Positions 1 through 48,578 of a stretch of DNA of 48,578 nt are shown here, piece by piece (position 1 is the stretch's first letter; every line of letters starts with the position of its first letter). The stretch is taken from NCBI GenBank assembly GCA_016933615.1, contig JAFGAO010000100.1, positions 1 through 48,578 of the forward strand. Direction: 5' to 3'. Source of the DNA: Acidobacteriota bacterium. GTDB lineage: Bacteria > Acidobacteriota > UBA6911. The position numbers were made by a program, and so were the translations under genes. The notes under the pieces were generated by a model. It was not told the DNA's origin, did no database searches, and saw only the letters and a list, made by a program, of their open reading frames with translations.

Positions 1-67
1 CGCCCCTACTTTTATTTGTGCGGAGGGCGGGTGCGGGATACGGGAGCAATTTTGGACGAAGGGAAAA

Positions 68-90
68 GGGCGAACACAAGGTTCGCCCCT
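68..90. repeat. REP-like palindrome, family 1, copy 1
   Basis: Perfect inverted repeat with 8-bp arms GGGCGAAC and GTTCGCCC around the loop ACAAG, followed by CT. It lies 15 bp past the stop codon of the minus-strand permease gene. The first ten bases of the window (ending CCCCTACT) look like the tail of another copy cut by the window edge. Related copies are at 11123, 31404 and 42130, all in the same orientation and all just 3' of a minus-strand gene. Confidence 0.8.
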
Positions 91-105
91 GATTCCGCCT
101 ATCTT

Positions 106-1008
106 TTAATGGATCTTTTCAATTTCCGATTGTCTTCGGCCCAGGAGGAATGCGGCCGCAAGGATGAGGGCGACGCCCGTGATCATGAAAACGACCGAAG
201 CCGATTTCGGAGGCGCCAGGGCGTACACGTAAAAATAAAAAAGAATGGGTGTGATCTGAACCGAAAGCTGCTGGATGGGAATGATGTTGCTGGCCTGGGC
301 GAATCTGAAGGCTTCGTTGGTCTGGCGGATGCCGAAAACGTTGCAGCCCACCAGGATCACGCTGGCAAGAACAAAAAGAGCCGCTTGGCCCCGGGTGCCG
401 CTGCCGGTAAAAACAGCCGCGAACACGGCAAGGAGGGGGCTGATCCAGAAATTGGAGATCGCAAACGGGAACCCGTTGGAAAAAGCCATGAGGATTCCCT
501 TTCTGCGGGAGCCTCGAAGAGAGATCAGGTGCGTCATCCCCCATAAAGCGAACAGACAAACGGTAAGAATCGCGATACGGACGGAAATGCCCGCTTCGGC
601 TAGGCAGGCGCGCACCACGTCCACCCCTATTTCGAGTTCGCTCAGGCCCAGCAGCGCGATGCCCGCGATCATCATGCCTATTCCGGCGTATTCGGCAAGA
701 TGCAGGGTTTCGCCCATGATCCCGACCGATCCGATAACCAGTACAATCAGGCCCGCGGCCATCAGCCCCGGAACCAGGGCCGGTCCGATCAGGGCCTGGG
801 CGGTCATGAAAGCGGCGGTGCCTACTCCGTATTCCAGGAAGAGACCCGTCAGCCATCTCGGGTTTTTCAGGAGGGTGCGCAAAAACCGCCGCTCTTTTTC
901 TTCCGGCGGCATGTCGTTGACGACCTTTTTCTGGAGAAGGATGCCGGCCTGCATGCAGCCGCCGCAAAAGAGAGCGGTGACGACGCCGAGTGTGTAGTTC
1001 AAGTCCAT
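106..1008 (-). CDS. DMT-superfamily permease (EamA/NIPA-like)
   Basis: A 300-residue integral membrane protein with about ten hydrophobic helices and very few charged residues outside short loops. The paired-repeat layout of small helices, a KNPRWLTG loop near residue 50 and a GETL element near residue 100 suit the drug/metabolite transporter superfamily, and the first half resembles NIPA-like proteins. The substrate cannot be told from the sequence. It stands upstream of nothing on its own strand except a REP-like repeat, and 43 bp downstream of the HAD phosphatase gene, so the two may be co-transcribed. The family call is reasonably firm; transport specificity is unknown. Confidence 0.75.
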   Translation of the reverse strand: MDLNYTLGVVTALFCGGCMQAGILLQKKVVNDMPPEEKERRFLRTLLKNPRWLTGLFLEYGVGTAAFMTAQALIGPALVPGLMAAGLIVLVIGSVGIMGETLHLAEYAGIGMMIAGIALLGLSELEIGVDVVRACLAEAGISVRIAILTVCLFALWGMTHLISLRGSRRKGILMAFSNGFPFAISNFWISPLLAVFAAVFTGSGTRGQAALFVLASVILVGCNVFGIRQTNEAFRFAQASNIIPIQQLSVQITPILFYFYVYALAPPKSASVVFMITGVALILAAAFLLGRRQSEIEKIH

Positions 1009-1051
1009 AATCCGCTTTCAGTCGAAGGGGCGGGCCGGGATGGCGACCGGC

Positions 1052-1741
1052 TCATGCATTCTCCCGATAGAAATAGTCGTCGAGTTCGTTCAGGTCGTCG
1101 ATAATCAGGTCGGGACCGTACGCGAGAATTTCCTCTCTGGTGTGGAAGCCGCCGGTTACGCCGCATGTCGCGACCCCGGCCGCTTTGCCCGCCTCGATAT
1201 CCACGGAGCTGTCCCCGACCATAACCGTGGCGTGCGGCGCCGCCCCGCAGAGATCCATTGCCATCCTGAGCGCGGCCGGGTCCGGCTTGTAGGCGTGGGC
1301 GGTTTCTTCTCCCAGGATGGCCCGGAAGCAGCCGGAAATTCCCAGCCCCTGCAGGATCGGCCTGGAATACCTTTCCGGCTTGTTGCTGACCACGGCCATA
1401 TCCGCCCAGGATAGGCGGCGCAGCGCCTCCTCCACTCCGGGATAGAGCCGGGTCCGGTCCAGCATATGATTCGCGTACTCCTCCCTGAAAAGCGCGATTC
1501 CTTGCCGGAGCAGTTCCTCGCTGGGTTCGTGGTTGTGGATTTCCCTCAGCGTCCGTTCCAGCAGTTTCTTGACCCCGTTCCCGACAAACTCCACGACCCG
1601 GGAAACGGGAAGGGGCGGGAACTCGAGCTTTGCCAGCGCCAGGTTCACGGCGGTCGCAATATCGTCTTTGGAATCGATCAGGGTTCCGTCCAGATCGAAC
1701 ATGAAGAGGCGGCACGGCCGAGGCTTGAAACTTTTTTTCAT
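1052..1741 (-). CDS. HAD-family phosphatase, phosphoglycolate phosphatase-like
   Basis: A 229-residue haloacid dehalogenase-like hydrolase. Motif I is DLDGT at residues 16-20 (nucleophile D16, acid D18). Motif II is the serine of VVSNKPE, motif III the lysine of AYKPDP, and motif IV is GDSSVDIEAG. A helical cap between motifs I and II (about residues 30-100) matches the Gph/PGP subgroup, which removes phosphate from 2-phosphoglycolate formed by DNA repair or oxygenase activity. Related HAD enzymes (pyrophosphatase PpaX, nucleotidases) share the same features, so the substrate is inferred. The length is normal for Gph. The start has no strong Shine-Dalgarno sequence, but the reading frame is clear. 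Confidence 0.82.
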   Translation of the reverse strand: MKKSFKPRPCRLFMFDLDGTLIDSKDDIATAVNLALAKLEFPPLPVSRVVEFVGNGVKKLLERTLREIHNHEPSEELLRQGIALFREEYANHMLDRTRLYPGVEEALRRLSWADMAVVSNKPERYSRPILQGLGISGCFRAILGEETAHAYKPDPAALRMAMDLCGAAPHATVMVGDSSVDIEAGKAAGVATCGVTGGFHTREEILAYGPDLIIDDLNELDDYFYRENA

Positions 1742-1905
1742 TGTAACCCATCAATATCCCCGGCTTCAGGTCCATCCGTGGACCCGTACAGGGAGTTATT
1801 ATCATGTATATTTGCGTTTGCTGCCGAACGGGAAACGCGAAACCGGAAACGAGGTGTCCAATAAAGCGGCGAACGGGGGTGTCCGGCCCGGATTTCAAAG
1901 CCCGG

Positions 1906-2433
1906 TCAACGGCTCTCCAGAAGCATTCGTACGTGGCCCAGCTCGGGCAGGATCAGCGCCTCCATGGCCAGCTTGCAGGCCCTGGGGCTTCCCGGAAGGC
2001 AGAAGATCACCCTGCCATTCATTGTCCCCGCAAGAGCGCGCGACAGCATGGCGGCGCTTTTCACCTGGGGGTAGCTCAGCTGCATGAAAAGGGAGTTGAA
2101 ACCCGCGAGCTCCTTGTCGAGCATGGGCCGGACCGCTTCTATGGTTACGTCCGTGGGGGACAGGCCCGTTCCTCCCGTCGTGATGATGGCCTGGACCTTT
2201 TTATTTTTCAACAGCCCGCGCAGAGCCGTCTGCAGGATTTTAAGATTGTCGGGAAGGACTTTTCTGGCACGGACCTCGTGCCCGCCTTTTTCCAGAAGCT
2301 CCTGGATCGTGTCTCCCGAAGTGTCGGTGTCCAGCGAGCGCGAATTCGAAAGGGTGATCACGGCGACTCCGACGGAGAGATTGGATCTGCTTCTATGTTC
2401 AGCCACTGAATCATTTAATTTCCCTGTCGGCAT
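1906..2433 (-). CDS. moaB: MoaB/Mog-type molybdenum cofactor protein
   Basis: A 175-residue MoaB/Mog-fold protein, which binds molybdopterin and in active members adenylates it before metal insertion. Visible motifs are DTSG (residues 37-40), the cofactor-binding GGTG loop (87-90) followed by LSPTDVT, and a C-terminal FCLPGSPRA segment near residue 150. The first twenty residues are a polar extension before the usual start of the fold, so a later start is possible. It is a single gene with no other moa or moe gene beside it. A molybdate-type regulator fragment lies at the far right end of the window, but 46 kb away. Confidence 0.88.
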   Translation of the reverse strand: MPTGKLNDSVAEHRSRSNLSVGVAVITLSNSRSLDTDTSGDTIQELLEKGGHEVRARKVLPDNLKILQTALRGLLKNKKVQAIITTGGTGLSPTDVTIEAVRPMLDKELAGFNSLFMQLSYPQVKSAAMLSRALAGTMNGRVIFCLPGSPRACKLAMEALILPELGHVRMLLESR

Positions 2434-2723
2434 GCAATCCCCCCAAACGTGGACGAAGGCTCATGATGCCACGTCCGAAGAATTTTTCCTAGCACGGAAT
2501 GGCCGCCGGGTGCAAACGGAAGTGAGACTCATGTCCGCCCCTTCGCTCCGCCCGGATTCCGGGGAGTTCTGCTTGGAATAGAACCGGCAAATCCGGTTCG
2601 AATCCTTAAAGCTTTCTCAAATACGGATCGAAAAGGAAAAAGTAGGGATAGAAGCGCCCGTCTGCCCGTACCCGGATGGGTCTCCCTTTTGCGGCAGATC
2701 GCAACATTAAACGGATTTTCCTT

Positions 2724-3593
2724 ATGAATGCGTCCGGCCAGCCGGCCTCTTTTCAGATCGACAAGGAACTCGAGATTCCGAGCATCCCTCTGGTGCTGAT
2801 TAAAATCATTCAGGCACTGGACCAGGATACCAGCACCGCGAAGCAGCTCGAGGAGTTGATCATGCACGATCCGGCTCTTTCGGCCCGGATACTGCGGCTT
2901 GCGAATTCGGCCTTTTATTCCTTCCGTTCCAGGGTAAAAACCATTTCCCACGCCATAACGCTCCTGGGGATCAACCTGGTCACCAGCCTGGCGATCGGGA
3001 TCAACATTTTCGATACGTTTATCAAAGGGGCAAAATCCGAGGCGGCGCTCATCAATCAATTGTGGACGCACTCCTGCGCGGTCGGAGTGCTGGCCCGGAA
3101 AGTCTGGATGCTGAAAAGCAGCAGTCAGAAGGAGACGGAATTCGCGTTTTTGTGCGGCCTGCTGCACGATTTCGGCAAAGTTGTTTTTTTCAAGACGTAC
3201 CCGGGGAAATACGGATCGATTTTCGCCTCTGAGAAAACGGAGTCGGACAAGACCATTTCCGGGCTTGAGGAAGAGAATTACGGGGTGGACCATGCCGTTG
3301 TGGGTGAAATGCTGGCCAAGCAGTGGGGATTCCCCAGGGAGTTGGCCGGCCTGATTCGAAAGCACCACGATCCTTCGGAGGTGGGCACTCCGATGGTGGC
3401 CGCAGTGATGCTGGCCGATCATCTGGCAAAAAGGTTCGAGATCGGCTATGACGGCGACCACGGCCTGAATTCTCCGGTAGAAATCGAGGAAGTGTTGTCG
3501 AAGCTATCAATCAGCGAGGAGCAACGGGAGCAGCTCGAGGAGTTCGCCTCGCAAGAATGCGTCAACATCAAGCAGTTTTACCGGATCTCCTGA
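2724..3593 (+). CDS. HDOD-domain signalling protein
   Basis: A 289-residue HDOD protein. HDOD domains are HD-GYP relatives that act as regulatory scaffolds, often in motility, cell-cycle or second-messenger pathways, and many lack phosphohydrolase activity. The HDOD hallmark spans residues 15-210, with HDPALSARILRLANS near 48-62 and a retained HD pair at H148-D149 (LLHDFGK). An HH pair occurs in RKHHDPS, so part of a metal site survives. The ATG at 2724 is preferred because the domain begins just after it; an in-frame ATG at 2676 adds sixteen unlikely residues. The GAF protein follows after 22 bp, and the two probably form one transcription unit. Confidence 0.85.
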   Translation: MNASGQPASFQIDKELEIPSIPLVLIKIIQALDQDTSTAKQLEELIMHDPALSARILRLANSAFYSFRSRVKTISHAITLLGINLVTSLAIGINIFDTFIKGAKSEAALINQLWTHSCAVGVLARKVWMLKSSSQKETEFAFLCGLLHDFGKVVFFKTYPGKYGSIFASEKTESDKTISGLEEENYGVDHAVVGEMLAKQWGFPRELAGLIRKHHDPSEVGTPMVAAVMLADHLAKRFEIGYDGDHGLNSPVEIEEVLSKLSISEEQREQLEEFASQECVNIKQFYRIS

Positions 3594-3615
3594 TGATGTC
3601 GCAAAGGGGTTTTCA

Positions 3616-4764
3616 ATGGAGATAGAGGACAGAATTCGCAATCAGATAGAAGCCATACTGATCAACGACGCCAGGAATTTCGAAGAGATCAGGCGCATGG
3701 CCTCCGACGACGAGCCCCTGGACGCCGAAATTCTTGCCGAGGAAAGGAATCTGTATAACCGGATTATCAACAGTTACAGGAATGCGGTCAGCGAAGTGAA
3801 CAAGCTGCTCGAGCAGAATATCGCCTCCCTTTCCAGCTTTTACCGGATCGTCGACAGCATCAAGGAGAAAAAGGATTTCCAGGAGATCTGCTCCAGGATC
3901 GTCGACTGCATTCTGCAGGATTTCCACGCTGATTACTGCAGCCTCCTGTTCCCCGATGATGAGGAGATTCTCTGCCTGGAAGGGATCTGCGAAGAACGGA
4001 GGTTCATCCGGATTCATAGCGGGAACAACCTGCTCGGCAGCAAGGAATTCGAGCAGGAACTGACGCGCATGGCCGGGGAATGCGGCGACTGCCTCTACAT
4101 CGAAGACGTGTACAAGGAATCCCGGTTCAATACAATCGACTTTCCGGGCGTGGTGAGATCCGTTCTGTGTTTGCCCGTCACCCTGTGCAGCCATCCGGCC
4201 GGGTACCTGATCCTGAGCCACTCACTGCCGAAGTTTTTCCACGACAACCACATCCGCGTAATACGCATCCTGGGGAGTTTTATCGCCCACCTGAGGCTGC
4301 TGCACTACAACGGCAATATGCCCGACTGGTCGAAACTGGATTCCGGCCTGATGGATGAGGCGTCGGAAAATCCGGATGCCAACGCCGTCGTACTGATGCA
4401 CTTCGATGTTTCGGATGCATCCGGACGCCGCGTTCCGCTCAACCGGGATTCGGTCTGTGAAATCCGGTCCCGCATCCGGAGAATTCTGCAGGGGAAGGAA
4501 ACCGTCCTCTTCCACATGGACAGGGAACTCATGGTCTTTCTGCCGGGCGTCGGGTCGGACCGGCTCCCCGAAAGGGTCCGCTGCATCCGGGAGGCGTTCT
4601 GCTCCTGGCGCGCGGTCAGGGAGGACAGGAAGGATGTTCTTCTGAATCTCGGATTTTCCGTCTGCGAGGAGGATGAGGATCTTTCCAGAATGCTCGAAAT
4701 CGCCTCGGTCGTCATGCATCCCGAAAGCGACGAGGATTCCGAATATATTCCACCCGATAAATGA
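3616..4764 (+). CDS. GAF-domain sensor protein with degenerate C-terminal domain
   Basis: A 382-residue cytoplasmic protein with a good ribosome binding site (AAGGGG) ahead of the ATG. Residues 1-65 are a charged helical lead. Residues 70-215 form a GAF domain (SSFYRIVDSIKEKKDF, then SVLCLPV and ILSHSLPKFF elements). The rest (about 255-370) has the size and pattern of a GGDEF-like or nucleotide-cyclase-like fold but no GGDEF signature: the region FMVFLPG-like/ELMVFLPGVGSDRL sits where such a domain would place it. It has no transmembrane segment. It is paired with the upstream HDOD gene, suggesting one signalling module; the ligand is unknown. Confidence 0.7.
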   Translation: MEIEDRIRNQIEAILINDARNFEEIRRMASDDEPLDAEILAEERNLYNRIINSYRNAVSEVNKLLEQNIASLSSFYRIVDSIKEKKDFQEICSRIVDCILQDFHADYCSLLFPDDEEILCLEGICEERRFIRIHSGNNLLGSKEFEQELTRMAGECGDCLYIEDVYKESRFNTIDFPGVVRSVLCLPVTLCSHPAGYLILSHSLPKFFHDNHIRVIRILGSFIAHLRLLHYNGNMPDWSKLDSGLMDEASENPDANAVVLMHFDVSDASGRRVPLNRDSVCEIRSRIRRILQGKETVLFHMDRELMVFLPGVGSDRLPERVRCIREAFCSWRAVREDRKDVLLNLGFSVCEEDEDLSRMLEIASVVMHPESDEDSEYIPPDK

Positions 4765-4838
4765 TTGTTCCGCCTCTTTTCCCCGAAGCAGCCCATGCAG
4801 GGGCGCTCATCCCGGCCTGAATCACGAACGTCGGATCG

Positions 4839-4930
4839 CTTCCGATCCCGATCGCGATCCCGGCTTTGAGGGGCAAGCCAAAGCCATGCCTCAAAGGCGT
4901 GGTGGATTGCTCCGGCTTCGGCCGGAGGCA
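4839..4930. repeat. Intergenic hairpin repeat, family 3
   Basis: The gap between the GAF gene and kamA holds CTTTGAGG (4864-4871) paired with CCTCAAAG (4889-4896). Inside the loop is GGGGCAAGCCAAAGCC, which recurs with one change at 29260 downstream of the rRNA methyltransferase gene. Just before it are degenerate GATCCCGATCGCGATCCC-like units, a type of low-complexity sequence also seen near 29200 and 39420. It lies 3' of genes on both strands. Confidence 0.5.
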
Positions 4931-4950
4931 GAGTTGACCGGTGGCCCTGA

Positions 4951-6021
4951 TCACGGGATGTTGGGCAGGGTTGTGCGTTCCCCTTTATAGTTGCGGAAGG
5001 TGTATTCCGTCTCGTTTTTCTCAATCAGGTAATAATCGGGCGCAATCGGGATCTTGCCGATGTTGGTGGCCACGACATACATCGGCTGCGCCATTCCCGT
5101 CGTGTGCCCCCGGATCGCGTCGCGTATCAGTTCGGCTCCTTTTTCCACGGGAGTGCGGAAATGGTCCAGCCCGGGCGCCGGTTCGCAATAGAACAGGTAA
5201 TAGGGCCGGACCCGTATCGACAGCAGCTTCCGGCAAAGCTTCCGGAAAGTGGGGACGTCGTCGTTGATTCCCCGCAGCAGGACCGACTGGTTGTTCACCG
5301 GCACGCCGCATTGCGTCAGGCGGTACACGGCGCGGGCGGAAGCTTCCGTGATCTCCTTGGGATGGTTGAAGTGCGTGTTGACCCATATCGGCACGCGGTG
5401 GAAGCCCGAGAGAATCCGGCACAGGTTTTCGGTGATGCGGTCCGGCAGGGTAACGAGCGTGCGGGAGCCGAACCGGATCATCTCCACGTGAGGAATCTCC
5501 CGCAGCCGGCGGACCACGTACTCGATCTTGTCGTCGGTAAGGATGAACGGGTCGCCTCCCGTGACCAGCACATCCCGGATCTCGGGATGGTCCGCGATCC
5601 AGGCAAAGCCTTCCTCCAGGTCCAGGTGCAGGGAGAGGCTGTCGTCGATGGTCAGCTCTTTCCGGAAACAGTGCCGGCAGTAAATCGAGCAGACCTGGGT
5701 CACGCAGAAGGCAATCCGGTCGTGGTACTGGCGGGCGATGCTGTCCGGACGCTTCTCCCCGATGGAGCGGTTCTCCTTCCACTCGAGGTAGTTTGCGATT
5801 CCGTATTTGTTCACGTTTTCCAGCATCGAGGGCACGGATTGCCGCCGGACGGGGCAGCCGGGATCGTCGCGGTCCATCAGCGACGCATAATGCGGCGGGA
5901 TCTGCCAGCGCCGCCCCAATTCCCTGACGGCCCGCTCCTCTTCGGCCGTGACGTGGATGTATTTCCTCAATTGCTCCAGGGTGCGCACTGCATTCTGCAG
6001 CTGTTCCTGCCAGGCTTCCAT
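4951..6021 (-). CDS. KamA-family radical SAM 2,3-aminomutase
   Basis: A 356-residue radical SAM, PLP-dependent aminomutase that shifts an alpha-amino group to the beta carbon. The [4Fe-4S]/SAM motif is C111-x3-C115-x2-C118 (CSIYCRHC). GGDPF is at 155-159, and the PLP lysine is probably K323 in NIGKIP. Aligned to lysine 2,3-aminomutase, Asp293, which holds the lysine side chain, corresponds to E280 in YCEPAPG, and Asp330 to A318 in YVVATN. The side-chain pocket is therefore not the lysine type, and it also lacks the Lys/Asn pair described for glutamate 2,3-aminomutase. The protein is shorter than clostridial LAM (about 416 residues). It is translated from a ribosome binding site that overlaps the stop of the upstream glutamine synthetase gene. 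The family is certain; the substrate is not. Confidence 0.85.
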   Translation of the reverse strand: MEAWQEQLQNAVRTLEQLRKYIHVTAEEERAVRELGRRWQIPPHYASLMDRDDPGCPVRRQSVPSMLENVNKYGIANYLEWKENRSIGEKRPDSIARQYHDRIAFCVTQVCSIYCRHCFRKELTIDDSLSLHLDLEEGFAWIADHPEIRDVLVTGGDPFILTDDKIEYVVRRLREIPHVEMIRFGSRTLVTLPDRITENLCRILSGFHRVPIWVNTHFNHPKEITEASARAVYRLTQCGVPVNNQSVLLRGINDDVPTFRKLCRKLLSIRVRPYYLFYCEPAPGLDHFRTPVEKGAELIRDAIRGHTTGMAQPMYVVATNIGKIPIAPDYYLIEKNETEYTFRNYKGERTTLPNIP

Positions 6022-6026
6022 AGCCG

Positions 6027-6032
6027 CCTCCT
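6027..6032 (-). promoter_or_regulatory. kamA ribosome binding site overlapping the GS stop codon
   Basis: Perfect AGGAGG (minus strand) five bases before the kamA ATG. Its last bases share nucleotides with the TAG stop codon (6031-6033) of the glutamine synthetase gene, an arrangement expected for translational coupling. Confidence 0.85.
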
Positions 6033-7353
6033 ACAAGTAACGGGACCGTTCCCATTCGGTGACGAAAACGCGGTAATCCTCCCACTCGCTGTGTTTGATT
6101 TCCAGGTAGCGTTCAAAAGTCTGGTCTCCCAGGGCTCTTTGCAGGAATTCGCTCTGGCGGGCCAGGCGCAGTGCTTCACCGAAATCGAGAGGGAGCGTTT
6201 CCAGCCCCAGATCGGCGCCGACTTCGTAAATATTCTGTTCAAAAGGCGGAGGAGGTTCGAGTTTCTGCTCGATCCCGTCCAGTCCCGCGTGCAGTATCAC
6301 GGCGTAGCCCAGGTAGATGCTCCCGCTGGGGTCTCCGCTGCGGTATTCGATGTGCGCCGGCTTGCCGCCTCTGTGGATGACGCGGACCATGGCGCTGCGG
6401 TTGGCGAGCCCCCAGCAGATGTGCACCGGCGCCTCGCGGTGCAGCACGTAGGCTTTATAGGAATTGATCGTGGGCGCCGTCACGAGGCACATGTCCCGCG
6501 CCCGGGCCAGCAGGCCGGCGATAAAGGACCGCCCGACGGGGCTGAGCCCGTCCGCAGCTTTTGCATTACCCGTCACGTCGCGGCCCCTTTTGTCTCGCAG
6601 GGACATGTGGATGTGCAGCGCGTTCCGGTTCTGGTTGTTCAACGGCTTGGGCATAAAGGTCGCATAGTAATTGCGCGAACGGGCGACCTGTTTCACCACG
6701 TACTTGACCAGCGCCAGGTGCTCGGCCGAGCGCATGGCCGGTTCGTACATGATGTTTATTTCGTGCTGGCTGGGGGAAACCTCGTGGTGGGCTTTTTCAA
6801 CCGTGATCCCGATCTTTTCAAGAACATGCACGATTCCTTCACGGACGCTTTCCCCCGCGTCGGTCGGGGAGGCGTCAAAATATTCGCCGTAGTCGGTGAG
6901 CGCCTCCTGGATGACGGTGGTGCGCTTGTGCAGCAGGAAATATTCCATCTCCGGACCGGTGAAAAATCGGAACCCCATGTTTTCGGCACGTTCCAGCGCC
7001 TTCTGCAGGATGTATCTCGGGTCGGATTCGAAACGGCCGCCGTCCCGGTTCTGCACATCGCAGTCGAACCGGCCCAGCGGAGGGCTTCCGGGCTCGATGA
7101 TTGAAGGCACAATGACGAAGCTGGTGACATCGGGTTTCAGGTATTTGTCGCTGTCGTTTACCTTCCCGAATCCGTTGATCGAGCAGCCGTCGAAACCGAC
7201 GCCTTCCTCCAGGACTTTCTTTAAGAGATTGGCCGGAACCAGAAGGTTCTTCGGCTTTCCTATAAGGTCCTTGAAAACCAGCTGAAGGCTCACGACGCCC
7301 TCTTTTGAGATCAGCGACTGGATACGTTCCAGTTCCTTTCTGGATAAGGCCAT
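6031..7353 (-). CDS. Glutamine synthetase type I homologue
   Basis: A 440-residue GSI-family ligase that joins ammonia (or an amine) to a gamma-carboxylate with ATP. All metal-ligand landmarks are present: PEMEYF, EVSPSQHEI, HIHMSL, and the arginine-rich NRSAMVRV and IEYRSGDPSG. There is no NLYDLPPEE-type adenylylation loop, so GlnE-type control is unlikely. The usual glycine-rich GSGMHxH is replaced by NRNALHIH, and the NPTxNSYKR segment reads APTINSYKA, so it departs from housekeeping GlnA at the substrate face. It is first in a two-gene operon with kamA. A beta-amino acid or another carboxylate is a plausible substrate; ordinary glutamine synthesis is also possible. A GGGAGGG ribosome binding site precedes the ATG. 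Confidence 0.85.
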   Translation of the reverse strand: MALSRKELERIQSLISKEGVVSLQLVFKDLIGKPKNLLVPANLLKKVLEEGVGFDGCSINGFGKVNDSDKYLKPDVTSFVIVPSIIEPGSPPLGRFDCDVQNRDGGRFESDPRYILQKALERAENMGFRFFTGPEMEYFLLHKRTTVIQEALTDYGEYFDASPTDAGESVREGIVHVLEKIGITVEKAHHEVSPSQHEINIMYEPAMRSAEHLALVKYVVKQVARSRNYYATFMPKPLNNQNRNALHIHMSLRDKRGRDVTGNAKAADGLSPVGRSFIAGLLARARDMCLVTAPTINSYKAYVLHREAPVHICWGLANRSAMVRVIHRGGKPAHIEYRSGDPSGSIYLGYAVILHAGLDGIEQKLEPPPPFEQNIYEVGADLGLETLPLDFGEALRLARQSEFLQRALGDQTFERYLEIKHSEWEDYRVFVTEWERSRYL

Positions 7354-7476
7354 AATCAGATTCCCTCCCTTAAAAAATCGGTCCCGGTCAGTATAGATCC
7401 ATCGGCGATTTCATATCTATTTAAACTTGCCGCAAAGATGCTATGATGATCCTTCAGCAACTGAGAGGACACTGAC

Positions 7477-8250
7477 ATGAAAATGAAAATATCCCGCCGT
7501 GAGATTCTGGGAGCCGGAACCGTCGCGGGGTGCGCCGCCATAGGCGGCGCCCTGCTAAAGGGCGCAAATGTCGCGGCCGCCTCTCCCTCCGCCGCAGCTG
7601 TACCCTGGACGTGGAAAAAGATGGATCCGGCCGAAATTCAGGAACGCGCCTACCAGTCCGCCTGGGAAAAAATCGGCTGCATGTACGGCGCGTGCGAATC
7701 CATCCTGGGCACCCTGGCGGACCGCTACGGCGCTCCCTACAATACCTTTCCCGTCGACGCCACCGTTTACGGCTCCGGAGGCATCGGAGGCATCGGATCG
7801 GTTTGCGGCACCGTCAACGCGTCGGGACTGCTCTTCAATCTTTTCGTAAAAAACCAGAACGATCTTTTCGCCCTCTGTTCCGAAATGTCCCTCTGGTACG
7901 AAAAGGCGAGCCTTCCGGTCTACCGGCCCAAGAAGCCGAAGGTGGACATAGAAATTGTCCGGTCCGTGGCCGGTTCGAACCTCTGCCATATTTCATCGAC
8001 GAAATGGGCCAACGCATCGGGCTACAAAGTGCTGACCAACGAGCATTTCGAGCGCTGCAACCGCCTGGTCGCCGACGCCGCCGCAGAGATTGTCCGGATG
8101 CTCAACGAATACGACGCGGGCAATATGGCGTTCAAGCAAAAGTTGAATGACTTTTCCCAGCAGTGCCTTTCCTGCCACGGGCCCGGGAATACCACGGCCA
8201 ATGTCGCTTCGGGCATGACCTGCAACCCGTGCCACGAAAATCCCCATTAG
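7477..8250 (+). CDS. Exported split-Soret-type diheme cytochrome c (C_GCAxxG_C_C family)
   Basis: A 257-residue exported redox protein. The N-terminus is a twin-arginine-like signal (SRREILG at 6-12, then a hydrophobic, alanine-rich stretch to about residue 40). Residues 50-205 are a C_GCAxxG_C_C domain with C68, C73, C110, C134, C170 and C194; GGIGGIGSVCG is its signature. The tail carries two c-type heme sites, CLSCH (230-234) and CNPCH (249-253). This architecture matches split-Soret cytochrome c of Desulfovibrio, a dimer with two hemes per subunit and an additional iron-sulfur centre. Its physiological partner is unknown. It is divergent from the GS-kamA operon. A GAGAGGA ribosome binding site precedes the ATG. 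Confidence 0.85.
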   Translation: MKMKISRREILGAGTVAGCAAIGGALLKGANVAAASPSAAAVPWTWKKMDPAEIQERAYQSAWEKIGCMYGACESILGTLADRYGAPYNTFPVDATVYGSGGIGGIGSVCGTVNASGLLFNLFVKNQNDLFALCSEMSLWYEKASLPVYRPKKPKVDIEIVRSVAGSNLCHISSTKWANASGYKVLTNEHFERCNRLVADAAAEIVRMLNEYDAGNMAFKQKLNDFSQQCLSCHGPGNTTANVASGMTCNPCHENPH

Positions 8251-8263
8251 CGCAGGCCGGGCT

Positions 8264-8827
8264 CTAATTTATTTCCATAGAACCTTCGGATCGGTCGGAA
8301 AGGCTGTTGCTCCGGGAAGTGGGGCTGCAGAATTTATGCAGCCTGGGGAGCAGGTCGGAATACCCGGATAAAATCCGGTTTGAAATGCCCTGGACACGGT
8401 GCTCCTCGGTTTCGTTGCACGCAAGCTTGATACCGGCCCAATCGTCAAGGATTGTGCTCAATCGGACCATGTGCACCATCTCGTGTGTCAGGATATAGAC
8501 CAGGAAAGGGTAAAGTTCCGAAGAATCGGTCAGGTTCTCCCTTCGGGCTGCTGTAAGAATTCCGTGGTCGTTCAGTTCGATGCGGTAAAAATCGTAGTCT
8601 TTTCGTTTGCCCTTTCCCCGCAGAAGGCGGACCCTGGCCAGCATGGGATCCGGCAGCGGCTCCCACCCGTGGTCTTCGCGCGTCAGCAGGTCGTAGTGCA
8701 GCTTCTCCCATCGGAAGGGCGGTATGCAGTAGTAATCCGTCGTCCGCTCCTCCGCTTCTTCCAGTGCCGTAAAAACCATGGCCTTTTGGGGGGATGTAAA
8801 CAGCAGTAGTCCCTTTTCAGGAATCAT
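8264..8827 (-). CDS. HExxH metalloprotease-like protein
   Basis: A 187-residue cytoplasmic protein of unknown function. HEMVH at residues 115-119 is a typical zinc-metallopeptidase motif, preceded by a hydrophobic helix ([11 protein letters not shown]), with acidic residues following at DDW (128-130) and ETEEHR (about 139-144). The ATG at 8827 overlaps the fmdB stop as ATGA, which is why this start is chosen over an upstream in-frame one that would lie inside fmdB. It has no signal peptide or membrane helix. The coupling to a zinc-ribbon protein suggests a shared role. I do not recognise a named family. Confidence 0.65.
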
Positions 8828-9120
8828 TTTTTGCTTTCGGCGCCGCCGCATTCGGTTGAAGTTTTCGGTTTTTCCGCCGCCTTGGGCGTCTCCGTCTCCG
8901 TTTTCGGCTTGTCCGGCGCCGTGCCGCACGAGGTCTTGCGGGAGTAGTCTGTGAGGTACCAGCCGGAACCCTTGAGCTGGAAACTAGAATGGCTGATCAG
9001 TTTCTCCACTTTGCCCCCGCAGAACCGGCACTCCTTCAGGGGCTCGTCCGAGAATTTCTGAAAGGCTTCAAAAATTTCGCCGCATTTTGAACATTGATAT
9101 TCGTAGATCGGCACGGGCAT
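8824..9120 (-). CDS. FmdB-family zinc ribbon protein
   Basis: A 98-residue small protein with an N-terminal zinc ribbon, [10 protein letters not shown] followed by C10-x2-C13 and C31-x2-C34, and the family's GSGWY signature near residue 52. The last 35 residues are low-complexity Lys/Glu/Pro/Thr. FmdB proteins were named for an amide/urea regulator in Methylophilus, but most have no proven role and are thought to bind nucleic acid or regulate. It overlaps the HExxH gene by four bases (ATGA), so the two are translationally coupled. Confidence 0.88.
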
Positions 9121-9310
9121 GCCTCCATTAGGTAAAAATGACAGTAGAAATATAAGGCCGATGTATAGTCATGTCAAATCCGGATTTTGGAGACTATATC
9201 GAGCCCCGGCTTTCCCCGGGAATCCGGCCCGGCGCCCGCAAAGGCTTCGATGTGTACATTAAATCTGAAATCGGCGATAATGACGGTCCGGGAACTCCAG
9301 AACAATATTC

Positions 9311-10264
9311 ATGATTAAAATATCGGTCTTATTGTCGCGAATCTGGAGCCTTTGCCGCCGCGCCGAAAGTGCGGTTGCACTGGCGCTCAGTCTCTGCGGC
9401 AAGGCGTTCAGGGATCTTTGGGTGGACGGAGGATTCACCCAGGCCGCGGCCATCTCCTATTACCTGGTCGTTTCCATCTTCCCGATGCTGCTGCTTTTGA
9501 TCGGCGTGGCGGGCTTTTTTCTCAAACCTCAGGATATCCAGCAGGAAGTCCTGAGCTGGCTGAGCCAGTATTTCCCGACCGGCACGCGCGTGGTTTTCCG
9601 GGAGAATATCCAGTCGATCATCGAGGTGCGGGGATCGGTCAGCGTCGCGGGATTTCTGGTTCTGCTCTGGTCGTGCACCCTGTTGTTCGATGCGATCAAT
9701 CAGGCGGTGAACGCCGCCTGGGGCACGTGGGCGAACTCCCGGTTTTTCATGGATAAGTTCAAGAGCCTTCTGTTGATATGCGTCATTGTAATCGCGGCGG
9801 TGTTTTCGGCCTTTTTGACCACCCACGTGGCGCTGGAGCCGCGCCTGGAGGCCCTGATGGAGAAATACCCTTTCATGGACAGGGCTCTCTACCAGGGCAG
9901 GGAAGCGGTCGCCTCGCTGATGGGTATGTTAATCCCCTTCGTTCTCAGCGTCGGGGCTTTCGGCCTGGCCTACCGTCTTCTGCCGCGGGTGCGCATTTCA
10001 ACCCGGGATGTCTGGCCGGCGGCCGTTGTGGCGGCGCTGCTGTGGGAAATGTCCAAGCGGGGCTTTGTCTGGTACCTGACGGAGTATACGGAATACCGGC
10101 AGATTTACGGCTCGATCAGCGCCGTACTGGTCCTGATGCTCTGGGCCTATATTTCCTCGCTGATCCTTGCCTGGGGGGCGGAGCTTACCGCCGAGATCTG
10201 GAAGGAGCGCCGGAAAACCGAAGCGCAGGACAAGGCGGACTACCCCTACCCCGGCCCTATTTGA
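9311..10264 (+). CDS. YihY/BrkB family membrane protein
   Basis: A 317-residue membrane protein of the YihY family, once miscalled ribonuclease BN. About six hydrophobic helices are seen. Conserved elements are GFTQAAAISYYLVVSIFP near residue 40, LLWSCTLLFDAINQAVNAAW near 115, and YGSISAVLVLMLWAYISSLILAWGAEL near 265, all landmarks of this family. Members are inner-membrane proteins of uncertain function, with roles in envelope homeostasis or export proposed. No strong ribosome binding site is visible and it stands alone. Confidence 0.88.
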   Translation: MIKISVLLSRIWSLCRRAESAVALALSLCGKAFRDLWVDGGFTQAAAISYYLVVSIFPMLLLLIGVAGFFLKPQDIQQEVLSWLSQYFPTGTRVVFRENIQSIIEVRGSVSVAGFLVLLWSCTLLFDAINQAVNAAWGTWANSRFFMDKFKSLLLICVIVIAAVFSAFLTTHVALEPRLEALMEKYPFMDRALYQGREAVASLMGMLIPFVLSVGAFGLAYRLLPRVRISTRDVWPAAVVAALLWEMSKRGFVWYLTEYTEYRQIYGSISAVLVLMLWAYISSLILAWGAELTAEIWKERRKTEAQDKADYPYPGPI

Positions 10265-10389
10265 GGGGCTGCCTTCGCCGCCGTTCATGGTCCACAATCC
10301 CGATCCCGGTTTTTCGTCCGGAGTTACAGGTCCGCGGCTGGAAAGTATGATGGTAAAGCGCGGCGGAATGCGAATATACTGGATGGCGT

Positions 10390-11010
10390 ATGGATCCGGC
10401 TATCGCGCTTTTCTCTGCGGCATGCGTGCTTGGAGCGACCTCGGGCCTTTCTCCGGGCCCGCTTCTGACGCTCGTGGTGACGGAATCGTTCCGGAAAGGT
10501 TTCCGTTCGGGCGCCGCGGTTGCCGTTGCTCCCCTTGTCACCGACGCTCCGGTCATATTCCTGATGATCCTGCTGACCGGCATCCTGTCGTCCCTGGATC
10601 CTGTCATCGGCTGGCTGTATCTGGCGGGCGCCTGTTACCTCGCGTACCTGTCCCTTGAGCAGTTCCGTTTCAAAGGGGCGGGGATCGAAACGGTTCCCGG
10701 CGCTTCCGTTTCCTTCAGAAAAGGCATTGTCGTCAACCTGCTGAATCCCGCCCCGTACGTTTTCTGGCTTACCATCGGCGCACCCCTTCTTGTGCAGGCA
10801 AGGGAAATATCGTGGATGGTCGTCATGGCATTCCTGGCCTTTTTTTACGGCCTTCTCGTAGGAATGAAGCTGCTCCTGGCGGTGCTGATCGGTAGAAACC
10901 GGCATTTGTTGAAAGGCCCGTATTACAGGACCGTCATGCTGGGGATGGGGGTCGTTCTGATCCTCTTCGCCGTGATTTTCGTTAAAAACGGTGTTGAGAA
11001 GATATTCTGA
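10390..11010 (+). CDS. LysE/RhtB family amino acid exporter
   Basis: A 206-residue membrane protein with six predicted helices. Its N-terminal SGLSPGPLLTLVVTESFRKG is the LysE/RhtB signature, and GWLYLAGACYLAYLSLEQ plus NLLNPAPYVFWL are the second and third conserved blocks. The family exports amino acids such as lysine, threonine or homoserine and related solutes; which one cannot be inferred. The ATG follows GGATGG. About 125 bp separates it from yihY and no partner regulator is adjacent. Confidence 0.87.
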   Translation: MDPAIALFSAACVLGATSGLSPGPLLTLVVTESFRKGFRSGAAVAVAPLVTDAPVIFLMILLTGILSSLDPVIGWLYLAGACYLAYLSLEQFRFKGAGIETVPGASVSFRKGIVVNLLNPAPYVFWLTIGAPLLVQAREISWMVVMAFLAFFYGLLVGMKLLLAVLIGRNRHLLKGPYYRTVMLGMGVVLILFAVIFVKNGVEKIF

Positions 11011-11122
11011 ACAAAGATTGAGGATTGAAATTAATTATCTTGGCGATTCACAAAATATTATGATTCTCCACTTGATTTATCAAATATTCAATTTCCATCA
11101 GACGGCATGTGAATCGTTCAGA

Positions 11123-11143
11123 GGGCGAACACAAGGTTCGCCC
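11123..11143. repeat. REP-like palindrome, family 1, copy 2
   Basis: Identical 21-bp element to the one at 68: arms GGGCGAAC and GTTCGCCC, loop ACAAG. The next bases, CTAC, supply the TAG stop codon (11144-11146, minus strand) of the flavoprotein gene, so the hairpin begins exactly at the end of the reading frame. Confidence 0.85.
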
Positions 11144-12355
11144 CTACGGATTCAGGCGCTGCCACTCGCTTGCGGCGCGCGCCATGCAGTCTTCGATGGC
11201 CAGGCCCATGAAGTAGTTGCCTAAAAGGGCCAGCCCCGTCTTTTCCAGATTCCGGTCGATTTCGGCCACGATGGCTGCGTGGCGGATCCTCGGAGCGGGC
11301 AGGGTCAGATTCTGCCCGGCGAGGATGTCCAGGTCGGAAGGGGAAACCTGAAGCAGGCTGCAGATGCGGCCCACTTTCTGTTCATGCCCGATGCCCGGCC
11401 GGAAATGGAACGCGAAGGCGCGCCAATCGGGATCGGGGAAGGGATCTCTCGAAACGGCCGAGAAGAAAATATCGTTTGCAGGAACGATGAAGGCGCATTC
11501 GGGCAGGCTGCATTTGCCGCGGGGAATCCGCGTCCCCAGGCTTTCCAGGGATGCGGCTTCGATGCGGCCGACCGCTTCCGACAGTTCACGATACTCATTC
11601 CGCAGAAGTGCCGCGGCCGAACGGTGATCGGCCGCAACGGCCGCTGCCGGGGCCCGGAGAGGGCCGCCCTTTTCAAGGAGAACTTCAAATCCGCCCGGAG
11701 AGGGGCGAATGCCGGCTGCCGCGCATCCCGTGCGGACTTCGATGTTCGGATTCGAGACAATCGCGTCGCAGATTGCCTGCAGGCCGCCGGGAAAACCGAA
11801 GCTTCTGGGGAATTCCTTGCGGCGCGGCCGTTTTTTGAACAGGGACCCGGGGCCTTCAGCCGGAAAGGCATCCGCGCACTGCGAGGGTACGGCGGCGAAA
11901 AACGGGGAGAGCATCCTGCGGAAATTGCGCGGGCCCAAAAACCCCGAATAATACTGCTCGAGCGTCCGGTTGCGCCTGGCGCGGAAAAAACCGATGGGGG
12001 CGTACCGAACGGCTTCAAGCCAGTCGAGGCGCAGCAGGATTTTCGGAGGCGTGAGCCAGTCGATACGGCCGCTGTCGAGCAGCCCGAAATGCACGCGCGC
12101 CGGGCCCCTCCGGACCAGCCGGCCGGCGAGGCCGGTCTGCTCGGCGATATGGAGAAGCTCGGAATAGGAGTTGTAGACGGTGTGCGCGCCCAGCTCGTAC
12201 CAGTAGCCGTCCCCGAAACGGTAGGAATAAATACAGCCGCCGATCCTGTCTCCGCGCTCCAGGACCAGAATCCTGTGCCCTGCCCGGGCGGCTTTCCATG
12301 CATAGGTCAGCCCGCTGATTCCCGAGCCGATCACAATTAAATCCGGATTTTCCAT
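11144..12355 (-). CDS. Protoporphyrinogen oxidase-like FAD amine oxidoreductase
   Basis: A 403-residue flavoprotein. The FAD-binding Rossmann motif is VIGSGISGLTYAWKAA (GxGxxG at residues 10-15), followed by E34 in LVLERGDRIGG, which holds the ribose. The C-terminal LLGNYFMGLAIEDCM is the second FAD-contact block of the HemY/amine oxidase superfamily. Known relatives include oxygen-dependent protoporphyrinogen oxidase, coproporphyrinogen oxidase and carotenoid desaturases. At about 400 residues it is somewhat shorter than HemY, and no other heme gene is nearby, so a role in heme synthesis is only one option. The stop codon lies in a REP-like repeat. Confidence 0.72.
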   Translation of the reverse strand: MENPDLIVIGSGISGLTYAWKAARAGHRILVLERGDRIGGCIYSYRFGDGYWYELGAHTVYNSYSELLHIAEQTGLAGRLVRRGPARVHFGLLDSGRIDWLTPPKILLRLDWLEAVRYAPIGFFRARRNRTLEQYYSGFLGPRNFRRMLSPFFAAVPSQCADAFPAEGPGSLFKKRPRRKEFPRSFGFPGGLQAICDAIVSNPNIEVRTGCAAAGIRPSPGGFEVLLEKGGPLRAPAAAVAADHRSAAALLRNEYRELSEAVGRIEAASLESLGTRIPRGKCSLPECAFIVPANDIFFSAVSRDPFPDPDWRAFAFHFRPGIGHEQKVGRICSLLQVSPSDLDILAGQNLTLPAPRIRHAAIVAEIDRNLEKTGLALLGNYFMGLAIEDCMARAASEWQRLNP

Positions 12356-12448
12356 AATAGAATCTTCTGATTATCGTCCATTGGGATAAAGGGCCTGCAT
12401 CCGGTCCCGTTGCCCCCTTTATATACTGCACTTTTCAGAAATTCCGCT

Positions 12449-12486
12449 GCGATTTTACCCCAGATCGGGAGAAATCGCCCTTTTTT
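12449..12486 (+). terminator. Possible intrinsic terminator upstream of the marR promoter
   Basis: GCGATTT (12449-12455) pairs with AAATCGC (12472-12478); inside the loop CCC and GGG can pair as well. The stem is followed by CC and six T residues. Read on the plus strand it would stop transcription entering the MarR-GNAT operon from upstream. No plus-strand gene is close by, so the role is inferred. Confidence 0.42.
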
Positions 12487-12651
12487 ATCTTCCGGTGTCG
12501 CGGCAGGTTGTCATCGGCCCACATACTCGATACCGGCCCCGCGCCGATTTTTCTCCGCTAATCCCCTGGAAAATCCCCGGCTCTGCCGGGGTGATAAGTT
12601 CCTGGGGCATTAAGGCATGACGCTTATTTTACAGGCGTAGCCCAGAGATAC

Positions 12652-12690
12652 TGTTCACATATCTAATTGAATAAATTAGTTTTATGAACA
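12652..12690. promoter_or_regulatory. Dyad operator upstream of the MarR-GNAT gene
   Basis: A 39-bp AT-rich dyad: outer arms TGTTCA and TGAACA, inner arms CTAATT and AATTAG, centre GAATA. The right-hand half site extends into TGAACACAAAA, and the same eleven bases recur at 12741-12751, just past the -10 box, so half-sites flank the promoter. This is what an autoregulatory MarR operator would look like. The surrounding sequence is far richer in A and T than the neighbouring genes. Confidence 0.6.
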
Positions 12691-12709
12691 CAAAAGCCCA
12701 TAAAAATTC

Positions 12710-12738
12710 TTGACAGGGGCAGGGAGGGGGCATAATAT
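12710..12738 (+). promoter_or_regulatory. Sigma-70-type promoter of the MarR-GNAT operon
   Basis: A perfect -35 TTGACA (12710-12715), a 17-bp G-rich spacer, and TAATAT as the -10 (12733-12738). The predicted start point near 12745 gives a leader of about 24 bases with no clear Shine-Dalgarno sequence. Confidence 0.65.
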
Positions 12739-12768
12739 TTTGAACACAAAACATTTGAATTGAAAATT

Positions 12769-13809
12769 ATGAAAACACAGAAACCGAAACAGGAAATACT
12801 GGATGACGTGCTCGTTGAATTGCGGCGCATCGTCCGCTCCATCGATCTGCATTCCAAGAAGCTGATACAGACCCATCGTTTGACCATACCCCAGGTTGTG
12901 CTTCTGCGGCAGATTCAAAGCCGGGGACGCCTGTCTCTAAGCGATTTGGCCAGACATACAAGCTTAAGTAATGCAACGGTTACGGGAATCGTGGACCGGC
13001 TCGAGGCCAGAAGCCTGGTGCGTCGGGTCCGCAGCGAAACCGACCGCCGCCAGGTTTTTGTCGAGATCCTGCCCGGCGGCGCGAGCCTGATGAAAACGAT
13101 GCCCCCGCTCCTGCAGGAAAGCTTCACCCGGAAGCTGCAGGATCTGGAAAAATGGGAGCAGGCGCAGATTCTGTCTTCACTCGGGCGGATTGCCAACCTT
13201 ATGAACGCGGATACGATGGACGCATCCCCGATCCTGGCCCATCACGCGCTGACCGCGTCCGAGGAGGATATTGCCGGCGGCGGAAATCCTTCTAAAACCA
13301 CGGGGGAATCGAAATCAGAAGCGCCCGCTTCACCGGGCCGGAGTGCACAATCGAAATATGATCCGGAAATACGGCTCCACTGCGTTTTATCCCCGGACGG
13401 ATTCCCACCGGGGTTGGATATGGAAAAGCTGGTGGATTTTCTTCATGAAAGCCTGAAGCCCTATGAAGACAACCCGAAAGACATTGCGCAGGGTATTCGC
13501 GATGCGTTCTCCGGAGCCGGGCGCGAGGGGGGATTCCTGCTGATCGCCGAACACAGGGGCAGGATTGTCGGGGCCCTCGTCATGCAGAAAACCGGCATGA
13601 AGGGCTATGTGCCGGAGAACCTTCTGCTTTTCGTTGCGGTTGCGCCCGATCAGCGGGGCAAGGGCCTGGGCCGGAAACTGGTCGAAGAGGCGGTCCATAG
13701 CGCGGATGGGAACGTCAAGCTCCACGTCGAATACGACAACCCGGCCCGCAGGCTCTACGAAAGGGTCGGTTTCACCAGCAAATACGCGGAAATGAGGTAC
13801 GTAAAATGA
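12769..13809 (+). CDS. MarR regulator fused to a GNAT acetyltransferase
   Basis: A 346-residue two-domain protein. Residues 10-150 are a MarR winged helix: QVVLLRQIQSRGRLSLSDLARHTSLSNATVTGIVDRLEARSLVRR then the wing SETDRRQVFVEI. A low-complexity linker (about 160-200) joins it to a GNAT domain (205-346) with the acetyl-CoA loop VAPDQRGKGLGRKLVEEA and the NPARRLYERVGF tail. Fusion of a regulator to an acetyltransferase suggests it senses or modifies the same small amine that its operon handles. The ATG at 12769 is preferred over an in-frame TTG three codons earlier. It overlaps the racemase gene by four bases (ATGA) and has a dyad operator upstream. Confidence 0.85.
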   Translation: MKTQKPKQEILDDVLVELRRIVRSIDLHSKKLIQTHRLTIPQVVLLRQIQSRGRLSLSDLARHTSLSNATVTGIVDRLEARSLVRRVRSETDRRQVFVEILPGGASLMKTMPPLLQESFTRKLQDLEKWEQAQILSSLGRIANLMNADTMDASPILAHHALTASEEDIAGGGNPSKTTGESKSEAPASPGRSAQSKYDPEIRLHCVLSPDGFPPGLDMEKLVDFLHESLKPYEDNPKDIAQGIRDAFSGAGREGGFLLIAEHRGRIVGALVMQKTGMKGYVPENLLLFVAVAPDQRGKGLGRKLVEEAVHSADGNVKLHVEYDNPARRLYERVGFTSKYAEMRYVK

Positions 13810-14954
13810 ACAGGGTCCTCATCAATCTGGAGGCGATTTACCAGAACCTGGAAACGATCGGCAGATGGATGCACGGTCACGGCGCCTGCTGGACGGTCGT
13901 CACCAAGGTGCTTTGCGGCCATGAAGGTGCGTTGAGGGCGCTTCAGCAGATGGGAATCCGCTCCATGGGCGACTCCCGGCTGGAGAATATCCGCTGCATC
14001 GAAAAAATCCACCCCGGGCTGGAATCCTGGTATCTCCGCGTCCCCGACCTGACATCCGTTTCCGACGTGGTCCGGCTGGCCGATGTGAGTTTGAACAGCG
14101 AAATCGACGTTATCGAAGCTTTGAATGAAGAAGCCCGCAAGCTGGACCGGATGCACGGCGTGGTGATCATGATCGAACTGGGCGACCTGCGGGAAGGCAT
14201 TCTGCCCGGGTCGTTGATAAACTTCTACAAGCACGTTTTTCATTTATCCAACATTGAAGTGAAGGGAATCGGCGCCAATCTCGGCTGCATGGCCGGAGCG
14301 GTCCCCACGGTGGATCAGTTCATGCAGCTGGTCCTCTACAAGGAACTCCTGGAGCTGAAATTCGAACATCCCCTGCATCTGATATCCGCGGGCTCTTCGG
14401 CCGTGCTTCCCCTGGTCCTGGACAGGCAGCTTCCCAGACCCATCAACCATTTTCGCATCGGCGAGGCCATTTTCCTGGGCACGGACCTTATCAACGGAGG
14501 AACCCTTCCGGAGCTGAGGGGAGACGCGATCGTTCTGGAAGCGGAAATAGCCGAGATCAAGAAAAAGAGCCTGGTCCCCCTGGCGGAAACGACATCGATC
14601 GCCCCCTTTATTTCCGAAGTCAACGAGGACTTGTCTCCGGGGCAGCGGGGATTCCGTGCCCTGATCAGCATCGGGAACCTCGACACGGAGATATCGGGGC
14701 TCGCGCCCGTCAACCCGAACTATTCGATTGCGGGCGCGAGCAGCGACATCACCGTCGTCAATATCGGGGATGAAAGGGACGGGCTGAAAGTGGGAGACAC
14801 CTTACAGTTCACCCCCAACTATGCCGCTTTTGTCAGGCTCATGAACGGAAGGTACATTGAAAAAACGCTCCGGCCCCCCGTGGACGCCCAAAGACAGAAC
14901 TGGCAGTCGGATTCTTTCGAAGTGGCCCCGGTTCTGGAACAACCGGTTCAATAA
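13806..14954 (+). CDS. Alanine/ornithine racemase-family PLP enzyme
   Basis: A 382-residue fold-type III PLP enzyme. The PLP lysine is K34 in VVTKVLCGH, near the N-terminus as usual for alanine racemase barrels. GSSAVLPLVLDRQLPRPINHFRIGEAIFLGTD (about 200-230) is characteristic of the ornithine racemase (Orr)/YhfX-like branch rather than of Alr. The C-terminal beta domain has GDERDGLKVGDTLQFTPNYAAF. By family knowledge it would interconvert L and D forms of an amino acid, perhaps ornithine or lysine. It is translationally coupled to the MarR-GNAT gene and followed by a symporter, which suggests uptake and conversion of one amino acid. Substrate unproven. Confidence 0.8.
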   Translation: MNRVLINLEAIYQNLETIGRWMHGHGACWTVVTKVLCGHEGALRALQQMGIRSMGDSRLENIRCIEKIHPGLESWYLRVPDLTSVSDVVRLADVSLNSEIDVIEALNEEARKLDRMHGVVIMIELGDLREGILPGSLINFYKHVFHLSNIEVKGIGANLGCMAGAVPTVDQFMQLVLYKELLELKFEHPLHLISAGSSAVLPLVLDRQLPRPINHFRIGEAIFLGTDLINGGTLPELRGDAIVLEAEIAEIKKKSLVPLAETTSIAPFISEVNEDLSPGQRGFRALISIGNLDTEISGLAPVNPNYSIAGASSDITVVNIGDERDGLKVGDTLQFTPNYAAFVRLMNGRYIEKTLRPPVDAQRQNWQSDSFEVAPVLEQPVQ

Positions 14955-15023
14955 ACGAAGAATGAACTATGCGCCATAATTCAAGCCGGGTCTTGCGTGG
15001 ATTTGTTCTGAGGGGGACGCGAT

Positions 15024-16862
15024 ATGACGGATGGGATGATCCTCTGGACCATTGTCGTTGCGTACATGGTCTTCATCTTCGTCAAAGGAGTTTCCAAGGC
15101 CCGAAAAATAGGGGACGCGGACGATTTCCTCGTCGCCGGCCGGAACATAGGCTGGTTCCTCCTTTTCTGCACCATGGGCGCGACGGTCATCGGCGGCGGC
15201 GCTTCGATCGGGGCCATCGGCAGGACATACGACTGGGGCGTCCTGATGCTGGTCGTCTCCACCGGATGGTACCTCCACTTCATACTATCCGGCTTGTTTG
15301 TCGCACCGAAATTCCGTGAAGCAAAGCTGTATACCGTTGCCGGTTACATGGGCCACCGCTTCGGAGAAGGCCCGCGGTTTGTAACGCTGATCCTGTCCCT
15401 CCTTTTTTCCGTGTTCATCATCGCGGCCCAGATGGCCGCTTTCGGCACCGTGCTGTCCGCCATCCTGCCCGAATTCGCCGACGCGTCCCGCGTGCTGACG
15501 CTGGCGATACTGATCGGCGGCGCCATGGTGGTCGTATACAGCACGGCCGGAGGCCTGCTGGCGGTCATTCATACCGATGTGTATCAGTTTGTAATTCTGA
15601 TTGTCGGTTTCATGATAACCCTGGCTTTCTGCGTTCCCGATATCGTCGGCTCCTACAACCGGGATACAGGCAAATTCGTACCGACGCGCTTCGGCGTTGT
15701 CGATCTGAGAAATCCTGGCGCTCTTGCGGAAAAACTCGCCTCCGGGCGGGATCCCGTTTCCGGTTATCTGAACGGGCGTTTGTCGGGGAAAACCCGGGGC
15801 CTTCTTTCCGCTTATGAAAGGGAAGGGAAAGCGACTCCGGAACTGAGCCGGGCGATGGTCGACGACCTGAACGCGATGGTGACGGGGCGGGAGAACATCT
15901 ACAACCCCGAACGCTTTGCCGGCGCCGCCCTGACGCCCCAGACAAAAGATTTGATAGAGTCGGATCCGCAGGGGCGGGACCGGTCCCGTTTGAATCTATC
16001 CCTGATCCAGGATGCCTACCCGGATGAGATTACGCGCAACCGTTTCATCCCGGGCCATTTCTTTCGACCTCAGGGCAACAGAGGTTGGCTGTTCCTGGTC
16101 ACGACGCTGATGGCGTTTCTGCTCGGGGAGACCTTCGCGCCCGGATACGCCACGCGCTATTGCGTCGGCAGGACCATCCGGCAGACCCGGATCGGCATCG
16201 CCGGGGTCGGCATTTTTCTTGCCGCGCTGTTTCCCGCGGTCCTTTTTTTCATCGCGCTCTACGCGCGCATTCATTTTCCCGACATCGAGCCGCAGCAGGC
16301 ACTGCCCATGGTGGTCACCCAGCTGCACAGCCCCGTTCTCGGGGGAGTGATCATCGGGGCCCTTGTCATGGCCGTCATGTCTTCGGCCGACTCCGCGTTG
16401 AACTCGTCCACCGCCATCTTCGTCAAGGATTTTTTCGAACATCAGCTCGGGTGGAAGGACCGGGGGGACGGGCGCACCCTGAAACTGGCGCGCGTCTGTT
16501 CCGCCGCTCTGGGGTGCGCCGCGATTGCCGTGGCGGCGATGTTTCCAGACATCATCGGCCTGCTGCTGTTCACCTACCACGTGTGGGCGCCGGCAATCAT
16601 ACTTCCGGTCTGCGTCGGAGTTTTTTCCGGGAAACGGTCTCCGGTCCTTACGCGCAATATCTTCATCACCATGGTCGCCGCGACGGGCCTTACCCTCGTG
16701 TACCGCGGCCTCCTGTTTTTTAATGCCAGGGGCTGGTGGTCGCCTCTCGGAGACGGGGCTTATGCTTTCTTCGATCAGCTGGATCCGTCCGTTTTCGGCG
16801 TGGCGGCGTCCTGCGCCGTCTTTGCCGCCCTTACGCTGTGCCGCCGAAAGGAGCCCGTTTAG
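15024..16862 (+). CDS. Sodium:solute symporter (SSS/SLC5 family) with large loop
   Basis: A 612-residue Na+-coupled transporter with about thirteen hydrophobic helices. DADDFLVAGRNIGWFLLFCTMGATVIGGGASIGA (about 31-64) and GGLLAVIHTDVYQFVIL (177-193) are SSS landmarks, and SSADSALNSSTAIFVKD is the conserved Na+-site helix. Between residues about 210 and 350 there is a long soluble, charged segment rather than the usual short loop. The ribosome binding site GAGGGGG is seven bases before the ATG. It is 69 bp after the racemase gene and likely in the same operon, so an amino acid or related organic solute is the expected cargo. Its TAG stop overlaps the convergent gene's stop. Confidence 0.88.
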   Translation: MTDGMILWTIVVAYMVFIFVKGVSKARKIGDADDFLVAGRNIGWFLLFCTMGATVIGGGASIGAIGRTYDWGVLMLVVSTGWYLHFILSGLFVAPKFREAKLYTVAGYMGHRFGEGPRFVTLILSLLFSVFIIAAQMAAFGTVLSAILPEFADASRVLTLAILIGGAMVVVYSTAGGLLAVIHTDVYQFVILIVGFMITLAFCVPDIVGSYNRDTGKFVPTRFGVVDLRNPGALAEKLASGRDPVSGYLNGRLSGKTRGLLSAYEREGKATPELSRAMVDDLNAMVTGRENIYNPERFAGAALTPQTKDLIESDPQGRDRSRLNLSLIQDAYPDEITRNRFIPGHFFRPQGNRGWLFLVTTLMAFLLGETFAPGYATRYCVGRTIRQTRIGIAGVGIFLAALFPAVLFFIALYARIHFPDIEPQQALPMVVTQLHSPVLGGVIIGALVMAVMSSADSALNSSTAIFVKDFFEHQLGWKDRGDGRTLKLARVCSAALGCAAIAVAAMFPDIIGLLLFTYHVWAPAIILPVCVGVFSGKRSPVLTRNIFITMVAATGLTLVYRGLLFFNARGWWSPLGDGAYAFFDQLDPSVFGVAASCAVFAALTLCRRKEPV

Positions 16863-17596
16863 CCCGCATCCCTTGCGGGATTGCTTAACGGGTCCGCGAA
16901 GGCGGCCGGCCGGTCTTCCGCCCTCCTGTAGAGAATCCACCGGCCCCGCTTCCCGGAAACCGCTACGGCTGCCATGAGGCGCAGGCAATAGGCCATTTTC
17001 TGCGCCAACCACAGCGGCAGGCCGATGGCCGCCGCGAGATCCTCGGTCGTGAAAAACTCCGGCAGCGACTCCGGCAGGAGCGACTGCATGTCCTGCGGAT
17101 TCCGGAAAACCCATTGATCCAAAACTTTTAAAAGCCTGCGTTCGCGGCTGCTGTAGCCCTTCCGTCCCCGTCGGCGCGGCCTGTCGCAGCGGCGCACCTG
17201 TTCCTCCTCGATCATGAGCACGTGCAGGGTGAATCCGGGATGGGCCAGGAGCCCGGCGACGCCGACCAGCTCTTCGAAGACCGATTCAATGGCGCCGCGT
17301 TTTGGGGATTTGCGCCTCGAGGGCACCTTTCGGCCGCCGCCGGGTTGCCGGACGATCCACAGGTCCCGTGCAATGGGATATACGAGCCGGACGGTATGCC
17401 GCTCAAGCAGTTTCGTCAGCTTGCGCCGGATACGGGACAGGTTTGCGGTCTGGATTTCGATCAGCAGCCCGCCCCGGACAATATCGACCGTGTATCCGTC
17501 CACGGGAACTTCGATCGAGTCGTCCGGCAGCGCCATCCACTGCTTCAGAGCGGCGTGCAGAGGCTTTTCGTTCAGGGTCCCGATTGAGTTCTGCAC
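16859..17596 (-). CDS. Conserved hypothetical protein, nuclease-like N-terminus
   Basis: A 245-residue protein of no assigned function. The N-terminal half has VDGYTVDIVRGGLLIEIQTANL (about 31-52): an Asp, then a hydrophobic strand, then E-I-Q. This spacing resembles the D...ExQ variant of PD-(D/E)xK nuclease folds. After it come basic stretches (RRKLTKLLERHTVRLVYPIARDLWIV). Residues 165-230 look like a winged helix (TTEDLAAAIGLPLWLAQKMAYCLRLM). It begins 11 bases after mqnD ends and is probably co-transcribed with it. A nucleic-acid role is inference only. Stop codons of this gene and the symporter overlap in TTAG. Confidence 0.6.
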   Translation of the reverse strand: MQNSIGTLNEKPLHAALKQWMALPDDSIEVPVDGYTVDIVRGGLLIEIQTANLSRIRRKLTKLLERHTVRLVYPIARDLWIVRQPGGGRKVPSRRKSPKRGAIESVFEELVGVAGLLAHPGFTLHVLMIEEEQVRRCDRPRRRGRKGYSSRERRLLKVLDQWVFRNPQDMQSLLPESLPEFFTTEDLAAAIGLPLWLAQKMAYCLRLMAAVAVSGKRGRWILYRRAEDRPAAFADPLSNPARDAG

Positions 17597-17607
17597 GGCA
17601 TTTGGCT

Positions 17608-18438
17608 TTATTCGGCGAATTCGGCGCGCACGGCGCCCGGGATCAGCTTGGCTTCGTAGGCGCGGTCGAAAAGCAGCTGCACGGCGCGGCGGCCTTCCTC
17701 GCCGTAGTCCACCGTCCTATGGTTGACGTACATGCCCACGAAGCGGTCGGCGGTTTCCGCGTCGAGGTCGGGCGCAAACTGCATGGCGTAGTCCAGGGCG
17801 TCTTTCCGATGGTCCAGGCCGTACTGGATGCTCGCCTTCAGCAGGCGGGATATTTCCGCAATGTCTTCCTTCCCGAGGTCTCTCCGGATCACGTTGCCGC
17901 CTAGGGGGAGCGGCAGCCCTCCGGTCTGCAGGTCCCACCACCGGCCGAAATCCACGATTTTGTGAAGCCCGCGGCTTGCGTATGTCAGCTGCCCTTCGTG
18001 GATCAACAGGCCCGCGTCGGCGTCGCCCTGCTTGACGGCGTCCATGATCCTGTCGAACGGGATCACGGCTTGCTCGAAATCGGGTTGGAAGAGCTTTAGA
18101 ATCAGATACGCCGTGGTCAGAGTGCCCGGGACGGCGATTTTTTTCCCGGCCAGTTCATCCGGGCGCATGGCCTGGCGCGCCACGATCATCGGGCCGTAGC
18201 GTTCGCCCATGCTGGCGCCCGAAGGCAGCAGCATGTAGCGGTCCGCGATGTAGGCGTACGCGTGGAAGGATACGGCCGTGATTTCGTATTCCCCTTTGAG
18301 AGCTTTGCGGTTGAGCGTCTCGATATCCTGGAGCGTGTGGCTGAAACGGAATTTTCCGGTCGGCAGCTTGTCTTTGGCCAGGGCGTAAAACATGAATGCG
18401 TCGTCGGAATCGGGGCTGTGGGCTATGCGAATCTCCAT
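17608..18438 (-). CDS. mqnD: 1,4-dihydroxy-6-naphthoate synthase MqnD
   Basis: A 276-residue periplasmic-binding-protein-fold enzyme of the futalosine menaquinone route, which converts cyclic dehypoxanthinylfutalosine to 1,4-dihydroxy-6-naphthoate. The opening [20 protein letters not shown], the segment [31 protein letters not shown] and the [13 protein letters not shown] block are typical. The ATG at 18438 is chosen because AAGGAAGG lies five bases upstream; the frame stays open seven codons further. No signal peptide is seen, in keeping with a cytoplasmic enzyme. No other mqn gene is in the window. It implies a quinone-based respiratory chain. Confidence 0.87.
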
Positions 18439-18499
18439 CGGTTCCTTCCTTCTTTGCATGGAGCGTTATCGTTTATTTCAGATGCCCTAACAACATACA

Positions 18500-20767
18500 T
18501 TATTTGCCGGGATTGTGGCCGAATATTTCGCTCCGGAAGAATGTCACCAGGGCTTCCTTGCGGGCGCGGTCTTTTGCGTGCAGGGGGATGAGGCGTTTCG
18601 CGGGCCACTCGAGAAGCGTCATTTCATACTCCATCGTCAGCCCTTTGCCGCTGAGATACCAGGCGTACATCAGCCCGAAAAGCAGCCCAGGAGGGAGAAA
18701 CCCCCCGTCGCTGTTGATGGTTATCCGGAAGACGCGGTCGTTTCCGGGATCGGGATTCATGCGCGCCAGAGCCAGGTAGGCGCGAAGCTGCGAATCGGAG
18801 ATGTAGCATTGCAGCCCGGATTCCGGCTTGAGAGTGATCTCGTAGCAGCGCGAGCCGTTCTGTCTGATCCAGCGGCGTTTTTCAATGTACCGCCCCAGCA
18901 GGGATTCTCCGAGAGCGACCAGTATGTTCTGGCGCAGCCGGTCGGGATGGGCCAGGAGATCTTCGCGCAGCTTGATGTACCGGTCTTCGGGATCGTAGTA
19001 TCCCAGTACGTTGTCCAATTCGGTGCTGCGGTTCCATTCCCCCGTCGGAATGATGCGCACCCCCCGGAAAAACTCCAGATGCGACGGTCGCAGATCCCGG
19101 TTCTCCCAAGCCAGTTCGACCAGCAGATCCCGCAGTTCCGGGGGGCGGATGTCCTTTTTTTTCAGGAGCCACCTGATGGAATTCATGTATTCGCACAGCA
19201 GGGGGCTCCTTTGAGGCTTTGGAGGACGGTCTCCCCGGGATTTCCTCCCCGGGGTTGCTTTGCCGGGCTCCCCGGAAGGCCTCAGCCGGTATCCCTCTCT
19301 GTTCTTCAGGAATTTATCGATATACAGAAGGGTCCGCACGGCCAGAGTGAATCTCTCGGGATCGTGGTGGATCAGCTTGATGAGGTTCTCTTTCTGCGGC
19401 GCAAACAGGGTTGCCTCCACGGGCGTGAGTCGCATGGCTTCGACCCGGAAGCGGTCCAGGTGGATCGGGCTTTTGCCCTCGAGCGCGTAATTGCGCAGAA
19501 TATTCCCGGGAATTTGTTCCATGTTCGCGCTCAGGACTACGTCGAACAGGCCGGCGATCCCGCCGTGAATGTTGCGCCCGTAAGCCTCGATCAGTTCCGA
19601 AACCAGGAACCCGCGCCCCCGGTTTTTAAAGGACTTGTCGGTTTCGCCCTCCTGTATCCACGAATTGGCCGCGAGGATCTTCAGGGCCCTGGAATTGGAC
19701 CGGATAGCTTCGGCGATAGGTTCCAGCTGGAGAATCGGGATGATGCTTGAATAGAGGCTCCCCGGGGCAAGAACGATCAGGTCCGCTTTCTTTATGGCTC
19801 CGAGTACGGCGGCGCTTATGGCCGGTTTCCGTGTGAATTCCACCGTGATGCGCTCGACCGGCGAACTGCGGTCCGCCAGGGCGGATTTGCTCTGTCCGTA
19901 AACTTCCACGCCGTTGGCGTAGCGGAATTTCAGCTGCCCGGGAGTCGCCGTCGCGGGATGAATGCGCCCGACCGGCGCTCCGATAATGTCCGCAACGCGG
20001 TTGATCCCGCTCTGGATTTGGCGCAGTACCGGAGGGCGATCCGTTCTGCCCTCGGCCGCCATAAAGATGGCGGCGGTCAGAAATATATTCCCGAGGGCAT
20101 GGCCCGCCGCCGGAATCGTAGGGCCGGATCCCGCCGGGGAGACATAGGTCCCGAGTTCACTGAAGCTGTCGGCGAGCGGCTTCGGGCATGCGGATCGGAG
20201 GGCGTTCGAGACCAAAAGCAGCGGATCTCTGTAGCAGGAATAATCCGCCGTTTTTCGGGTGAAGCGGTAATTGAAAAGGTGATGAATGACGCACACCACG
20301 TTGTAGAGCCGCTCCCCGCGGATTCCGTATTTTCGCTCGAGGTTTTCATGAAGGATCGAAGACAGCAGCAGCTTCCTGAGATCCCCGATGCCCCCGATAA
20401 TGGGCAGCGTCTTCAGCAACTTTCCGGTGGACCCTCCGTCGTCTGTCGTGCAGACCACGGAATCCATCGGGTCGAACTCATGCTTCATTCCCACGCCGGA
20501 CCGGGCCGGCCAAGTCGGCAACTGGGAATTGCCCCCCACGATGGTCGACAGTCCCGTGCCGCCCCCGAGCACGACCGCCCGCGTGCCCCGGAGGTCGAAC
20601 CGGCGGATTTGTCCGGCCAGAGTTTCCGTATCCGCGGGGGCCTTTGGCGAACAGGTTCCGGTCAGAAGGAATTCAAGTAAGTGTTCGATCCCGGTTCTTG
20701 AAGCATCCGGCTGCCAGCTCGCACCCGGGCGCAAATCCCACGATGGATCCATGGCTGCAATTTCCAT
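18500..20767 (-). CDS. YvcK/CofD-family protein with N- and C-terminal extensions
   Basis: A 755-residue protein. The core (about residues 60-480) is YvcK/CofD: VVLGGGTGLST (GGGTG at 68-72), TTDDGGSTGKL (107-117), GDLRKLLLSSI, and LGNIFLTA. YvcK in Bacillus is a gluconeogenesis/cell-shape factor that binds UDP-sugars, whereas CofD transfers 2-phospholactate in F420 synthesis. The core resembles YvcK more. YvcK alone is about 320 residues; here a 55-residue lead and a C-terminal region of about 250 residues (500-755) add a domain I do not recognise, containing LLVELAWENRDLRPSHLEFFRGVRI-like sequence. The gene is upstream of mqnD on the same strand. The ATG is not preceded by a clear ribosome binding site, and a second ATG lies five codons in. 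Confidence 0.72.
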   Translation of the reverse strand: MEIAAMDPSWDLRPGASWQPDASRTGIEHLLEFLLTGTCSPKAPADTETLAGQIRRFDLRGTRAVVLGGGTGLSTIVGGNSQLPTWPARSGVGMKHEFDPMDSVVCTTDDGGSTGKLLKTLPIIGGIGDLRKLLLSSILHENLERKYGIRGERLYNVVCVIHHLFNYRFTRKTADYSCYRDPLLLVSNALRSACPKPLADSFSELGTYVSPAGSGPTIPAAGHALGNIFLTAAIFMAAEGRTDRPPVLRQIQSGINRVADIIGAPVGRIHPATATPGQLKFRYANGVEVYGQSKSALADRSSPVERITVEFTRKPAISAAVLGAIKKADLIVLAPGSLYSSIIPILQLEPIAEAIRSNSRALKILAANSWIQEGETDKSFKNRGRGFLVSELIEAYGRNIHGGIAGLFDVVLSANMEQIPGNILRNYALEGKSPIHLDRFRVEAMRLTPVEATLFAPQKENLIKLIHHDPERFTLAVRTLLYIDKFLKNREGYRLRPSGEPGKATPGRKSRGDRPPKPQRSPLLCEYMNSIRWLLKKKDIRPPELRDLLVELAWENRDLRPSHLEFFRGVRIIPTGEWNRSTELDNVLGYYDPEDRYIKLREDLLAHPDRLRQNILVALGESLLGRYIEKRRWIRQNGSRCYEITLKPESGLQCYISDSQLRAYLALARMNPDPGNDRVFRITINSDGGFLPPGLLFGLMYAWYLSGKGLTMEYEMTLLEWPAKRLIPLHAKDRARKEALVTFFRSEIFGHNPGK

Positions 20768-20841
20768 AGCAAGAAATAAATGAAAACATTCAGGAGCCGG
20801 AGTTCAACACGGCCTCCGGCCGGTGCCGGGCTGCGTCCGGC

Positions 20842-20883
20842 GCTCGCGCAAAAATGTAAACTTATTTTGGCGCGAACCCTAAG
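20842..20883. repeat. Palindromic intergenic repeat, family 2, copy 1
   Basis: A 42-bp imperfect palindrome with GC arms (GCTCGCGC and GCGCGAACCCT) and an AT core (AAAATGTAAACTTATTTT). It sits 10 bp past the tex stop codon. Copies at 30583 and 35641 share the arms and core. Confidence 0.75.
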
Positions 20884-20893
20884 CGAAGCCGGA

Positions 20894-23800
20894 TTAGTTG
20901 ATTCTCCGGAACTTGGATTGAAGGATTGCAATCTTTTCCCGGAGGGAGCGCTCGGGTTCTTCCGGAGCGGGATCCTTTTTTTGAGGGGAGCCCTGTGCCC
21001 GTTCCGGTTTCCTGCCCCCCTTATTTCGGGATCCGGCGGAGTGCGATCGGGATCGTTCCGGCCTCGTGCGGTCTTTCGTGGGTGCGTCCCCGTCCGAAGG
21101 CGGCGAAGATCCGGGGGCGGCGGATGCGGCCGGATCCGCCGCGGCGTTCCCGTCCTTCTTTGCATCCTGTTGTGAACGTTTGGCTCCATGGTGTTGCTGT
21201 TTCCTGCGCTTCCTGGGAATGACCGGCAGCAGTGCCTTCATGGACAGTCCGATTCTCTTGGTTTCGGTTTCGACTGAAATGACTTTTACCTGGACTATGT
21301 CCCCCACCTTCACCGCCTCCCTGGGATCGCGGATGAAGCGGTTCGACATCTGGCTGAGATGAATCAGGCCGTCCTGTTTGACTCCGATATCGACAAAAGC
21401 CCCGAAATTTGTGACGTTGGTAACGACGCCTTCCAGCGTCATGCCCGTTTCCAGGTCGGACATACTTATTACATCGGCCCGGAATTTGGGAAGCTTGAAG
21501 CTTTTCCTCGGGTCCCGTCCCGGTTTCAGCAGCTCTTCGCGGATGTCCTTAAGCGTGGGAATCCCGGCGGCTTCCGTGGCGAAATCTTCAAGTTTGAGGG
21601 ACAGAATTTTTTCCCTGTTGCCGACGAGCTTTCCGACTTCCATTTCCAGGGCGGCGGCCATTTTCTCCACGACCGGATAGGATTCCGGATGCACGGCGGT
21701 GCCGTCCAGCACGTTTTCCCCGCCGGGAATGCGCAGAAATCCTGCGGCCTGCTCGTAGACGGCCGTATCCATGCCCACGGCGCCGGGGATGGAGGCCCGG
21801 GTCGGAAAGGCGCCTCTGCTTTTGCGATAGGCGGTGATTCTTCTGGCGATTTTATCGTTCAGGCCGGAGACGTATCGCAGCAGGGATTCCCCAGCGGTGT
21901 TGACATGGACGCCGACTCTGTTGACGCAGAACTGCACGGTGCGCAGCAGTTTCCGGTGCAGCTCCTTCTGGTCCACGTCGTGCTGGTACTGGCCGACCCC
22001 GATCAGCTTGGGGTCGATTTTCACCAGTTCCGCGAGAGGATCCTGGAGCCTGCGGGCCAGGCTGACGGCGCAGCGCGCCGAGGGAGTCCAGTCGGGGAAT
22101 TCCTCGCGGGCGATTCGCGAAGAGGAATAGATGGCGACTCCCGCGTCGTTGACGGCCGCTATGAGAATGTCCCCGAGATTGTCTTCGGTGATGATCCGCC
22201 TCAAAGCGACCTCCAGTTCCCGCGCCCGGGGCCCGGTCCCGATGGAAATCGCACGCACTTTGTGTTTGGTGATCAGGTTTTTAATTGTTTCCCGCGCTGC
22301 CTCGAATTCGTTTTCAGGGATTTTCGCCGTGTCTTCCCGGGACCCGGACTCTTCCTCCTTCGCCGGAGCGTCCAGGGGCTTGACGGGCGGATTGTCCTTG
22401 AGCACGCCGTCGTGCAGTTTCAACTCCGGACCCGGCCCGGTCTCTGTCTCCTGCGCCGGCTTCTCAGGAGGAGGCGGCGCAGGAGGCCCGGGTGCGGCGG
22501 GCGCAGCAGCCGCTTCCACGAACGCGGGGGCGGATTCTGAATTTTCGGCGGCGGCAATCGTATCTTTCTCCCGGGGGGCGGATTGGAGTTCGTCCTCCGT
22601 ATCGGCTGATTCCGATTTTTCCGCGGCGCCTGCCGCCGGAACCCCGGCGGATGGTGCGGCGGGCTCTCCTTCTGAATAAGCGGATTCGGGATCCGTCGAT
22701 TCCGCCGCGATTTCCTGCCCCGTTTCCGGCGGCGGCGGTTCCGCTTCGCCGGCGCCCGGGGAATAATCCGCCGTGCAGGGGCCGGCTTCGCCGGATTCTT
22801 TTCCCGCGGCTGTTTCCTGATTTGCATCGATGCCTGCCGGAGTCTGCTCCGGGACCGCGGGAGAGACGTCTGATAATGCCGGTCCCGCCGCAATTTCAGG
22901 CTGCGCTGTAGGTGGGGCCGGATCCGGGGCCCCGCTGTCGCCGGTTCGATCCGGTTCCGTCAACCGACCGGGGGCGGAAGCGGGTGCTTCCCGGGATTCG
23001 GGCTGGTCCGCCGGCGCCCCGCCTTTGCCTGGGGATGTGTATTTGTCCCTGCCCTGGCGTGGTTTGCGCGGGCCGGTGAAGCGGACTTTCCCTCCCTCCA
23101 GAAAGGAGCCTGTATCACTTACGACCGCAACGCTGCATTCCTCGTCCTTGCCCCAGTCCAGTCCCATGGCCGCAATCGGTCCGGCCGGCGGGGAGAGCAG
23201 CAGGTTGGCGAGGTTTTCCTGGAATATGCGTATTGCGGCGAGATCCGCGCGCTCCTTCAGCTGCGTCCGGACTTCCGTTTCAATCAGCGGTTTCAGGATT
23301 CGGGTATAGCTTTCGCGGACCGCGGCTTCAAGGACCGGGGCGAAAATAGATTCCCTGTCCCGGATGACGGAGGAGAGCAGATATTCCATTGCTTTGGTAT
23401 GATCGCCCTCTATGGACGATATGAGGATTCCTTCCTTGCAGCCCCGCCGTATCGCCAGGACCCGGTGCGACGGAATCGTCGTCACCGGTTCCCTCCTTTC
23501 ATAATACATGGCGTACTTGGTCTTCTGGTTTACCTTGGCCGGTACGACGTTGGATATTACGAATCCGTCGCGCTCCAGCATTTCGCGCAAGGCGCGGCGG
23601 TATTCGAAATTGGTTCCAATCCACTCGGCGATGATGTCCACGACGCCCTGAAGCGCCTCCTCCGGTGAGGACAGGTTCTTGGATGCCTCGACGAAGACTT
23701 TAAGGTGTTCTTCCACGCTCCATGCGTCCGGTTCCTGGTTCCAGAAATACTCCGCCAGGGGTTCCAGCCCTTTTTCCATCGCTTCCGACGAACGGGTTTT

Positions 23801-24130
23801 CTTTTTGGACCGGAAACGCTGGTGCAGATCCTCCAGTTCGACCTTCGACAGGCAGCCGTCTATCCGGCCTCGGATTTCGTCGGTCAGTTTCCCCTGCTCC
23901 GAAAGCGATTTGCGCAGCGCGGCCTTCTTTTCGCGCACCTCCCGGTAGTAGTCCAGGCGTTCCTGGACCAGGCGCACTTTCACCTCGTCCAGTCCTCCCG
24001 TCATCTCCTTGCGGTAGCGGACGATGAAAGGGCCGGTGGCGCCTTTTTCAAAAAGTTCGATCGTGGCCGAAACCGAACTTTCCGGCAGGGCGGTTTCCTT
24101 GGCTATCCTTTCTATAATTACGGCATCCAT
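20894..24130 (-). CDS. tex: Tex RNA-binding protein with about 250-residue disordered insert
   Basis: A 1078-residue Tex/YhgF-type protein (normally about 720-780 residues). The order is: N-terminal helical region beginning MDAVIIERIAKETALPESSV; a YqgF-like RNase H fold starting GLDWGKDEECSVAVVSDTG (residues about 323-342); a helix-hairpin-helix region (NTAGESLLRYVSGLNDKIARRI); and a C-terminal S1 domain (LEGVVTNVTNFGAFVDIGVKQDGLIHLSQM). Between about residues 353 and 605 a Pro/Ala/Glu-rich low-complexity segment splits the YqgF fold after its first strands; the fold resumes at ENEFEAARETIKNLI. A short basic tail follows the S1 domain. Start at 24130 fits the family; the open frame upstream (to 24340) is unlike Tex. 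Tex binds RNA and affects transcription; the role of the insert is unknown. Confidence 0.88.
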   Translation of the reverse strand: MDAVIIERIAKETALPESSVSATIELFEKGATGPFIVRYRKEMTGGLDEVKVRLVQERLDYYREVREKKAALRKSLSEQGKLTDEIRGRIDGCLSKVELEDLHQRFRSKKKTRSSEAMEKGLEPLAEYFWNQEPDAWSVEEHLKVFVEASKNLSSPEEALQGVVDIIAEWIGTNFEYRRALREMLERDGFVISNVVPAKVNQKTKYAMYYERREPVTTIPSHRVLAIRRGCKEGILISSIEGDHTKAMEYLLSSVIRDRESIFAPVLEAAVRESYTRILKPLIETEVRTQLKERADLAAIRIFQENLANLLLSPPAGPIAAMGLDWGKDEECSVAVVSDTGSFLEGGKVRFTGPRKPRQGRDKYTSPGKGGAPADQPESREAPASAPGRLTEPDRTGDSGAPDPAPPTAQPEIAAGPALSDVSPAVPEQTPAGIDANQETAAGKESGEAGPCTADYSPGAGEAEPPPPETGQEIAAESTDPESAYSEGEPAAPSAGVPAAGAAEKSESADTEDELQSAPREKDTIAAAENSESAPAFVEAAAAPAAPGPPAPPPPEKPAQETETGPGPELKLHDGVLKDNPPVKPLDAPAKEEESGSREDTAKIPENEFEAARETIKNLITKHKVRAISIGTGPRARELEVALRRIITEDNLGDILIAAVNDAGVAIYSSSRIAREEFPDWTPSARCAVSLARRLQDPLAELVKIDPKLIGVGQYQHDVDQKELHRKLLRTVQFCVNRVGVHVNTAGESLLRYVSGLNDKIARRITAYRKSRGAFPTRASIPGAVGMDTAVYEQAAGFLRIPGGENVLDGTAVHPESYPVVEKMAAALEMEVGKLVGNREKILSLKLEDFATEAAGIPTLKDIREELLKPGRDPRKSFKLPKFRADVISMSDLETGMTLEGVVTNVTNFGAFVDIGVKQDGLIHLSQMSNRFIRDPREAVKVGDIVQVKVISVETETKRIGLSMKALLPVIPRKRRKQQHHGAKRSQQDAKKDGNAAADPAASAAPGSSPPSDGDAPTKDRTRPERSRSHSAGSRNKGGRKPERAQGSPQKKDPAPEEPERSLREKIAILQSKFRRIN

Positions 24131-24300
24131 GGGCGATATTCTTACCGAGGTGGCTGATAGAATCAACCTGTAAATGCATTCCCATATCCCGGCCGGGCTC
24201 TCAATCCCGTTTAAATCCAGGGCCTCCCGCCGTGTGACCCGCTGAAGGCCATGCCGGACCGGGCAGAATTTTATGGATAGCCGCTTTTTGGCGCGAGATT

Positions 24301-25131
24301 TTAGAAAGGGAAGGGGAGCCCGACTCTGGGGATCGGCCAAACGCGCCGGCCGCCTCTGTCGGGTGCATCGTAACGCGGATTCCGGTTCGCGTCCTGGACC
24401 GTTGTGCGCGCGTCGTCCAGTTCGCCGTCGGTAAACCGGATTTCGTAGTAGGAAAACTCCAGGGGTTTCAACAGTTCCAGGTCGAATTGCGTGCCCGGTT
24501 CGATGACGAGGTCGTTCCCGCGGGTAAGCAGAACCTGAACTGCGCCGGCCGCGGCTCCGGCGGCGGTTCCGATCGCCATTCCGGTTCCGGTGTGATCTGA
24601 AACCGCACCGACGATGGTCCCGATGGAAAGGCCCGTGGCGGCCGTACTCGCAATCGTTCCGGCGTCCTCACCTTTGGAGGATCCCGTGCTCACAGACTCC
24701 GATTCGCGGTTCAGTTTTTCGTCTCCCGGGCCGTGTATGCCGCGGAAAGTCGCGACCAGGTCGCGTTTCACGCCGTTGGGAAGCAGGATATCGTCGAACC
24801 GGATCACCAGCCGGCCCTTCCCCTTGATTCTGCCCGGTCGAACGACCTCGGTCAGCGTTCCCCGTATCTCGGAGCCTTTGGGTATCGCCAGCCGCTGCTG
24901 TATCCAGATGGGGTAATTTGTCATGGCGTAAACGATATCCCCGGCCTGGCTGTTTTTGGTGTTCAGATAGGCGGTCATCACGATGGGAAGAACGGTGCCC
25001 TCGGGGACGGTGATTCCATAGTCCCTTTCCCGGGCGTTTTCCGGTTCCTGCGCGGCGGCCGGGGATGTTGCGGCGGCGAAAAATGGGAACAGTATGATTG
25101 CCGAAAACAGATGTCCTCTTTTTTTAAGCAT
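24301..25131 (-). CDS. Secreted TrbI/VirB10-like C-terminal domain protein
   Basis: A 276-residue protein with an N-terminal signal peptide (about residues 5-27, ending near AAAQ) and no lipobox. Residues 42-240 match the TrbI/VirB10 C-terminal pattern: VPEGTVLPIVMTAYLNTKNSQAGD, IPKGSEIRGTLTEVVRPGRIKGKG, a glycine/alanine-rich helical hinge (TGMAIGTAAGAAAGAV), then LTRGNDLVIEPGTQFDLELLKPL. VirB10 itself has an N-terminal cytoplasmic and membrane portion that is absent here, and no other type IV secretion gene is present. Single TrbI-like genes of this form are common in Acidobacteriota. Function unknown. GGGGAGG lies about six bases before the ATG. Confidence 0.75.
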   Translation of the reverse strand: MLKKRGHLFSAIILFPFFAAATSPAAAQEPENARERDYGITVPEGTVLPIVMTAYLNTKNSQAGDIVYAMTNYPIWIQQRLAIPKGSEIRGTLTEVVRPGRIKGKGRLVIRFDDILLPNGVKRDLVATFRGIHGPGDEKLNRESESVSTGSSKGEDAGTIASTAATGLSIGTIVGAVSDHTGTGMAIGTAAGAAAGAVQVLLTRGNDLVIEPGTQFDLELLKPLEFSYYEIRFTDGELDDARTTVQDANRNPRYDAPDRGGRRVWPIPRVGLPFPF

Positions 25132-25319
25132 ATGCGCCTCCCCGAACGGCTCATGCCGCTGTTATATATAATTGGATGCCCGGACGCTTTCAGGGTTTCA
25201 TTCCGAATTATAACAGATCCTGCGCAATTCCGGCCCAACCCCGTTTCTTGAGAATCGGGTCTGCAACTCCGGAAATGGTCGTGCTTTTATTTGCTCTTTT
25301 TAATCAAATTCAGACAGGT

Positions 25320-25332
25320 TACCCTATAGGGG
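25320..25332. other. Palindrome upstream of the dihydroorotate dehydrogenase-like gene
   Basis: ACCCTATAGGGG is a near-perfect palindrome located 72 bp before the ATG at 25404, in an otherwise featureless 270-bp divergent gap. A weak promoter (TTGCGG at 25354 and TACAAT at 25375, 15-bp spacing) lies between it and the gene. It could be an operator. Confidence 0.35.
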
Positions 25333-25403
25333 TGCATGCCGGCGGCCGGGTAATTGCGGATTAACGGCGGGATTTACAATAAAAATTTTTGGGAGAGTCA
25401 ATT

Positions 25404-26393
25404 ATGGATCTGACTACAAGGTACCTGGGACTGAACCTTCGCACGCCGCTGGTTCCATCGGCTTCGCCGCTTTCAAACGAGGTGGAAGGCATCAAGCGCA
25501 TGGAAGACGCCGGCGCGTCCGCCGTGGTGCTGCATTCCCTGTTCGAGGAACAGGTGAAGAGCGAACTGCAGGAGGTGCAGGCGCGCCTGATGTACGGGTC
25601 CGATAGTTTCCCCGAAGCCCTGACCTATTTCCCGCAGCCGGCCGAATTCGTTACGGGCCCCGAGGAGTACCTGGACAAGATACGCAAGGCCAAGGAATCG
25701 GTCGCCATCCCGGTCATCGCCAGCCTCAACGGCAGCGCCCTGGGCGGATGGGTGGATTACGCCAGGAAAATAGAACAGGCGGGCGCCGACGCCCTGGAAC
25801 TCAACGTCTACTTCATTCCGACCGAAATGGACCGGAGTTCCGTCGAGGTCGAGCAGGAATATATCGATATCGTCAAAGCCGTCCAGTCCGAGGTGCGCAT
25901 CCCGATAGCCATGAAGCTGAGCCCTTTTTTCAGCAACATGTCCCACATGGCCCGGCGCCTGGACCAGGCGGGCGTCAACGGCCTGGTGCTTTTCAACCGG
26001 TTCTACCAGCCCGATATCGACCTGGAGTCCCTGGAGGTCCGGACCCGGGTCAACCTGAGCACGACCCAGGACATGCTGCTACCCATGCGCTGGATCGCCA
26101 TCCTTTACGGCCGCGTCAGGGCCAACCTGGCCGCGACGGGCGGGATCCACTCGGGCCTGGATGCCTTAAAGATATTGATGGCGGGCGCCGCCGCCGTAAT
26201 GCTCTGCTCCGTGCTGCTGAAGAACGGATTGCATTCGATCCGGCAGATTGAAACGGAGATGAGCGACTGGCTCGCCGAGCACGACTACCAGTCCGTTAAG
26301 CAGATGCAGGGGAGCATGAGCCAGAAGAGCTGCCCGGACCCGGCGGCTTTCGAACGGGCGCAGTATATGAAGACCATCATGTCGCACAAATAA
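25404..26393 (+). CDS. Dihydroorotate dehydrogenase-like flavoprotein
   Basis: A 329-residue FMN TIM-barrel protein of the dihydroorotate dehydrogenase-like group that is often found next to pyruvate:ferredoxin oxidoreductase. It opens MDLTTRYLGLNLRTPLVPSASPLS, has IPVIASLNGS (FMN contact), AMKLSPFF (flavin lysine), and ATGGIHSGLDALKILMAGAAAVMLCS (phosphate-binding C-terminus). In place of the class 1 N-x-S-C/S-P-N strand it reads LELNVYFIP, so the orotate site and active-site base differ from true PyrD. A role in pyrimidine synthesis is doubtful; the electron acceptor or substrate is unknown. GGGAGAG precedes the ATG at 25404, which is preferred over the in-frame TTG at 25389. Confidence 0.8.
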   Translation: MDLTTRYLGLNLRTPLVPSASPLSNEVEGIKRMEDAGASAVVLHSLFEEQVKSELQEVQARLMYGSDSFPEALTYFPQPAEFVTGPEEYLDKIRKAKESVAIPVIASLNGSALGGWVDYARKIEQAGADALELNVYFIPTEMDRSSVEVEQEYIDIVKAVQSEVRIPIAMKLSPFFSNMSHMARRLDQAGVNGLVLFNRFYQPDIDLESLEVRTRVNLSTTQDMLLPMRWIAILYGRVRANLAATGGIHSGLDALKILMAGAAAVMLCSVLLKNGLHSIRQIETEMSDWLAEHDYQSVKQMQGSMSQKSCPDPAAFERAQYMKTIMSHK

Positions 26394-26400
26394 AACTACC

Positions 26401-26436
26401 GTTGCAGGTTGGAACGTTTAACGTTTAATTTGCAAC
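26401..26436. other. Inverted repeat between convergent genes
   Basis: GTTGCA (26401-26406) pairs with TGCAAC (26431-26436) around an AT-rich loop holding AACGTTTAACGTT. It occupies nearly all of the gap between the dihydroorotate-dehydrogenase-like stop and the comEC stop. It could help terminate both genes but has no T run. Confidence 0.35.
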
Positions 26437-26437
26437 A

Positions 26438-29146
26438 TCATTCCAGGGTGCCCCCTTCGAGCACCCCGCCGACGTGGCTGCTTATCTCATAGGAAATTCC
26501 ATCCGTCGAGAAGGTGACGGCCCCCTCGTTCAGCGTTTGATGGACCCGGACGCCGCGCCGCTCGAGCCGCATCAGGACCTCGGGGGAGGGGTGGCCGAAG
26601 GGATTGTCGCGCCCCGCGGACACGACCGCCCACCGGGGGCGGACGGCATCCAGGAATGCCGATGAAGTGCCGGACCGGCTGCCGTGGTGGGCGACCTTCA
26701 ACAGAAGGCATTCGAGGTTCGCGGGGAGCGCCAGCAATTCCGATTCCCCGCGCTTTTCCAGGTCTCCGGTCAGAAGCGCGGTAAAATTTTTAAAGGTAAA
26801 ATGAAGGACCAGCGAATTGTCGTTCTCGGAGGGCTCCGCCGCGCCCGGCTGCGGGTGCAGAACGCGGACCGTGACGGGCCCGACCTTTTCTTCCATCCCC
26901 GCGTGGACGGGACGGGCCTGCGTCTTTCTTCGCCTAGCAACCTGAAGGATCCCCGAAAGGATCGGATCCATCCGGCTTGCCGGGTGATAGAGGCAAGCCA
27001 CCCTGAAGTTTCTGAGCAGCGCCGGGATTCCCCCCGCGTGGTCGATATCGGTGTGCGAAAGCAGGACGCGGTCCGGGTTCCCGGCCCATTGGTGCCAGAG
27101 ATAGCGGCTGACCACGGCCTCGCCCGTGTCGAAGCCGTCCCCGCCTGAAGGGTTGCGATGGAGCCTTCCGGCATCTAGAACCCAGAGGCGGCGGTTCGGG
27201 AAGCGGATGACGATGGAATCGCCTTCCCCCACATCCAGGAACGTGATCGAAAGGCGGGTATTGCCGCCGGAAGCCTTCGCCGTCTTCCCGGCCGTTATCG
27301 TTTGCAATGCCTTTTGGAACAATGCCTGAGGGGGCTTCAAGGCCCCGCATGCCGTGAAGCCGGTCAGCGCAAGAACGTAAACGCAGGGAATCCAGAACCG
27401 GTTCCATCTGAAAAACTTCCACAGCAACAGCAGCAGAATTCCGGCCAGGACCGCCGCGGCGGGAGGCGTCGGACAGCGCTGCCAGGCGCCAGCAATACCG
27501 TTGACATACCCCGACAGATCCAGAAGAAGGGAAGTCGCCGCCCCGGCAAACCGCACCAGGGCAGGCCCGCAGAAGGGCACCCCGGCGGCGGCGGCGGCCG
27601 ATATGCCCGATGCCAGCGAAAGGGAGGCAAGGGGAACGATCGCCGGGTTCGAAAGAGGCGCGATCCAGCTTATGCGGTTGAAATAGAACCCGACAAGGGG
27701 GGCGATCCAGATCTGCACCGCCGCCGAAAGCAGGATCATGCTGCCGGCGAAGATTCCCGAATACGCCGCCAGGCGCGCCAGGGGGCGCAGGATTGCAGCG
27801 CCGCCGAAAGGCAGGGCGTCGTCCGCCCACTCCGCGAAAAGTTCGAACCGGGTCCGCAGCTTTCTGCCCCATCTGTAACCGGGGGACGGCTCCAGGAAAA
27901 GGCGATCCGGATCTCCGGCATTTTTAAGGGGCAGCAGCGCTGGCATCAGCCAGCGGTCGATCGCCGGAACGGCGGTCAGGACGATCGCGGAAACGGAGAG
28001 AAAGGAGAGTTGAAAGCCGGCGTGGTAAAGCCAGCCGGGGTTCGCCGCCAGCAGGATCCATGCCGCGGAAAAAATAATGTTTGCGGCATCGGCCCGGCGC
28101 AGGATCAGCCGGCCGGCCAGGTACAGGAGGAACATCCACAGGCAGCGGGTGATGCCGGCCTGGAATCCGACCGTCCACGCGTACAGAAGGATAAGCCCGG
28201 CGGCGGACGCGTAACGGAGCCGGTACGGTATCCGCATGAATCGGGCCAGGACAAGCCAGGCTCCCGCAATCCAGGCAACGTGCAGCCCGGAAACCACCAG
28301 GATGTGAAAGCATCCCGCGTTCTGGAAAATTTCCCGGGTCCCGCCGTCCAGCGCCGACTGGTCCCCGACCAGCAGGCAGGCCAGAATCGCCGCCGCCTGC
28401 CCGTCCCCGCCGTCGCGTATCGGCTCCAGGCTGCCGCGAACCTTTTTACGAATGAAGTTTGCCAATATCGTCAGCGGATGGAAGGATTCCCGCGACAGGG
28501 ATTCGATCAGCCTCGAGGACTTGGTCCTGCCCGTCAGGAATATGCCGCGGCGGGCCAGCGTCGCAATCCTGTCGGCGGATCCCGGATTCTCAAAATTCCG
28601 GGGCGCCTTCCATACCGCCCATGCCCTCAAGTCAACGCCCGGGACCAGGGAGTCCTTCAGGCCGCTTCGGTCGGCGGGATCCGCGGGAACGATGCTGAGT
28701 ACGCCTTTGCCTTTCGCGGCAATCCATCGATTCTTTCTCCGGAAGCGCCGAATCTCGACTACGACTTCAATCTCTTCTCCGAAAATGGGGCCGCCTTCCT
28801 TAATGCGCCCCTCGAAAAGCACCGGTTGGTTGAGCGGAAAATCCTGCCGTGAAAGCAGGGTGCGCAAATCCTCGCCGCCGTATCCGTCGCGATGGGCCAG
28901 TGCCAGGAGCATTCCGCAGGAAAGAACCGCCGACTGGGCGAGGGTAAAGGTCAGAAGCGGTTTGGTTTTAAGGTAGGAAAGAAAGGCCGCCGCGATCAGC
29001 ATCGAAACCGCCGCGGCCAACCCGCCGAATGCATAGTGGCGGCAGAGAGGGGCAAGCCCGATACCGCATGCAAAGGAACCCGCTACCGCAACCATGGGCT
29101 TCTCTGAATGAAGTTGCAGCAGGGATGTCCCATCCGGTGCTTTCAT
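26438..29146 (-). CDS. comEC: ComEC/Rec2 DNA-uptake channel
   Basis: A 902-residue protein. In order: an N-terminal membrane and OB-like region (about 1-230), the Competence domain with GCFHILVVSGLHVAWIAG (about 283-300) and multiple helices, and a C-terminal metallo-beta-lactamase-like domain beginning LSITFLDVGEGDSIVIRFPN, with metal ligands HTDIDHAGG and VAHHGSRSG. ComEC forms the inner-membrane channel for single-stranded DNA in transformation, and its beta-lactamase domain is thought to degrade the non-transforming strand. All three regions are intact. No other com or pil gene is present here. The start at 29146 is the first ATG of the frame. Confidence 0.93.
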   Translation of the reverse strand: MKAPDGTSLLQLHSEKPMVAVAGSFACGIGLAPLCRHYAFGGLAAAVSMLIAAAFLSYLKTKPLLTFTLAQSAVLSCGMLLALAHRDGYGGEDLRTLLSRQDFPLNQPVLFEGRIKEGGPIFGEEIEVVVEIRRFRRKNRWIAAKGKGVLSIVPADPADRSGLKDSLVPGVDLRAWAVWKAPRNFENPGSADRIATLARRGIFLTGRTKSSRLIESLSRESFHPLTILANFIRKKVRGSLEPIRDGGDGQAAAILACLLVGDQSALDGGTREIFQNAGCFHILVVSGLHVAWIAGAWLVLARFMRIPYRLRYASAAGLILLYAWTVGFQAGITRCLWMFLLYLAGRLILRRADAANIIFSAAWILLAANPGWLYHAGFQLSFLSVSAIVLTAVPAIDRWLMPALLPLKNAGDPDRLFLEPSPGYRWGRKLRTRFELFAEWADDALPFGGAAILRPLARLAAYSGIFAGSMILLSAAVQIWIAPLVGFYFNRISWIAPLSNPAIVPLASLSLASGISAAAAAGVPFCGPALVRFAGAATSLLLDLSGYVNGIAGAWQRCPTPPAAAVLAGILLLLLWKFFRWNRFWIPCVYVLALTGFTACGALKPPQALFQKALQTITAGKTAKASGGNTRLSITFLDVGEGDSIVIRFPNRRLWVLDAGRLHRNPSGGDGFDTGEAVVSRYLWHQWAGNPDRVLLSHTDIDHAGGIPALLRNFRVACLYHPASRMDPILSGILQVARRRKTQARPVHAGMEEKVGPVTVRVLHPQPGAAEPSENDNSLVLHFTFKNFTALLTGDLEKRGESELLALPANLECLLLKVAHHGSRSGTSSAFLDAVRPRWAVVSAGRDNPFGHPSPEVLMRLERRGVRVHQTLNEGAVTFSTDGISYEISSHVGGVLEGGTLE

Positions 29147-29247
29147 GTTTCATATGTTTCAAATATCCATCCTGTATTTTTCAATTTTGCGATCGATGCC
29201 GAACCCGATTCCGGCCCCGATGGAAGTATCGGAAGGCAAGACAGGGA

Positions 29248-29274
29248 GCCCCGTTTTACGGGGCAAGGCAAAGC
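29248..29274. repeat. Intergenic hairpin repeat, family 3, second copy
   Basis: GCCCCGT (29248-29254) pairs with ACGGGGC (29258-29264). It runs into GGGGCAAGGCAAAGCC, which differs by one base from the stretch near 4870. It lies in the 165-bp gap between the methyltransferase stop and the comEC start. Confidence 0.45.
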
Positions 29275-29311
29275 CGCGCCCTGCAGGCATGCCCGATTTC
29301 AGCGGGAGGGA

Positions 29312-30553
29312 TCAGCGCCGGACCATGCGGACCACTGTTTCAAAATGGTACGTCTGCGGAAACATGTCCAGGCCCTCGATCCGGTCGATCCTGTACTCTT
29401 CGGGGGGGATCGAGGAGAGGTCGCGGCACAGTGTCTGCGGATCGCAGGAGACGTAAAGAATCGTTCCCGGCGCCATAGCCGCGATTTTCTTCATTATTCC
29501 AGTGCCTGCGCCCGAACGCGGCGGATCGAGCAGGACAAGATCGAATCCGTCCATGCCGTCCGGTCGACGGGATTCCAGCCAGCGCTCCACGTCCGCGGCA
29601 ACCGTGCGCACCGAGCCGGCGGCAGCCGTTTGAACGTTCCTGGAGCAGAGCCGGGATGCCTCGGGAGAATTTTCCACGGCTGTTACCGACTCAAAATGGG
29701 AGGCCAGGGGAAGGGAGAAAAGGCCGACTCCGGCGAAAAGGTCGGCTGCGGCGCCGCGGGGCGAATCATGGGCCAGTTCCCGGACAAGCCGGACCAGATC
29801 GGAAATCATGAAGTCGTTGGCCTGGAAAAACGCCGAAGCGGTGACCGAATACTGGAATCCCCCTACTTTTCGCACCAGGATGTCCTCCGCCGCTGCGGCT
29901 TTCCCTCCCCGGACGGCACGCGCGTTTCCCGGCCCTTGAGGGCTTCCGACGGGAGCCGCAATCCATTTGTCGTCCTCGCAGGAGCACGCGATGTCTATTT
30001 CGCGCATGCCCGGATCGATGTTCGAACCGGTATGGATATCCCCGAGCGAAGCGAGCGCCCGGTTCAGCGGGGGGCGCAGCAGCGGGCAGGAACCGACGGC
30101 CTCGACGGCGTGGGATCCCGGGCGGAAAAATCCCGCATAACGCCGGGATCCCTCTCCGCGCAACTGCACGCGTGCCCGGGACCTGTAGCCCAAGGGCTTC
30201 GGGCATGCCTTCATGCCGATGGGGACATCGCGCGCCTGCGGGAAGCGGTGGCGGCAGGCATCGCCCAGGATCCGCAGCTTGGCCTCCGCCTGGAGCGCGT
30301 ATTGCAGGTGCTGCCACTGGCACCCGCCGCATCTTCCGAAGTGCGGGCAGACCGGGTCGACCCGTCCGGGGCCTGCGGCCAGGATCTCGACGATTTCCGC
30401 GCGGATGTAGCTTTTCTTTTCCTGGACGGAGCGGACCAGAAGCCGGTCTCCCGGAACGGAGTAGGGTACAAAAACCACTTTCCCCCTGCAGCGTCCCAGT
30501 CCGGATCCGCCGTAAACCAGCTTTTCAATTTCAGTTTCGAAAGAAGAAGACAA
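29312..30553 (-). CDS. RlmD/TrmA-type RNA (uracil-5) methyltransferase
   Basis: A 413-residue SAM-dependent m5U methyltransferase. The N-terminal TRAM-like part (residues 1-60) contains GGSGLGR and YSVPGDRLLV. An iron-sulfur cluster motif follows, C69-x5-C75-x2-C78, with a fourth cysteine at GSCPLL. The Rossmann core has DLFAGVGLFSLPLA, the motif LDPPRSGAG, and the catalytic VSCDPQTLCRDL. RlmD (23S U1939) and RlmC share this form; the exact target uracil is not determined. No ATG exists at the domain edge, so a TTG start at 30553 is required, and no good ribosome binding site precedes it. Confidence 0.85.
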   Translation of the reverse strand: MSSSFETEIEKLVYGGSGLGRCRGKVVFVPYSVPGDRLLVRSVQEKKSYIRAEIVEILAAGPGRVDPVCPHFGRCGGCQWQHLQYALQAEAKLRILGDACRHRFPQARDVPIGMKACPKPLGYRSRARVQLRGEGSRRYAGFFRPGSHAVEAVGSCPLLRPPLNRALASLGDIHTGSNIDPGMREIDIACSCEDDKWIAAPVGSPQGPGNARAVRGGKAAAAEDILVRKVGGFQYSVTASAFFQANDFMISDLVRLVRELAHDSPRGAAADLFAGVGLFSLPLASHFESVTAVENSPEASRLCSRNVQTAAAGSVRTVAADVERWLESRRPDGMDGFDLVLLDPPRSGAGTGIMKKIAAMAPGTILYVSCDPQTLCRDLSSIPPEEYRIDRIEGLDMFPQTYHFETVVRMVRR

Positions 30554-30582
30554 TGGATTCGACTTGAAAAAAAATGAAGATT

Positions 30583-30628
30583 AAGGGCTCGCGCAAAAAT
30601 AAGTTTCCATTTTGGCGCAAATCCTAAG
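30583..30628. repeat. Palindromic intergenic repeat, family 2, copy 2
   Basis: Arms AGGGCTCGCGC and GCGCAAATCCT around an AT core. It lies 8 bp past the stop of the downstream-strand hypothetical gene (30637) and ahead of the methyltransferase start. It is less symmetric than the copies at 20842 and 35641. Confidence 0.7.
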
Positions 30629-30636
30629 GATTTCGA

Positions 30637-31371
30637 CTACAGCCGGAAAAGGCTGAACTCCCGGATTTGAAACTCCCGGTGTATCCTGCTGCGCATGAAA
30701 GTATCGTATATTTTCCCGTACAGTTCTTTCGGCAGCTTTTTTCGATACACCTTAAGCTCCGTTTTCGCCTCCTTCTCCCATTCGGCCGCCTGTGCGGCCG
30801 GGACGGCGGAGCGGAGCGCCTCGACCAGGATCCCGTCCGCGATGCCGAGGTCCCGTTCGAGAGCCTCCAGGTCGGCCCGTGCGCAGGTTTCAAGCGCCTG
30901 CAGTTCTTCCTCCAGCCTCTCCCTGGTGCGTTCGAGGCCCTCGATCGCGAAACCGCTCAAATCCCGTTTCGCGGACACGGCTGTTATTTCATCGATTATT
31001 GCGGACAGATATTCGACAGCTTCCGATATTTCATCTTCATTCCTTGAATCGGGCGAGGCCTCTTTATCACCGGATCCGGCCCGGGAGACGGTGTGTGTTT
31101 CGCCTACCCGGGATTCCCGGTGCCGGGCGAACTCCTCCATCACGCTGTCGTGGCAGTAGCAGAGGCTGTTTATTTTCGCGCTGCCGCGCCGCTGGCGGGA
31201 GAAGAAGCCGTCCATGGCGATATCGATTCCGCGGATCGCCACCTGCAGGGGCACTCCGGCGTCCCGCCAGGCGGCCATCAGGCCCCAGTCCATCGGCGAG
31301 ACAAGCAGATGCTTGCCGCGTCTCTTCACAAAATGTTCTTCGATCTCGGTGAAGTAGTTGTAGTAATTCAT
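30637..31371 (-). CDS. Conserved hypothetical protein
   Basis: A 244-residue soluble protein. It opens MNYYNYFTEIEEHFVKRRGK, followed by SPMDWGLMAAWRDAGVPLQVAIRGIDIAMDGF, a conserved block that I know only from unannotated proteins. Residues 85-115 are a low-complexity acidic linker. Residues 120-210 form a long helical, coiled-coil-like stretch rich in Glu and Arg. No catalytic motif, signal peptide or membrane segment is visible. It lies on the minus strand between purH and the methyltransferase gene, separated from purH by a REP-like repeat. Function unknown. Confidence 0.7.
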   Translation of the reverse strand: MNYYNYFTEIEEHFVKRRGKHLLVSPMDWGLMAAWRDAGVPLQVAIRGIDIAMDGFFSRQRRGSAKINSLCYCHDSVMEEFARHRESRVGETHTVSRAGSGDKEASPDSRNEDEISEAVEYLSAIIDEITAVSAKRDLSGFAIEGLERTRERLEEELQALETCARADLEALERDLGIADGILVEALRSAVPAAQAAEWEKEAKTELKVYRKKLPKELYGKIYDTFMRSRIHREFQIREFSLFRL

Positions 31372-31403
31372 CGGATAGCGGCATGCCCTCCGTATTGTTC
31401 GGA

Positions 31404-31424
31404 GGGCGAACGCGAGGTTCGCCC
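31404..31424. repeat. REP-like palindrome, family 1, copy 3
   Basis: Arms GGGCGAAC and GTTCGCCC around the loop GCGAG (two base changes relative to the other copies, both in the loop). It is 15 bp past the purH stop codon and in the same orientation as the others. Confidence 0.85.
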
Positions 31425-31439
31425 CTGCCTGCCGACTGA

Positions 31440-33005
31440 TTAGTGCTTGAAATGCCGGATGCCGGTAAAGACCATGGCCATGTCCTTTTCATCGGCCGCA
31501 TCGATGACCTCGGCATCCCGCATGGATCCCCCGGGCTGGATGACCGCCCGAATCCCGTATTCGGCCGCGGCCAGAAGTCCGTCGGCAAAGGGGAAGAAAG
31601 CGTCCGAGGCCATGACGGCGTCTTTCAGCGAAAGGGTTGCCTTAAGGGCGCCCCACTTGACGGCATCCACGCGGCTTGTCTGCCCGGCCCCTATCCCCAG
31701 CATGCGGGAGGCGTTTGTGAAGACGACGGCATTCGATTTCACATGCTTCACGACCCGCCATCCGAAAAGCAGCGCCTCCATTTCCCCGGGCGTCGGTTTC
31801 CTTCTTGTCACGATCTTCAGATCTTCGGGCCGGATAAAGTAAGTGTCCTTGTCCTGAACCAGGTATCCGCCGCTTATCTGGCGATGCTGGGCCGAAAGGG
31901 AAGCTTCGGGCGGAACCTTCAGAAGACGGATATTCTTTTTCTGTTGCAGGATTTCGAGCGCATCGGCCTTGAATTCCGGGGCGAGGACGACCTCGACGAA
32001 TGTTTTGTTGATTTCTTCGGCCGTTTCTGAATCGACGGGCCTGTTGAGAGCCACGACCGACCCGAAAGCGGAAACCGGATCGCAGTCGCGCGCCAGAATG
32101 TAGGCGGCTTCGAGAGTATCGGCTTGGGCGACGCCGCAGGGGTTTGTGTGCTTGATGACGGCGGCGGCGGGCTTGTCGAATTCAAGCACGAGATTCCAGG
32201 CGCCGTCGGAATCCAGCAGGTTGTTGTAACTGAGCTCTTTCCCGTGCAGAACCTGCGCCGCGGCGACTCCCGCGGCTCCTTCGTCTATCCGGCGGTACAG
32301 GGCCCCGCGCTGGTGCGGATTCTCGCCGTAGCGCAGGTCCCGGCACTTTTTCAGGATCAGGGGCTCCATTTCGGGAAGCCGGTCCGATTCCTTGCGCGCG
32401 CCTTCGGCCGACCATGCCCTTTCCGCGAAGTAGGAGGCTATGGCGGCGTCGTAGGAAGCCGTGGACGCGAACGCCTTCTGCGCGAGGATGAACCGGGTCG
32501 ATGCGCTCAGGGCGCCGTCGCGGGCCTTGAATTCCTCCAGAATCCATCCGTAGTCCGCGGGATCGGTGACAACCGCGACGGCGGCGTGGTTCTTCGCCCC
32601 GGATCGGATCATGCCGGGCCCGCCGATGTCGATCTGCTCGATCACGTCGGAATAGGCGGCTCCCGGCCTTGCGGCGGTTTCCCGGAACGGGTAGAGGTTC
32701 ACGACCACCATGTCGATCGGCCGGATATTCCGTTCCTTCATCTGGTTTTGATGCGAGGGCTTGTCCCTCCTGGCGAGCAGGCCGCCGTGAACGGCCGGGT
32801 GCAGGGTCTTGACCCTCCCGTCCAGAATCTCCGGGAACCCGGTATAGTCCGAAACGTCGACCGCCGGAATATTGTACTCCCGCAGAAAAAGCGCCGTGCC
32901 TCCGGTCGAGATCAACTCCACGTCCAGGGCGTGGAGTGCGCGGGCGAATTCCGCGAGACCTGTTTTGTCGGATACGCTTATCAATGCTCGATGAATTCGA
33001 ACCAT
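31440..33005 (-). CDS. purH: PurH bifunctional AICAR formyltransferase / IMP cyclohydrolase
   Basis: A 521-residue enzyme for the last two steps of purine synthesis. The N-terminal IMP cyclohydrolase part starts MVRIHRALISVSDKTGL and includes STGGTALFLRE and RVKTLHPAVHGGLLARRD. The C-terminal transformylase contains LRYGENPHQ, VIKHTNPCGVA and FPFADGLLAAAEYGIRAVIQPGGSMRD, all catalytic or substrate-binding blocks. GGAGGAG lies six bases before the ATG at 33005, and the homology starts there; the open frame upstream to 33170 is not coding. It is divergent from the cold-shock gene, with overlapping promoters. Confidence 0.95.
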   Translation of the reverse strand: MVRIHRALISVSDKTGLAEFARALHALDVELISTGGTALFLREYNIPAVDVSDYTGFPEILDGRVKTLHPAVHGGLLARRDKPSHQNQMKERNIRPIDMVVVNLYPFRETAARPGAAYSDVIEQIDIGGPGMIRSGAKNHAAVAVVTDPADYGWILEEFKARDGALSASTRFILAQKAFASTASYDAAIASYFAERAWSAEGARKESDRLPEMEPLILKKCRDLRYGENPHQRGALYRRIDEGAAGVAAAQVLHGKELSYNNLLDSDGAWNLVLEFDKPAAAVIKHTNPCGVAQADTLEAAYILARDCDPVSAFGSVVALNRPVDSETAEEINKTFVEVVLAPEFKADALEILQQKKNIRLLKVPPEASLSAQHRQISGGYLVQDKDTYFIRPEDLKIVTRRKPTPGEMEALLFGWRVVKHVKSNAVVFTNASRMLGIGAGQTSRVDAVKWGALKATLSLKDAVMASDAFFPFADGLLAAAEYGIRAVIQPGGSMRDAEVIDAADEKDMAMVFTGIRHFKH

Positions 33006-33011
33006 ATACAA

Positions 33012-33018
33012 CTCCTCC
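33012..33018 (-). promoter_or_regulatory. purH ribosome binding site
   Basis: GGAGGAG on the minus strand, six bases from the ATG at 33005; it decides the start. Confidence 0.85.
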
Positions 33019-33186
33019 ATGGAGAAACGTTTTAAAAGCACGGGCGCCGTCGGCGGATGAAATATTACCTTATCAGGAATCACCGGTCCATGCGACGGGA
33101 TTCTGTGCGGATATCCGGACCGCCTTCGGATCCTCAAGACCCGTGCGCCGCTTTCCCCGCGCGGGCGCATGGGCGCATTCCATTTG

Positions 33187-33238
33187 CATATATCGTATAC
33201 ATTTTATCCTTGACAATGCCGAACGCGCTCGTTTAGGC
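33187..33238. promoter_or_regulatory. Divergent overlapping promoters of purH and the cold-shock gene
   Basis: On the plus strand, TTGACA at 33210-33215 with a poor -10 (TTAGGC or TTTAGG) about 17 bp on, directed to the cold-shock gene. On the minus strand, TTGTCA (complement of 33211-33216) and TATATG (complement of 33187-33192) with 18-bp spacing, directed to purH. The two -35 boxes overlap, so use of one would exclude the other. The surrounding DNA is locally AT-rich. Confidence 0.5.
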
Positions 33239-33239
33239 T

Positions 33240-33353
33240 CTTGAAAAATCTCTAGTATTTTGAACGTAGTAAATTGTTTGCGCGGACTCCTATCCGGCGC
33301 AGCCGGTTCGCCGTCGGCGCGATGGGGATGTTCAGGATTCTAAAGGACGGTTC
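33240..33353 (+). promoter_or_regulatory. Long 5' leader of the cold-shock gene
   Basis: If transcription starts just after the promoter near 33240, the leader is about 110 bases. It runs from an AT-rich half into a GC-rich half able to fold (GGCGCAGCCGGTTCGCC), ending in AAGGA before the ATG. Long structured leaders are characteristic of cspA-type mRNAs, where they act as cold-responsive elements. The 33006-33186 stretch on the other side holds the roughly 175-base purH leader, in which I see no known riboswitch. Confidence 0.4.
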
Positions 33354-33584
33354 ATGAGTAGAATTACGGGAACGGTAAAGTGGTTCAACAACACAAAAGG
33401 ATACGGATTCATTTCCCAACCGACGGGGGCGGATGTCTTCGTGCACTATAGCTCGATCCAGGAGAAAGGCTATAGGACTCTTCGCGAGGGGGAACAGGTT
33501 GAATTCGACGTCAAGTTGGGGCCGCGCGGCCCCCAGGCCGAACATGTGACCCGGCTCGAGTCGCAGCCCCAAACTGCAGTTTAA
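33354..33584 (+). CDS. csp: CspA-family cold-shock protein
   Basis: A 76-residue single OB-fold cold-shock domain protein that binds single-stranded nucleic acid and melts RNA structure. RNP1 is KGYGFI (residues 15-20) and RNP2 is VFVH (28-31), with the W10-F11 pair conserved. AAGGA lies seven bases before the ATG. Its TAA overlaps the TAA of the convergent MXAN_5187-like gene in TTAA (33581-33584). Confidence 0.95.
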
Positions 33585-34162
33585 GGATTTTCTGCGGCGG
33601 CCGTAAAGCGGACGGCCCCTTCCTCCACTGCAACAATATAGGCAACGCCGGCGCATCCGTGCTTGTTGCGGATGGCATGCGTCTGCGCTGCTATGCGTTT
33701 TGCAAATTGCAAAAACGGCACCGGCGTCTCCTTGGCATGCGTCTCTTTATTGAAGCGCGTGAGCGCGTCGTACAGATTCCTTATTTTATCCTCTTCCGCG
33801 GTCGGATCGGTTATGCGGATCCGAAAGGGTTGCGGGGGTCGCCGGCCGCCGGAAGGCGAACCGGTCCGGGGAGCGGCACTTTCTCTCCTGGGTTCCCCCC
33901 CCCGCCCCCGTTCCCGCTCCTGCATCATGCGGCGCCAAAGGCTTCGATAGGTATAGTAGCGCGTCAGCAGTGTGGTGTATCGGAACCGTTGCGCCTGTGT
34001 CATGTCGCTCCGTTCCGAAAGCTGTTTTGCCAGCCGCTCCAGCCGGATCCTCAGGTCCTCCGGTGGCGTCTTGCGGTTTCCGTTAAAAAACACATGGTAC
34101 TCTATTTTGAGGCGACGAATCCCCTCGTCCATGTTTTTCAGTTCCTCTTCCAGGCCAACCAT
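33581..34162 (-). CDS. MXAN_5187 C-terminal domain-like protein
   Basis: A 193-residue soluble protein. The N-terminal half ([33 protein letters not shown] ... [20 protein letters not shown]) matches the MXAN_5187 C-terminal domain known from Myxococcota and Acidobacteriota. A basic, low-complexity linker follows (about 80-115). The C-terminal part, [38 protein letters not shown] ... [17 protein letters not shown], is the second half of the same family. Its molecular role is unknown. It is convergent with the cold-shock gene and divergent from selA. Confidence 0.75.
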
Positions 34163-34212
34163 TTTTCAATCGCCGATTGACAGCATTCCAGCCGCTGTGC
34201 TGAAATGCAAAA

Positions 34213-35643
34213 ATGAACGATTCCAATGCAAAGGACGCCTTCAGGAGGATTCCCGCGGTCGATCAACTGCTTCTTCGGCCCGCGATCGCCTCCTGGATCG
34301 AATGCACCAGCCGCGAATTTGTCGTTTCCGAAATAAAGGCTCTGCTTGAGCGGTTGCGCGACGGAATCCGCGCAGCCTTGCCGGGCGAGGATCCGGATCT
34401 CCGGCCGGAGCACGTGGAGACCCTCCTGATCGAAAGTATCAACAAACGCCTGCGTCCCAGGCTGCACACGGTCGTCAATGCCACCGGCGTGGTTCTGCAT
34501 ACGAACCTGGGTCGCGCGCCGCTTTCAAAGCAGGCCCAGGAAAGCTTATCGGCATATTCGGCCCATTACACTAATCTGGAGTACGATATCGGCGCCGGGA
34601 AAAGATCCCATCGGGATAAGCTGATCGAACCCGTACTGCGCGAAGTCCTGGGTTGCGAGGCGGCCATGGTGGTGAACAACAACGCCGCCGCGGTTTTCAT
34701 GATTCTGAATACGCTGGCTGCCGGGAGGGAAGTCGTCGTTTCCCGGGGGGAACTGGTCGAGATCGGCGGATCCTTCCGGATCCCCGATATTATGGCGCGC
34801 AGCGGAGCGAAACTGCGGGAAGTCGGCACCACGAATAAAACCCGGACGCAGGACTATCAGGATGCCGTAGGCCCGGATACCGCAATGCTGCTCCGCGTCC
34901 ATCCCAGCAATTTCCGGATGCGCGGTTTCACCCAGAGACCCGGACTGGAGGAAATCGCCGCCGTTGCACGCAATGCGGGGCTCCCTTTGGTGGAGGACAT
35001 CGGCAGCGGCTGCCTGCAGGACCTCGCACCGTACGGCATTACGGATGAGCCTTTGGTTCACGACAGCCTCGCCGCCGGCGTAGACCTGATCTGCTTCAGT
35101 GGAGACAAGCTTCTGGGCGGACCCCAGGCCGGAATCATCGCGGGCAACCGCAAGCTGATCGATCCGATCCGGCGCAATCCGCTTATGAGAACCTACCGGG
35201 TCGACAAGCTCGTCTACGCCGCGCTGGAGGCTACGCTGGACAGCTACCGCCGCGGTAGGGCCGTTTCTGAAATCCCCGTCGTGCGCATGCTGGCCGCGAC
35301 TCCCGGCGAGATAAAAATGCGCACACGCAGATTCCTGCGCCGGCTGCGCCCCGGGCTTCCCGAAGGAATCAGGGCCGATATACAGCAAGGCTATTCCGTT
35401 GTCGGCGGAGGCTCCTGTCCCGACAGTCCCATCGAAACCGTCCTGATCGCGATCGGGGCCGAATCGCCGAGCCCCAACACGATCGAGTCTCGCCTTCGGC
35501 TGCAGGATCCCACGATCGTCGCCAGGCTGGAGGAAGACAGGGTGCTCGTCGATCTGCGCACGGTTTTCCCGTCCCAGGAGAAGATGCTGATCGAAGGCAT
35601 CATCAATGCAGTCGGCGGTCAACCGGGCCGCCGGCCGGTCTAA
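34213..35643 (+). CDS. selA: L-seryl-tRNA(Sec) selenium transferase SelA
   Basis: A 476-residue PLP enzyme that converts Ser-tRNA(Sec) to Sec-tRNA(Sec) with selenophosphate. The N-terminal tRNA-binding domain opens with RRIPAVDQLL. The core has INKRLRPRLHTVVNATGVVLHTNLGRAPL, EYDIGAGKRSHR, EAAMVVNNNAAAV, VEDIGSGCLQDL, and the PLP lysine K299 in FSGDKLLGGPQAG. The length is normal. It shows that the organism makes selenocysteine. The usual partner selB and the tRNA gene selC are not in the window. The TAA stop begins a family 2 repeat. Confidence 0.95.
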   Translation: MNDSNAKDAFRRIPAVDQLLLRPAIASWIECTSREFVVSEIKALLERLRDGIRAALPGEDPDLRPEHVETLLIESINKRLRPRLHTVVNATGVVLHTNLGRAPLSKQAQESLSAYSAHYTNLEYDIGAGKRSHRDKLIEPVLREVLGCEAAMVVNNNAAAVFMILNTLAAGREVVVSRGELVEIGGSFRIPDIMARSGAKLREVGTTNKTRTQDYQDAVGPDTAMLLRVHPSNFRMRGFTQRPGLEEIAAVARNAGLPLVEDIGSGCLQDLAPYGITDEPLVHDSLAAGVDLICFSGDKLLGGPQAGIIAGNRKLIDPIRRNPLMRTYRVDKLVYAALEATLDSYRRGRAVSEIPVVRMLAATPGEIKMRTRRFLRRLRPGLPEGIRADIQQGYSVVGGGSCPDSPIETVLIAIGAESPSPNTIESRLRLQDPTIVARLEEDRVLVDLRTVFPSQEKMLIEGIINAVGGQPGRRPV

Positions 35644-35687
35644 GGGCTCGCGCCAAAATATAAACTTATTTTTGCGCCAACCCTAAA
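35641..35687. repeat. Palindromic intergenic repeat, family 2, copy 3
   Basis: Arms AGGGCTCGCGCC and GCGCCAACCCT around an AT core. The repeat exactly fills the space between two convergent genes: the selA stop TAA is at 35641-35643 and the TAG of the S41 peptidase is at 35683-35685 on the other strand, so both stop codons lie in the repeat ends. Confidence 0.8.
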
Positions 35688-37002
35688 GCTTTCCGGAGAT
35701 GATCGCTTCGTAGATGGGATCGCACCCGGCCAAAATGTCTTCGAGGCCGGGGCTGAGAAGGACATCCGGCATCAGCGCATCACTGTCCAACCCCGCCAGG
35801 TTGAAGTAGCGTGCGGAATACTGGACCGTCAGTTTGGAGTTGGGAAGCACGAAAGAGCGCACTTCTCCCTGGCTGCCGATTTTGTCCCCTGTCGGTTCCC
35901 CGAGCAGCGTCGCCGCCAGTTCGCGCTTATATTCGGCTGCATTTATCAAAGCGCTGGAATAGGTGCCGTTGTCGATGATGCCGTAAAGCCGGAGGCTTTT
36001 TTTCTGCAACCGTTTCTTCAGGCCTTCGAGCATCGGCCGGAAAACAAGGGAATTGCCGCCGCTGTTGCCGCGCCAGTCTATGACGAGCGTATCGACCAGA
36101 TTGTAGTCGATCAGGGACATCGCGTCCTGCGTGAATTCGGCGAAATCCTCGGTATTGGCGCACAGGTTTATCCGGATCCACAGAATGCCGGTGTCTTCCA
36201 GGTGTTTCATCCAGAAATGCTCATCCGGCCGCTTGCGATACAGGGGTTCCTGACCCCGGGGCACCCACTCGATCCAGATGGACGGCGTCAGGTCGAGCGC
36301 GAATCGGCTTCCGTCGCTTTTCATGAAAGTGAAGCGGCCCCTTTCCCGGGAGTCCAGGACTCCAGAGGCGTGCAGCAGGTCGGAGACCACAAGCAAAGCC
36401 GCTTCATGTTGCCGCCTGTCCCAGCGGTTTCCGTGCGGCAGATAGACGCGCACCCTCTCCGCCGCCTCCTTGATTTCGGTGGTCCCGACGGCTGCCAGGC
36501 GCAGTCCGAGAGCGCGGGCTGCGGTCGCATCCGCTTCGACGACATAGAGCTCGTCGTCGAACCACCGCAGCTGTATCGGGAACCGCTTCATGCCGAGCAG
36601 GGGGCGCCAGCAGGAGGTGTGCGCGTCCCCCAGGCTCGCGACAATTTCCATGATGCCGGCAACGATTTCATGATCCTCGAGATCCGGCACGCGCATTTTG
36701 ACGCCTTCTACCTTCTCTTCGAAAGCGTCCCCGGACTGGCGTTGAAAGGCATCGGCGTGCAGCAGCGTCAGGTTGTGGGCCAGATGGTCGAGGTCCTGAT
36801 ACCAGCGCTCTTCCCGGGAAAATTCCCGCTTCTGCGGTGCGTCCGCCGGATCCGCTTCGCCGGACTGCCGCCAATCATGCAGCCCGCTCCAGATCCCGGT
36901 CCCCGTGATGCCCGCGCGTTCGAACACATAGCTCAAGCCCATGAACAGCACCCACCCGGCCAGAATCAGGATGAAGGTTACAATGCGCTTCACACTCCGC
37001 AT
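35683..37002 (-). CDS. Membrane-anchored S41-family peptidase-like protein
   Basis: A 439-residue protein with an N-terminal hydrophobic anchor (about residues 7-25) and an extracytoplasmic remainder. The C-terminal half follows the S41 (tail-specific/CtpA-like) peptidase pattern: VDTLVIDWRGNSGGNSLVFRPMLEGL, then DNGTYSSALINAAEYKRELAATLLGEPTGD, in which a serine of TYSSA is the probable nucleophile and a lysine follows. No PDZ domain is evident. Members without PDZ cleave peptides or act as binding proteins. An in-frame GTG at 36993 has a better-spaced AAAGGA than the ATG at 37002 and may be the true start. Confidence 0.75.
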   Translation of the reverse strand: MRSVKRIVTFILILAGWVLFMGLSYVFERAGITGTGIWSGLHDWRQSGEADPADAPQKREFSREERWYQDLDHLAHNLTLLHADAFQRQSGDAFEEKVEGVKMRVPDLEDHEIVAGIMEIVASLGDAHTSCWRPLLGMKRFPIQLRWFDDELYVVEADATAARALGLRLAAVGTTEIKEAAERVRVYLPHGNRWDRRQHEAALLVVSDLLHASGVLDSRERGRFTFMKSDGSRFALDLTPSIWIEWVPRGQEPLYRKRPDEHFWMKHLEDTGILWIRINLCANTEDFAEFTQDAMSLIDYNLVDTLVIDWRGNSGGNSLVFRPMLEGLKKRLQKKSLRLYGIIDNGTYSSALINAAEYKRELAATLLGEPTGDKIGSQGEVRSFVLPNSKLTVQYSARYFNLAGLDSDALMPDVLLSPGLEDILAGCDPIYEAIISGKL

Positions 37003-37103
37003 CCTTTCATTTCTTTAGAACGCAAGGCTGATTGAATTCTCCCGGCCCCCGTTTAAAGCTTTCGTTTTTCTGGAAAGCTCAAGCCGTCGCGAAGGGGATC
37101 TTT

Positions 37104-39290
37104 CTATTCGGACTGCCCGCCGACAGCCGAAAAAATCAGGCGGCCGCTTTCGCCGTCGACCGCATCCAGCCGTACGCGCATACCGGATCCCGGCTGAAAA
37201 CGCTTCTGCCGGCGGGACCCTGCAAAGGAGCGGCTTCTTTCGTTGTACCGGTAGCGATCGTCGGTCAAGCCCGTAAGCGGCACGAAACCTTCGACATAGT
37301 GTTCCCGCAGTTCGACCAGCAATCCCTGCCGGTTCGCGGAAATTACAAAGCCCCGAAATTCTCTCCCTATTTTATCGGCCATAAATTGGGCCTTCTTTAT
37401 CTTCTCTATCTCTCTTTCGGCCTCTTCGGCGATCCGCTCACGGGACGAGGCATGCGCCGCGATTTCCGGCAGGCGGCCCGTCATGCCGTCCTCGGGGGTT
37501 CCGCGGGATTTCGGGTCGATGGCGGCTTTAAGAAGACGGTGGACGACCAGATCCGGGTAGCGACGGATGGGGGATGTGAAATGTGTATAAGCCGGCGTCG
37601 CCAGCGCGAAATGCCCGACGTTTTCTTCCGAATAGCGCGCCTGCATGAATGCGCGCAGCATCATGTACACGAGATATTTTTGTTCCGGTTTCCCCTCCAT
37701 GCGCCGGACAAAGACCTGAAAATCTTTCGGCCGGTACCGGCCTTTGTATTTTTCCAGCCGGTATCCGAGCGATGCGGCCATGTCGGCGAATTCGTCGACT
37801 TTTTCCCCGTCAGGCTTTTCATGGATGCGGTACAGGGCGGGCCCGCCGGCCGAATGGAGTGTTTCGGCGGCGCACTCATTGGCCAGGAGCATGAATTCTT
37901 CAATAATCCGGTGGGCGATGGTGCGCTCGGCTGCCTTGATTTCGACTACTTTCCCGCTTTCGTCAAGCCGTATGTCGGCTTCCGGGAGTTCGAAATCCAC
38001 CGCTCCGCGGCGATACCTTTTTTCCGAAAGGATTTCGCAGAGCTCCCGCATGGTCTGAAAGAGCGGCACCAAATCCGCGTACCTTTTTTTCTCCTCATCG
38101 CCGCCATCCAGCAGGATCGCGGCCAGGGACTTGTAGGTCATCCTTTCCCGGCTGCGCACTATGCCTTTTGTAAAGCGGCTCCGGACGATTTTTCCCTTGC
38201 CGTTGATTTCCATCAGCGCCGAAAGCACCAGGCGGTCGGCATCGGGGAGCAGGCTGCATATTCCGCTTGAAAGTTTCGGCGGGAGCATCGGTATGGCGCG
38301 GTCGGGAAAGTACACGGACGTTCCCCGCGCGTAGGCGTCCATGTCGAGCGCGCTGTCGCTCGAAACGTAATGGGACACATCGGCGATATGAACTCCAAGG
38401 AGATAATGTCCCGAAGGGAGCCTTTTCAGGCTGACGGCGTCGTCGAAATCGCGCGCGGTTTCGCCGTCAATCGTTACGGCGGTTTCCCCGCGGAAGTCTT
38501 CCCGACCTGCGTGCTCTTTTTTCAGAACCCGGTCTGGGAGCGCGTCCGATTCCCGGACGGCTTCGGGGCTGAATACCGCGGGCAACCCGTACTTGTGTTT
38601 TACGATCTCATATTCGATCCCGGGATCGCCGGGATTTCCCAGGACCGAGCTCACCTTACCCTGCGGTATCTGGTTTCTGCCCGGCGGCAGGGTTATGTCG
38701 ACCGCCACGATCTGCCCCTCCGCCGCGCCTTTGCCGTCCTGGAAGGGAATCCGGATATCGTGAAATAGTCTCGCATCCAGCGGCACGACATAAGGATAGC
38801 GCGGATGGCTGTGGAAGCGTCCGACGATGTGCGGATGCTTTCTCTCCAGGATCCGGACGACGACGCCCTCGAGCCTCTGCTTTTCGGGGACGGCGCGACG
38901 ACCTGCACGGCCGCGCCGGGCGGGGATTTTTTTTCTTTCGATCCTGACGAGAACCCGGTCTCCGTGCAGGGCGCCTTCCATATTGCGCGCGGGTATGAAA
39001 ATGTCCTCCCTGAATCGGGACCGGTCGTCCGGGATCGCGAAACCGTAGCCGTCCCGGTGGCATTCGAGTGTGCCGCAGACGATGTTCTCGCGCGCCGGCA
39101 GGGCGTACCGTCCCCGTTTGATCCGGCGGATGATCCCGCGCGATTCCATTTCGTCCAGATGAAGCTGCAGGCTTCTGCGGTCGTCGCTGTCCAGATCCAG
39201 GAACCGGACAACCTCCCGGAATGTGAAACCGGTACTTTTAAGTGATTGGATGTATCGGAGGGTTTTGTCCTTCTGGGATCGTGTCAGCAT
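37104..39290 (-). CDS. rnr: Ribonuclease R (RNB-family exoribonuclease)
   Basis: A 728-residue 3'-5' exoribonuclease. An N-terminal winged helix (residues 4-60: TLRYIQSLKSTGFTFREVVRFLDLDSDDRRSLQLHL) precedes cold-shock domains, the RNB catalytic core with TAVTIDGETARDFDDAVSL (Mg-binding aspartates) and GVHIADVSHYVSSDSALD, the region HFTSPIRRYPDLVVHRLL, and a C-terminal S1 domain (FRGFVISANRQGLLVELREHYVEGFVPLTGLTDDRY). The winged helix favours RNase R over RNase II. The ATG at 39290 puts the start at the winged helix; a GTG at 39341 would add seventeen residues. No clear ribosome binding site is seen at either. Confidence 0.92.
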   Translation of the reverse strand: MLTRSQKDKTLRYIQSLKSTGFTFREVVRFLDLDSDDRRSLQLHLDEMESRGIIRRIKRGRYALPARENIVCGTLECHRDGYGFAIPDDRSRFREDIFIPARNMEGALHGDRVLVRIERKKIPARRGRAGRRAVPEKQRLEGVVVRILERKHPHIVGRFHSHPRYPYVVPLDARLFHDIRIPFQDGKGAAEGQIVAVDITLPPGRNQIPQGKVSSVLGNPGDPGIEYEIVKHKYGLPAVFSPEAVRESDALPDRVLKKEHAGREDFRGETAVTIDGETARDFDDAVSLKRLPSGHYLLGVHIADVSHYVSSDSALDMDAYARGTSVYFPDRAIPMLPPKLSSGICSLLPDADRLVLSALMEINGKGKIVRSRFTKGIVRSRERMTYKSLAAILLDGGDEEKKRYADLVPLFQTMRELCEILSEKRYRRGAVDFELPEADIRLDESGKVVEIKAAERTIAHRIIEEFMLLANECAAETLHSAGGPALYRIHEKPDGEKVDEFADMAASLGYRLEKYKGRYRPKDFQVFVRRMEGKPEQKYLVYMMLRAFMQARYSEENVGHFALATPAYTHFTSPIRRYPDLVVHRLLKAAIDPKSRGTPEDGMTGRLPEIAAHASSRERIAEEAEREIEKIKKAQFMADKIGREFRGFVISANRQGLLVELREHYVEGFVPLTGLTDDRYRYNERSRSFAGSRRQKRFQPGSGMRVRLDAVDGESGRLIFSAVGGQSE

Positions 39291-39414
39291 ATTTTTAAAA
39301 AAATAGTATTGCCGCCTGAAAGCAGAAACCTCTTGGCTCACAGATATAAGAAGCCGGAAGCCGGTCTCAGCTGCGACTCTTTTAACAGCGAAAAGCCGGG
39401 ACAGGTATCCATCG

Positions 39415-39560
39415 GCGTCGGAATCGGGTTCGAGCTTTTAAAACCGGTTCCGATACCGGCCCCGAGGTCACGATTGTTCAATCCGGCTTCGCTCGGCCGA
39501 ATCAAAGATTCGGTCGAGCTTCGCCGGACGCGGTCCGGCCCCAGCTGGAGGCCGGGCTGA
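39415..39560. repeat. Hairpin and degenerate repeats in a 355-bp gap
   Basis: The gap between rnr and the Mut7-C gene holds a long imperfect hairpin: two 21-bp arms at 39483-39503 and 39507-39527 around AAA, with 17 of 21 positions paired, centred on CCGAATC-AAA-GATTCGG. Before it are degenerate GATACCGGCCCCGA-like units similar to those near 4845 and 29200. I see no open frame that looks coding. Confidence 0.5.
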
Positions 39561-39645
39561 CTTCCGACTTCTGCGATCAAGCTAAAATGAGGAATAAGCA
39601 ACATTTCATAATGCAGCTATCATGTCGGTTGTATCACGCATTTAT

Positions 39646-40257
39646 TCACGCACGTCTTGTGGGCTGCAGGAATGATGCGCCCGCGGGATCGTGCTCCCTG
39701 CTCCTTACATCGGCCAATATTTTGTCCAGCGTTTTCAGGGCTTTCCTGCTGTGCGTCCCGGACCAGAAAATCTTCCCGCATTGCGGGCACCGCTTGAAAT
39801 GGGACTGGGTTCTGAAAACATACGCGGGCACCCGGTCGCGCACGGATTCACGCGGGACGTCCGCGAGGATTTCATTGCAGGAAAGGCAGCGGGAGAGGGG
39901 GGATGGGAACATGCCGCTGTGCGTGGATTCCAGGATCCGTTTGATCTGATCCTCAAGATTCCCGCTTTCCAGGAATATGAAATTCTTGACGCTTTTCCGG
40001 ACCAGCAGCCTGCTGTCCAGTGAAAGCAGGATCCGGCCCTCTTTGTTGGAGAGCGCGATAAGCGCATCGTCCGAATACCGGTTGGAATAGAGAACGTCAA
40101 ATCCCGCGATGCGAAGCCATTTTGCCAGTTTGCCCAGCATCACATCGGCGACAAACCGCGGGCGTTCGCCCGCGCCCCGCATTGCGGCGGCCGTTTTTGC
40201 CCGGATCCGTTCCCGGCGAACAACAGCCGCCTTTCTCCTGGTCTCGGAATTTCCCAT
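39646..40257 (-). CDS. Mut7-C RNase-domain zinc protein
   Basis: A 203-residue protein with the Mut7-C architecture: a PIN-like RNase fold (FVADVMLGKLAKWLRIAGFDVLYSNRYSDDALI with D38, D63, D64 and D81 as likely acidic residues) followed by a zinc ribbon with C124-x2-C127 and C157-x2-C160. In eukaryotic Mut-7 this domain is part of an RNA-processing factor; bacterial members are uncharacterised. The first 30 residues are basic and variable. The gene begins six bases past the gatB stop and is likely co-transcribed. Confidence 0.85.
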   Translation of the reverse strand: MGNSETRRKAAVVRRERIRAKTAAAMRGAGERPRFVADVMLGKLAKWLRIAGFDVLYSNRYSDDALIALSNKEGRILLSLDSRLLVRKSVKNFIFLESGNLEDQIKRILESTHSGMFPSPLSRCLSCNEILADVPRESVRDRVPAYVFRTQSHFKRCPQCGKIFWSGTHSRKALKTLDKILADVRSREHDPAGASFLQPTRRA

Positions 40258-40263
40258 TCTCGT

Positions 40264-41739
40264 TTACAGTCGGCCTTGCAGCTTTTTCCGGAGCAATTCG
40301 TTGACGACCTTGGGATTCGCCTGCCCCCGGGTCTCTTTCATCACCTGGCCGACAAAAAACCCGAGAATTTTCGTTTTGCCGGATCGGAACTCCTCCACCT
40401 GTCTGGGATTGGAGGCCACCAATTTATCGATAATGGGTTCCAGGCTGGCTGTATCGCTTACCTGGACCAGTCCCATGCGTTCGATGACGGGGGCGGGGTC
40501 TTCGGCGCTGCGGAACATTTCCTCGAAGACCGTTTTGGCGATTTTGCCCGATATCCTTCCGGAATCCGCGATCCGGATCAGTTCGGCCAGCCGTTTTGCG
40601 GCGACGGGGCACTCCGAAATATCCCTGCCGGAGTTTTTCAGGCTGTATGCAAGGTCCCCCATGATCCAGTTCGCGGCCGCGCGGGAATTCCCGGAAATCC
40701 GGGCGCATTCTTCGAAATATTGCGCCATGGAAGGGGTTCCGGTCAAAAAAAGGGCGTCGTCGGCCGGGAGTTCGTATTCGGCCATTACCCTCTTCATTTT
40801 CGGTCCCGGCAGTTCCGGGAGTTCTTTCCTCAAATCTTCGATCCAGCCGGGATCCAGTTTCAGGGGCATCAGATCCGGTTCCGGGAAATAGCGGTAATCG
40901 TGAGCCTCCTCCTTGCTCCGCATCGGGAAGGTGCGGCCCGCGGATTCATCCCACAGGCGGGTTTCCTGTACGACCGTTTCCCCCCCGGAAAGAATCCTGG
41001 TCTGCCTTGCAATTTCATAGTCCAGAGCCCGCTGCAGGAACCGGAAGGAATTCAGGTTCTTTATTTCCACCTTGGTCCCGAACTCCGCCGAGCCCCCGGC
41101 CCGGACGGAAACGTTGGCGTCGCAGCGCAGGCTCCCTTGCTCCATGTTCCCGTCGCAGACGCCGAGGTAAAGGAGCGTTTTTCGCAGGTGGATCAGATAA
41201 TCGTAAGCCTCCTGGCTGCTGCGGAAGTCGGGCTCGCTGACAATTTCGATCAGGGCAACGCCGCTGCGGTTCAGATTGACGCAGGATTTTGCCCCGCAGT
41301 CGGCGATGCCTTCATGGATCGATTTTCCCGCGTCGTCCTCCATATGCAGCCGGGTGATTCCGAAGGATTTTTCTCTCCGGTTCACGATTTTGCCGGTCTC
41401 GGCCCTGTCCCCGGAATAGACTTCCACGCGGCCTTCCGCCCCGAGGGGGAGGTCGTACTGGGAAATCTGGTATCCCTTGGGCAGGTCCGGGTAGAAGTAA
41501 TTTTTCCGGGCGAATATGGAAGGCGTGTTGATCCTGCAGCCCAGAGCCAGGGCGGCTTTGACCGCCATTCGCACCGCTTCCCGGTTCAGAATCGGCAGAG
41601 CCCCGGGCAGACCCAGGCAGATGGGGCAGGTGTGCGCGTTCGGCGCCGCGCCGAACCGGGTGCTGCAGTTGCAGAACAGCTTGCTCTGCGTAAGCAGCTG
41701 CGCGTGCACTTCAAGTCCGATAACGGGTTCAAATTCCAT
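40264..41739 (-). CDS. gatB: Asp/Glu-tRNA amidotransferase subunit B (GatB)
   Basis: A 491-residue GatB, the kinase/tRNA-binding subunit of the GatCAB complex that turns Glu-tRNA(Gln) or Asp-tRNA(Asn) into Gln- or Asn-tRNA. It starts MEFEPVIGLEVHAQLLTQSKLFC, has the zinc-type NCSTRFG and TCPICLGLPGALP segments, YFYPDLPKGYQISQYD, EDDAGKS, and the C-terminal YqeY-like domain ending GQANPKVVNELLRKKL. gatA and gatC are not adjacent. The ATG at 41739 matches the family start; the frame is open another 25 codons upstream. Confidence 0.95.
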   Translation of the reverse strand: MEFEPVIGLEVHAQLLTQSKLFCNCSTRFGAAPNAHTCPICLGLPGALPILNREAVRMAVKAALALGCRINTPSIFARKNYFYPDLPKGYQISQYDLPLGAEGRVEVYSGDRAETGKIVNRREKSFGITRLHMEDDAGKSIHEGIADCGAKSCVNLNRSGVALIEIVSEPDFRSSQEAYDYLIHLRKTLLYLGVCDGNMEQGSLRCDANVSVRAGGSAEFGTKVEIKNLNSFRFLQRALDYEIARQTRILSGGETVVQETRLWDESAGRTFPMRSKEEAHDYRYFPEPDLMPLKLDPGWIEDLRKELPELPGPKMKRVMAEYELPADDALFLTGTPSMAQYFEECARISGNSRAAANWIMGDLAYSLKNSGRDISECPVAAKRLAELIRIADSGRISGKIAKTVFEEMFRSAEDPAPVIERMGLVQVSDTASLEPIIDKLVASNPRQVEEFRSGKTKILGFFVGQVMKETRGQANPKVVNELLRKKLQGRL

Positions 41740-41809
41740 GGGCACATTATAGATGGACCCGTGAGATTTTTCGATGCGCGATTTTAAAAAGCCGTTCTCC
41801 GTAAGGAAT

Positions 41810-41880
41810 GGCATAAATATGCCTGCACTTCATGGAACAAATGAGTTTTCCGGATCACTTTTCCCGGCCGGACGGCCGGG
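41810..41880. other. Palindromes upstream of gatB
   Basis: GGCATA-AA-TATGCC (41810-41823) and a strong stem CCCGGCC (41863-41869) with GGCCGGG (41874-41880) around GGAC. No T run follows in either direction, so these are not terminators. In the 410 bp between gatB and miaA I find no convincing gene; they could be protein-binding sites or repeat remnants. Confidence 0.4.
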
Positions 41881-42129
41881 ACATTATTGCCTCCGGAGAA
41901 TAAAGTCTTTTTATGACAATAAATAGGTGCTTCCCCGGAACGGGTCCGCCTGTTGGCACGGAAAATGCCGTAAAGAATCCCGAGCGCAACCGGGGATTCC
42001 AGCCGGCTGCTGAGGCACGGCAATTCGAGAGGGGATATCCGGTGCGGGATTCCCGGCGGCGCTCGCCCCCGCATCTTTGGATCGGGAACCTGTTTTTCAG
42101 TTTGGGGAATTGATCGATTGAGGCCAAAA

Positions 42130-42150
42130 GGACGAATACAAGGTTCGCCC
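42130..42150. repeat. REP-like palindrome, family 1, copy 4
   Basis: Arms GGACGAAT and GTTCGCCC around ACAAG; the left arm carries two changes, so the hairpin is imperfect. The next bases CTAC supply the miaA TAG stop codon (42151-42153), as for the flavoprotein gene at 11144. Confidence 0.8.
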
Positions 42151-43092
42151 CTACGCGATTTCTCCGAGAAATCCTTCGACCAAAGCCTTCGCTTTCGCTT
42201 TCAGGTTTTCGGGTTCATCGGCATCCTCGATCCATAGGATTTCCGGGTCTTTCCGGAACCAGGTCATCTGCCTTTTGGCGTAGCGCCGGCTTTGCATTTT
42301 CGTATTCTCGACCGCCTCTTCAAGGGAGAACTTGCCGTCAATGTAGTCGACGACGTGACGGTACCCGATGGCCTTGAATGCGGGGGCGCTTCTGGGGTAT
42401 CGAGAGAGCAGCGCACGAACTTCATCCGGGAAACCGCTCCGGAACATCTCTTCAACCCGTCGATTGATCCGTTCGTAGAGCTCCGGCCTCGGTATGAGAA
42501 TGCCGATCTTGAGCCAGCGGTAGCCGTAGAGCGCATTGCGCGGCTGCCGCTGCCACCAGGACATGGGGCGTCCGCTGGCGAGGCAGATTTCGTAGGCGCG
42601 AATGATCCGCTCGCCGTCCGCGTCGGCGATCCTTTGGGCCGAGACAGGATCCACGCGCCGGAGAGCCCGGTGCAGCGCTTCCGGGCCCCTGCGTTCGATG
42701 ATTCTGCGCATCCTGGCCCGCAGCGCATCTTCTCTCGAAGGGCCGTCGAACAATCCCTCCAGCAGGGCCCGGAGGTAGAACCCTGTTCCGCCGACGACGA
42801 AGGGAATGTGCGCGCGCCCGCGGATTTCCGCCAGTGATTTTCTGGCAAGGCTCTGGAAAGAGCCCGCGGAGAACTCCTCTGTCGGGTCCAGCAGATCCAG
42901 CATATGATGCGGAACCCGCTCCCGAAGGGCGGCGCTCACCTTGGCGGTGCCGATGTCCATATGGCGGTACAACTGCAGCGCGTCGCAGCTGAGGATTTCT
43001 CCGTCAAAACGGCCGGCCAGGTAAATTCCCAACCCGCTTTTGCCGGAAGCTGTCGGGCCCACGATGGCGACGGCGGGATACGGTTTCGGCAT
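42151..43092 (-). CDS. miaA: tRNA dimethylallyltransferase MiaA
   Basis: A 313-residue enzyme that adds a dimethylallyl group to A37 of tRNAs reading U-starting codons. The P-loop GPTASGKS is at residues 12-19, followed by ILSCDALQLYRHMDIGTAK, HHMLDLLDPTEEFSAGSF, VVGGTGFYLRALLEG, and the C-terminal YAKRQMTWFRKD. The start at 43092 fits the family; four bases upstream ends a tiny ORF. The stop codon lies in a REP-like repeat. Confidence 0.95.
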   Translation of the reverse strand: MPKPYPAVAIVGPTASGKSGLGIYLAGRFDGEILSCDALQLYRHMDIGTAKVSAALRERVPHHMLDLLDPTEEFSAGSFQSLARKSLAEIRGRAHIPFVVGGTGFYLRALLEGLFDGPSREDALRARMRRIIERRGPEALHRALRRVDPVSAQRIADADGERIIRAYEICLASGRPMSWWQRQPRNALYGYRWLKIGILIPRPELYERINRRVEEMFRSGFPDEVRALLSRYPRSAPAFKAIGYRHVVDYIDGKFSLEEAVENTKMQSRRYAKRQMTWFRKDPEILWIEDADEPENLKAKAKALVEGFLGEIA

Positions 43093-43096
43093 GAAT

Positions 43097-43192
43097 CTAT
43101 CCAAGTCTGAAGTAATAGCGGACGCAGGCAAGCAGCAGCAAGAATGCGGCCAGCAGCAGGATCCCCAGCAGTTGAGAGCGTTGTCGGTCCAT
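43097..43192 (-). CDS. Small single-helix membrane ORF upstream of miaA
   Basis: A 31-codon ORF: a short basic lead (MDRQRSQ), one hydrophobic helix of about 17 residues rich in Leu, and a C-terminus VRYYFRLG. It ends four bases before the miaA ATG, so miaA may depend on its translation. The ribosome binding site is weak. The positive-inside lead and clean helix look like a real small membrane protein, but the evidence is composition and position only. Confidence 0.45.
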   Translation of the reverse strand: MDRQRSQLLGILLLAAFLLLLACVRYYFRLG

Positions 43193-43543
43193 TATGGTGA
43201 ACGCTTCCGTATGTCGTACCGCAACATGAAACCGGACTTAATATTAACAAAGATTTCCTGTTAATGCCTGGGCTTACGGAATTGCGGACTGGAGATACGG
43301 GCGACGCTTCATAGTATGCAATACGCGCCTGAAATTACAAGATCCGGGGGCCGGCGCAATCTGCCGTTTTGATGAGTCTTCACCGGGCCATTCCGGAAAA
43401 AAACAGGTGACAGAAATCTCCATCGGGCTTTAAATAGCAAAACAGGGAGGCGGATTCAAGGTAGTCGGGGACTACTTTTGAAAAGCCGACGCCGTTTGAC
43501 GGGAATAGTATCGTCGTCGATGACCCGTGGGGGGAATGCGCCG

Positions 43544-43693
43544 ATGGCGGACAACGTACGATTCGGGAAAATACTGGAGCCGGGCGGGATAGGAAAGATA
43601 CGAACCCGGCCCCGGATCACTAAAACCTGCGGCGCAGCCGAAGATGCGGGAAACGTATCCGGCAGGTTGCTTCCATACGGGAGACGAAGATGA
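43544..43693 (+). pseudogene. Internally deleted Old Yellow Enzyme-family gene
   Basis: A 49-codon ORF behind GGGGGAA. The translation has FGKILEPGGIGKIRTRPRI followed by TKTCGAAEDAGNVSGRLL, which matches the N-terminus of FMN-dependent enoate/2,4-dienoyl-CoA reductases (FEPxxIGxxxxxNRIV...). The family is normally 350-650 residues, but here the frame ends in YGRRR at a TGA that overlaps the ATG of the next gene as ATGA. Loss of the body with both ends kept suggests an in-frame deletion in what was the first gene of the dehydratase operon. The asparagine of the usual NRIV is proline here. Confidence 0.55.
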
Positions 43694-44835
43694 ATGCCCT
43701 TGCGAGGCTGGACTCTCATCTAAAATCGAGGCTTGAGGATCTGAGCAAGGCAAAGGAGCATGGGCATAAGATCATAGGGTATGCCGCCGGCGGTTTTCTG
43801 CCGGAGGAGCTTGTATTGGCCTGCGGCGCCATACCCCTGTGCTTCATACAGGCCGGAGATAATGCTGTATTAAGGAACTCCGCTGCCTATGTCTGCAGGT
43901 GGTTCGATCCCTTCTGGCGCAGTCAGGTAGGTTATCTGACATCGGGAAAAGACCCTTACTACAACATTGTGGATCTCATTGTCGTTCCCATAACCGACAA
44001 CCATGTCCGTGCCTTTTCAAACGCAGTCGGCTTTTATACTCCTGAAATGAGATCCTTTGTCTTCGGTGTTCCCCATGTCAAGGACAAGGTTGCGCTCGAG
44101 TATTACCGAAAAGGCATAGGAAGGCTGAGGAAGGAGCTCGAGGATTTCACGGGAGCTGAAATCACCGGATCAAGACTCAAGCAGTCCATCGAGTTGTGCA
44201 ACCGGGAAAGAGAGCTTTTCAGAAATATAAGCCTGATGAGAAAGCGCAGGAACGTCAATGTTTCCGGCCGAGACTTCGTCGCGCTGCATCACGGCTCTTT
44301 TCTGGCCGATAAGGAGATTATGATCGACATCCTCGAGCAGTTCATCAAAGAAGCCGATGATGATGATCCGCTCTTTTCCGGGAATGCTCCCAGAATACTG
44401 TTCACCGGATCGACCCTTGCCCGGGGAGACTCGAAGGTCATGGACATCCTATCGGACAACGGGGGAATAATCGTAATGGAGGAGTTCGCGGAAGGGATTC
44501 GTCCTTACCGGAACATGGTACAGGTCGAGGGAGACCTCATTGCCCGTCTGGCCGAGGCATATTTTATGGATCGGATATGCCCGGGCTGGTTCAGGCCCGG
44601 TACGGAACGCCTGGATTTTTTGATTGAACTGGCGGAAGAGTATCGCGCTTCGGGAGTGATCTGGTACCAGCTGTTGTACCGTGAGTCCTATAAGGTAGAG
44701 TCCTACTTTTTCCCCGGCATTTTAAGGAAACGCGCCGGTATTCCTATGCTTGTCCTGGAGTCCGAATACGATGCCATGGAAACCGGACCCATGAAAACGC
44801 GTATCGAGACGTTTATGGAGACAATTCGAGGGTAG
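43690..44835 (+). CDS. 2-hydroxyacyl-CoA dehydratase / BcrC-like subunit (beta type)
   Basis: A 381-residue subunit of the 2-hydroxyacyl-CoA dehydratase/benzoyl-CoA reductase family, which carries a [4Fe-4S] cluster and receives an electron from an ATP-driven activator. The N-terminal CGAIPL (C45), C51 and VCRWFDPF (C69) match family cysteines, and C297 lies in RICPGW. GSTLARGDSKVMDILSDNGGIIVMEEF is the conserved second-domain block. The substrate could be an aromatic or aliphatic 2-hydroxyacyl-CoA; no specificity residue is evident. GC content is lower than in the flanking genes and ATA, AGA and AGG codons are frequent. It is followed after three bases by the partner subunit. Confidence 0.85.
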   Translation: MNALARLDSHLKSRLEDLSKAKEHGHKIIGYAAGGFLPEELVLACGAIPLCFIQAGDNAVLRNSAAYVCRWFDPFWRSQVGYLTSGKDPYYNIVDLIVVPITDNHVRAFSNAVGFYTPEMRSFVFGVPHVKDKVALEYYRKGIGRLRKELEDFTGAEITGSRLKQSIELCNRERELFRNISLMRKRRNVNVSGRDFVALHHGSFLADKEIMIDILEQFIKEADDDDPLFSGNAPRILFTGSTLARGDSKVMDILSDNGGIIVMEEFAEGIRPYRNMVQVEGDLIARLAEAYFMDRICPGWFRPGTERLDFLIELAEEYRASGVIWYQLLYRESYKVESYFFPGILRKRAGIPMLVLESEYDAMETGPMKTRIETFMETIRG

Positions 44836-44838
44836 GCC

Positions 44839-46236
44839 ATGGGAAGCTATTACGATGGACTTTTCAGCCTCTGCGGATTTGAACATGAGGAAATTGAAAA
44901 GGAAAGGCCCAGGATAGAGGCGTCGTTTGAAAAACTGGGAATAGGCCCCGGCGATATGGAGGCGGCTTGCAGCCGGGTGAGCCGGTACCATGATGTGTCC
45001 CTGGAAGGGGTGAGGAAGTTGCTGGGGGCCTGGCTCAAGGAACTCATAGACCTCGTTTTGGCCAGGGAAGACGGCAGAAAGATCGTGTACTTTGGGTTTC
45101 CCGCCATACTGGGACCCGGGTTGATGCTGTGCGCCTCTTCGGAGCATGTTTTTGTGAGCGCTCCCGACATGGTGCTGGATCATACCATGGGTCAAATTTT
45201 CAATAAGCTCGGTCCCATCCTGGAGGCGGGCGAAGCCAATGGACTTCCTCCCGGACACGCCCTGTGCTCGTTGTGGCAGGCCAAGATAGGCGGCATCGCG
45301 AAGGGCATGATTCCCGTACCCGACCTTGCGCTGGCTTCCAGCTATTATTGCGATATGGGATCCAAGGCGGATGATCTTGTTACGGCGCTGTACGGGGTTC
45401 CCATAGCCTACATTGACGGAATCATGGACTCCGAATGGGGAGAATACCCCGGGTATCTGCCGGAAAGGGTTCATTATCTGGGAGCCCAAATAAACAAGGC
45501 CATGGAAAAGGCCGAAAAGGTTTTAGGAATTAAGATAGCGCCCGATGCCTGGCAGAGGTCCCGTAAAAATAGTCAACCCTTCAGGGATAACCTTGCAAGG
45601 CTGACGGAAGTGATGAAAGCCGACCCCGTGCCGGTCGGTTTGGCCGAACTGGAACTGCTGGAGGCGCTTTCGGGCTCTTCCACCGGCAGGGGCATCCAGG
45701 AGGGAATCAAGGCCATGAATATCCTGATCCATGAGCTGGAAGGGCGGGTTGAGGCGGGCCTGGGGATAATGGAAAAAGGCGCTCCCAGGATTATGGTCCG
45801 GCTTGGGCATACATCGGATCCGGCGGTAACGCGGTTGTATGAAGACGCGGGGCTGGCCGTTCCGCTTACTTATATATTGGCCAGCAGAGGGGGCGTTGCA
45901 GTAAAACCCCGGGGGAATTACGGGACGCCGGGGGAAATTATTGCCGAATACGAGATGACGGGGGGGTATTATCACGGCACGGAGGCGCAAATCCGTTTAT
46001 ACGAAAAAGCGGCCGAATTGATGAAACTGGACGGCTTTGTTGCCCAATACCTTTATAATTGCCGCCCGGTTGCGACGATTTCCCATATCCAGAAGAAATA
46101 TCTGGAAGAAAAAACCGGCCTTCCGGTCCTTTCCCTCGAAATTGATAATTTTGACAGCAGGGCTTACAGCGCGGATTCGTTGAGAACCAAAGTGGAGACA
46201 TTCGCTGAAATGCTCAGGGCGAAAAAAGGCAGATAA
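44839..46236 (+). CDS. 2-hydroxyacyl-CoA dehydratase subunit (alpha type)
   Basis: A 465-residue second subunit of the same complex. A helical N-terminal region (1-75) precedes the HgdA/BcrB-type core: IVYFGFPAILGPGLMLCASSEHVFVSAPDM, ANGLPPGHALCSLWQAKIGGIAKGMIPVPDLALASSYYCDMGSK and PIAYIDG. Cysteines in LMLCASS, HALCSLW and YYCDMG are candidate cluster ligands. The C-terminal domain has LEGRVEAGLGIMEKGAPRIMVRLGHTSDPAVTRLYEDAGLAVP. The enzyme is presumably a heterodimer with the preceding gene product. The activator gene follows after about 48 bp. Confidence 0.85.
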   Translation: MGSYYDGLFSLCGFEHEEIEKERPRIEASFEKLGIGPGDMEAACSRVSRYHDVSLEGVRKLLGAWLKELIDLVLAREDGRKIVYFGFPAILGPGLMLCASSEHVFVSAPDMVLDHTMGQIFNKLGPILEAGEANGLPPGHALCSLWQAKIGGIAKGMIPVPDLALASSYYCDMGSKADDLVTALYGVPIAYIDGIMDSEWGEYPGYLPERVHYLGAQINKAMEKAEKVLGIKIAPDAWQRSRKNSQPFRDNLARLTEVMKADPVPVGLAELELLEALSGSSTGRGIQEGIKAMNILIHELEGRVEAGLGIMEKGAPRIMVRLGHTSDPAVTRLYEDAGLAVPLTYILASRGGVAVKPRGNYGTPGEIIAEYEMTGGYYHGTEAQIRLYEKAAELMKLDGFVAQYLYNCRPVATISHIQKKYLEEKTGLPVLSLEIDNFDSRAYSADSLRTKVETFAEMLRAKKGR

Positions 46237-46284
46237 GGTTGCATCTGCAGAAAATTCCAGCGGCTATGGAAAAGAGGCGTGCAC

Positions 46285-47073
46285 ATGTTAGTGGCCGGCG
46301 TTGATGTGGGGGCAGCCACGGCCAAGACCGTTATACTGGGAGACGGCAGGATTCTGGGGCATGCCGTCAATCCTGTGGGGTACGATATCAAGTCGGCGGC
46401 CGATGAAACGAGCAGGGAAGCACTCCGCAAGGCCGGACTTTCTCCTTCAACAAAGAATTTCGATTATGTCGTCTCAACAGGGTACGCAAGGGAGTCCATT
46501 GAATTCGCCGATAAAACGGTTTCCGAGATTATCTGTCACGCAAGGGGCGTTCATTATTTAATACCTTCGGCAAGGTTTATTATTGATATGGGCGGCCAGG
46601 ACTCAAAGGCAATAGAGATAGGCGAGGAAGGGAATATCGTCGATTTTGTCATGAATGACAAGTGCGCCGCCGGAACGGGAAGATTCCTGGAGGTCATGGC
46701 TCATATCCTTCATGTCGCATCGATGGATGCGATGGGCCCGCTCGCTCTCGGGAGCAAAGAACCTTGTCCGATAAGCAGCACCTGCACCGTGTTTGCCGAA
46801 ACAGAGGTGGTAGTGCTCCGGGCACGGGGGAAGGACAGAAAAGACCTGATCGCCGGGGTGCACAAGGCAGTGGCGTCGAGGGTGGCCGTCATGGCCGCAA
46901 ACCTGGCCTGCAGACCTGTTGCGGTTTTTACCGGTGGTGTGGCCAAAAATGCCGGAGTAAAAAAATATCTGGAAGAGGAATTTAAAACAGAATTTCTCGT
47001 GCCGGAGGAGCCTCAGATTACAGGAGCGCTCGGGGCGGCCCTTATCGCCCAGGCACAGCTTTTGAGAAAATAG
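46285..47073 (+). CDS. 2-hydroxyacyl-CoA dehydratase activator ATPase (HgdC/BcrD type)
   Basis: A 262-residue ASKHA-fold ATPase that injects an electron into the dehydratase with ATP hydrolysis. GVDVGAATAKTVIL is the phosphate-1 loop, DMGGQDSKAIEI the phosphate-2 loop, and FTGGVAKNAGVKKYLEEEF the adenosine loop. The bridging [4Fe-4S] ligands are C127 in NDKCAAGTGRFLE and C167 in CPISSTC, close to C127 and C166 of Acidaminococcus HgdC. The ATG at 46285 is chosen over the GTG at 46279 because AGAGG has better spacing and the numbering then fits. A homodimer is expected. At 262 residues it is the HgdC size rather than the larger BcrA. Confidence 0.92.
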   Translation: MLVAGVDVGAATAKTVILGDGRILGHAVNPVGYDIKSAADETSREALRKAGLSPSTKNFDYVVSTGYARESIEFADKTVSEIICHARGVHYLIPSARFIIDMGGQDSKAIEIGEEGNIVDFVMNDKCAAGTGRFLEVMAHILHVASMDAMGPLALGSKEPCPISSTCTVFAETEVVVLRARGKDRKDLIAGVHKAVASRVAVMAANLACRPVAVFTGGVAKNAGVKKYLEEEFKTEFLVPEEPQITGALGAALIAQAQLLRK

Positions 47074-47156
47074 CCTTAAAACGGCCGTACTTTATCCGCC
47101 GGCTGTACGATAACCAAGGGCCCTATCAGTTGCATCCGTAAATGAAGGAGGTCCGT

Positions 47157-47219
47157 TTGAATCAACCGGACAAGACGCGGCCTTGCTTCAAAACCCAAAG
47201 AACGCGGCCACGTATTTAA
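47157..47219 (+). pseudogene. Truncated ORF behind a strong ribosome binding site
   Basis: AAGGAGG (47145-47151) is followed five bases later by a TTG start and 20 codons reading NQPDKTRPCFKTQRTRPRI, then TAA. The last half overlaps the end of the permease gene on the other strand. The strong ribosome binding site on such a short frame suggests the beginning of a further operon gene cut off here. The start resembles N-termini of other dehydratase subunits (KTxxFKTQ), but twenty residues are too few to be sure. Confidence 0.4.
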
Positions 47220-48150
47220 AGGCTGTAAAGACAATGACTCCGGCAAGCATCCATTTTATGGTCTTGGCCGGAACGAATTTCTGGCAGCGTGCCCCGAGGT
47301 ACATGCCAGCCATGCCGCCGACTCCGAACAATACACCCAGAAGCCAATCGGGAGCTACCGCCATATTCGGGTACAGGGGCGCGATGGCCTGGTAAAAAGC
47401 GACACCGGCCACCGAGGTGACGAAGGTGCCCATCAGGGCCGCACCGGCCACGGTATAAACCGGCAAACCGAAAAAGGTCACAAAGAAAGGGGCAATGATG
47501 GACCCGCCCCCGATGCCGTAAACGCCGCCCACAATGCCCACGATAAAGCTCAGGGTGAAAATCCCCCAAAAGGAAACGTCGAACGATTCGTCATAGAACG
47601 TGTAGCCCAGCCGTTTCAGGTTGAAATGGGTAACGGTTGTGGGCTTGAAACGCTTTTCCTCGGCGGTTGCCTGTCCGGCGGTTTTCGGGCGGTAACATTT
47701 CACCAATTTCTGAAACCGGCTTTCGCTGTTCGCTTTGTTGTCATTTCCCGCATTTTTCTTCAACAGGTCGCCTATCATTTTAAGCCCGATATATAGAAGG
47801 ACGCCTGCGGCAAATAGTTTGAAATGCTTTGGATCGGGCAGATAAGCCACGCGCGCGACGGCCCCGATGAAAACACCCGGCAGCGTGCCGGCGATCACAA
47901 CCCAGGTCAAGGGCCATACCATCCGCCCCTCGCGCCAGTATCGATATACCCCGCTGGGAATGGCCACGATATTGAACACCTGGTTGGTGGCGCTGACCGA
48001 AGGGTTGGTATGCCCGAGAAACGACATCTGGAAGGGCAGCAGCAGAAAAGCGCCGGAAACTCCGCCCATGGAGGTGAAAAAGGAAACCACGAACGCCACC
48101 AGGGGCGGGATCCAGAGTGCAACTTCGATGCCTGCGGTTTTAAAGAACAT
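47188..48150 (-). CDS. TauE/SafE-family sulfite/sulfonate exporter-like permease
   Basis: A 320-residue permease with about eight helices. GGVSGAFLLLPFQMSFLGHTNPSVSATNQVFNIVAIPSGVYRYWREGRM and GIVGGVYGIGGGSIIAPFFVTFFGLPVYTVAGAALMGTFVTS are the paired TauE/SafE repeats. A polar loop of about 60 residues (110-170) separates the two halves. The family exports sulfite, sulfoacetate or related anions. The ATG at 48150 begins just before the first helix. The gene is convergent with the dehydratase cassette, and its last 31 bases overlap the truncated ORF. Confidence 0.88.
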   Translation of the reverse strand: MFFKTAGIEVALWIPPLVAFVVSFFTSMGGVSGAFLLLPFQMSFLGHTNPSVSATNQVFNIVAIPSGVYRYWREGRMVWPLTWVVIAGTLPGVFIGAVARVAYLPDPKHFKLFAAGVLLYIGLKMIGDLLKKNAGNDNKANSESRFQKLVKCYRPKTAGQATAEEKRFKPTTVTHFNLKRLGYTFYDESFDVSFWGIFTLSFIVGIVGGVYGIGGGSIIAPFFVTFFGLPVYTVAGAALMGTFVTSVAGVAFYQAIAPLYPNMAVAPDWLLGVLFGVGGMAGMYLGARCQKFVPAKTIKWMLAGVIVFTAFKYVAAFFGF

Positions 48151-48381
48151 CTGGCTCGTTATGTGCAGGAATAGTGGCCGGGACGATATCGCCCCGGGAC
48201 AAAACCTCCCCGTTATTTTCAATCCCCTCGATCAAGAGACCGAAACGATCGGCTCCGAGCCGGAACAACATGAACCATTGCATCCATCATCCGGCTTGCC
48301 AAACCTTTCAATTCGGTTTGAAGTTTCCCGTAGCGCTCTATATTCAATTTCCTTTTATCTATTTTTTGTCTGCCGATGTCG

Positions 48382-48421
48382 ACCTGCCCCAAACAGGTCC
48401 GTCCGGCGCTTCGCGGGACGG
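48382..48421 (-). terminator. Tandem hairpins after the right-end gene
   Basis: Just past the stop of the partial gene at 48425 are CCGTCC/GGACGG (48399-48404 with 48416-48421, inner GCG/CGC pairs) and ACCTG/CAGGT (48382-48386 with 48394-48398). On the minus strand they would form two stems in a row. No immediate T run follows, so this is a weak terminator or attenuator candidate. Confidence 0.35.
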
Positions 48422-48424
48422 CGC

Positions 48425-48578
48425 CTACACGAGTACCTCGTCACCCGTTGTATGGGTGTCTATTCCTCTTAAACTGGCCAGGCATTTTCGATAGTTAGCG
48501 CTTCGAACGATTTTGCGCAGAGCCATGATGCGTGGATCGTTTTCGAGGCGGACCGGAAAACAGAAATCAAACGCCTCC
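48425..48578 (-). CDS. C-terminal end of a PBP-like (molybdate-type) regulator, partial
   Basis: Fifty codons to a TAG at 48425-48427, running off the right edge. The translation, including DFCFPVRLENDPRIMALRKIV and SLRGIDTHTTGDEVLV, matches the end of the periplasmic-binding-like domain (helix-loop, then a G-x-D-T-x-x-T-G tail) found in ModE-like or DNA-binding molybdate/tungstate sensors. Only the tail is visible, so the DNA-binding part and the ligand are inferred. It is transcribed toward the permease gene. Confidence 0.6.
   Translation of the reverse strand, partial: EAFDFCFPVRLENDPRIMALRKIVRSANYRKCLASLRGIDTHTTGDEVLV

Follow-up and report, generated by a model that had tools for sequence, protein, structure and literature searches.

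The window, by which we mean the whole stretch of DNA analysed (48,578 nucleotides), carries at 12760-16862 a compact operon of three plus-strand genes, in the order MarR-GNAT fusion, racemase and symporter (Table 1), and the pairing of its acetyltransferase with its racemase recurs in at least seven phyla. The operon probably encodes an uncharacterised amino-acid pathway, perhaps one for D-amino acids. All the gene families are known, and acetyltransferase-coupled racemization of amino acids is already a known kind of system; for the GNAT-racemase unit and for the GNAT-racemase-symporter operon we found no publication in the open-access literature, in keeping with the sequence-only reading, to which no described system of this exact form was known.

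Organization of the operon

The arrangement proposed from the letters alone, a MarR-GNAT fusion overlapping a racemase by ATGA and followed by a sodium symporter, was borne out by the coordinates, the Pfam domains and the junction sequence (cgtaaaATGAac, stop-start overlap at 13806-13809). The racemase and the symporter are separated by a gap of 69 nt. In comparison with the nearest relative (L013), dN/dS values (NG86) were about 0.18 for the fusion, about 0.09 for the racemase and about 0.12 for the symporter; values of about 0.1-0.2 indicate that the three open reading frames are real genes under purifying selection. Within the fusion, constraint is looser in the linker that connects MarR to GNAT (dN/dS about 0.38 against L013). 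The convergent gene that follows overlaps the last bases of the symporter gene with its end, and had no Pfam, NCBIfam or PADLOC match.

The source is a draft genome of 298 contigs, 81.9% complete. Elsewhere in the window we noticed a Tex-like protein of 1148 aa (20894-24340) with a low-complexity Pro/Glu/Ala-rich insertion of about 220 residues adjoining its YqgF-like domain, a CofD/YvcK-like protein (18500-20767) with a C-terminal extension of about 250 residues, and selenocysteine synthase SelA (34213-35643). Since SelA is present, TGA may encode selenocysteine in some proteins of this genome.

Table 1. Coordinates of the operon, its predicted control elements and its flanking genes in the window
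Feature	Position	Strand	Remarks
Flavin amine-oxidoreductase, flanking gene	11144-12355	opposite to operon	
Diverged second operator-like copy, TTATGAACACAAAA	12682-12695	none	one mismatch to palindrome
Predicted sigma-70-type promoter	12710-12738	+	TTGACA 12710-12715, 17-nt spacer, TAATAT 12733-12738
Likely MarR autoregulatory operator, TTTTGAACACAAAA	12738-12751	none	palindrome over -10 end and likely transcription start
MarR-GNAT fusion	12760-13809	+	349 aa; TTG start, in-frame ATG at 12769
Orr-like fold-III PLP racemase	13806-14954	+	382 aa; PF01168
SSS-family sodium:solute symporter	15024-16862	+	612 aa; PF00474
Family-less flanking gene	16859-17596	opposite to operon	convergent

Promoter and operator

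The predicted promoter is strong by sequence, matching 10 of 12 consensus positions. As the palindrome overlaps the promoter end, binding of a MarR dimer would occlude the promoter, and the palindrome is likely to be the autoregulatory operator of the MarR part. The palindrome and its one-mismatch copy were the sole matches in 48.6 kb, where 0.02 were expected. The copy belongs to an imperfect inverted repeat (12652-12690; arms 12652-12668 and 12674-12690) and is not conserved in L013; the stretch closer to the MarR coding sequence shows conservation in L013 and partial conservation in L002, L004 and L034. An exact or one-mismatch palindrome is located 22 nt before the start codon in the window and in all four of these relatives. 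A related GTACWC core, which extends to MarR-led operons of other phyla, was found in the 80 nt upstream of 10 of 18 MarR-led operons (0.86 expected; the window, whose variant is GAACAC, is not among the 10), in comparison to 0 of 15 operons without MarR. By sequence reading, there is no convincing Shine-Dalgarno sequence ahead of either the TTG or the ATG, which makes a short or leaderless 5ʹ end likely, and no structured RNA or riboswitch scored above the gathering thresholds in the operon leader.

The MarR-GNAT fusion protein

The MarR domain (PF01047) occupies residues 41-99 with 60.5 bits against a cut-off of 24.6, and the GNAT domain (PF13508/PF00583) residues 247-341 with 53.3 bits against a Pfam cut-off of 27. 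The acetyl-CoA loop R299-x-x-G302-x-G304 and Y333 are well kept among 23 homologues, with R299, G304 and Y333 invariant and G302 present in more than 90%. The structure model showed two domains joined by a low-confidence linker (residues 142-195), and the matches listed in the fold search were solely MarR-family structures. For the GNAT there was no close solved relative showing a substrate, hence a protein or peptide target is possible.

MarR is fused to GNAT in the window and in L002, L004, L013, L034 and L082, that is, only in the window's genus and in one Zixibacteria genome. In twelve other loci MarR has a gene of its own, immediately upstream and in the same direction, which brings the fused or same-strand adjacent cases to 18, and in three the MarR gene is divergent; L003, of the same genus as the window, has the GNAT without any MarR. 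The simplest reading is that two neighbouring genes have become joined and that the fused state is derived, because MarR stands separate and adjacent in other loci, and the conservation of the operator in MarR-led operons supports this.

The racemase

The best and only NCBIfam model matched by the racemase was that of ornithine racemase (Orr, NF040742), with a full-length alignment (protein residues 3-354 to model positions 3-350 of 351) and a score of 279.5 bits, below the curated cut-off of 480; racemase homologues of the GNAT-partnered clade score 250-336 bits. The PLP lysine K34, in the motif TKVLCG, is kept in 22 of 23 aligned homologues. The AlphaFold model (pLDDT 81.9, pTM 0.83) had its best PDB fold matches in alanine/serine racemases and D-threonine aldolase, which confirms fold III for the modelled protein and leaves the substrate unfixed. 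No solved relatives were found by sequence.

In one homologue (L024:2647-4607) the PLP lysine is replaced by Gln (WSVSTQALCG); this gene has no GNAT and is directly followed by an alanine-racemase gene, so that its product is possibly a non-catalytic partner subunit. The Orr-like racemases of L144, L145 and L152, in which the lysine is kept, also directly precede an Alr gene. In L008 (8001-9167) the racemase is broken by a stop or frameshift next to an intact GNAT, which could be explained by an assembly error or by decay.

The symporter

Around residues 210-340 the symporter has an insert at least about 100 residues long that is absent from half of the aligned homologues. Its nearest solved relatives are of the CHT/SGLT type, including a prokaryotic-type CHT homologue and human CHT1. 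In CHT1 the choline cage is formed by aromatic residues, among them W62 and W141 (PMC11589582). The aligned positions are Val and Ile in the window's symporter family, which makes choline an unlikely substrate, and choline transport, as suggested by the closest structures, was rejected.

GNAT-racemase pairing across genomes

Relatives were collected by a scan of one genome per species, which yielded 23 racemase loci, and further loci came from phylum-wide searches. By record name or placement, the 23 loci belong to Acidobacteriota, Zixiibacteriota, Calditrichota, Verrucomicrobiota (including Opitutales), Armatimonadota, Myxococcota ("Deltaproteobacteria") and Fibrobacterota. In nearly all loci the GNAT is directly upstream of the racemase, and 36 of 41 readable junctions show the 4-base overlap; of the remaining five, three share 8-11 bases (L021, L087, L142) and two have no overlap (L088, L135). 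The symporter is downstream of the pair in 26 loci; several genomes with the pair lack it, therefore uptake is not always part of the system. The expectation that the three genes co-occur elsewhere was thus confirmed, with the qualification that the conserved core is smaller than the three-gene system first proposed: it consists of a dedicated GNAT and a single clade of Orr-like racemases.

Of the 132 Zixibacteria-phylum genomes, 13 had a racemase of this clade (E below 1e-180), and the operon-type GNAT occurred in exactly those 13. The nominal probability of this co-occurrence, 3e-18, assumes independent genomes and is overstated because related genomes are not independent; the case for a dedicated pairing does not depend on this figure. 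In one genome (G194) the racemase and the GNAT are on separate contigs, the GNAT locus being MarR-GNAT-symporter-alanine racemase-transaminase. Sequence distances of the racemase correlate with those of the GNAT (r 0.45) and of the symporter (r 0.56), and none of 2000 permutations gave values as high.

The racemase was found in 6 of 10 genomes of the window's genus and in none of five other family members searched. The flanking genes are shared by the window and L013; in L002, L003, L004 and L034 the alignment covers the operon only. This pattern of flanks is consistent with an operon that may have moved as a cassette.

Sister racemases and their DUF1611 partners

Sister Orr-like racemases, with about 35% identity, are paired with DUF1611 proteins encoded directly upstream by mostly overlapping genes. 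The best NCBIfam model for these partners, below its cut-off, was DgcN (D-glutamate N-acetyltransferase), whose gene is described as key to a pathway that racemizes acidic D-amino acids and their amides irreversibly (PMC12363236). In the tree, the GNAT-partnered racemases formed one clade (100/100) and the DUF1611-partnered racemases another (98/90). The DUF1611 gene is absent from the window operon and was met solely beside the sister clade.

Several members of this family are fused to other domains. An M15/VanY-type D-Ala-D-Ala peptidase is joined to an Orr-like racemase in L085 (5421-7199), L146 (5672-7411) and L147 (5903-7642), each time with a DUF1611 gene directly before it. Sister-clade Orr-like racemases are fused to an arginase-family domain in L148 (7273-9267) and L150 (5556-7427), where no acetyltransferase partner was detected; the fusions suggest a possible conversion of arginine through ornithine to D-ornithine in one polypeptide. 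Both systems occur on one contig in L146 (5672-8481 and 11714-17244), as DUF1611 with the racemase-M15 peptidase fusion and as a MarR-GNAT-symporter-M20-Alr locus. An internal deletion has shortened the racemase of the latter locus to 136 aa, leaving its start and C-terminal part, and the GNAT and symporter are retained.

Accessory genes in relatives

The operon was first described as self-contained, which applies to the window, but operons of relatives often hold additional genes. Seven loci have an M20 amidohydrolase/deacylase (above the TIGR01891 cut-off where tested), eight an alanine racemase (likewise above that of TIGR00492 where tested) and five a class III transaminase closest to ArgD/LysJ of the acetylornithine type, all of them in Zixibacteria/Calditrichota-type genomes. 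Seven other operons (L002 at 9147-10250, L015, L017, L019, L022, L023 and L087) encode a methyltransferase of an uncharacterised family with the invariant motifs GHPDVTAYE and NYEST, for which a profile search returned no solved relative. In combination, M20, ArgD-like transaminase and GNAT bring to mind the way arginine is synthesized through acetylated ornithine. By this analogy the set favours a diamino acid as the possible substrate, though each of the families is broad.

Proposed function and alternative explanations

We give about even chances to the reading in which the operon is an autoregulated module for the uptake, racemization and N-acetylation of one amino acid. The proposal from the letters alone, in which the regulator would sense that compound too, was supported in part: the genes co-occur elsewhere, and the racemase keeps the PLP lysine and an alanine-racemase fold. 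The MarR part would repress its own promoter through TTTTGWACWCAAAA until released by an effector, which is probably the amino acid taken up or a compound derived from it such as its acetyl form. The symporter would bring the amino acid in together with Na+, the Orr-like PLP racemase would interconvert its enantiomers, and the GNAT would N-acetylate one of them with acetyl-CoA, which, by analogy with DgcN, could pull the reversible racemization and make it effectively irreversible. Because a PLP racemase needs a free alpha-amine, it should act before alpha-acetylation, or on a form acetylated at the side chain. In relatives, the M20 deacylase, the second racemase and the acetylornithine-type transaminase may continue the route. 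We infer a single substrate common to both enzymes, the order of the steps, the inducer and the direction; that the two reactions share one compound is argued most strongly by the presence of two unrelated acetyltransferase families beside one racemase family. It is also possible, and we put it forward tentatively, that the dedicated GNAT and the new PLP racemase clade form a widespread two-enzyme racemize-then-acetylate core, paralleled independently by the DUF1611-racemase pairs, which spread as a mobile operon with a MarR switch and a Na+ symporter through many uncultured phyla.

As to the amino acid, ornithine or lysine had been suggested from the sequence alone. Orr is the best model and a basic amino acid is plausible, but the Orr cut-off was missed. 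The ArgD-type transaminase in five relatives and the arginase fusions of two distant members keep a basic amino acid plausible, while by analogy the DgcN-like partners of the sister clade would point elsewhere. A diamino acid such as ornithine or lysine is somewhat favoured, with small or acidic D-amino acids also being candidates. The D-lysine/D-ornithine aminomutase family uses the product of Orr. PF09043, the alpha barrel of D-lysine 5,6-aminomutase, which we used as a proxy for OraE as well, had no match in the window's genome, as far as its completeness of 81.9% allows, and was absent in 31 of the 33 genomes examined; clostridial ornithine/lysine fermentation was provisionally set aside for the window's genome on this basis. 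It is quite improbable that the operon supplies an ornithine pathway through a genuine ornithine racemase and that the GNAT acetylates ornithine in the manner of ArgA: the score is well under the Orr cut-off and PF09043 was missing within the limits just given, even though Orr is the sole NCBIfam model matched, the ArgD/LysJ-like transaminase adjoins in the five relatives and the arginase domain is fused to two sister-clade racemases.

The MarR and GNAT genes are of kinds common in inducible detoxification, and the patchy distribution and the differing flanks within the genus suggest horizontal movement. However, the transporter belongs to a family of Na+-coupled uptake and not efflux, and the racemase and symporter had no match to defence models, hence we find it very doubtful that the operon acetylates a toxic (D-)amino acid or analogue to render it harmless and uses the racemase as a second outlet. 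A defence or CRISPR role was rejected, the only matches being weak winged-helix ones to the HTH parts of CARF-type models. An unlikely alternative, though less so, is that the racemase and GNAT make an acetylated (D-)amino acid, e.g. N-acetylated ornithine or lysine, as a compatible solute, which the Na+ symporter recovers, with the MarR part responding to stress. For osmoadaptation there is a precedent among MarR-type regulators in P. aeruginosa PA3458 (PMC8070244), a halophile is known to use N-acetyl-alpha-lysine as a solute (PMC4685198), and a Na+/H+ exchanger is encoded upstream in L078, with an equal layout in L081. One isolate name reads "Old_saline" and other names resemble sediment or spring bins, but isolate names are weak evidence of habitat, and the deacylase and transaminase in several operons look catabolic.

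If the uptake, racemization and N-acetylation module is real, it would represent a way of processing an amino acid, possibly the D-amino acids of dead biomass, that recurs in uncultured phyla, and an Orr-like racemase would have been coupled twice in nature to N-acetyltransferases of unrelated families. The annotations "ornithine racemase" and "GNAT family N-acetyltransferase" would then be corrected. The substrate could be found directly, with two small soluble enzymes and one panel of amino acids.

Comparison with known systems

With the SSS symporters (PF00474) the window symporter shares the family fold and a profile match across most of the core. The racemase has in common with Orr of the clostridial D-ornithine pathway (NF040742) the full-length match and the PLP lysine, whereas its clade has motifs of its own (SAGS, NHFRIGEAxFLGTDL and GQRGYRA) and a dedicated GNAT partner. 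The known bifunctional MarR-GNAT regulators show the same order of domains, MarR and then GNAT; the fusion in the window differs from them in joining two genes that are neighbours but unfused in homologous operons. With D-glutamate use by DgcN/DgcA (PMC12363236) the operon shares the logic of an N-acetyltransferase plus a racemase. However, its acetyltransferase is a GNAT, unrelated to DUF1611, and its racemase is a PLP enzyme, with which an alpha-N-acetyl amino acid can form no aldimine.
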